From Cardiobacteriaceae bacterium (GTDB lineage: Bacteria; Pseudomonadota; Gammaproteobacteria; Cardiobacteriales; Cardiobacteriaceae): a DNA stretch of 36,497 bases. The stretch spans positions 1 to 36,497 of the forward strand of contig JAFUTP010000070.1 in NCBI GenBank assembly GCA_017484165.1, written 5' to 3'. The notes below the pieces were generated by a model. It ran no database searches. It had not been told where the DNA came from and saw only the letters and a list, made by a program, of their open reading frames with translations. Position 1 is the stretch's first letter. Every line of letters starts with the position of its first letter. Position numbers and translations under genes: made by a program. Below, piece by piece: positions 1-36,497 of this stretch.

Positions 1-312
1 ATCCAAAATTGCTTGTTCAACCGTTTTTTGCACCGAATCTTTGGCGCGGGTTGTAATTTGCAATTTCGGGCTTAAACAAACTTCTTGAATAAACTGCTCG
101 TTATTTTTAATTTCTTCATAAATTTCAAAATAACTTAATTTTCGTAAATTACCAAATTCATCACGACGGTAAATATCTTGCTTATTTTTCAATACGGTAA
201 GATTATTTTCCGCAGCCCGACATCTCTCTTCTTTGCTGATAATTCTTGCATCTGCAAATACGCTATTTACAAAAAATAAAACCAGCAAGCTAATAAGTAT
301 TTTTCTCAACAT
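1..312 (-). CDS. Small periplasmic protein with paired cysteines (3' end outside window)
   Basis: Reading leftward from an ATG at 310-312, an open frame runs off the window edge after 104 codons. It starts with a clear signal peptide (two basic residues, a hydrophobic run, cleavage probably after VFA near residue 20). The mature part has the spacing C-x2-A-x2-NL-x2-L ... G-x2-R-x-L ... C. I recognise this from the C-terminal part of many small DUF4124-like periplasmic proteins of gammaproteobacteria, but the DUF4124 N-terminal domain itself is not evident. An AAAGGA ribosome site lies 7 bases before the ATG. The gene has its own promoter at 371-399 with a terminator-like hairpin in its short leader. 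The function of this family is not established, so I assign none. Confidence 0.7.
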   Translation of the reverse strand, partial: MLRKILISLLVLFFVNSVFADARIISKEERCRAAENNLTVLKNKQDIYRRDEFGNLRKLSYFEIYEEIKNNEQFIQEVCLSPKLQITTRAKDSVQKTVEQAILD

Positions 313-332
313 AAATATTCCTTTCAATTGTT

Positions 333-365
333 AATAAAAAACGCCCAGCGAAAATTGCTAGGCGT
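333..365 (-). terminator. Terminator-like hairpin in the leader of the partial periplasmic gene
   Basis: On the minus strand ACGCCTAGC pairs with GCTGGGCGT (nine pairs, one G-U) across a 7-base loop, followed by TTTTTTATT. It sits between the promoter at 371-399 and the start codon at 312, so most transcripts from that promoter should stop here after about 35 bases unless something relieves it. Confidence 0.7.
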
Positions 366-370
366 TAGTT

Positions 371-399
371 ATTGTAGAAGAAATTTTATGTAAATGCAA
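371..399 (-). promoter_or_regulatory. Sigma-70-type promoter
   Basis: On the minus strand TTGCAT (394-399) and TACAAT (371-376) are separated by exactly 17 bases. Both differ from consensus at few positions. The predicted start falls right at the foot of the hairpin at 341-365. Confidence 0.65.
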
Positions 400-435
400 A
401 TTTTTATTATTTAGAATTAACTAGCGATACAGCAA

Positions 436-465
436 TAAAAAAGCCCGTTCCGAAAACGAGCTTTT
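436..465 (-). terminator. Terminator downstream of lptD
   Basis: On the minus strand AAAAGCTCGTT pairs with AACGGGCTTTT (one mismatch) around a small loop and runs into a T-rich tract. It lies beyond the repeat copy that follows lptD and is the first plausible intrinsic stop for leftward transcription from lptD. Confidence 0.6.
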
Positions 466-479
466 CTCTATTCACAGAT

Positions 480-599
480 AGGTGCATCTAAATTTAAGAC
501 AGTCCTATTTTTTTACCTCGTCATTTTGAGCGCAGCGAAGGATCTGCCGATAGAGATTTTTCGCCTGCAGCTCAAAATGACGATTTTTTAGACACACCC
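480..599 (+). repeat. MITE family A, copy 1
   Basis: This is a ~120 bp element with an AGGTGCATCTAAA left end and a TTTAGACACACCC right end. Inner arms are TCATTTTGAGCGCAGCGAA and CGCCTGCAGCTCAAAATGA. The flanks AGAT and AGAA are only a near-match for a 4-bp target duplication. It sits directly after lptD. Confidence 0.8.
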
Positions 600-618
600 A
601 GAATATTCACACAAAAGA

Positions 619-2859
619 TTATTTTTCCTGCGTCAAAGGTCGGTAACCGTCTAATTGTTCTTGCAGCATTCCGCCCGTGCGCGAACCAACATTTCCTAAA
701 CCTTTGAAGACAAATTCCAGATAAACACCGTTATGCGCTTTGATGTCATCGTGATTATCCCGCCAGCGTCTGCCAGCAAGCCGCCAAGCCCAGCAGCAAT
801 CTTCATATTCCAGCCCGAGCAAGGCATTAGTATTTTTTTCTGTCTGTAAGGAATAATCTTCACGGGCAAACATCCGCCAATTGGAATTTATTCTCCAACC
901 ACCAGCGAGAGTGAGTTGGTTGTATTCGTCTTCCGTGTAGTGATGTCCGAAGCGTAAATAACGGTCTTCGTCGAGGTCATAGCGAAGTTCGACTACATTT
1001 CTTTCATTGTTGTGCTTATCAGTGTCCCAGAGCGACAAACCGTAAATCGACCAATGCGAATCAAGCGCATATTTTCCTTCTCCCACCAGCACCGATTTAT
1101 TTTCCTGCCGACCTTTTTCACCGTAAAGCGCGGTTTTGCGGTCAGCAAAATATTGAATTTGCCCTACCGACAAGCGTGCTTTTTCGCTGCCGTCGCTTTG
1201 ACGGTTAAAACGCGTGGTAACCGCAGTAGTTAGTTGATTAGCATCGCCGATTTTGTCGCCGCCCACAAAACGGTTACGAGCAAAAAGCCAATTCCAAGAT
1301 TTACTTCGCTCTGCGGTATCAAAATCAGGAATATCGCTTTGAGTGCGGTTAGGCGTGTAGAGATAGAAAAGTCGCGGTTCAAATGTTTGAGTAAATGCGT
1401 CGCCGAAATGAAATTCTCGCTCGAAAACTAAACCGCTATCTAGGCTAAATGTCGGAGTAAAAATCGTTTTTTTACCGTCGCGGAAAGCATTGTTGTCGGG
1501 AGAAAAATCGTAATGTCGGATATTTCCCGTAAGTTTCGGTTCGACGAAGGAATAGTTAGTTTCAAAACGGCGAGAAATATCCGCTTCGGCGGTAAATCTT
1601 GCCGCATCGCCGTAATTATTTTTATGAAATCTCACCGCTTCGACTCGCGTATCTAGCTGCAACTCGGCAGGCAATTCCCAAGATTTGAAGTATTCAACTT
1701 GCGGCAAGCGGGAATACGGCTTATCTCTATCCAAAATATTTCTGCTGGCGATTTTGTAATCCTGAATTTGCGCTTGCAAACTGCCCCAATCGCCTCTTCC
1801 TGAAATTCTGGCGTAACGGTCTAAATACCATTCGTCATAAAGGCGAAAATCCCCTTCCATATCGTCTAAATAATCACGGTCGGAGACATTTTGAAATAAC
1901 ACTTCCGCTTTCCAATCATGGCTGAACTGATATTGATAATCCGTTGCCAGCTGCCAGCGATTGCGTTCGTCATATTTTTTATCGCTAGGAAGAATGTTGC
2001 CGTTGAAATTCAAACGCTGATTAGTAGTCAAAAGCCGATATTCCGTTTCCAGCATCAAACCGCGTTTAGTCATCGGGCGTGCGGTAAAAGTTGCATCTTG
2101 ATTTGGCGCGATGTTCCAGTAATAAGGAATACGAAATTCCACTCCGCGTTTTTCGGTTGATGCCATAGAAGGCATTAAAAATCCCGAAGCCCGTTCGCCA
2201 TTAATCGGAAACGAGATGTACGGTATATAAAAAACAGGAACATCTTTAATTTGAAAAGTAGCGTTTTTCGCGACAGCGCGGTTGGTGTTGCGGTTAATTT
2301 TTAACTCTTTAGCGTTGATATGCCAAGTTTGATTTTCGCGGTTGCAAGTGCTCCAAGTTACATCTTGCATCGTGTCAATTTTGTTTTTTTGGTCAAAACG
2401 GATATTTTTTCCGCTACCTTGTGCGCCGCGATCGCCTTTTTTATCCGTTTTTCCTGCGAGGTAATAGTCAGCTTTTTCGGCGGTTATTACATCTATATCG
2501 GTGTTGTAATTCACGCCATCTCCTTTTATCACCGTCTCTGGCGAGGAAAACATAATTTCCTTTTCGCCGTAAAACTCTGCTTTGCCTTTTTCATAATTGA
2601 TTTGGGGACCGTGAATATGTTTATTCCCCTGACGGACTTGCACATTGCCCTGAAAATTTGCCAGATTGAAATCGGATTCGGAATCGTCGGCTTCGACATA
2701 GATTTTGTTATCGCTGACATCGCCGCCAAGTTGCGTGTATGGTGCTAAATAATCTGTCGAACATTGTTCGGCGTAAGCAGCGGCAGAAAAAATCAATATG
2801 GAGACTGCGGCGGTTAATTTATTTGTATGAAACATTTGATTTGTTATTTGCTTGGTCAT
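619..2859 (-). CDS. lptD: LPS-assembly outer-membrane protein LptD
   Basis: LptD is the outer-membrane beta-barrel that, with LptE, inserts lipopolysaccharide into the outer leaflet. The 746-residue product has a signal peptide ending near residue 30. An OstA/LptA-like jelly-roll follows at about 45-200, with the family stretches around PVFYIPYISFPI, SGFL-P and PYYWNIAPN. The C-terminal barrel fills the rest. Cysteines at 33, 172, 688 and 689 match the four that form the non-consecutive disulfides in E. coli LptD, so oxidative maturation by a Dsb system is expected. A second ATG eight codons in could also be the start; neither has a strong ribosome site. In E. coli lptD adjoins surA. Here surA is 26 kb away, and lptD stands alone downstream of recJ with a MITE copy on each side. 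Confidence 0.96.
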   Translation of the reverse strand: MTKQITNQMFHTNKLTAAVSILIFSAAAYAEQCSTDYLAPYTQLGGDVSDNKIYVEADDSESDFNLANFQGNVQVRQGNKHIHGPQINYEKGKAEFYGEKEIMFSSPETVIKGDGVNYNTDIDVITAEKADYYLAGKTDKKGDRGAQGSGKNIRFDQKNKIDTMQDVTWSTCNRENQTWHINAKELKINRNTNRAVAKNATFQIKDVPVFYIPYISFPINGERASGFLMPSMASTEKRGVEFRIPYYWNIAPNQDATFTARPMTKRGLMLETEYRLLTTNQRLNFNGNILPSDKKYDERNRWQLATDYQYQFSHDWKAEVLFQNVSDRDYLDDMEGDFRLYDEWYLDRYARISGRGDWGSLQAQIQDYKIASRNILDRDKPYSRLPQVEYFKSWELPAELQLDTRVEAVRFHKNNYGDAARFTAEADISRRFETNYSFVEPKLTGNIRHYDFSPDNNAFRDGKKTIFTPTFSLDSGLVFEREFHFGDAFTQTFEPRLFYLYTPNRTQSDIPDFDTAERSKSWNWLFARNRFVGGDKIGDANQLTTAVTTRFNRQSDGSEKARLSVGQIQYFADRKTALYGEKGRQENKSVLVGEGKYALDSHWSIYGLSLWDTDKHNNERNVVELRYDLDEDRYLRFGHHYTEDEYNQLTLAGGWRINSNWRMFAREDYSLQTEKNTNALLGLEYEDCCWAWRLAGRRWRDNHDDIKAHNGVYLEFVFKGLGNVGSRTGGMLQEQLDGYRPLTQEK

Positions 2860-2930
2860 AGCTTGTATTTGGACTGAATTTGCCGCTATTTTAACGGTTA
2901 CGCCCAGATGAGCGTTAGAAACTTTCTTGT

Positions 2931-3049
2931 GGGCGTATCTAAATTTAGGGCAGTCCTATTTTTTTCATCGTCATCCTGAGCGCAGCGAAGGATCTGCCGA
3001 TAGAGATTTTTCGCCTGCGGCTCAAAATGACGAATTTTTAGACACGCCC
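2931..3049 (+). mobile_element. MITE family A, copy 2, overlapping the 3' end of recJ
   Basis: The ends are GGGCGTATCTAAA and TTTAGACACGCCC. The direct repeat TTGT lies immediately outside both (2927-2930 and 3050-3053), which is the mark of a transposition event. The last codons and the stop of recJ lie inside the right end. Confidence 0.88.
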
Positions 3050-4861
3050 TTGTGGAATATTTTCAATCGGTTCTGCGTAATTGATAAGCAGCTTTAATTT
3101 TTCCCCACGGTAACGGTCAATTGCGAGTTGATATACCGCTTTAATTATTTGCCCTGCCTGAAAATCATCTTGGGCAGAAAAATATGCTGCCTCAAAAAAC
3201 GCTCCCTGTCCTCTTTCTGATAAATATGCCAGTTTCAAGCGCAGATGTGCTTCACGGAAACGGTCGCAACTATGCACGATGAATTTATTGCAAAAGCAAG
3301 GCGCAGGCATATTTTCGCCCCAAGGTTCGAGGAATTCGATACGGCGGGCAAAATCAAGATTTATCCAATCTTCTGCCAATTCGGCATCAAAAAATATCTT
3401 CTCCCGCGGCAGATGTTCGCCAAATTTTTCGACAAATGCAGCGTTCAAATTAGCAATCAAAACGGGATAAAACTCACGGCTGACGGTAAGTCCCGCTGCC
3501 ATTGCGTGTCCGCCAAAAACAATTTCTCCCTCGGGAAAATCAGAAGTTGCCATTTCCAACAACTCACTGATATTCACACCCAAAACCGAACGCAAAGAAC
3601 ATTTGATTTTTTCAGGATTAGCGGTAGGAGTGCCGACTAGTGCGGGTTTGCCGTAATTTTGTTTTAATTTCGAAGCGACGATACCGATAACTCCTTCGTT
3701 ACCGTCTGGAATTAAGGCAGCTGTGATTTTGTCTTGGGGATTTTTTTTATCCGCAGCGTGTAAATATTTTTGATGCGCCGTTTTTCCATCATCGCTATTT
3801 ATCCCCGCTCGGATACGGCTAATTTGCTCTTTTGCCTGCATCGTCATTTGGCTTTCAATTGCTTTTCTTTCACGATTTAAGCGGTCAAGTTCCATTGCAT
3901 ATTCATTGGCGGTGGCGCGGTCAGAACAAACCAGAAGCCGCACGCCGTCGCTCATATCCTGCAAGCGTCCGACTGCGTTTAAGCGTGGTGCGAGCGAAAA
4001 AGCAATATCCATCGGGCTAATAAATTTTTCCTGCACTTTGGAAATATTGCAAAGCGCGGAAATCCCGACACTTGCCCGTCCTGCGCGAATTAGTTCTAAT
4101 CCGCCCGTCGCCAAAATACGGTTGTTGTAATCAAGGCTGACAAGGTCAGCAATCGTCCCAAGTGCGACTAAATCTAAAAAATCGGTAAGGGTCGGAAAAT
4201 TTTTCCCCTTGTCTAAATAAATCCTGCGCAAGCAAAGCAGGACATAAAAAGCAACTCCCACTCCTGCCAAATTCGTTGAGGGAAAAGAACTCGTCGCAAG
4301 TTTGGGATTAACAATCGCCAAAGCTTGCGGCAGCTCATTATTCGCCGCTGGTTCGTGATGGTCGGTGATGATTAAGTCAATATTCAAACTTGCAAGATAT
4401 TCGGCGGCTAAAACGCTGCGCGTGCCGTTATCCACAGTAATTACTAAATCAGGTAGTTGGCGGTTACGGCTCTTCTGTTGCCTAACAAATTCATCAATAC
4501 CCAGAACCGATAAACCGTAACCGTGCTCAATACGGTTAGGAATAAAAAATCCCACTTTCGCGCCGAGTTTGCGTAAAACTTTCAGCATCAAGGCGGTTGA
4601 AGTTGCACCGTCTGCGTCGTAATCGCCGTAAATCAGAATATTTTTACCGTCTGCAATTGCTTGATAAATAATTTCCGCTGCCCGCTTGACATCAGGCAAA
4701 CCGTCGGGCTTATGCAAATAACGAATATGCTTGACAATTTCATTGGGATTGTCGAGACGATTGGCGTAAATCTCACGAATTATCGGAAGAAAATCCTCGG
4801 GCAAAGTTTCAGAAAAAATCTTTTTCTCACGGCGAACAATTTGCGGTTTAAGACGGTTCAT
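3038..4861 (-). CDS. recJ: Single-stranded-DNA-specific exonuclease RecJ
   Basis: RecJ degrades single-stranded DNA 5' to 3' in RecFOR recombination and mismatch repair. The 607-residue protein is close to family length. It shows the DHH-superfamily motifs: YGDYDADGATS with acidic residues at 80, 82 and 84, VDNG near 144, TDHHEP with DHH at 167-169, and GTIADLV. A DHHA1 domain follows with FGGHAMAAG, then the RecJ OB domain. The final residues and the TAA stop are provided by the inserted MITE copy, so the native C-terminus was probably replaced by a few residues. The gene is transcribed leftward, towards lptD, from a region that also contains a MITE copy. Confidence 0.96.
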   Translation of the reverse strand: MNRLKPQIVRREKKIFSETLPEDFLPIIREIYANRLDNPNEIVKHIRYLHKPDGLPDVKRAAEIIYQAIADGKNILIYGDYDADGATSTALMLKVLRKLGAKVGFFIPNRIEHGYGLSVLGIDEFVRQQKSRNRQLPDLVITVDNGTRSVLAAEYLASLNIDLIITDHHEPAANNELPQALAIVNPKLATSSFPSTNLAGVGVAFYVLLCLRRIYLDKGKNFPTLTDFLDLVALGTIADLVSLDYNNRILATGGLELIRAGRASVGISALCNISKVQEKFISPMDIAFSLAPRLNAVGRLQDMSDGVRLLVCSDRATANEYAMELDRLNRERKAIESQMTMQAKEQISRIRAGINSDDGKTAHQKYLHAADKKNPQDKITAALIPDGNEGVIGIVASKLKQNYGKPALVGTPTANPEKIKCSLRSVLGVNISELLEMATSDFPEGEIVFGGHAMAAGLTVSREFYPVLIANLNAAFVEKFGEHLPREKIFFDAELAEDWINLDFARRIEFLEPWGENMPAPCFCNKFIVHSCDRFREAHLRLKLAYLSERGQGAFFEAAYFSAQDDFQAGQIIKAVYQLAIDRYRGEKLKLLINYAEPIENIPQGRV

Positions 4862-4886
4862 ATTTATTTTTCGAAAAAAATTTTTA

Positions 4887-5007
4887 GGGCGTATCTACGA
4901 AATTCGTCATTTTGAGCCGTAGGCGAAAAATCTCTATCAACAGATCCTTCGCTACGCTCAGGATGACGAGGGTAAAAATGGAAATAACCATAAATTTGAA
5001 TAAGCCC
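4887..5007 (-). mobile_element. MITE family A, copy 3, between recJ and the tau-like operon
   Basis: This copy is inverted relative to copies 1 and 2. It is bounded by GGGCGTATCTA and AAATTTGAATAAGCCC, with direct repeats TTTA on both sides (4883-4886 and 5008-5011). It fills most of the divergent intergenic region, so it lies between the recJ start and its promoter, or carries it. Confidence 0.87.
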
Positions 5008-5137
5008 TTTATTTTTGGACAAGCAAATATTCTCGATATGCCCAAAAGTTATTAGATAAGAAAAAAAGAGTATTTCACAAATACAACCACGCTTTTTATA
5101 TTGCAATCACTTCGGAAATAAGACTAAGGAAATTGCA

Positions 5138-5923
5138 ATGATTGGCGAAAGAAATAAATCATCGGAAATGATGATTACCGTATTTAGCGTTTTAAGCGTT
5201 TTAGTTGTATGGCAAATAATCACATTCGCCCTACAAATCTCCCCCTTAATTTTGCCCTCTCCCGCCAAAGTTTGGCAAAGCTTCTTGGAAGTTTTGACTA
5301 CGGGATACGGTGCAAATCAATATTCACTGCTAACGCATTTAATCAGCTCAATGAATCGCTTGCTACTTGCGTTTTTATTAGTCGTGATTAGCGCAATTCC
5401 GCTTGGTTTAATTTGCGCTTGCTTTCCGAAAGTTTATGCCATCTTCAACCCGTTTATTGAGTTTTACCGCCCCGTTCCACCGCTTGCTTATTACACAATT
5501 TTGGTTTTATGGCTGGGAATTGGCGAAAGTTCAAAAATCACAATGCTTTATTTAGCAGGATTTGCTCCCGTTTATTTAGCATGTATTTCAGGGGTTAAAA
5601 AAATCAAAAGAGAGCAAATTTTAGCTGCCAAAATGTTAGGTGCTAACAATAAACAACTATTTATAAATGTAATTCTTCCCGCATCTTTACCAGAAATATT
5701 TACAGGTTTGCGCACCGCAATCGGATTTGAATATACAACTTTGGTGGCAGCGGAAATGGTCGCCGCACAATCTGGCATCGGCTGGTTGGTTTTAGATGCT
5801 TCGAATTGGTTGAAGTCTGGGATTGTCTTTTTCGGCGTAATCCTAATGGGTCTAATCGGCATATTTTTGAATTATTTATTGCTGGTTTTAGAGAAAAAAT
5901 TAGTGCATTGGCAGGGTAAATAA
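5138..5923 (+). CDS. tauC: Taurine/sulfonate-type ABC transporter permease (TauC/SsuC-like)
   Basis: The product is an integral membrane subunit of an ABC importer, 261 residues, with about six hydrophobic helices. The binding-protein-dependent permease (EAA) loop is visible around EQILAAKMLGANNKQLFINVILPASLPEIFTGLR. Motifs such as ILPSPAKVWQ and GIGWLVLDASNWL fit the TauC/SsuC/NtrB group. An AAGGAAA ribosome site lies upstream. The gene is first in a permease-binding protein-ATPase cluster, and the binding protein points to taurine. No taurine dioxygenase gene (tauD) is in the window. The assignment to taurine over other sulfonates is an inference from the binding protein. Confidence 0.85.
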   Translation: MIGERNKSSEMMITVFSVLSVLVVWQIITFALQISPLILPSPAKVWQSFLEVLTTGYGANQYSLLTHLISSMNRLLLAFLLVVISAIPLGLICACFPKVYAIFNPFIEFYRPVPPLAYYTILVLWLGIGESSKITMLYLAGFAPVYLACISGVKKIKREQILAAKMLGANNKQLFINVILPASLPEIFTGLRTAIGFEYTTLVAAEMVAAQSGIGWLVLDASNWLKSGIVFFGVILMGLIGIFLNYLLLVLEKKLVHWQGK

Positions 5924-6062
5924 GATGAGAAATTATCAAAATAAATATTTATTCAAGTCGATATTTAAACTCAATTGCCGTCTTTTTGGCGGCTAGAACA
6001 AAATATTTCTATTTAGCAGTTTATTTATCAATCTTTAATATTTATTTCAAGGAATTAACATT

Positions 6063-7112
6063 ATGAAATTTTTTAATCGCAATTTAAGTATTTCAGGTAA
6101 TACTAAAAGCAAAGTAACCGCCCTTTTGTTACTCGCAACAGCTATGTTTAATCTCAACTCTTTTGCGGAAAATAAACCAAAAGAGGTAAATATCGGAGTG
6201 CAAACTTTAATCACTCCAGAACTAGTAACCAGGGCAGAAAAAAAGTATCAAGAGTATCTCGGAGTAAAAGTCAATTTATTGCAATTTAATTCTGGGCAAG
6301 ATATGAATCAAGCCTTCGCAGCTGGCAAATTAGACTTCGGTTTTTGCGGCAGCACACCAATTGCAGTCGGATTATCAAACGGTATTGAATACGAAGTCAT
6401 TTGGTATAACGATGTTATCGGCAATGCGGAAAGATTAGTGGTAAAAGAAAAGGCAAATATCAACTCACTAGCTGATTTAGCAGGTAAAAAAATCGCTACT
6501 CCTTTTTCTACCACCACGCATTACAGTCTGCTTTCCGCTCTGAAAAAAGAAAATATCGATGCAAGCAAAATACAAATCATCGACTTAACCCCGCAGGGAA
6601 TTTATGCTGCTTGGACCAGAGGCGATATTGACGGTGCATATGTTTGGGACCCAGTTTTGTCTAACATCAGCAAAGACGGTGGTAAATCTATTTTGAGTTC
6701 AGCCGAACTTTCCAAAGACGGAGTGGTAACCGCTGATTTAACTATTGTGAGTAAAAAATTTGCTAAAAATTACCCTGAATTTGTAGAAAAATACTTGACC
6801 GCACAAATTTACGGTTTAGAAAAATTCCAAAATAATCAGGAAGAGGCAATAAAATCTATTGCAACAGTGGCAGGAATTTCTACCGAAGATGCAAAAAATC
6901 AAACACAAGGTTTCATTTATCCCGACGCAAAGACCCAAATTTCAGCTGAATATTTAGGCGGCAAAGAAAAAGGTAAATTAGCCGAAGTTCTTTATTCCAC
7001 CGCTAAATTTTTAGAAGAGCAAAAAGCTATCGAAAAAGCACCTGATTTAAGTGTTTTTCAAGCGGGAATTAACGGGGAATATTTAGAAAGAGTGGTAGAG
7101 AAAAATAAATAA
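6063..7112 (+). CDS. tauA: Taurine-type ABC transporter substrate-binding protein (TauA-like)
   Basis: This is a periplasmic binding protein of 349 residues with a signal peptide that ends near residue 35 (NSFA-EN). It aligns by eye with E. coli TauA over its length: VNIGVQT at the mature N-terminus, a DFG-F-GSTPIAVGL segment, ATPFSTTTHYSLLSALK, and AAWTRGDIDGAYVWDPVL. These are the segments that separate TauA from more distant SsuA/NrtA proteins. A good ribosome site (AAGGAATT) precedes the ATG. A 139-bp spacer separates it from the permease gene and a strong terminator follows it, so its dosage may be set separately from the ATPase. Substrate identity is inferred. Confidence 0.85.
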   Translation: MKFFNRNLSISGNTKSKVTALLLLATAMFNLNSFAENKPKEVNIGVQTLITPELVTRAEKKYQEYLGVKVNLLQFNSGQDMNQAFAAGKLDFGFCGSTPIAVGLSNGIEYEVIWYNDVIGNAERLVVKEKANINSLADLAGKKIATPFSTTTHYSLLSALKKENIDASKIQIIDLTPQGIYAAWTRGDIDGAYVWDPVLSNISKDGGKSILSSAELSKDGVVTADLTIVSKKFAKNYPEFVEKYLTAQIYGLEKFQNNQEEAIKSIATVAGISTEDAKNQTQGFIYPDAKTQISAEYLGGKEKGKLAEVLYSTAKFLEEQKAIEKAPDLSVFQAGINGEYLERVVEKNK

Positions 7113-7157
7113 ACCGTTTTGTCTTCTATGTATAAATTTCTCTAAATAATCAATTTT

Positions 7158-7183
7158 GGGACTTATGTAAGTCCCGTTTTTTT
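7158..7183 (+). terminator. Intrinsic terminator between the binding-protein and ATPase genes
   Basis: GGGACTT pairs perfectly with AAGTCCC across a 4-base loop and is followed by G and seven T residues. It lies 45 bases after tauA and 33 bases before the ATPase start. Transcription of the ATPase must come from read-through or from a promoter that I cannot identify. Confidence 0.8.
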
Positions 7184-7215
7184 ATTTATTTTTAATAAGC
7201 AACAGGGCAATCACT

Positions 7216-7995
7216 ATGAAAAATAAAGAAATTTTACTCTCAATCCGCAATATTTCCCAAGAATACAAAAGCAATAAAAATAACTTTCAAGCATTAAAAG
7301 AAGTCAGTTTGGATATTTATCGCGGAGAATTTGTTTGCGTTTTAGGGGCAAGTGGTTGCGGTAAAAGCTCTTTATTAAATATTATTGCTGGCTTTAATCG
7401 TGCAACAGAGGGTGAAATTTATTTTCAAGGGAAGAAAATTACAGGCATAACAGAGGGAATTTCCGTAGTATTTCAACAGCCCAATTTATACGAATGGTTA
7501 AATGTGGAAGATAATGTAAATTTTGCATTAAGGATGCAAAATTTGGACAAGGAAGAGGTAAAAAAAAGAACGGAAGAGATATTAAAAGAAGTCGGATTAG
7601 CAGGATTGCAAAATAAATATATTTATGATTTATCAGGAGGAATGAAACAACGCCTTGGAATCGCCCGTGCTTTAATCAATAATCCCGAACTAATTTTGAT
7701 GGATGAACCCTTCTCCGCATTGGACGCAATCACCAAAACTCAAATGCAAAATTTCACCCATAACTTATGGCTAGAAAAGAAAAATACCGTCTTTTTCATC
7801 ACTCATGATATCGATGAAGCACTGCGTCTTGCAACTAAAATTGTAGTTATGTCTCCATCACCTGGAAGGATTATTAAAAGCGAAAATATTGACTTATCGG
7901 ATAACTTTTCATATGAAGATAATAATCCGCAATTTAATTATTCCTCTGAATATATACGGCTGAAAAATGAGATATTGCAAGCCATCGTTAATTAG
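7216..7995 (+). CDS. tauB: Taurine-type ABC transporter ATP-binding protein (TauB/SsuB-like)
   Basis: The 259-residue product is a cytoplasmic ATPase that powers the importer. Walker A is GASGCGKSS near residue 47, the Q-loop is VVFQQPNL, the signature is LSGGMKQRLGIARAL, Walker B is LILMDEPFSALD, and the H-loop is FFITHDIDEAL. The spacing and the sequence of the C-terminal region fit the nitrate/sulfonate/taurine ATPase group. It is the last gene of the cluster, downstream of an intrinsic terminator. With the permease and TauA-like protein it makes a complete importer. Confidence 0.88.
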   Translation: MKNKEILLSIRNISQEYKSNKNNFQALKEVSLDIYRGEFVCVLGASGCGKSSLLNIIAGFNRATEGEIYFQGKKITGITEGISVVFQQPNLYEWLNVEDNVNFALRMQNLDKEEVKKRTEEILKEVGLAGLQNKYIYDLSGGMKQRLGIARALINNPELILMDEPFSALDAITKTQMQNFTHNLWLEKKNTVFFITHDIDEALRLATKIVVMSPSPGRIIKSENIDLSDNFSYEDNNPQFNYSSEYIRLKNEILQAIVN

Positions 7996-8005
7996 CAAAA
8001 TAAAT

Positions 8006-8040
8006 ATTCCTATAATTTGCAAAAAATTTTTTATAGGAAT
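8006..8040 (+). promoter_or_regulatory. Hairpin that can mask the ribosome site of the antiporter gene
   Basis: ATTCCTATAA (8006-8015) pairs perfectly with TTATAGGAAT (8031-8040). The 3' arm contains AGGAA, the only Shine-Dalgarno candidate for the ATG at 8047. There is no T-tract after the stem, so a translational role fits better than termination. Confidence 0.5.
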
Positions 8041-8046
8041 AATTGA

Positions 8047-9045
8047 ATGCTTGCAAACTTAAATCAGCTCATTGCTGAATTTCATCTTCTTTTTGCAATT
8101 TTGGCAGTCTTCGGCGGTTTGATTACTCTGCTTTGGTCGGCGGATAAATTTATTTCAGGCTCGGCTGATGTCGCAAACTTTATCGGCATTCCCGCACTTC
8201 TCATCGGAATTTTAATTGTCGGATTTGGCACTTCCGCACCTGAAATGCTGGTTTCCGCCGTCGCCGCAATGGAACATAAATCCGAACTCGCCCTCGGAAA
8301 CGCTTACGGCTCAAACATTTGCAACATTGCTTTAATCCTCGGATTAACCGCTTTAATCAAACCTATTCATTCCAACAAAGTTATTTTATTACGCGATTTA
8401 CCGATACTTTTCAGCTTAACTTTATTCTCTGCTTATCAAATTTATGACGGCGTTTTATCACGAACAGATGCGATTGTTTTATTAGTTTTATTTGTGATTT
8501 GTATGTCATTTATCATCCTAACAGACCTAAAACGCGAAAAAATTCCAGAAGCCGAAAATAGCAGCAACAGTGCAAAAGATATCAATTTATTTATTAGTCT
8601 TTTCTGGTTATTTTTCGGGCTAATTTTATTGGTTGCCAGTTCAAAAATTTTGGTATGGGGAGCGGTAGAAATCGCACATATTTTCAAAATTAGCGATTTA
8701 ATCATCGGGCTTACGATTGTCGCAGTCGGAACATCGCTGCCAGAACTCGCCTCATCAATCACAGCCGCACGAAAAAATCATCACGATATCGTTTTAGGCA
8801 ACATCATCGGTTCAAATATTTTCAATTTACTCTGCGTCGTCGGTATCGCAGGTTCAATTTATCCTGCAACAGTAGGAAGAGAAGTTTTATACCGTGATTT
8901 TCTAGTAATGGCTTTATTAAATTTCTTCTTATTTATATTTTTATGCGGTAGAGGGCAAATTGGAAGAACAAAGGGGGCAATTCTTCTTCTTACATATATT
9001 ACATACACTGCATATTTAATTTACGAAGTTATCAATAACTTATAA
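8047..9045 (+). CDS. yrbG: Na+/Ca2+ antiporter, CaCA superfamily (YrbG-like)
   Basis: This inner-membrane cation antiporter of 332 residues has about ten hydrophobic segments. It carries the two inverted alpha-repeats of the family: GFGTSAPEMLVS with ALGNAYGSNICNIALILG in the first half, and AVGTSLPELASS with VLGNIIGSNIFNLLCVVG in the second. The acidic residues of both G(T/S)SxPE motifs are present, so transport activity is plausible. The fit is to bacterial YrbG-type proteins, for which calcium or sodium/calcium exchange is proposed. The preceding hairpin overlaps its ribosome site. It ends 18 bases from the convergent heptosyltransferase gene. Confidence 0.88.
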   Translation: MLANLNQLIAEFHLLFAILAVFGGLITLLWSADKFISGSADVANFIGIPALLIGILIVGFGTSAPEMLVSAVAAMEHKSELALGNAYGSNICNIALILGLTALIKPIHSNKVILLRDLPILFSLTLFSAYQIYDGVLSRTDAIVLLVLFVICMSFIILTDLKREKIPEAENSSNSAKDINLFISLFWLFFGLILLVASSKILVWGAVEIAHIFKISDLIIGLTIVAVGTSLPELASSITAARKNHHDIVLGNIIGSNIFNLLCVVGIAGSIYPATVGREVLYRDFLVMALLNFFLFIFLCGRGQIGRTKGAILLLTYITYTAYLIYEVINNL

Positions 9046-9063
9046 AGAATAATTAAAGTTAGC

Positions 9064-10008
9064 TCATAGCATTTTTTCAACTTGCAAAAGAACTTTTTCT
9101 ACCGTAATTTCATCAATATCCGCTCCACCAGTTTCGGGACAATTTTCAGGCTGAATTATTGCAAGCGGTGCAGAAAAAATCGGAGCGGTCTTGCGGGGAT
9201 TTGTCGGACCGAATAATGCAATTGTGGGAATACCAAAAGCATTTGCCAGATGAATTCCGCCAGTGTCATTTCCAACAACCAAGGAAGATGCGGCTAATTT
9301 TTGAGCAAATTCCCGTAAATCCGTTGTGCCAGCCAAGTTTTGCACTTCTTTATTGCAGGAGGAAATTTGCTCACAGATAGCAAAATCTTTTTCGGTGCCA
9401 AGTAAGAAAATTTCTGTATCCGAAAAATTATTTTTAATTTCTCTTATCAAATTTGCATATTTTTCAGGCGACCAGCGTTTTTCTGGGCTATTTTCCGAGC
9501 CGCAAATAAAAGAAATCGTTTTTGTAGAGCGTTCCGTTTTCTGCGAATTTATCGAAAACGGCGAAAAATCAAGTTCCGCTGCCAAATCAAAATACCGTAA
9601 AAAATCCTGCCAAATTGCAACTTGATGCCGCGCATCTGTGCTGAAATCTTGCGGCAAAAAATATCTTTGATTTACTAAAAACCGCCGCCGCTCTGCCCAA
9701 GCAACGCCGTAACGGTTTTTCGCTCCCGATAAAAAGCACTCAAAATCAGCCCGTTCGCTGTTTGCCAGCAATATCGCCCGCTCAAATTCACCGCGCATAG
9801 ACCAGAAATGACGGAAATATTGCAATTTTTTATTTTTTGGCGGTAGCGCAGAAAATTCCGCAGAAAAACCAAATAGCGGATAAAGCGCGGAAAAATGCCT
9901 CAAAGCAAAACAAACTAAATCGGGATTTTTCTTTTCCAGCGCACGAATAATCGGCAAGCTCATTACAAAATCACCGAGCCAATTAGGAAGACGAAGCAGA
10001 GTTTTCAT
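9064..10008 (-). CDS. waaF: Glycosyltransferase family 9 (ADP-heptose:LPS heptosyltransferase, WaaF-like)
   Basis: Family-9 enzymes add heptose to the inner core of LPS at the cytoplasmic face. The 314-residue protein begins with LLRLPNWLGDFVMSLPIIRAL, the N-terminal motif of the family. The C-terminal half has the nucleotide-sugar fold: SFICGSENSPEKRWSPEKYANLI, LAGTTDLREFAQKLAASSLVVGNDTGGIHLANAFGIPTIALFGPTNP. The D-TGG-HLA segment corresponds to the ADP-heptose site. The length is somewhat short of E. coli WaaF (about 348). Whether it acts as heptosyltransferase I, II or another family-9 enzyme cannot be settled here. It ends just short of the convergent antiporter gene. Confidence 0.83.
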   Translation of the reverse strand: MKTLLRLPNWLGDFVMSLPIIRALEKKNPDLVCFALRHFSALYPLFGFSAEFSALPPKNKKLQYFRHFWSMRGEFERAILLANSERADFECFLSGAKNRYGVAWAERRRFLVNQRYFLPQDFSTDARHQVAIWQDFLRYFDLAAELDFSPFSINSQKTERSTKTISFICGSENSPEKRWSPEKYANLIREIKNNFSDTEIFLLGTEKDFAICEQISSCNKEVQNLAGTTDLREFAQKLAASSLVVGNDTGGIHLANAFGIPTIALFGPTNPRKTAPIFSAPLAIIQPENCPETGGADIDEITVEKVLLQVEKML

Positions 10009-10035
10009 TGAAATTAGGTTTATTTATTAACGACT

Positions 10036-10155
10036 AGGAATGTCTAAAAATTCGTCATTTTGAGCCGTAGGCGAAAAATCTCTATTGGCAGAGCCTTCGC
10101 TGTATTCAGGATGACGAGGTAAAAAATAGAACTAATCCTAAATTTAGATACGCCA
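10036..10155 (-). repeat. MITE family A, copy 4
   Basis: The element is inverted, with core arms TCGTCATTTTGAGCCGTAGG and CTTCGCTGTATTCAGGATGACGAG and degenerate ends. No convincing direct repeat flanks it, so it is probably an older insertion. It ends one base before the recR stop codon. Confidence 0.8.
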
Positions 10156-10156
10156 G

Positions 10157-10765
10157 CTAATTATTTACGGAAAAATTTTGCCGCGAACGGAAAGCAAAGG
10201 AAAGCGTGTTGCGGTCGAGATAAGAAAGCTCTCCGCCCATCGGCACACCGTTAGCAGGACGAGTTGCAGCCACAGCGTGTTTTTGAGCAAGTTCGCCGAG
10301 AAAATAAGCCGTCGCCTCACCTTCCAAAGTCGAATTGGTTGCAATCAACAGTTCGGTTATTTCACCGCTTGCCAGTCGCTTATCCAAAATATCCAAGCCC
10401 AGCTCCTGCGCTCCAACACCGTCTAGCGGCGCGATATGCCCCATCAACACGAAATACAAGCCTTGATAATCCGTGTTCTGCTCAATCGCCAGCACATCTG
10501 CAGGATTTTCCACCACGCATAAATGTTCTCGATTGCGTTTGGAATTTGAGCAAATTAGGCAAATTTCCGAATCGCTTAAATTGCGGCACTGCGCGCAACG
10601 GCGCACATTTTCAATTGCACAATCAATCGCACGCGCAAGAATTTTGGCTTGTTCCTGCCGTTTGAGAAGTAATTCGAGGGCAATTCTTTGCGCGGACTTC
10701 GCGCCCACACCAGGAAGGCAAGTGAGCGCGGATACGAGTTCATCAAAAGATTGTGAAAAACTCAT
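10157..10765 (-). CDS. recR: Recombination mediator protein RecR
   Basis: RecR works with RecO and RecF to load RecA on gapped DNA. The 202-residue protein has the N-terminal helix-hairpin-helix (LTCLPGVGAKSAQRIA), a C4 zinc finger (CAQC-x9-CLIC near residue 60) and a Toprim domain with VVENPADVLAIE and YFVLMGHIAPLDGVG. Length and domain order are standard. It is the last gene of the dnaX-ybaB-recR series, but an intrinsic terminator-like hairpin lies just upstream, between ybaB and recR. Confidence 0.96.
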   Translation of the reverse strand: MSFSQSFDELVSALTCLPGVGAKSAQRIALELLLKRQEQAKILARAIDCAIENVRRCAQCRNLSDSEICLICSNSKRNREHLCVVENPADVLAIEQNTDYQGLYFVLMGHIAPLDGVGAQELGLDILDKRLASGEITELLIATNSTLEGEATAYFLGELAQKHAVAATRPANGVPMGGELSYLDRNTLSFAFRSRQNFSVNN

Positions 10766-10785
10766 TTTTTAACCAATAAAAAATG

Positions 10786-10816
10786 TGAAAAAAAATCGCC
10801 ATCAGAGACAGCGATT
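10786..10816 (-). terminator. Terminator-like hairpin between ybaB and recR
   Basis: On the minus strand AATCGCTGTC pairs with GATGGCGATT (ten pairs including G-U) with a 3-base loop, followed by eight T residues. It would attenuate transcription entering recR from dnaX-ybaB. Confidence 0.65.
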
Positions 10817-10822
10817 AAACAA

Positions 10823-11155
10823 TTAAAACGGTAACTTAAATCCAGCTGGCATATTCAAATCGCCTGCAACCGCTTGCAATTCTTTATTTTTCAATTCCTC
10901 GACTTTATCCGCCGCATCGTTGTAAGCAGCAGCGATAAGCGCGCTCAAAATTTCCTGACTTTCCTTGGCAGCATCTGGACTGATAGTAATTTTGTTACAG
11001 CGGTAATGTCCCGACAAAACCACTTCTACCGCGCCAGCTCCCGCCGTTCCCGTTACCGTTTTATTGCCGAGGTCGGCTTGCACTTTTTCCATTTGTTCTT
11101 GCATTTGCTTGGCTTGTTTGAAAACTTTGCCGAGTTCCATTGCGCCTTTGAACAT
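10823..11155 (-). CDS. ybaB: YbaB/EbfC nucleoid-associated protein
   Basis: This small cytoplasmic DNA-binding protein of 110 residues forms dimers shaped like a pair of tweezers in the homologues. The sequence shows the family features: a helical start with LGKVFKQAKQMQEQMEKVQADL, a beta segment GTAGAGAVEVVLSGHYRCNKITISPDA, and the conserved LSALIAAAYNDAADKVEE. The C-terminus ends in GDLNMPAGFKLPF, which is typical (L-G-LP-G-F). Genes of this family sit between dnaX and recR in many bacteria, as here. Confidence 0.95.
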   Translation of the reverse strand: MFKGAMELGKVFKQAKQMQEQMEKVQADLGNKTVTGTAGAGAVEVVLSGHYRCNKITISPDAAKESQEILSALIAAAYNDAADKVEELKNKELQAVAGDLNMPAGFKLPF

Positions 11156-11213
11156 AATTTTTTTCTCCGTTTTTTGTAAGTAAAAGTTTGCAATCGTCGT
11201 GATTTCTCATTTC

Positions 11214-13157
11214 TCAATTGCTCGAATTTTTCAGATGTTCTAGCACTTCCTGCACTTTACAGCCAAGCGTCTGAAAAATCAGCTGCACGCCTGCATTTCG
11301 CTGAAAATCTTCTTGCATTTTTTCGCGTCTTGCAATTTCTGCCTGCATTTCAACGCTAAATTTAGTTTGACTTTCTGCCTTATCGGCAATCTCGATTTTT
11401 AGTCGATGTCCGATAGCATCAAGAAGAGCGCGTTCTAAATTCCCAATATTTTCCGCATTGCTATAAAAACTTCCTGCCTCATCGCATTCAAATTTCAGAG
11501 TATCTCCGAACAAATTAACGGGCAGAAAATTTTCCGCAAACGCTGCTGCCACCGCATTTTTACCGAATGTTTCTAACAAAAAATCGCTAAAAAATTTTGC
11601 CCATTTTTTACCGTCGCCGATGCAATCTAAAAATAAATTTTGCCGCTCTTCTAGGCTAGAAGCGATTTTTGGCAGTGATGAATTTATTTCTGCAACTTCT
11701 GCAACTTGCGCTTCTGACTTGATTTCTTGGTTTTGCGGTTCGGGATTTATTTCTGACATTTGCGACTCGAACGCTTCTGGCGCGGTATTTCGCTTATCCG
11801 TATCCGCCAAATTTACCGCCTCATCGGCAACTTTCTCGGATACCGTTTGCACCGCATTCACCGTATTCACAGCTTTATCGGTAACTTTCTCTGATACCGT
11901 CTGCACCGCATTAACCGTATTTACCGCCTCATCGGTAGGCGTATTCACCGCTATTTCATCTGCACGATAAGGCTCTAATTGATGAGTAATTTGTGCATCA
12001 ATTGAATGCAAATTCCTTGGACTAGCCGCCTTTTGTGCTTCTTCTGGAACTCTTATCCGTGAAATATCAGCATTGGGCAAAAGCGGTTGCAGCGCAATCA
12101 TTCGAAGTAGCGTCATTTCCAGAGCTTGCGCTGCGCTTGGGTGATACGGCAAAGACTGCCAAGCGTCGGTCGCAATTTGATACCAGAGCTGCAATAACTC
12201 AACCGAAACACGGTTTGCCATCAAAGCTAAATCTTGATGAATTTCAGCCTCAAACCGCTCTGCACCTAGCTGCACGATAGTCATTTCCTGCAATCCCTGC
12301 AAAATACGGCGCAAAACATCGCTGTAATCAGGAGAAAACTCCGAAAAACTCGCCAACACTTCCCGCAAAGCGTGCGCATTGCCATCGCAAAGGCAGGCAA
12401 AAATCTCACGGATTTTCACCATCGGCACAGCTCCTAATAAAAACGCAGTATCCGCCGTATTTATCCGCCCTCTTCCATATGCCGCAGCTTGGTCAAGAAG
12501 ACTTAACGCATCACGCATACTGCCTTGCGCCGCCTCCGAAATTAGCGATAAAGCTTCCGCATCAAATTCACGATTTTCCGTAGTCAAAATTTCCGACAAA
12601 TGGCTTTCAATTTGCGCTCTGGTCATATTTTTCAGCTGAAATTGCAGACAGCGCGAAAGAACGGTAAGCGGAATTTTTTGCGGGTCGGTTGTAGCTAACA
12701 CGAATTTAATGTGCTCTGGTGGCTCTTCCAGCGTCTTCAACAAGGCATTAAAACTGCCCGCAGAAAACATATGCACTTCGTCAATGAGATAAATTTTGAA
12801 GCGACCTTTTACGGGCGCATAAGGCACATTCGCCAAAAGTTGCCGCGTATCCTCAACTTTGGTGCGCGAGGCAGCATCAACTTCGATTAAATCAGGAAAA
12901 ATCCCTGCGTCAATTTCACGGCAGTGCTCGCAATTTCCGCAGGGATTAGATGAAATTCCGTTTTCAAGACAGCTCAAAGATTTGGCAAAAATCCGCGCAA
13001 TCGTCGTCTTACCAACACCGCGCGTGCCCGTAAATAAATAAGCATGATGCACAGCTTGATTGTCCAGCGCATAAGTCAGTGCTTGGGTGATGTGCTTTTG
13101 CCCGACAAGTTCCTTGAAATTTTTCGGTCGCCATTTGCGTGCTAGTGCGTGATACAT
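11214..13157 (-). CDS. dnaX: DNA polymerase III subunits tau/gamma
   Basis: DnaX is the clamp-loader ATPase of the replicative polymerase. I start it at the ATG at 13155-13157 (MYHALARKWRP), which gives 647 residues; the longer open frame reads back into the SRP RNA gene and is not credible. Walker A is GTRGVGKT at 44-51. A zinc-binding group is C63, C73, C76 and C79. Walker B is LIDEVHM and the sensor is TTDPQKIPLTVLSRC. Between the clamp-loader domains and the tau-specific C-terminal region there is an 18-residue unit repeated in tandem. I see no E. coli-like A-AAA-AAG frameshift signal at the usual place, so a short gamma product is not predicted. Confidence 0.96.
   Translation of the reverse strand: MYHALARKWRPKNFKELVGQKHITQALTYALDNQAVHHAYLFTGTRGVGKTTIARIFAKSLSCLENGISSNPCGNCEHCREIDAGIFPDLIEVDAASRTKVEDTRQLLANVPYAPVKGRFKIYLIDEVHMFSAGSFNALLKTLEEPPEHIKFVLATTDPQKIPLTVLSRCLQFQLKNMTRAQIESHLSEILTTENREFDAEALSLISEAAQGSMRDALSLLDQAAAYGRGRINTADTAFLLGAVPMVKIREIFACLCDGNAHALREVLASFSEFSPDYSDVLRRILQGLQEMTIVQLGAERFEAEIHQDLALMANRVSVELLQLWYQIATDAWQSLPYHPSAAQALEMTLLRMIALQPLLPNADISRIRVPEEAQKAASPRNLHSIDAQITHQLEPYRADEIAVNTPTDEAVNTVNAVQTVSEKVTDKAVNTVNAVQTVSEKVADEAVNLADTDKRNTAPEAFESQMSEINPEPQNQEIKSEAQVAEVAEINSSLPKIASSLEERQNLFLDCIGDGKKWAKFFSDFLLETFGKNAVAAAFAENFLPVNLFGDTLKFECDEAGSFYSNAENIGNLERALLDAIGHRLKIEIADKAESQTKFSVEMQAEIARREKMQEDFQRNAGVQLIFQTLGCKVQEVLEHLKNSSN
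11812..11939 (-). repeat. 54-bp tandem repeat inside dnaX
   Basis: Two full 54-bp units (11812-11865 and 11866-11919) and about 20 bases of a third encode AVNTVNAVQTVSEKVxDx twice and AVN once more. The units differ at several bases, including silent ones. They fall in the linker before the tau C-terminal domains and keep the frame. Confidence 0.85.
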
Positions 13158-13230
13158 ATTCGTTGATAGATTTATTGATGAACTTGGCTGCTTAATTGAT
13201 TGAAATTGTCTTTTGCCTCTACGACAAGGT

Positions 13231-13346
13231 AAAAAAAAAGGGCTCGCACCAGCAATCCTCACACCCACATCACTACTACCGTTGCTTCATTCCTGACCTG
13301 GCGGGGTTTGCAGCTTATTGTTGCGAGACGCCAATGCGAACCACGG
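13231..13346 (-). ncRNA. ffs: Signal recognition particle RNA (4.5S) with terminator
   Basis: On the minus strand the conserved apical domain reads GCCAGGTCAGGAATGAAGCA, the SRP Alu-less core with the GGTCAGG and GAAGCA internal-loop strands. The 5' and 3' arms pair (GGTTCGCATT with GGTGCGAGCC, G-U allowed). The RNA ends at GAGCCC followed by nine T residues (13231-13239). The length of about 105 nt is normal for gammaproteobacteria. It lies upstream of dnaX on the same strand. The 5' end is estimated from the promoter. Confidence 0.93.
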
Positions 13347-13352
13347 CGCGGC

Positions 13353-13380
13353 ATTCTATGTTTGATTTTTCATTCGTCAA
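13353..13380 (-). promoter_or_regulatory. Promoter of the SRP RNA gene
   Basis: TTGACG (13375-13380) and TAGAAT (13353-13358) on the minus strand are 16 bases apart. A GC-rich discriminator (GCCGCGCC) follows, as at stringently controlled stable-RNA promoters. A dyad GACAA-TTT-TTGTC lies just upstream. Confidence 0.75.
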
Positions 13381-13485
13381 GCAAAATTTGACAAAAATTG
13401 TCGCAAGCATTGAAAAATAAGGAAATTTAATTCTTATACTTTTTCTGCCGACTTAAATTTCACTCACATTGCACTTGATTTCACT

Positions 13486-14226
13486 ATGCTTGATTTGCAC
13501 AGCTTTCTTATTTATTTCCCCAGAATACTTGCAGGGATAAAAATAACCTGCTTGTTATCAATAATGGCTTTTATCGGAGCTTTTCTACTGGCGATGATTA
13601 TTTGTGCGGCAAAAATGGCAAAAAATAAATATCTCGCCTCTGCTGCCAATATTTACACAACCGTTTTACGCGGAATTCCTGATTTAATTCAATTATTTCT
13701 ATTTTTTTACGGCTTGCAGCATTTATTTTTGCTATTAGAGAGTAATTTTCCTTATCTAGAAAATATAAAAATAAATAACTTTTATATTGCGGTAATTGCC
13801 TTATCTCTAATTTATTCAGCTTATTTATCAGAAACACTAAAAGGTGCAATTTTACTCATCAAAGAGCAGGAAATTTACACCGCAAGAGCGTATGCGTTTA
13901 GCAATAAAATTATCTTTTTCAAAATAAAATTACGGCAAATTATGATTTATTCTCTCACTGGATTAGAAAATAACACTCTTGTATTATTAAAAACCACGGC
14001 ATTAGTTTCATTACTACAAATCGATGATTTAAGCAAGGTTATCAAAGAAGTAGCAAATAATAGTTTTTTTATAAACTCGAATGCAAGTTTAAGATTGTTT
14101 ATGTATTCTCTTGGTGCTTTTATTTATTTGCTAATTAGTTCGGCAATTTTATTGTTTTTTTTATATTTTAGGAATAAATATCAGCTGGAAGATAAAGAAA
14201 ATTATGCTTTAATTATGAGTAAATAA
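13486..14226 (+). CDS. Polar amino-acid ABC transporter permease (HisQ/ArtQ-like)
   Basis: This inner-membrane permease of the HisMQ family has 246 residues. The N-terminal part LAGIKITCLLSIMAFIGAFLLAMII, the TTVLRGIPDLIQLFLFFYG segment and the cytoplasmic loop YTARAYAFSNKIIFFKIKLRQIMIYSL are those of HisQ/ArtQ-type subunits. The next gene, three bases downstream, encodes the partner permease. No binding protein or ATPase gene is adjacent, so these two must be supplied from elsewhere. The ribosome site is weak. The substrate is probably a basic or polar amino acid, but the sequence does not say which. Confidence 0.83.
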   Translation: MLDLHSFLIYFPRILAGIKITCLLSIMAFIGAFLLAMIICAAKMAKNKYLASAANIYTTVLRGIPDLIQLFLFFYGLQHLFLLLESNFPYLENIKINNFYIAVIALSLIYSAYLSETLKGAILLIKEQEIYTARAYAFSNKIIFFKIKLRQIMIYSLTGLENNTLVLLKTTALVSLLQIDDLSKVIKEVANNSFFINSNASLRLFMYSLGAFIYLLISSAILLFFLYFRNKYQLEDKENYALIMSK

Positions 14227-14229
14227 ATC

Positions 14230-14940
14230 GTGCAATATATTTTTACTTTCTATCAAACCTATTTTTATGATTTTGTAATCGGAACGCTAAATACGATTTT
14301 TATCGTAACTTGTTCTTTATTTTTCGGTTTAATCCTCGCAATACCGCTTGGAATAATCCTTGCAAATAATAATACAAATAAAATTATCTCTGCACTGATT
14401 AGTTTTTATTCCTATATTTTCCGCACTACACCGATGTTGTTGCAACTTTATTTAATTTACTTCGGTTTAGGATTATTTTTTGCAGAAAAAAATATTTTAG
14501 AAAATATATTAAAGAGTAAAAATTTCTGGGCAATTTTCTCATTTAGTTTAAATACCGCTGCTTATACCTTACAAATCATAAAAACAGCCATAATAAATTC
14601 TGATAAGAGTGAAATTATTGCCGCAAAAGGATATGCTTTTTCTGATGCAACAATTAAATTTCAAATCATTTTCCGTCAGAGCTTACCATCACTTATACGG
14701 AATTATTCAAACGAAGTAATTTATATGTTGCACGGTTCGGCAATTGTTTCAACGATTGCGGTATTTGACTTAACCCAAGCGGCAAAGACTGCATATTTTC
14801 AATCATTTAACCCTTATTTACCCTTCATTTCTGCCGCTCTGATATACCTTTCCATAACTGCGTTTATTTTGCTAGTTTTCCATTATTTGGAATTTTTTTC
14901 TTTAAAAATCAAGCGAAAAACAGCCGTAAATAATTTATAG
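14230..14940 (+). CDS. Polar amino-acid ABC transporter permease (HisM/ArtM-like)
   Basis: This is the second permease subunit, 236 residues, starting at a GTG three bases after the stop of the first, which suggests translational coupling. It has GTLNTIFIVTCSLFFGLILAIPLGIILA at the N-terminus, FRTTPMLLQLYLIYFGLG, and the permease loop EIIAAKGYAFSDATIKFQIIFRQSLPSLIRNYSNEVI. It is more like HisM/ArtM than HisQ. The pair is strongly hydrophobic and AT-rich. Substrate and ATPase partner are unknown. Confidence 0.83.
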   Translation: MQYIFTFYQTYFYDFVIGTLNTIFIVTCSLFFGLILAIPLGIILANNNTNKIISALISFYSYIFRTTPMLLQLYLIYFGLGLFFAEKNILENILKSKNFWAIFSFSLNTAAYTLQIIKTAIINSDKSEIIAAKGYAFSDATIKFQIIFRQSLPSLIRNYSNEVIYMLHGSAIVSTIAVFDLTQAAKTAYFQSFNPYLPFISAALIYLSITAFILLVFHYLEFFSLKIKRKTAVNNL

Positions 14941-15022
14941 CAATTAGAATTTTTGCTAAAATTTCAAGGAATTTTTCATATTTTTTTATATCTTTTAATT
15001 TATAAACAAAGGAAAATCAATA

Positions 15023-15790
15023 ATGAATATAACCATAAATTATGACAATATAAAACTAGAACAAAGCTGGAAAGAAGTATTAAAAGAAGAATTTTCGCAA
15101 CCGTATTTTTTGAACATAAAAAAAGAAATTTTGACAGCAAAAGAACGCGGTTTTCAGGTTTTTCCTCCTTCAAAAATGATTTTCAACGCCTTCAACACCA
15201 CCCCTTTTACCGAAGTTAAAGCCGTAATCATCGGACAAGATCCCTATCACAAACAAGGGCAAGCAATGGGATTGTCTTTTTCTGTGCCACAGGGGGTCAA
15301 AGTTCCGCCATCTCTACGCAATATTTACAAGGAACTTGTCCGCAGTTATGAATATTTCCAAATTCCCGATAACGGCGATTTGTCCGCTTGGGCAAAGCAA
15401 GGTGTTTTACTTTTGAATGCATCTTTAACTGTCATTGAAGGCAAGGCGAATTCGCATGCGCAAATCGGTTGGCAGCAATTCACCGATGCGGCAATTCGAG
15501 CTTTATCTGACAAGCGCGACAACATTGTTTTTATGCTCTGGGGAAATTTTGCAAAATCAAAATCGCAACTCATCAACCGCGATAAACATCTCGTTTTAGA
15601 AACCGTGCATCCATCACCGCTTGCACCAGAGGGGTTTATCGGCTGTAATCATTTTGTTTATGCCAATGAATTTTTAACCGCACACGGCAATAGTCCAATT
15701 GATTGGCGTATTCCGTCTATGGGTAGAACGGCGAGTATTCAATCCGCCCAAGCAAAAAATACAGGAAGCTTGGAAGCAATGTTCGGGTAA
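15023..15790 (+). CDS. ung: Uracil-DNA glycosylase, family 1
   Basis: The enzyme removes uracil from DNA at the start of base-excision repair. The 255-residue protein contains the family-1 water-activating motif GQDPYHKQGQAMGLSFSVP, with the catalytic Asp in QDPYH, then PPSLRNIYKEL, VLLLNASLTV for base recognition, the W-G-A-type segment MLWGNFAKSK, and the DNA-intercalating loop HPSPLAPEGF. The region after PIDWRIP extends some 25 residues past the usual end and is not conserved. The ATG at 15023 follows an AAAGGAAA ribosome site. Confidence 0.96.
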   Translation: MNITINYDNIKLEQSWKEVLKEEFSQPYFLNIKKEILTAKERGFQVFPPSKMIFNAFNTTPFTEVKAVIIGQDPYHKQGQAMGLSFSVPQGVKVPPSLRNIYKELVRSYEYFQIPDNGDLSAWAKQGVLLLNASLTVIEGKANSHAQIGWQQFTDAAIRALSDKRDNIVFMLWGNFAKSKSQLINRDKHLVLETVHPSPLAPEGFIGCNHFVYANEFLTAHGNSPIDWRIPSMGRTASIQSAQAKNTGSLEAMFG

Positions 15791-15818
15791 ATGCTCCTCT
15801 CTGTCTCGACATAAAAAT

Positions 15819-15845
15819 ACCGCGGCAATTACCGCGGTTTTTTTA
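15819..15845 (+). terminator. Terminator after ung
   Basis: ACCGCGG (15819-15825) pairs with CCGCGGT (15832-15838) across six bases, followed by a run of T residues. Confidence 0.85.
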
Positions 15846-15851
15846 TGAAAC

Positions 15852-15974
15852 GGGCGTATCTAAAAATTCGTCATTTTGAGCCATAGGCGAAAAATCTCTA
15901 TCAGCAGATCCTTCGCTGTGCTCAGGATGACGAGGGTAAAAAATATAACTGACTATATAAATTTAGATGCCCCC
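15852..15974 (-). repeat. MITE family A, copy 5
   Basis: The copy is inverted with a perfect GGGCGTATCTAAA left end and a decayed right end (TTTAGATGCCCCC). No matching direct repeat is seen at its borders. It fills the gap between the convergent ung and uvrD genes. Confidence 0.82.
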
Positions 15975-15980
15975 TGATGC

Positions 15981-18284
15981 TTATTCCACAAGCTGCAAAT
16001 TGGCATATTTCAAAACCAACCATTTATCGCCAATTTGAAAATTAAACCGCACCAAAACCCGCGAGCGTTCCCCTTCTCCTTCCACATCTTTAATCACACC
16101 GCGACCGTATTTTGAATGCTCAACTTTTTTCCCGACTGCAAATTTGCCAGCCGTTTTCCCCGCTCTTGGCGCGCTCGCAAAATTTGCATTTGGAGCACTT
16201 GCAGGATGCACAGTTTTTCCTGGCATAAAGCCCTGCATCGACAATAAATTTTCGGGAATTTCTTTGAGAAAACGCGAGCAGTCCGATGCGTGCTCGCGAC
16301 CTTGTTCATAACGGATATGCGCGAATGAACAGGATAATTCTTCGCGAGCGCGAGTAAATGCGACATAGCATAAACGCCGCTCTTCTTCGATTTCATCGTG
16401 CAATGATTGCAATGCCTGATAAGAAGGAAAAATTCCGTCCTCACAACCTGCAACAAATACGAAAGGAAATTCCAAACCTTTGGCGGAATGAATGGTCATT
16501 AGCTGCACCCTGTTTTCTCCTGCATCCGCTTCGTAATCGCCAGCATCGAGCGTGCAAGACGCAAGGAAGTTATCGAGCAAAATTCCCGCATCAGGCGTGG
16601 TCTCTCCCGTGAAATTGTCAGGAAAAATGGGATTACGCAAGGCAAATTCTTTTGCCGCTGAAACGAGTTCTTCGAGGTTATCGCTGCGAGTTTCAGAATA
16701 AGTGCGATCGTTTTCGTTGGAATAAAAATCCCACAGTCCAGAGGAATGAATAGCAATTTCCAAAGCGCGCGTCAGGAGCTGCCCTGCTTTTTCCGCATCA
16801 CGGCAATCGTTTTCCCGCAAAGCCTCTTGAAATTCTGCCTGCATTTTTTTGATGAGGCTTGTAAATTCCGCGAGTGCCTTGGCGCGCTTTGGAAAATTCG
16901 CGGAAATAAAAAAATCATTAGTCAGCAAATTCCAGATACCGCCTGCGTTTTGCCAAGCTGCAAGGCGTAAATCATCGATAGTTTTTTCTCCGATACTGCG
17001 CTTCGGTCGGTTAATAATCCGCTCCAAAGCTTGATTGTCTTCGGGATGATTGAGCAGACGCAGATAAGCCAAGGCATCTTTAATTTCCTGACGGTCAAAA
17101 AAGCGCAAACCGCCGTAAATACGGTAAGGAATTTCCTGATTGGACAAGGAATATTCCAAATTACGCGACAAAGAATTGCGCCGATACAAAATCGCAAATT
17201 CCCGCCAAGAACGGTTTTTCTCACGAGCGGTTTTTTTAATGATTTCCGCGATTTTTTCTGCCTCATCTTTTTCGTTAAATGCGCTAATGACGCGGATTTT
17301 TTCGCCGTCTGCCGCAGCCGTCCAAAGTTTTTTCCCGAGGCGTTTTTTGTTGTTAGCAATTACCGCATTCGCCGCTTGCAAAATGTTGCCAGTTGAACGG
17401 TAATTTTCTTCGAGCGAGACGGTGTGCAGATTGGGATAACGCCGTTCGAGATAAAGAATATTTTCAATTTGTGCCCCGCGCCAACCGTAAATCGACTGGT
17501 CTTCATCGCCGACGACAAAAAGCTTGGCATCATCAGCGGTGAGTAGCTGAATTAAGCGCATTTGCAATTCGTTCGTATCCTGAAATTCATCGACAAAAAC
17601 CGCGCGAAATAAGCGGTGGAAGTGATTGCGCACCATTTCTTCTTGTTCTAAAAGTTCGATAGTGAGCAATATCAATTCGTCAAAATCCGCACGGGCATTG
17701 GCGCGGCAGAATTTTTCGTATTCACGGTAAATCGCGATGTAATCTTGATTTGCTCGCGCCGAAAAAGCCCGTTCTTCTGCCAGCATATCGGCGCGCAAAC
17801 CGCGCTCCTTCCAACGGCTAATACGAGCAAGAATTTCCTTCGGCACAAATTCTTTGGGATTTTTACCAAGCACGGCTAGCAATTCACGCAAAGTTTTTTC
17901 TTGGTCGGCGCGATTCATCACGGTGAAATTTCTATCCCAGCCCATCAAATTTGCGTGTAAGCGCAAAATTCGCAGGCAAGTTGCGTGAAAAGTTCCAATC
18001 CAAAGACGATTTACATAAGACCGTTCAGGCAAAAATCCCATCAGGCGCGAACGCATCTCCGCAGCCGCCTTGTTGGTAAAAGTTATCGCCAAAATTTGTT
18101 CTGCCGCCAAATGCTCAACATTGATAAGCCATTTGATTCTTTCGGTTAAAACCTTGGTTTTACCGCTACCTGCTCCCGCAATTACCCGTAAAACTTGCGC
18201 ATCTGATGTAACCGCTTCTTGCTGCGCTGGATTTAAGCCTTGTAATAAGGCTTCTGGTGAATAATTATTTTGAAAATTCTGCAT
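15981..18284 (-). CDS. uvrD: UvrD-family DNA helicase (helicase II)
   Basis: This superfamily-1A 3'-5' helicase acts in nucleotide-excision and mismatch repair. All motifs are present in 767 residues: LNPAQQEAV, Walker A GAGSGKT (37-43), TFTNKAAAEMRSR, DEFQDTNELQ, VGDEDQSIYGWRGA, LEENYRSTGNIL, TIHSAKGLEFPFVFVAGCEDGIFP, and RRLCYVAFTRARE. The end of the protein (HSKYGRGVIKDVEGEGE-R-RVLVRFN) is the tudor-like C-terminal domain seen in UvrD/PcrA and absent from Rep, so UvrD is preferred. It is slightly longer than E. coli UvrD (720). A terminator for argE lies between argE and this gene, so uvrD likely has its own promoter. Confidence 0.92.
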   Translation of the reverse strand: MQNFQNNYSPEALLQGLNPAQQEAVTSDAQVLRVIAGAGSGKTKVLTERIKWLINVEHLAAEQILAITFTNKAAAEMRSRLMGFLPERSYVNRLWIGTFHATCLRILRLHANLMGWDRNFTVMNRADQEKTLRELLAVLGKNPKEFVPKEILARISRWKERGLRADMLAEERAFSARANQDYIAIYREYEKFCRANARADFDELILLTIELLEQEEMVRNHFHRLFRAVFVDEFQDTNELQMRLIQLLTADDAKLFVVGDEDQSIYGWRGAQIENILYLERRYPNLHTVSLEENYRSTGNILQAANAVIANNKKRLGKKLWTAAADGEKIRVISAFNEKDEAEKIAEIIKKTAREKNRSWREFAILYRRNSLSRNLEYSLSNQEIPYRIYGGLRFFDRQEIKDALAYLRLLNHPEDNQALERIINRPKRSIGEKTIDDLRLAAWQNAGGIWNLLTNDFFISANFPKRAKALAEFTSLIKKMQAEFQEALRENDCRDAEKAGQLLTRALEIAIHSSGLWDFYSNENDRTYSETRSDNLEELVSAAKEFALRNPIFPDNFTGETTPDAGILLDNFLASCTLDAGDYEADAGENRVQLMTIHSAKGLEFPFVFVAGCEDGIFPSYQALQSLHDEIEEERRLCYVAFTRAREELSCSFAHIRYEQGREHASDCSRFLKEIPENLLSMQGFMPGKTVHPASAPNANFASAPRAGKTAGKFAVGKKVEHSKYGRGVIKDVEGEGERSRVLVRFNFQIGDKWLVLKYANLQLVE

Positions 18285-18315
18285 TTTGATTTGCTAACTA
18301 ATCGAAAAAATAAAG

Positions 18316-18341
18316 AAAAACGGCTGCAATTTCTGCAACCG
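18316..18341 (-). terminator. Terminator after argE
   Basis: On the minus strand CGGTTGCA pairs with TGCAGCCG (with one G-U) across AGAAA-type loop bases and is followed by TTTTTCTTTATTTTTT. Confidence 0.75.
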
Positions 18342-18353
18342 TTATGGAATAAA

Positions 18354-19508
18354 TTACAAGCAATATTTACGAATAACCGAACGGTATAAATCACAAGCTT
18401 GTTCAAGCTCCGCAATTTCTATCCATTCGTCTTCCTGATGAGCTTGGGCAATATCGCCTGGTCCCAAAATAATCGTCGGCATTCCCGCCTGTTGAAAGTG
18501 CCCAGCCTCCGTGGCATAAGCGACCTGCTGATAGTTTTTATCCGCTAGAAATTCCGCAACTAAATCCAAAATTTCCTGGTTATCACGGTTAATCAGTGGC
18601 GGCACAAAATCGGTAGTCGGATAAGTCGCGATTTTGAGTAGAGGTTGTTTTTGCATTTGTTGAGTAGCGATTGCATCAACGGTTGTGAGAATTTCCTCAA
18701 TGTTCTGTTCAGGCGTGGTGCGGATTTCCCATTCAATCGTGCATTTATTCGCCAAAATATTGTGCGCCGTGCCACCGTAAATTTTGCCGATATTTATCGT
18801 GGAATAGCCGCTAGGGAGCGGATTTTCAGCGTATGAATAAAGCAATTTTTCTAAATCAACCACAAATTCGCCTGCCGCATAAATCGCCGAACAACCTTGC
18901 TGCAATATTTGCGAAGAATGCGCCGCTTTGCCGAAAAAATCCGTCTGCATATTGACAATTCCCTTCTGCGCCACGACCGCCCGCAAACTACTCGGCTCAC
19001 CAACAATCACCAAACTTTTATCCGCCGCAATTTCCCGCATTTTTTCCACAATCGCCTGCGCCTTATCGCAGTCGGTTTCTTCGTCGTAGGAAATCGCAAG
19101 ATAAATTGGTTTTTTAAGCTCCGCAGCGGCAAATTCAGGAAGTATCGCGAGCAAGACGGCAATAAAACCTTTCATATCACAAACACCGCGCCCGAAATAT
19201 TTACCGTCGCGCTCATCCATCACAAAAGCATCCGTCGTCCAATTTTGTCCGACAACGGGCACAACATCGCTATGCCCCGAAAAAACAATCCCCTTGCCTT
19301 GGGCATTATTTTTTCCCGCAAACTGCACTAATAAAGATGATTTTTCGGGATTTGTGGCATCAGGAATACGCCAAAATAGAAGATTTTTTTTGCACTCTTT
19401 GCTTAAAAAATCTTCTATCCATTTGATTAAATCGATATTTCCTAAATCGGAAATGGTATTAAATGAAATTAAGCGTTCTAATATAATTTTAAGTGATTTT
19501 TTTTGCAT
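18354..19508 (-). CDS. argE: Acetylornithine deacetylase
   Basis: ArgE hydrolyses N-acetylornithine to ornithine in linear arginine synthesis. The 384-residue protein is of family length (E. coli 383) and belongs to peptidase family M20. The metal ligands are visible in FSGHSDVVPV, GRGVCDMKGF, the catalytic pair DEET, GEPSS, and the C-terminal HQEDEW. The central dimerisation domain contains AHSSQILQQGCSAIY and WEIRTTPEQN. SuhB-like coding sequence ends 12 bases upstream on the same strand, so the two genes probably share a transcript. Succinyl-diaminopimelate desuccinylase (DapE) is related, but the sequence over the active site fits ArgE better. Confidence 0.92.
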   Translation of the reverse strand: MQKKSLKIILERLISFNTISDLGNIDLIKWIEDFLSKECKKNLLFWRIPDATNPEKSSLLVQFAGKNNAQGKGIVFSGHSDVVPVVGQNWTTDAFVMDERDGKYFGRGVCDMKGFIAVLLAILPEFAAAELKKPIYLAISYDEETDCDKAQAIVEKMREIAADKSLVIVGEPSSLRAVVAQKGIVNMQTDFFGKAAHSSQILQQGCSAIYAAGEFVVDLEKLLYSYAENPLPSGYSTINIGKIYGGTAHNILANKCTIEWEIRTTPEQNIEEILTTVDAIATQQMQKQPLLKIATYPTTDFVPPLINRDNQEILDLVAEFLADKNYQQVAYATEAGHFQQAGMPTIILGPGDIAQAHQEDEWIEIAELEQACDLYRSVIRKYCL

Positions 19509-19520
19509 TGTTCTATCTCT

Positions 19521-20696
19521 TTATTTATCCCGTTTAGTGTTTTTTCTATCAAAATGCCGATTAAATGATTTGCTCGAAAACTCAACCTTTTTGCCTTTTT
19601 TATCCGCATATTTTTTACTCTGTTTATCAGAAAAACCTTTCTTTTTGAATTTAGAAAAATCCGCTTTTTTATTATCTCTTTTCGGTTTTTTATTTATACT
19701 CTTCTGTGTTTTTTCTTTATCTATTTGCTTTTCTTTTTTGGAAATTTCTGCATCTTTTTTACGCTGTTCCAGCTCTAATTCGGTTTGCAATGATTTTATT
19801 CTTGCTTCTTCTGATATTTTCGCCTGTTCGGCAAGTTCGGTATATTTTTCTTTTTCCGTCAAAATTTTATTTTCTATTTTCGCACCGTAAAATTTACGGA
19901 TAATCTCTAAAATTTTTGTATGAGTTTTATCTCCTGCAATAATAATATTCTTTTCTATGAATATATTTTGCATTCCTAAATAGTCAGTTGTAATTAAACC
20001 AGCTTCTTTACTAATTAAACTAATTGCAGCAAGTTGGCAAATTGACAAATCACTGGCAAAAAATCCGTCATATTCGCCTCTCGCCGTTAATCCGCAATCT
20101 AAAAGCGGCGAACCGCTCGCACGAATATCAGCAAATTCAGTCAGCATTTCAGAAGATAACAATAAATTAGAAGTTGTTTTTAATCTACTATTTTTTGCGA
20201 TTATTGTTGAAATCACCGACATATTTATCGCATTTTGACTTAACTTATTAAAACGCAAGCGTACATCATTAAAAATTGCACCGTTACCCCTAATTGCCGA
20301 ATACATATCTCTGCTAATTGGGTTATAAACAACCGTTAAAACTGGCACTCCATAACTTAAAAAAGACAGGCCTATTGCCACATTTTGATTATGGTGAATA
20401 AAGTTAATTTGACTATCCATCGGGCTAATTAACCAGCAATTTTCTGCTTGAAAAATAGCTTCAATATCTATTTCATTATTTTTATTTTCCGAATATTCAC
20501 TAATTATTAAATGCTCGGGAAATTTTTCCTGCAAAAACTTTTCTATATATTCATTTACCGAATAAATAACATTTTGCGCTAAATTGACTTTTTGACTTTC
20601 ATAAATATCAACTTTTTTGGCTTCAATAAATCCACGAAAAAATATTTTTCCCGCTTCATCTACCACTCTTTTAGCAATATTCATAAATGCTCGCAT
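19521..20696 (-). CDS. SuhB/inositol monophosphatase-like protein with degraded active site and lysine-rich tail
   Basis: Residues 1-270 align with E. coli SuhB without large gaps: NIAKRVVDEAGKIFF, HLIISE, VVYNPISRDMYSAIRGNGAIFND, ADIRASGSPLLDCGLTARGEYDGFF. The catalytic motifs are altered. The EE pair is E67-Y68. DPLDGT reads SPMDSQ (91-96), keeping only the second Asp. WDFAAG reads CQLAAI (220-225). The Asp of TNVD is Ile. Phosphatase activity is therefore unlikely. Residues 275-391 form an added tail that is first coiled-coil-like (E/K/Q-rich) and then strongly basic. In E. coli SuhB is also a Nus factor in rRNA antitermination, a role that does not need catalysis. This protein could retain such a role, but that is inference. 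It lies upstream of argE. Confidence 0.85.
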   Translation of the reverse strand: MRAFMNIAKRVVDEAGKIFFRGFIEAKKVDIYESQKVNLAQNVIYSVNEYIEKFLQEKFPEHLIISEYSENKNNEIDIEAIFQAENCWLISPMDSQINFIHHNQNVAIGLSFLSYGVPVLTVVYNPISRDMYSAIRGNGAIFNDVRLRFNKLSQNAINMSVISTIIAKNSRLKTTSNLLLSSEMLTEFADIRASGSPLLDCGLTARGEYDGFFASDLSICQLAAISLISKEAGLITTDYLGMQNIFIEKNIIIAGDKTHTKILEIIRKFYGAKIENKILTEKEKYTELAEQAKISEEARIKSLQTELELEQRKKDAEISKKEKQIDKEKTQKSINKKPKRDNKKADFSKFKKKGFSDKQSKKYADKKGKKVEFSSKSFNRHFDRKNTKRDK

Positions 20697-20768
20697 AACA
20701 ATTCCCTTAAATATCGGTTATTTGAAATAAAATAAATTATAAATAGTCATTAGAACTAATCTTTTGGC

Positions 20769-20796
20769 GTTATAACAAGCTTAATTAGCTTGACAA
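20769..20796 (-). promoter_or_regulatory. Candidate promoter with internal dyad, upstream of the SuhB-like gene
   Basis: TTGTCA (20791-20796) and TATAAC (20769-20774) on the minus strand are 16 bases apart. The spacer contains CAAGCT-TAATT-AGCTTG (20776-20792), a perfect dyad that could be an operator. Confidence 0.45.
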
Positions 20797-20803
20797 AAAA
20801 TAT

Positions 20804-20829
20804 TAGGCTTATCTACAAAATTCATTTTT
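20804..20829 (-). repeat. Truncated MITE family A end
   Basis: AGGCTTATCTACAAAATTCA matches the inverted end of copy 3 (GGGCGTATCTACGAAATTCG) and stops where copy 6 begins. It is the remnant of an older copy into which copy 6 inserted. Confidence 0.55.
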
Positions 20830-20951
20830 GGGCGCATCTAAATTTATGGTTAGCTCTATTGTTTACTCTCGTCATCCTGAGCGCAGCGAAGGATCTGACG
20901 GTATAGATTTTTCGCCTACGGCTCAAAATGACGAATTTCGTAGATATGCCC
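20830..20951 (+). mobile_element. MITE family A, copy 6
   Basis: The ends are GGGCGCATCTAAA and GTAGATATGCCC. TTTT lies at both borders, but the homopolymer makes this direct repeat weak evidence. The core arms CGTCATCCTGAGCGCAGCGA and GCTCAAAATGACGA are intact. Confidence 0.84.
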
Positions 20952-21022
20952 TTTTTTCATTAATTCGCAAAAAAATGAGCCTCGTATGGCAACTGCTCTA
21001 CTCTTCGCCTTCTTCTTTTTTA

Positions 21023-21144
21023 GAGCGCATCTAACATCTATGGTTAGTTCTATTTTTTACCATCGTCATCCTGAACGCAGTGAAGGATCTGTCGATAGAG
21101 ATTTTTCGCCTACGGCTCAAAATGACGAATTTTTTAGATATGCC
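21023..21144 (+). repeat. MITE family A, copy 7
   Basis: The core is complete (CGTCATCCTGAACGCAGTGA to GGCTCAAAATGACGA), with ends AGCGCATCTAA and TTTAGATATGCCT. No clear direct repeats flank it. It is about 70 bases from copy 6, in the same orientation. Confidence 0.82.
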
Positions 21145-21180
21145 TATTTCTAATTAGCTCAATTTTTCAGGAGATAGCAA

Positions 21181-21888
21181 ATGAATTTTCACCGCAAACC
21201 ACCTAAACCCTTAATTACCAATATCAGCAAAATTCCACCGCAGGAGTCTTGGCGAATGTTTCAAATCATCGCCGAATTTACCGACGGTGTCGAATATCTT
21301 GCAACCATTCCGCCCTCGGTGAGCATTTTCGGTTCTGCCAGATTGCATGAAGATAGCCCATATTTTTCACTCACCGAAGAAATTGCCAAAAAACTCTCCG
21401 ATTTAGGTTTTTCCGTCGTCTCTGGTGGCGGTCCAGGATTGATGACCGCAGCGAATAAAGGTGCTTTTCGCGGCTCGCAAGGATTGTCGGTAGGATTAAA
21501 TATCAATCTTCCACATGAACAAAGAAGCAATCAGTATCAAGACATTTCCTTAAATTTCCGCCATTTTTTCGCCCGCAAGGTGATGTTTGTCAAATATTGC
21601 AATGCTTATGTCGTAATGCCTGGCGGCTTCGGCACACTCGATGAGCTTGCGGAAATTCTCGCTCTAATTCAAACCCACAAAGCGCGCAAAGTCCCCGTAA
21701 TTCTGGTAGGCAGCGCATTTTGGCAAGGGCTGCTCGACTGGTTTGTCGAACAAATGCTCGCTCTCGGCACAATCAGCGAAGAGGATATGGCATTGATGCA
21801 GCTAGTCGATGATGCCGATGAAGTAGTCAAAATCATCAGCGCAAGTTATCAGGAACAAGACACGCTCGATACGGTAAAAAGCTTTTGA
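21181..21888 (+). CDS. LOG-family nucleoside 5'-monophosphate phosphoribohydrolase
   Basis: Members of this family (often mislabelled lysine decarboxylase) hydrolyse the N-glycosidic bond of nucleotide monophosphates, including cytokinin ribotides. The 235-residue protein has a Rossmann-like fold with SVSIFGSARL at the first strand, VVSGGGPGLMTAANKGAF in the nucleotide-binding loop, RKVMFVKYCNAYVVMPGGFGTLDELAEIL containing PGGxGTxxE, and the following VPVILVG. The catalytic Arg-Lys and Glu of the family are in place. The substrate in this organism is unknown. A CAGGAG ribosome site supports the start. It is followed 110 bases later by purB. Confidence 0.9.
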   Translation: MNFHRKPPKPLITNISKIPPQESWRMFQIIAEFTDGVEYLATIPPSVSIFGSARLHEDSPYFSLTEEIAKKLSDLGFSVVSGGGPGLMTAANKGAFRGSQGLSVGLNINLPHEQRSNQYQDISLNFRHFFARKVMFVKYCNAYVVMPGGFGTLDELAEILALIQTHKARKVPVILVGSAFWQGLLDWFVEQMLALGTISEEDMALMQLVDDADEVVKIISASYQEQDTLDTVKSF

Positions 21889-21964
21889 TTTTTCTAGAAA
21901 ACGCTTGCAAGCACGGAAAAATAAATTAAAAATCTGCGGCTGTTTTAGAAAACAAATTTGATAG

Positions 21965-23431
<1,467 letters not shown>

Positions 23432-23456
23432 ATAGACACAAATAAAGCGAAAAAGA

Positions 23457-23492
23457 ACACGGGCGGAAAGTAAAAAATCCGCCCGTGTTTTT
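23457..23492 (+). terminator. Terminator after purB
   Basis: ACACGGGCGGA (23457-23467) pairs perfectly with TCCGCCCGTGT (23478-23488), followed by TTTTT. Confidence 0.9.
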
Positions 23493-23495
23493 ATC

Positions 23496-23619
23496 GTGCG
23501 TATTTAAATTTAGAGTAGTTCTATTTTTTTGACCGTCGTCATCCTGCACGCAGCGAAAAAACTTCCCCGATAGAGATTTTTCGCCTACGGCTCAAAATGA
23601 CGAATTTTTAGACACAGCA
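23496..23619 (+). mobile_element. MITE family A, copy 8, between purB and rnpB
   Basis: The ends are GTGCGTATTTAAA and TTTAGACACAGCA, and TATC occurs directly outside both (23492-23495 and 23620-23623). The core has drifted (CCTGCACGCAGCGAAAAAAC). It lies immediately after the purB terminator and about 50 bases before the rnpB -10 box. Confidence 0.85.
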
Positions 23620-23668
23620 TATCTATACACAACACATTTTCCGTCAAAGAACCGCCGCGCAATATCGC

Positions 23669-23681
23669 TAAAATGCCGCGC
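23669..23681 (+). promoter_or_regulatory. -10 box and GC-rich discriminator of rnpB
   Basis: TAAAAT (23669-23674) is followed by GCCGCGC directly before the RNA start. The same TA-rich box plus GCCGCGC occurs at the SRP RNA promoter. No good -35 box is visible. Confidence 0.5.
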
Positions 23682-24010
23682 GAGTTTGCTGGGCAATCGC
23701 GCCATTGGCGAGGAAAGTCCGGGCTTCATAGGGTAAAAGGCTGGGTAACGCCCAGGCGGCGCGAGCCGACGGAAAGTGCCACAGAAAATATACCGCCGTC
23801 TATACGGTAAGGGTGAAATGGTGCGGTAAGAGCGCACCGCGTTTTTGGCGACAAAAACGGCAGGGAAAACCCCCTTCGAAGCAAGTTCAAATAGGAAATC
23901 AATGCGGCGACCCGTCGCGATTTCGGGTAGAACGCTAGAAATTAGCAGCAATGCTAATTCCAGATGAATGATTGCCCTCGACAGAACCCGGCTTATAGGC
24001 AAACTCATCT
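23682..24010 (+). ncRNA. rnpB: RNase P RNA (A-type)
   Basis: This is the catalytic RNA of RNase P, which matures tRNA 5' ends. Conserved blocks are clear: GAGGAAAGTCCGGGC, CATAGGGT, GGTAACGCC, GGTAAGGGTGAAA, GTGCGGTAAGAGCGCACCGC, CAAATAGG, GATGAATGATTG, and CGACAGAACCCGGCTTAT. P1 pairs GAGTTTGC with GCAAACTC and P2 pairs GGGCAATC with GATTGCCC. Two features differ from E. coli and Pseudomonas RNAs. P3 is only CGCC-ATT-GGCG, and L15 reads AGGGAAAAC where AGGTAAAC is expected. There is no terminator between P1 and the tRNA gene, so the 3' end may be made by RNase P cleaving the tRNA. About 329 nt. Confidence 0.96.
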
Positions 24011-24012
24011 GC

Positions 24013-24089
24013 GCCCTTGTAGCTCAATTGGATAGAGCAGTCCCCTCCTAAGGGAAAGGTTATCGGTTCAATTCCGGTCTCGGGCGCCA
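24013..24089 (+). tRNA. tRNA-Arg (anticodon CCU), CCA encoded
   Basis: The cloverleaf begins GCCCTTG-TA-GCTC. The anticodon loop is CTCCTAA (anticodon CCT, reading AGG), the T loop is TTCAATT, and the end is G-CCA. D stem GCTC/GAGC and T stem are sound. The acceptor stem GCCCTTG/CTCGGGC has adjacent U-C and U-U mismatches at pairs 5-68 and 6-67, and the anticodon stem has G27-A43. It starts six bases after the P1 helix of rnpB. A run of six T residues follows the CCA and may end the transcript. Confidence 0.85.
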
Positions 24090-24150
24090 TTTTTTATCCG
24101 CTCTCCATCTCACAAAAAAATCAATCAAATTCACTTCGAAGAGGCAAACT

Positions 24151-25026
24151 ATGAACAAACTCACAATTGCAATCATAACTTCCGCTTTATTGTTAAGTGC
24201 TTGTGGCGGCAATCAACAAATAAATTTCGGCTCGGACGGTGTCAGCGGATACATCTGCGATAGTAACGGAATAGCTTGCGTGAGCGGAAATAGCCATAAT
24301 TCCAATAATTCGAATAATTCAAATCAGCAAAAAAATCAGGCTAACAGTGCAAAAAATTATGTAGAAGAGATAAGCGGACAGGTAATTATCGAAACTGGAA
24401 CAGTAGCAAAAAGAAATACACAGGCAATAAAAACTATAAGTAATCAATTAAATACCGTAATTTTTAACCATAACAGTGCAACTTATACAATTACAAAACC
24501 TGCAAAAGAGGATGAAAATTTTGCTACAACAGATATGTTTTTGTCTAGTCCGTTGGATGATGATGCAAGCTTATTCGGTAAAAATTTAAGTTATTCCAGA
24601 TACGGCATAGCTCAACTAACTCATCAAGATGATTTTAATCAGAAAGTAGTATTCAGCCAAGGTTATTTAACAAGCGTCGAAAATATGCCAACTAGCGGAA
24701 TAATTAACTATAAAGGTGCAGCCGCAATGTGGAAATATAACCAAGATGCGTATTTACCATTTATCGGAAAAGCAGAATTGACGGCTGATTTTGATGCAAA
24801 AAAAGTACGAGGCAATATCTCTAATCTAACTTCTGAATTTCAGAATAAAACAGCCGATGATATAAAACTCGAAGGTAATATTTCAGCTAATAAAGTTGCA
24901 GGTTCTAGCACAGAGGGAACTCGTCTCGATGCCGCATTTTATGGACCAAACGCCGCAGAATTGTCGGGCTCATTTGTAAATGATGGAGAAGATTTCAAAG
25001 GCTCTTTCGGGGCGAAAAAACAATAA
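24151..25026 (+). CDS. Surface lipoprotein with TbpB-like barrel, likely Slam substrate
   Basis: The 291-residue precursor has a lipoprotein signal peptide with lipobox LSAC, Cys at about residue 17. A polar linker rich in Ser/Asn (SHNSNNSNNSN) follows. The C-terminal half resembles the small beta-barrel domain of TbpB, NHBA and related lipoproteins: AELTADFDAKKVRGNISNL, RLDAAFYGPNAAELSGSFVNDGEDFKGSFGAKKQ. The FYGPNAAELSGSF segment is the family hallmark. Such proteins are moved to the cell surface by Slam, and a slam gene lies 615 bp downstream. The ligand (iron carrier, haemoglobin, complement factor or other) cannot be told from sequence. It is short compared with TbpB, and has one barrel only. 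Confidence 0.86.
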   Translation: MNKLTIAIITSALLLSACGGNQQINFGSDGVSGYICDSNGIACVSGNSHNSNNSNNSNQQKNQANSAKNYVEEISGQVIIETGTVAKRNTQAIKTISNQLNTVIFNHNSATYTITKPAKEDENFATTDMFLSSPLDDDASLFGKNLSYSRYGIAQLTHQDDFNQKVVFSQGYLTSVENMPTSGIINYKGAAAMWKYNQDAYLPFIGKAELTADFDAKKVRGNISNLTSEFQNKTADDIKLEGNISANKVAGSSTEGTRLDAAFYGPNAAELSGSFVNDGEDFKGSFGAKKQ

Positions 25027-25145
25027 TGGTGAAAATCAAGAAAATAATCATCGTAAAACTCGTCAGAATTTGGCGATTTTTACGCCTAACTTCTTTCAAC
25101 AACGATCAAATTGAGGGGGTCGCCAGAGAATTTGCGATGCTTTGA
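25026..25145 (+). CDS. Possible 39-residue peptide coupled to the lipoprotein gene
   Basis: An ATG overlaps the lipoprotein stop (TAATG) and opens a 39-codon frame. The product has a basic-hydrophobic N-terminus (MVKIKKIIIVKLVRIWRFLR). I do not recognise it. The only support is the start-stop overlap, and it may be a chance frame or a remnant. Confidence 0.25.
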   Translation: MVKIKKIIIVKLVRIWRFLRLTSFNNDQIEGVAREFAML

Positions 25146-25266
25146 CCGCTTCTGCAATAATCGGATTTATCGTTGGAACGACCAGACACAGTAATCTAAA
25201 TAAGGCAGAACTTTTTTATTTATTCTTGTTGTTTTTAATTTTGTTCTATTTTTCTTTATTGCTTCG

Positions 25267-25386
25267 GGGCGCATCTAAATTTAGGGTTAGTCTTTCTTTT
25301 ATCCTCGTCATCCTGAGCGTAGCGAAGGATCTGCCGATGGAGATTTTTCGCCTGCGGCTCAAAATGACGAATTTTTAGACACACCC
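25267..25386 (+). mobile_element. MITE family A, copy 9, in the lipoprotein-slam gap
   Basis: The ends are GGGCGCATCTAAA and TTTAGACACACCC. TTCG lies directly outside both (25263-25266 and 25387-25390). The right-hand TTCG runs into the GGAG ribosome site of the next small ORF. Confidence 0.88.
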
Positions 25387-25401
25387 TTCGGAGATATAAA
25401 A

Positions 25402-25512
25402 ATGATATTCGGATTAACACTTGTTGCCATAACTATGGGAATAATTACTGGATATATTATTTTTATAGTCAATTACGGCGACAAAATAGAAAACTACAAG
25501 ATGAAAAATTAG
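25402..25512 (+). CDS. Small single-span membrane protein, unknown
   Basis: The 36-residue product has one hydrophobic helix (about residues 2-24) and a short charged C-terminal tail (DKIENYKMKN). A GGAG ribosome site stands eight bases before the ATG. I know no family for it. Its place directly before slam makes a link to lipoprotein export conceivable, but nothing in the sequence proves it. Confidence 0.45.
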   Translation: MIFGLTLVAITMGIITGYIIFIVNYGDKIENYKMKN

Positions 25513-25528
25513 CACATAAACCATAATT

Positions 25529-25638
25529 ATGATTTAGGCTCTTTTACTTACTGTAGCGGTTTTCGCTTTTATCGCTTTTCTCATTTCTCTACCAAACGAC
25601 CAAGATCCAAGCTTAAATAAACAGATAAAAAAGGATGA
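25529..25638 (+). pseudogene. Small membrane frame with a stop at codon 3
   Basis: ATG ATT TAG is followed in frame by 33 codons that encode a hydrophobic helix and a polar tail (ALLLTVAVFAFIAFLISLPN then DQDPSLNKTDKKG). It ends just before the slam start. No other start codon lies in frame after the stop. It may be a decayed gene, or chance. Confidence 0.3.
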
Positions 25639-25641
25639 ATA

Positions 25642-27072
25642 ATGAATAAAAAAATCACTCTCGCACTAGCTTGTTTTATTACCAGCAATTTATACGCAGA
25701 AAACCGTGCTGAACTTCTCCCCGAACCGCAACATAAAGATTTTACTAACAATCTAGTCGGTGAAAATATCCGCAAGAGTGCAAAAACGGAAAACAAAACA
25801 GTTACCGAAGTTTCATTAGAAGACTTAAAAAATAATCCACAATTATTAGAAAGAGTGTTGGATAAAGCCATTGAAACCAATCAAATTAAACTAGTAGAAT
25901 TATTGCTACCGTTTTATATTGAAAACCCTAATCACGATAAAACATTAGTAACTTATGCAAAAGCAAAAATAGCTATAAATCAAGGTGATACAAAAAAAGC
26001 AATTGAACTTTATCAAGAGATAATCAATAAAAATCCTGATTTAACTCCCACTCGCTTTTATCTTGCACAAGCTTTGCTGCTAGACGGTAATTTAATTAGC
26101 GCAAGAGAGGAATTTAATAAAGTCAAGGCTGATAAAAATTTACCGAAAGAGGTAGAAGTTGTAGTCGATAAATATTTAGAACAAATCGCCAAGCAAAATA
26201 AATGGAAATTTGATGTTAATGCCTATTACATCGACGATAAAAATGTCAATAATTCAGCCAATTTACCGCCTGAAACCGCCGAAAATTGCGGTTTTTTACA
26301 AGATTGCACCATCACTTATCCGCAAGGCGAAAGAGCACATGGTTTCGGCTTCGGCTTAAATGCTAGAAAAGATTTCGCCATTGCCGATAAAAATTATTGG
26401 CGGATTGCAAGCAATAATTACGGCAAATATTATTGGGATAAACATAACTACACGGATATAACAACAAGCATTTCGACAGGTCTGGTGCATCGTTCAGCCA
26501 AACAAGAAACTTCCGTAATGCCCTATGTCGGTCGCAGAATGTATGGCGACAGCACTTATAGCAAAAATGTCGGTATTAACTTTAATAATGCCAGAGTTAT
26601 AAATAATAACTTTACTTTATTCTCCGCGGTTGATATTGGTCGTCAATCTCATCCCGATAGAAAATATTTGGACGGCGTTGATACCTCAATCTCTAACACT
26701 CTTCTATACCGCTCTTCCCCAAAACAATATTTCACTTTCGGACTTGATTTCGGACAAAGCACGGCTCGCGATAAAAGTGAAGAATATAAATATGGCGGAA
26801 TAAGAACAGGTTGGGGAAGAAACTGGCAGCGGGAAATTACTACTAACCTATCTGGAGGAATATTAAAACGCTACTATCAAGCTGAAAATTTCTTCGGAAC
26901 AAAACGCCAAGATGATGTTTATTACGGCAAATTCAGCATCCATAAAAATAACTGGCAAGTTTTCGGAATTACTCCACAATTAGTCGCAAGATATCAAAAA
27001 AATGATAGTAATCAAAAGTTCTATACCTATGATAAAAGCCAAGTTTATTTCGATTTCTTAAAAAATTTCTGA
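25642..27072 (+). CDS. slam: Slam (surface lipoprotein assembly modifier), DUF560 family
   Basis: Slam proteins are outer-membrane proteins that deliver lipoproteins to the cell surface. The 476-residue product has a signal peptide (cleavage after LYA near residue 19). A periplasmic TPR region occupies about 70-195 (KAKIAINQGDTKKAIELYQEIINKNPDLTPTRFYLAQALLLDGNLISAREEF). A C-terminal beta-barrel of about 270 residues follows and ends in FDFLKNF, as outer-membrane barrels do. The barrel segments (WRIASNNYGKYYWDKHNY, FSAVDIGRQSHPDRKYLDGVD, YGGIRTGWGRNWQREI) are of the DUF560 type. The adjacent lipoprotein is the likely client. Domain order and length are those of known Slams. Confidence 0.9.
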   Translation: MNKKITLALACFITSNLYAENRAELLPEPQHKDFTNNLVGENIRKSAKTENKTVTEVSLEDLKNNPQLLERVLDKAIETNQIKLVELLLPFYIENPNHDKTLVTYAKAKIAINQGDTKKAIELYQEIINKNPDLTPTRFYLAQALLLDGNLISAREEFNKVKADKNLPKEVEVVVDKYLEQIAKQNKWKFDVNAYYIDDKNVNNSANLPPETAENCGFLQDCTITYPQGERAHGFGFGLNARKDFAIADKNYWRIASNNYGKYYWDKHNYTDITTSISTGLVHRSAKQETSVMPYVGRRMYGDSTYSKNVGINFNNARVINNNFTLFSAVDIGRQSHPDRKYLDGVDTSISNTLLYRSSPKQYFTFGLDFGQSTARDKSEEYKYGGIRTGWGRNWQREITTNLSGGILKRYYQAENFFGTKRQDDVYYGKFSIHKNNWQVFGITPQLVARYQKNDSNQKFYTYDKSQVYFDFLKNF

Positions 27073-27092
27073 TAAATATGAAGGAATAATTT

Positions 27093-27344
27093 ATGCCACA
27101 AGTTGTTCAAAATAATGCGCAGGAGATTTTCCAGTTATACGGTTCTTTATCCGATGAAGGTCGCAGTCAGGCAATAAACTTTTTGCAATACTTGTTACAA
27201 CAGGAACAAAACGAAAAATTAGAAGAAAATCAAGATGCTTTTCATCAAATTGATGCTCTCATTGGCAATAACATCAGTTGGAGAAATGAAGCTGAAATGA
27301 TTAAAGAATTAGCCGAATTTCGCCGTAATCGGACAAGATTATGA
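27093..27344 (+). CDS. Antitoxin-like protein upstream of a PIN toxin
   Basis: This 83-residue, mostly helical, acidic-to-neutral protein has a GSLSDEGRSQAINFLQYLLQQEQNEK stretch. Its stop overlaps the start of the PIN gene in an ATGA quartet, typical of antitoxin-toxin pairs. The C-terminal half (EAEMIKELAEFRRNR) would be the toxin-binding part. I do not recognise a defined DNA-binding domain, so the assignment rests on context. Confidence 0.6.
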   Translation: MPQVVQNNAQEIFQLYGSLSDEGRSQAINFLQYLLQQEQNEKLEENQDAFHQIDALIGNNISWRNEAEMIKELAEFRRNRTRL

Positions 27345-27743
27345 AAATTTTGCTTGATACGAATGTGCTCATTTCAGCTATTGTGTTCGGCGGCTTACCA
27401 AGAAAATTATTGTTGGATTTATTTGCAAATCGACAACAACAGCTCTTCATTTCTTCATATATTGACCAAGAATTTCAAGAAAAAAATAAAAGAAAAATGG
27501 GCAGATAAATACCAAAACATATACGCCATTTACCGACAAATGAACTTTATTTTTATAGAAAGTACAAAGGAAAAACTCGGAAATTTAAGAGATGAAAAAG
27601 ATATCCCTGTTCTCTCCGATGCTATTTATTATCAAATGGACATCATTTTGACAGGCGATAAAGATTTTCTGGATGCAAATTTAGATAAGCCGCTTGTTTT
27701 ATCTCCAACAATGTTGATGGAATATATAAAGCACTCTCTTTAA
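27341..27743 (+). pseudogene. PIN-domain toxin, frameshifted at a poly-A run
   Basis: The gene starts MKILLDTNVLISAIVFGG, the first PIN motif with its catalytic Asp, and stops after 55 codons at TAA (27506-27508). The rest of the family sequence continues in the next frame: KEKWADKYQNIYAIYRQM, then DIPVLSDAIYYQMDIILTGDKDFLDANLDKPLVLSP, which holds the second acidic motif. The frames meet at a run of seven A residues (27480-27486). Six would restore one 130-codon gene. PIN toxins are ribonucleases; this one is either dead, phase-variable or rescued by slippage. A sequencing error is also possible. Confidence 0.75.
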
Positions 27744-27755
27744 TAATTTACTCAA

Positions 27756-28580
27756 TTACAAAGAAATCATCTCCAACTGCTCTAACGGAAACTGCAAAAA
27801 CTGCTCGCCGATTGCACGAAAACGCAATGGAATATCGGATACGAAGAAGCGGTAATCTGGCTTTTCCTCTTGATTATTCAACAAATTTTTCTCCCACAAA
27901 ACTCGATAAACCGCCTCTGCCGTGGTCGTTGATGAATCAACTAAATTTATCCCTTTTGCTTCTTCGGCGAGCAGTGGTTTTATGAGCGGATAGTGAGTGC
28001 AACCGAGTATAAGAGTGTCAATTTTTTCCTGCAAGAGTGGCGGTAAATATTCACGAAGAGCTAGCCTTGTTACTTCATTATCCAACCACCCCTCTTCTAT
28101 TAAGGGTACTAACACGGAACAAGCCTCGGAAAAAACACGACATACGGCAAATTTATCCTGCCAGAGATGTTTTCGCTCTTCAATTGCCTTGGGATATGCC
28201 TTGCTATTTACCGTCGTAGAAGTTGCTATCACGCCGATTTTCCCCGTTGTACTCGCAGCAATTGCTGCTTCCGCCCCTGCGCCAATTACATCAATGACGG
28301 GCATTTTTCCTGCCATTTGACGAATTTTTGTCCCAGCAACTGCGGCAATTGTGTTACAAGCAATGACTAAAACCTTCACTTGTTGTTCCAGTAAAAATTC
28401 GACGATTTGCCCACTAAATTGCTCAATTGTGTTACGGGATTTTGTGCCGTAAGGAACGCGGGCGGTATCGCCGAAATAAACGATATTTTCTCGCGGTAAG
28501 CGTTCCCGTAATGCGCGCACAACGGTAAGACCGCCAACCCCAGAATCAAATACTCCGATTGCTTTCTTCTCTTGCAGCAT
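27756..28580 (-). CDS. murI: Glutamate racemase
   Basis: MurI makes D-glutamate for peptidoglycan. I choose the ATG at 28578-28580, giving 274 residues, because a strong GGAGGTG ribosome site lies just upstream. A longer frame to 28649 would translate through that site and through a repeat. The family motifs are clear: GVFDSGVGGLTVVRAL, YFGDTARVPYGTKS, the catalytic Cys in VIACNTIAA, and the second in LGCTHYPLI. Glu and His residues around the active site are present. The gene is convergent to the PIN toxin gene, 12 bases away. Confidence 0.95.
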   Translation of the reverse strand: MLQEKKAIGVFDSGVGGLTVVRALRERLPRENIVYFGDTARVPYGTKSRNTIEQFSGQIVEFLLEQQVKVLVIACNTIAAVAGTKIRQMAGKMPVIDVIGAGAEAAIAASTTGKIGVIATSTTVNSKAYPKAIEERKHLWQDKFAVCRVFSEACSVLVPLIEEGWLDNEVTRLALREYLPPLLQEKIDTLILGCTHYPLIKPLLAEEAKGINLVDSSTTTAEAVYRVLWEKNLLNNQEEKPDYRFFVSDIPLRFRAIGEQFLQFPLEQLEMISL

Positions 28581-28593
28581 TTTTTCACCTCCA

Positions 28594-28699
28594 TATAGTC
28601 GTGCCAATTCAAAATAGACGAGGCAGCGAGCCGAAGACAGTATACCCAATACGGCGAGGCGAAGCTAACGAAGTATTATTTTGAAGTGGAACGACTATA
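28594..28699. mobile_element. MITE family B inserted against the murI ribosome site
   Basis: About 106 bp with terminal inverted repeats ATATAGTCGTGCCAATTCAA and its partner (TTGAAGTGGAACGACTATAT), about 21 of 24 positions pairing. TA stands at both ends, as in IS630/Tc1-type insertions. The interior (GGCAGCGAGCCGAAGACAGT, ATACGGCGAGGCGAAGC) is more GC-rich than its surroundings. It begins one or two bases upstream of the murI Shine-Dalgarno sequence. Confidence 0.75.
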
Positions 28700-28738
28700 T
28701 AAAAAAACAAAAGAGCGGTTTAATAATTCACCGCTCTT
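28700..28738 (-). terminator. Terminator after surA
   Basis: On the minus strand AAGAGCGGT pairs with ACCGCTCTT across ten bases and is followed by TTGTTTTTTTAT. The T-tract runs into the MITE border at 28699. Confidence 0.8.
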
Positions 28739-28761
28739 TATCGTTAATTCACAATTTAAGC

Positions 28762-30075
28762 TTATTTCAACTCAATATAAGCATTCTTGCGAAGTTCAAT
28801 CAAATATTTTTCCCAAGCATCTCGCATTGCCATTTGTGCCAGCTGCTCACGGATTTTTGCCCGCAACATCGCATCGCTACGGTCGATGTTATGCCGTTCT
28901 TTGACCAGCAAAATATGCCAACCGAAATTCGTTTCAAAGGGGGCGGTAATTTGACCGATTGGAGCTTCAATCATTTGCTTGGCGAAATTCGGATCAACCA
29001 TATCAGCAGAAACCCAACCCAAATCCCCACCGACTACCGCCGATTTTGGATCTTGCGAATAACGAGCGGCTATTTTTGCAAAATCAGCACCGCTTTTGAG
29101 TGCGGCATAAATTTGATCGATTTGCGTTTTGGTCATTGCAGGATTTTTCGGATTGGTTTTGAGCAAAATATGCGATGCCCGAGCATTTGCTACTACATAT
29201 TTACCAGCACCTTCCGCGGTTTTATCGACTACCTTCAAAAAATGCATTCCATCAGCATCAACCACTGGTTCAGGAGTAATTTGACCGCTTTGCAGATTTA
29301 TCACCGCATTAGCAAATCTTTGCGGAATTTGTCCGATATTGACCGTCCCCAAATCATTAAATCTCGCATTAGGTATTGCAGCTGCTGCGATTTGTAAATC
29401 ATTGTGTGACTGTTTCAAGGCAGCTGAAATTTCCGCGAGAGTTTTATTCAAATTTTTACCGCGTTCCATTGGATTTTCGTCTGCTAGCGGTAGTAATAAA
29501 TCTTGCAAATGGATACTGCTACCTTCCTGTCTAGCAATTTGTGCAACTTGATTAGCAATTTGCTGCTGACTAATTCGCACTTCTTCCCCGACAATGCGCT
29601 CTTGCAATTGTCCCATTGTGATTTGCTCTGCAATCACCGCACGGTAAGCTTTCGCATCCATTCCCGTTTCCATCGCGATTTTAGACATCAATTGTTCAGG
29701 AGTTAGGCGATTTTTTCCCGCTACTTCCGCAATTGCCGCATTTATTTCCGCATCCGTTACTTTCACCGCCGCGTCTTTTGTCGCTTGTTTTATCAGCAAG
29801 CGGTCGATAATGCCGTCTAAAATCATTTTTTGTCGCATATCTGGCGACATTTGTGCTGCAAGTTCAGGCGGAATTTGTGCCTCAAATTGAGCAATTTCCT
29901 TATTTAATTGACTACGGCTTAATGCTTGATGATTAACAATTAGTGCTACATCATCAACAATTTGTGCGCCAGTTTGAATTGAAGTTTGCGGACCGAATTG
30001 CAATTCCTGTGCTTGTGCAACATTTATTGTCAAAAGTAAAGATAAATATAAATAACAAAGACTATTTTTTACCAT
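28762..30075 (-). CDS. surA: Periplasmic chaperone/peptidyl-prolyl isomerase SurA
   Basis: SurA escorts outer-membrane proteins, including LptD, to the BAM complex. The 437-residue protein has a signal peptide (cleavage after AQA near residue 22). The SurA N-terminal helical domain follows (VDDVALIVNHQALSRSQLNKEIAQFE; MILDGIIDRLLIKQATKD). Then come two parvulin domains: LQDLLLPLADENPMERGKNLNKTL with FNDLGTVNIGQIPQRFANAV, and ASHILLKTNPKNPAMTK with DLGWVSADMVDPNFAKQM and FGWHILLVKER. The second is the better conserved. It is divergent from mrcB and ends at a terminator. It is not next to lptD as in E. coli. Confidence 0.95.
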   Translation of the reverse strand: MVKNSLCYLYLSLLLTINVAQAQELQFGPQTSIQTGAQIVDDVALIVNHQALSRSQLNKEIAQFEAQIPPELAAQMSPDMRQKMILDGIIDRLLIKQATKDAAVKVTDAEINAAIAEVAGKNRLTPEQLMSKIAMETGMDAKAYRAVIAEQITMGQLQERIVGEEVRISQQQIANQVAQIARQEGSSIHLQDLLLPLADENPMERGKNLNKTLAEISAALKQSHNDLQIAAAAIPNARFNDLGTVNIGQIPQRFANAVINLQSGQITPEPVVDADGMHFLKVVDKTAEGAGKYVVANARASHILLKTNPKNPAMTKTQIDQIYAALKSGADFAKIAARYSQDPKSAVVGGDLGWVSADMVDPNFAKQMIEAPIGQITAPFETNFGWHILLVKERHNIDRSDAMLRAKIREQLAQMAMRDAWEKYLIELRKNAYIELK

Positions 30076-30162
30076 CGACGCTTTCCTCTATATTTATTTA
30101 GTATTAAGAACAAATACAAACAAAATATAATTATATTTTTCAACAAAATTCTATTTATAAAA

Positions 30163-32766
30163 ATGTTTCGTTTTATCTTAAAAATTATTCGCAATATTTT
30201 TTATTTTTGCGTCGCTATTGGAATTTTCGGGATCATCATCGCCTGGATTTACGCAAAAAAACTCGAACACGATTATCAATTAGACAGTCAAGATTTATCT
30301 GGCGCACTTTGGACAATGCCCGCTCGGGTTTTCGCTCGCCCCTTGGAAATTTATGAAGGTGCGGAACTTTCCAAAGAAGAACTAATCGAAGAATTAAAAC
30401 TTATCGGTTATCATCAAGTAACTTCTGCTATAAAGCCAGAGCAATATGAAGTATCAGAAAATAGCGTTATTTATTACGCAACCGAATTCGCATTTTGGGA
30501 TCAAAAACGCCCTATCCGTCGAATGGAAGTGCAATTTGAAGACGGAAAAGTTAAATCGGTAGAAAATTTAAGTTCTCTGGAAAAGGTAGCTATGGAACGC
30601 TTAAATCCCTTACGGATTGCAAATATTTATCCGCAACACCGTGAAGACCGCGTTCTAGTTAAATATGACGAAATACCTCCCGTTTTGATTGATGCCATCA
30701 TCGCCACCGAAGACCGTAATTTTTACATTCACCCTGGCATTGACCCACGCGGAATATTTCGTTCTATTTATGTAACTTTCATCGCCAAAGGTAATCAGCA
30801 AGGTGCTTCAACGATTACCCAGCAATTCATCAAAAATCACTATCTAACCAACGAACGCAAATATTCCCGCAAAATCAAAGAAATGCTGATGGCTTTGGTT
30901 TTGGAACGCCATACCAGCAAGCAAAAAATCCTTGAAGGTTATATCAATGAAATTTATCTCGGACAAGACGGACAACGGGCTATTCACGGTTTCGGCTTGG
31001 CAAGCGAATATTTTTTCAATAAACCTCTCGACGAATTAAACCTGCATCAAATCGCAACCCTTGTCGCTTTGGTGCGCGAACCTGGCAATGCCGACCCGCG
31101 TAAAAAACCTGAAAAAGCACTCGAACGGCGCAATTTGATGCTACGAGTAATGCGCGAGCAAAATTTAATCACCGCCGAAGACGAAAAACTTGCCGCATCG
31201 CTGCCGCTTGATGTCGTGCCTGTAGAGCAAACTCGCGACCGTATCCGTTTTCCGCATTTTGTTGATTTAGTAATGCGTCAGCTCGGGCAGGACTACAAAA
31301 CCGAAGATTTAACCAAGCAAGGTTTGAATATCTACACCACACTCAATCCGCAAGTGCAGGCGAAAGTGCAAAAATCCCTTACCGCCGAACTCGGAAAACT
31401 AGAAAAATCCAAGGGTCTGAAATCGCGGTTTTTGCAAGGTGCGGGCGTGATTGTTGATGTCAATCGTGCCGAAGTTGTAGCTTTAATCGGTTCGCGCAAT
31501 GCAGAAGAGCTTGGTTTTAACCGTGCAATTTCCGCGCAACGGCATATCGGTTCGCTAGTCAAACCGCCGATTTATCTCGCCGCACTTGAATATCCAAACC
31601 GTTATAACCTCTACACTCGCATCGACGACAGCCCCTTTACTTACAAAGGCTGGTCGCCGCAAAACTACGGCAGAAATTTTCACGGCAAAGTAACCTTGCT
31701 CGATGCCCTAGTTCATTCTTACAACATTCCTGCCGTGCGGGTTGCACTCGATTTAGGTTTGCGTGATGTAGTCGGCACTTTGGAGCGGCTTGGCGCGCAC
31801 ACAGGCATTCCGCTTCATCCTGCAATTTCTTTGGGTGCAATTGAAATGACACCGTTAGAAGTTGCGCAAATTTATGAAACTTTCGCTTCTGGCGGTTATT
31901 ACAACCCACTGCGCGCCATTCGCGAAATCACTACCGTCGATGGTGAAATTGTCAAACGCTTTGATGTGCAAGGTGTGCGGGCGATTGAACCTTCAACTCA
32001 TTATTTAATTTCTTACGCTTTACAGGAAATTCCGCGCCGCGGCACGGCAAAAGCGGTCTATAACCATTTCGATAAGGAATTAAATATCGCAGGTAAAACA
32101 GGCACTTCTAACAATTACAAAGACAGCTGGTTTGCTGGTTACACGGGAAATTATCTGGCGGTTGCTTGGGTCGGTAATGACCAAAATAAACCGACCAAAC
32201 TTTCAGGCGGACAAGGCGGTCTGCCGCTTTGGATTGCAATGATGCAAAATCTTCCGCTCAAACCGTTGGAAGTCCCTGAACCTGGTTCAATCGTAACTAC
32301 CAGCTGTAACGGCAACAAAATGGCTCCACATATCGCAACTTATTACGGTTGCGAACAGCCACAAGAGCAATATGAAAGTTACAGCAACGGTGATGAAATG
32401 TTCTACGGTGAATCCTTCGAACTTTCATCTTTACCAGATAATCAAGGCGATAGCTTTTATCAACAGCAGCAAGGACAAAATGCCGATTTTGGCAGCGGAG
32501 TTGAATTTGTATCCAACGAGTGGCAGCAAGCAGCTCAACAAAATAATCCACAAGCTTGGAACGATGCGAACGCGCCGCAAGCTTACGGACAAGCGGGATA
32601 CGAGGAAAATTATCAGCAAGCCGCGCCGCAAACTGATGCTGCTTATCAAGCACCGCCAGCTGCGCAAAACAGTTATGACGACTACCAGCAACAAGCGCCG
32701 CAACCTGATATCGACAGCGGCACTCGTTTCGGTAACGGTGAAAATGAAAGCGATTGGGGCTGGTGA
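30163..32766 (+). CDS. mrcB: Penicillin-binding protein 1B (bifunctional)
   Basis: PBP1B polymerises and cross-links peptidoglycan. The 867-residue protein has one N-terminal membrane helix and a UB2H-like domain around 60-140 (KEELIEELKLIGYHQV). The GT51 glycosyltransferase follows, with ATEDRNFYIHPGIDPRGI, GASTITQQFIKNH and KEMLMALVLER. The transpeptidase has SxxK in HIGSLVKP, SxN in SYNIPAV and KTG in AGKTGTSNNYKDSWF. After residue 740 comes a Gln/Asn/Tyr-rich tail of over 100 residues that E. coli PBP1B lacks. The LpoB-binding UB2H domain appears present, so a lipoprotein activator is likely. A terminator follows. Confidence 0.94.
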   Translation: MFRFILKIIRNIFYFCVAIGIFGIIIAWIYAKKLEHDYQLDSQDLSGALWTMPARVFARPLEIYEGAELSKEELIEELKLIGYHQVTSAIKPEQYEVSENSVIYYATEFAFWDQKRPIRRMEVQFEDGKVKSVENLSSLEKVAMERLNPLRIANIYPQHREDRVLVKYDEIPPVLIDAIIATEDRNFYIHPGIDPRGIFRSIYVTFIAKGNQQGASTITQQFIKNHYLTNERKYSRKIKEMLMALVLERHTSKQKILEGYINEIYLGQDGQRAIHGFGLASEYFFNKPLDELNLHQIATLVALVREPGNADPRKKPEKALERRNLMLRVMREQNLITAEDEKLAASLPLDVVPVEQTRDRIRFPHFVDLVMRQLGQDYKTEDLTKQGLNIYTTLNPQVQAKVQKSLTAELGKLEKSKGLKSRFLQGAGVIVDVNRAEVVALIGSRNAEELGFNRAISAQRHIGSLVKPPIYLAALEYPNRYNLYTRIDDSPFTYKGWSPQNYGRNFHGKVTLLDALVHSYNIPAVRVALDLGLRDVVGTLERLGAHTGIPLHPAISLGAIEMTPLEVAQIYETFASGGYYNPLRAIREITTVDGEIVKRFDVQGVRAIEPSTHYLISYALQEIPRRGTAKAVYNHFDKELNIAGKTGTSNNYKDSWFAGYTGNYLAVAWVGNDQNKPTKLSGGQGGLPLWIAMMQNLPLKPLEVPEPGSIVTTSCNGNKMAPHIATYYGCEQPQEQYESYSNGDEMFYGESFELSSLPDNQGDSFYQQQQGQNADFGSGVEFVSNEWQQAAQQNNPQAWNDANAPQAYGQAGYEENYQQAAPQTDAAYQAPPAAQNSYDDYQQQAPQPDIDSGTRFGNGENESDWGW

Positions 32767-32788
32767 TATCCGTACCTAAAACAAAAAA

Positions 32789-32815
32789 ACACCGTCGTTT
32801 TGCGGCGGTGTTTTT
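32789..32815 (+). terminator. Terminator after mrcB
   Basis: ACACCGTCG pairs with CGGCGGTGT across five bases (one G-U) and is followed by TTTTT. The T-tract merges with the left target repeat of the next MITE copy. Confidence 0.88.
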
Positions 32816-32818
32816 ATT

Positions 32819-32941
32819 GGCTTCATCTAAATTTAGGGGTAGTTCTATTTTTTTTATCTTCTTCATCCTGAACGCAGCGAAGTATCTGCCGATGGAGATT
32901 TTTCGCCTACGGTTCAAAATGACGAATTTTTAGACAAATCC
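32819..32941 (+). mobile_element. MITE family A, copy 10
   Basis: The ends are GGCTTCATCTAAA and TTTAGACAAATCC. TATT lies directly outside both (32815-32818 and 32942-32945). The element landed in the tail of the mrcB terminator. Confidence 0.86.
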
Positions 32942-32965
32942 TATTTATTTTCCTAAACAATAAAA

Positions 32966-33694
32966 ATGGCAATACTGTTTATTTCCGACATTCATCTTTC
33001 TCCTGAACAAAGAGAAATCACGCATGAATTTTTTGCGCTTTTAACAAAGATAGAAAAAATTCGCCCAGATGCGGTTTTTATTTTGGGAGATTTATTTAAT
33101 TTCTGGATTGGCGATAAAGCCGTTGATGATTTTTCCCGTCAGATTGCCGCGGAAATCAAAAAGACCAGCAAAATTTGCCCGATATTTTTCCAGCGCGGTA
33201 ACCGTGATTTTTTTATTGCTGAAAAATTTTGCGCCTTATCGGAAATGACGCTTTTGCCCGATATTTTTATTTTTGAATACGAAAACCGCAAAATCCTGAT
33301 CGAACACGGTGATTTACTCTGCACCGATGATGTTAATTATCAAAAACTGCGCCGTGTATTGCGCTCAAAAATTATTTATCGTCTGGCAAAAATTATGCCG
33401 AGTTTTCTAATCCGTAAAATCGCCGAAATGCTCCGCCGCAAGAGTAAAAACGCAACACAGCGTAAAACAAAATCAATACTCAACACCAACCCGCAGGCAA
33501 TCAAACAAAGATTTTTAGTAAGTAAGGTTGATATAATTATTCACGGTCATACACACTGCCCCGGTGTGCAATCTCTCGATAAGAATAAATACATAGTTGT
33601 GCTGGGAGATTGGAATCCAATGGGAAAGACATTTCTGTTCAGTTCCGAACAAAATTTGGAATTGATATTAAGTGGTGATTTAGCCGCTAATTAG
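32966..33694 (+). CDS. lpxH: UDP-2,3-diacylglucosamine hydrolase
   Basis: LpxH cleaves UDP-2,3-diacylglucosamine to lipid X in lipid A synthesis. The 242-residue calcineurin-like phosphoesterase has all metal motifs: FISDIHLS, ILGDLFNFWIGD, RGNRDFF, IEHGDLLCTDD and IHGHTHCPG. Length and sequence match E. coli LpxH (240) along most of the chain, with the usual basic cap region (RRKSKNATQRKTKS). It probably has its own promoter, as a terminator and a MITE stand between it and mrcB. Confidence 0.95.
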   Translation: MAILFISDIHLSPEQREITHEFFALLTKIEKIRPDAVFILGDLFNFWIGDKAVDDFSRQIAAEIKKTSKICPIFFQRGNRDFFIAEKFCALSEMTLLPDIFIFEYENRKILIEHGDLLCTDDVNYQKLRRVLRSKIIYRLAKIMPSFLIRKIAEMLRRKSKNATQRKTKSILNTNPQAIKQRFLVSKVDIIIHGHTHCPGVQSLDKNKYIVVLGDWNPMGKTFLFSSEQNLELILSGDLAAN

Positions 33695-33771
33695 TAATTT
33701 TCTATCGCTAATCCTTCAAAAAAGAAATGTAATTAAACCTACGGTTTTTTTGCGTCTATTTTTTTGCGAAT

Positions 33772-33823
33772 TTTGCGAATAAAAATTTCTCTGGGCGGCT
33801 TTATTGCCGTTTTCATTCGCAAA
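33772..33823 (+). promoter_or_regulatory. Structured leader upstream of the CBS-transporter operon
   Basis: TTTGCGAAT (33772-33780) pairs perfectly with ATTCGCAAA (33815-33823). Inside lies CGGC-TTTAT-TGCCG. The region follows directly repeated TTGCGAAT units and ends eight bases before the AAGGAG ribosome site. No known riboswitch class was recognised. Confidence 0.45.
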
Positions 33824-33847
33824 TATGCAAAAGGAGTAAAAAACCTT

Positions 33848-34315
33848 ATGAGCAATAGTTGCACCTCAATTATGTTGAGTGATCCAATTACCTTAAAACC
33901 AACGCTAACTATCAAAGAAACCCTCGAAATAGTGCGCAATTCACCGAGCAGATATATGCCTGTTGTCGATGAAAATGGCGACTATCTCGGGGTTTTTTCG
34001 TCTATGACTTTAATTAGGCTACTTCTGCCTGAAAGCGTCAGCATCAAAGGCGGTAAAAATAAATTTGAGCTGGACTTTATGGACACTTCCCTGCCCGAAC
34101 TTAAAGAAAAAGTCGCTCAATTTGCCGATAAGCAAATCAAGGATTACATCATTACCGACGAAGTTCCGACCTGCACACCAAAAACTAGCGTGATGGAAGC
34201 ATTAAATCTGCTCTACAAACACCGCTATCACACCATTGTGCTGGAAGAAAATTCGCGCAAATTCCTCGGAATTGTTTCTATCAAAGGAACATTCCAAAAA
34301 ATTCTCGCTTCCTGA
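33848..34315 (+). CDS. CBS-domain pair protein
   Basis: I start this at the ATG at 33848, 11 bases after AAGGAG, giving 155 residues. The longer frame uses a TTG and crosses the structured leader. The protein is two CBS domains (SIMLSDPITLKPTLTIKETLEIVRNSPSRYMPVVDENGDYLGVFS, and YIITDEVPTCTPKTSVMEALNLLYKHRYHTIVLEENSRKFLGIVS), which together can bind an adenine nucleotide or other ligand. The transporter gene begins 18 bases after its stop, so a regulatory role on the transporter is a fair inference. Confidence 0.85.
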   Translation: MSNSCTSIMLSDPITLKPTLTIKETLEIVRNSPSRYMPVVDENGDYLGVFSSMTLIRLLLPESVSIKGGKNKFELDFMDTSLPELKEKVAQFADKQIKDYIITDEVPTCTPKTSVMEALNLLYKHRYHTIVLEENSRKFLGIVSIKGTFQKILAS

Positions 34316-34333
34316 AATTAGGAGGAACATTTA

Positions 34334-35830
34334 ATGAATACAAATGAATTGGCAGTTACCGTCAATTGCAACACATATACAGGCGTTGCAACTACGGATT
34401 CTGCTGCTAGTGCTTGTGCGGCTGCCGAGCAAGCTTGTAATTTAGCGGCAAGCAAAGCGGCGGAATGTGGTTCTGCTGGGCAAGCGGTAGCGCAAGTTGT
34501 AGAAGAAGTCGCCAAAACTGGCATTTTCGGTATCAATGCAATGTGGCTTTCGGCGATTATTTTGATTGTCGTTTATATGATTCTGATTACCGAGAAAATT
34601 AACCGTGCGGTGCTAGCCTTAATCGGTGCATCGTTGATGATTTTCTGCGGACTGCTCAATCAGGAGCAAGCTCTGCATCATGTAGATTTCAACACGCTTT
34701 GGCTGTTAATCGGGATGATGATGCTGGTTTCTATCACCTCAAAAACTGGGGTTTTCCAGTATGTCGCGATTAAATCTGCCAAGGTAGTTAAGGCATCACC
34801 AATCGGCATAATGATGATGCTGATGCTGATTACCGCAGTATTTTCAGCGTTTCTCGATAATGTAACCACCGTGCTTTTAGTTACACCTGTAACTTTGCTC
34901 ATTACCGAACAGTTGAAAATTAAGGCGTTTCCTTTCTTATTCGGCACGATTCTGGCATCGAATATCGGTGGAACGGCAACACTTATCGGCGACCCACCGA
35001 ATATCATCATCGGCTCACGCACACATTTAACTTTTGGCGATTTCCTAATTCATATGTCGCCAGTTGCGATTGTGATTTTGATTGCTACCTGCGCAATTTT
35101 GTGGCTTTTCTGGCGTAAAGGCTTAAACGCAACCGCGGAAGCTCGCGCCAAAGTTATGAAATTCAACGAAAAAGAAGCAATTCATGACGCTGTTTTACTT
35201 AAAAAATGCGCCATTGTCTTCGGTTTAGTTTTAATCGGATTTATGGCTGGACACCCGCTCGGTATCGAACCAGGAACGGTTGCTCTCGCTGGTGCAGCAT
35301 TGTTGATGTTGCTTGCTTACGGAAAACTTCCAGGCGAAAAACAAACCGAAAGCGTGCATCACACCTTCGGCGAAGTGGAATGGATTACGATTTTCTTCTT
35401 TATGGGACTGTTCATCATCGTCGGCGCGGTGGAATCTAGCGGACTGCTTAAAGTTCTTGGCGAAAAACTCATCGCTGCAACTGACGGTTCAATCGAAAAA
35501 ATGGCATTTGCCGTGCTTTGGGTTTCAGCGATTTTGTCATCGTTCTTGGATAACATTCCGTTCGTCGCCACGATGATTCCACTGCTGGAAACCGCACAAG
35601 GAACTACAACAATCGAACAATTCGAACCTGTTTGGTGGGCTTTGTCGCTTGGTGCTTGCTTGGGTGGAAACGGAACTTTGGTCGGTGCATCAGCTAACTT
35701 AACCGTTGCAGCATTTGCAGAAAAAGCTAAACAACCAATCAGCTTCGTGCAATACACCAAATATGCCTTCCCGATTATGTTGATAACCATCGCAATCGCT
35801 CACGGCTATTTGATGCTGCGCTATTTTTAA
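34334..35830 (+). CDS. ArsB/NhaD/SLC13-superfamily ion transporter
   Basis: This 498-residue membrane protein has an unusual N-terminal extension of about 65 residues rich in Ala and with Cys at about 12, 29, 36 and 45. About eleven hydrophobic segments follow. Two family repeats are visible: AFLDNVTTVLLVTPV with SNIGGTATLIGDPPNIIIGS, and SSFLDNIPFVATMIPLL with GACLGGNGTLVGASANLTVA. These match the ArsB/NhaD and P-protein group. The ion (Na+/H+, arsenite, dicarboxylate or other) is not settled. It is coupled to a CBS protein gene and has a good GGAGGA ribosome site. A terminator follows. Confidence 0.85.
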   Translation: MNTNELAVTVNCNTYTGVATTDSAASACAAAEQACNLAASKAAECGSAGQAVAQVVEEVAKTGIFGINAMWLSAIILIVVYMILITEKINRAVLALIGASLMIFCGLLNQEQALHHVDFNTLWLLIGMMMLVSITSKTGVFQYVAIKSAKVVKASPIGIMMMLMLITAVFSAFLDNVTTVLLVTPVTLLITEQLKIKAFPFLFGTILASNIGGTATLIGDPPNIIIGSRTHLTFGDFLIHMSPVAIVILIATCAILWLFWRKGLNATAEARAKVMKFNEKEAIHDAVLLKKCAIVFGLVLIGFMAGHPLGIEPGTVALAGAALLMLLAYGKLPGEKQTESVHHTFGEVEWITIFFFMGLFIIVGAVESSGLLKVLGEKLIAATDGSIEKMAFAVLWVSAILSSFLDNIPFVATMIPLLETAQGTTTIEQFEPVWWALSLGACLGGNGTLVGASANLTVAAFAEKAKQPISFVQYTKYAFPIMLITIAIAHGYLMLRYF

Positions 35831-35864
35831 GTTGTGCTACAATTTCCTAAATCAGCAATACAAA

Positions 35865-35896
35865 AACAACTCAGTTTCGACTGGGTTGTTTTTTTC
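35865..35896 (+). terminator. Terminator after the transporter gene
   Basis: AACAACTCAG pairs with CTGGGTTGTT (one G-U) across six bases, followed by eight T residues. Confidence 0.88.
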
Positions 35897-35953
35897 TGAT
35901 ATATTTTGTTAGCTTTTTGTCATACAATTTTTATTTCAATATTAGGAGGGCAA

Positions 35954-36199
35954 ATGCCGAGTATCACATTTTCTATTCGTCTCGATAGCGAGCTTAAAAA
36001 GCAATCTTTTGAAATGATTGAGTCTTATGGTTTAACTCCCGCACAGGCAATCAAAATGTTTTTGACACAAATCGTGCAAACCCAATCTATTCCTCTTTCA
36101 CTCAATTATCAAAATCCACAAGCAGAAGAAACTGCCAACTCTCAAAATAGCGAAGAAAATTCTCTCGCCACAGAAGCTCAAAATCAATTTGATAACTAG
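35954..36199 (+). CDS. RelB/DinJ-family antitoxin-like protein
   Basis: The ATG at 35954 has an AGGAGG ribosome site and gives 81 residues; an upstream start is not needed. The N-terminal half is a ribbon-helix-helix of the RelB/DinJ type: ITFSIRLDSELKKQSFEMIESYGLTPAQAIKMFLTQIVQTQSIPLSL. The C-terminal half is short, acidic and Asn/Ser-rich. Usually a YafQ/RelE toxin gene overlaps or follows. Here a GC-rich non-coding stretch and a terminator follow, and no toxin frame is seen in the remaining 300 bp, so it may be an orphan. Confidence 0.72.
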   Translation: MPSITFSIRLDSELKKQSFEMIESYGLTPAQAIKMFLTQIVQTQSIPLSLNYQNPQAEETANSQNSEENSLATEAQNQFDN

Positions 36200-36210
36200 T
36201 ATTTTTTTCC

Positions 36211-36300
36211 AGCTGCGGTCGGTCGCGTGCCGCGGTCGCCAGCACCGACCCGACGCGGTCGGGGGCGAATTCTACTTCGCATCTACGCGTGCCGTATTCG
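36211..36300. other. Short GC-rich island after the antitoxin gene
   Basis: About 90 bases of markedly higher GC than the window, with several CGGTCG/CGACC words and a perfect hairpin CCCGAC-GCG-GTCGGG (36249-36263). It contains no convincing gene. A terminator at 36318-36347 follows, so it may be the end of a transcript or a small structured RNA. Confidence 0.5.
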
Positions 36301-36317
36301 GTATTTATTTACAAAAC

Positions 36318-36347
36318 AAATCCGCCGTTTATTTCGGCGGATTTTTT
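36318..36347 (+). terminator. Terminator after the GC-rich island
   Basis: AAATCCGCCG pairs perfectly with CGGCGGATTT across seven bases, followed by TTTTT. Confidence 0.88.
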
Positions 36348-36375
36348 ATTTTTACCGTCAATTCCTGCCCTCTTC

Positions 36376-36436
36376 CGTCATTTTGAGCGCAGCGAAAAAT
36401 CTATCGACAGATCCTTCGCTTCGCTCAGGATGACGA
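36376..36436 (-). repeat. MITE family A core, copy 11 (no ends)
   Basis: CGTCATTTTGAGCGCAGCGA and CTTCGCTTCGCTCAGGATGA form the inner arms, but the outer TCTAAA ends are missing and the core is shorter. A further weak match (GCCGTTAGCGAAAAATCTCT) lies at about 36463-36482, near the window end. Confidence 0.7.
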
Positions 36437-36497
36437 CAGTATTGTTTGGCGGTTTTACCGTCAGCCGTTAGCGAAAAATCTCTCACCGTAACCGTCA

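Follow-up and report, generated by a model that had tools for sequence, protein, structure and literature searches.

The 5′ ends of tRNAs are made by RNase P. In E. coli, RNase E and exonucleases take part in making the 3′ end of the enzyme's RNA (M1 RNA), and rnpB, which encodes it, is a single gene, closely followed by an intrinsic terminator of its own and not by a tRNA. That the RNA of RNase P can share a transcript with tRNAs is known from yeast mitochondria, where fMet-RPM1-Pro is transcribed as one unit (PMC3797045). In that unit RNase P helps to process the transcript of its own RNA, tRNAs lie on both sides, and RPM1 is further cut into fragments. Two other systems are also close. Polycistronic tRNA operons of E. 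coli are cut by RNase P (Mohanty and Kushner 2007, cited in PMC11143913), which parts upstream RNA from the tRNA, and engineered self-cleaving conjugates hold ribozyme and pre-tRNA in one molecule, the tRNA being tethered artificially near the substrate-binding region (Frank, Harris and Pace 1994, cited in PMC11143913).

Here, we have analysed a stretch of 36,497 nucleotides (hereafter the window) from a Cardiobacteriaceae metagenome-assembled genome (MAG) of 1.8 Mb, in which tRNA-Arg(CCU) stands directly 3′ of rnpB. The initial annotation of this DNA mentioned reports of RNase P RNAs linked to tRNAs, and the yeast mitochondrial unit is such a precedent. As in yeast, RNase P RNA and tRNA stand together, on the same strand and adjacent, in an order conserved in 11 of 12 Cardiobacteriaceae genomes. 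What is new relative to the yeast precedent is that the unit is bacterial, with a full-length class A RNA, that the tRNA is found on the 3′ side only, and that it abuts the expected mature end. Unlike in the E. coli tRNA operons, the upstream RNA is RNase P's own catalytic RNA, and unlike in the engineered conjugates described in that source, the linker is natural and extends only a few nucleotides beyond P1. Our search of the open-access literature, outside which most subscription papers lie, found no report of a bacterial rnpB-tRNA unit.

Results

An Rfam search of the window gave a full-length match to RF00010 at 23681-24011 of the plus strand (329 bits, E 2.9e-107, against a cut-off, the gathering score, of 100 bits), and the presence of P1, P4 and the conserved core places the RNA in class A, as in E. 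coli. The features of the locus, together with other features of the window mentioned below, are collected in Table 1.

Table 1. Positions of rnpB, the linked tRNA and other features in the window
Feature	Position	Strand	Basis
rnpB, class A RNase P RNA, P1 to P1	23682..24006	+	RF00010, model 1-367
P1 5′ strand GAGTTTGC	23682..23689	+	Rfam alignment
P1 3′ strand GCAAACTC	23999..24006	+	Rfam alignment; pairs with GAGTTTGC
Candidate -10 box TAAAAT, putative rnpB promoter	23669..23674	+	read from sequence
Spacer ATCTGC, 6 nt; predicted mature 3′ tail of RNase P RNA	24007..24012	+	sequence reading
tRNA-Arg(CCU), encoded CCA	24013..24089	+	ARAGORN; Rfam tRNA 54.3 bits
CCA of tRNA-Arg(CCU)	24087..24089	+	
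T6 run immediately 3′ of the encoded CCA	24090..24095	+	sequence reading
Terminator-like match within rnpB	23819..23839	+	terminator scan
REP-like repeat, two copies	21055..21131; 23528..23606		
TbpB/factor-H-binding (fHbp)-like lipoprotein	24151..25026		
SlipAM (Slam) surface lipoprotein assembly protein	25642..27072		
4.5S signal recognition particle RNA gene	13243..13337	-	

The candidate -10 box of rnpB is followed by a GC-rich GCCGCG. No clear -35 was found before TAAAAT, and a consensus promoter scan made no call there. A candidate -10 region stands at identical spacing (TAAAATGCCGCG) in a water deer reticulum Cardiobacteriaceae MAG of the window's genus (G001), and other Cardiobacteriaceae carry TTGCAA/TTGTCT...TACAAT at the promoter position. 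Just upstream of rnpB lies one of the window's two copies of a REP-like repeat of 77-79 bp, which is dispersed in at least 41 copies in the genome, the others being 84-92% identical to this copy. Another RNA gene of the window, for the 4.5S signal recognition particle RNA, shares its strand with dnaX and lies immediately before it, and the start of the listed 684-aa dnaX ORF overlaps the RNA gene.

The gap of six bases between P1 and the tRNA that the initial annotation had described is right in both coordinates and bases. A terminator scan found no terminator-like hairpin in this spacer; its sole plus-strand match is one of the ribozyme's own hairpins. No sigma-70-like site was found between the two genes by a consensus promoter scan, which poor-consensus promoters escape. 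The terminator scan also found no hairpin after the tRNA. In the minimum-free-energy structure of the precursor computed with RNAfold, P1 and the cloverleaf are kept side by side.

ARAGORN and Rfam agree on a cloverleaf with a CCU anticodon and a CCA end, so the gene belongs to tRNA-Arg(CCU). The window tRNA has three stem mismatches, U5.C68 and U6.U67 in the acceptor stem (from acceptor-arm analysis) and G27.A43 in the anticodon stem (read from the sequence), which are common to the window genome (G000), G001 and G005 and absent from other genera of the family. The acceptor mismatches look like tRNA decay or a tolerated internal loop in this lineage. In the fold of the window precursor, leader bases C-1 and G-2 are able to pair with G73 and C74; in the window's genus, such pairing could displace RNase P cleavage or make it weaker. 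Since AGG is rare in the window genes (17 of 9012 codons) and tRNA-Arg(UCU) is also present in the genome, the decoding role of tRNA-Arg(CCU) may be under relaxed selection in the window lineage. Downstream, 61 nt past the tRNA, starts a gene for a TbpB/fHbp-like lipoprotein, which with the Slam gene further on is a likely pair of surface lipoprotein and exporter.

A scan of related genomes, as had been proposed, showed that rnpB is single in all 12 family genomes and is followed directly by tRNA-Arg(CCU) on the same strand in 11 of them. The linked genomes span six genera and include the cultured Cardiobacterium valvarum (G008) and Rappaport israeli (G006). The chance that a same-strand tRNA starts within 16 nt downstream of rnpB is roughly 2e-4, assuming about 45 tRNA genes, 1.8 Mb and two strands. 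Since the junction recurs in all but one of the 12 family genomes, chance or an assembly artefact is excluded. BLAST and anticodon-arm patterns found no second tRNA-Arg(CCU) in any linked genome, and the next best match, where there is any, is tRNA-Arg(UCU) in a Pro-Arg-His cluster.

The spacers from P1 to the first base of the tRNA measure 4-16 nt over the 11 linked genomes (genus g1, 6 and 6; g5, 8; g4, 5 and 4; g6, 5; g7, 4 and 13; g3, 14, 15 and 16). They are 4-6 nt long in six genomes (both of g1, both of g4, g6 and G007) and 8-16 nt in the other five; that of G009 is AACCC, 5 nt. None of the 11 gaps contains a terminator, and a strong one directly follows the tRNA in G003. In G007, ...CCGGCTC-ACCT is followed by GACCCCG, the tRNA start. 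The annotated end of E. coli rnpB is P1 plus 4 nt (...CAGTTTC-ACCT, then GATTT), so the E. coli tail ACCT (ACCU in the RNA) is exactly the G007 spacer. In six of the 11 linked genomes, the tRNA begins about where a canonical RNase P RNA stops in its mature form.

Only G002 departs from this order. A coding sequence lies close behind rnpB there, and BLAST and anticodon-arm patterns found no tRNA-Arg(CCU). In the rest of the order, this tRNA was found only in genus g12, apart from rnpB. A UvrD tree puts G002 on a long branch and does not resolve its position. A PurB tree groups it with Cardiobacterium (100/98), which weakly points to loss of the junction in G002; the inference is weak because family PurB is itself split in the tree. 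The PurB sequences of G002 and Cardiobacterium (L294, L292, L293) stand apart from those of the other family members, a hint of gene replacement.

For the search outside the family we used a junction pattern of ACAGAAYYCGGCTTA plus a GGTTCRA T-loop; of 30 rnpB loci sampled, 29 contain ACAGAAYYCGGCTTA. In an even draw of 369 Gammaproteobacteria and one of 398 Pseudomonadota, only Cardiobacteriaceae matched. G005 is linked yet was missed by the pattern, so counts obtained with it are lower bounds. In a global scan of a genome collection some 85,000 strong, a real tRNA directly follows rnpB in 38 of the 118 matches listed; five of these are in Cardiobacteriaceae and 33 elsewhere. The other matches among the 118 listed were chance T-loop matches with no real tRNA and were discarded.

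Thermomicrobia-type Chloroflexota have tRNA-Leu(CAG), rnpB and tRNA-His(GTG) in this order in at least 12 loci, several with tRNA-Thr(CGT) further upstream, and Gemmatimonadota/Longimicrobiales have rnpB followed by tRNA-Arg(CCG) in at least 12 loci. At one of the latter (L085), four further tRNAs lie just upstream of rnpB. In the Clostridia among the matches listed, the tRNA is Leu(GAG) in three cases and Leu(TAG), Ser(GCT) or Ala(GGC) in a single case each. The remaining matches listed have Lys(CTT) in WOR-3, Ile(TAT) in a Nealsonbacteria MAG and Ser(GGA) in Blattabacterium. RF00010 scored above its cut-off in 25 of 32 scanned non-family loci; in seven Chloroflexota loci, which fell below it, the rnpB call is based on conserved motifs and shared gene order. 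That different tRNAs stand at the 3′ end of rnpB implies several independent origins of the layout.

Discussion

The arrangement of rnpB and tRNA is real, conserved and recurrent, and the mechanism behind it is probably ordinary cleavage in trans. We argue that rnpB and tRNA-Arg(CCU) would be transcribed as one precursor of about 410 nt driven by the rnpB promoter, and that pre-existing cellular RNase P would cleave it in trans at the 5′ end of the tRNA; in the window, this cut is expected after 24012. One cut would then free both RNAs: the tRNA would gain its mature 5′ end by it, and the RNase P RNA its 3′ end. Judged from gene order, conservation and the single copy of the tRNA gene, we consider this reading likely. 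The initial annotation proposed a single transcription unit with no room for a terminator or promoter, and the spacer is indeed too short in all 11 linked genomes. Its proposal that the tRNA 5′ cut sets the rnpB 3′ end also gains in strength: since no other tRNA-Arg(CCU) was found in these genomes, the tRNA, if needed, must leave this transcript via an RNase P cut, barring an unseen promoter inside rnpB. The tail after the cut would be 4-6 nt beyond P1, near the E. coli length, in six of the 11 linked genomes. Some findings count against our reading. The E. coli tail length is unmatched in five genomes, whose spacers are 8-16 nt long and where exonucleases may trim further; the window tRNA is imperfect; and its leader bases can pair with G73 and C74.

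The missing terminator by itself says little. The initial annotation stated that rnpB usually has a terminator of its own. This holds for E. coli, but a simple scan of 19 unlinked Gammaproteobacterial rnpB loci recognised a terminator in only four. As 15 of the 19 have none visible, its absence alone is weak evidence for a common transcript, and it would also suit two independent genes. In that case the tRNA would be transcribed from a promoter within rnpB, and other nucleases, such as RNase E in E. coli, would make the 3′ end of the ribozyme. A promoter of poor consensus could have escaped our scan. However, no promoter-like site was seen upstream of the tRNA, its -35 and -10 elements would have to sit in conserved ribozyme sequence, and the spacer is too small to hold them in all 11 linked genomes; we regard two separate genes as quite unlikely. 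Another account is that an integrating element parked the tRNA beside rnpB, so that closeness has no role in processing. About 174 nt past the linked tRNA of G004 there starts a gene for a tyrosine integrase (Arm-DNA-bind_3, Phage_int_M, Phage_integrase), so this tRNA appears to serve as an attachment site. Yet ordinary genes occupy that place in the other family genomes opened (G006, G008 and G009), the closeness is kept over six genera, and even a parked tRNA would leave the cut to define the rnpB 3′ end; we regard this account as highly improbable. At this locus of G004 (L274, G004:C1:220600-226600), the integrase ORF stands at 351-1553 and is followed by a DUF927 protein.

A further alternative is cleavage in cis. 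The precursor ribozyme might cut the tRNA on its own 3′ end and so couple maturation to activity homeostatically. Substrate and ribozyme are covalently joined in the predicted precursor, and self-cleavage is known from engineered conjugates of pre-tRNA and RNase P RNA (PMC11143913, citing Frank, Harris and Pace 1994). However, the conjugates as described there tether the tRNA near the substrate-binding region and not a few nucleotides past P1, the 4-16 nt range of the spacers offers no fixed geometry, and trans cleavage requires no special feature. We hold cleavage in cis to be very unlikely. Nor did we see any sign that the uncut precursor is inactive, as the coupling of enzyme level to enzyme activity suggested in the initial annotation would have it; cis cleavage and feedback on the enzyme level are both unsupported.

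If cleavage in trans of a common precursor is true, RNase P in natural bacteria generates the 3′ terminus of its own RNA by the ordinary cut of the ribozyme, in a layout that has arisen several times with different tRNAs, and the 3′ ends of RNase P RNAs would be predictable from genome annotation in these groups. The junction would also be a natural system in which to study the activity of a tRNA-tailed RNase P RNA, its cleavage in cis or in trans, and a possible effect of this on the enzyme level. A bolder view is that the tRNA was recruited in several lineages as the ribozyme's 3′ processing signal, so that RNase P would be needed to finish its own RNA, possibly in cis, and that the window tRNA, with its three mismatches and a largely redundant role at AGG, is kept mainly for that purpose. 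We think this unlikely.

Among the layouts outside the family, that of the Thermomicrobia-type Chloroflexota, Leu-rnpB-His, appears nearer to the yeast mitochondrial one. In all 12 Thermomicrobia-type loci listed (L033, L039, L050, L051, L055, L058, L089, L095, L104, L108, L131 and L148), rnpB lies within a tRNA cluster.
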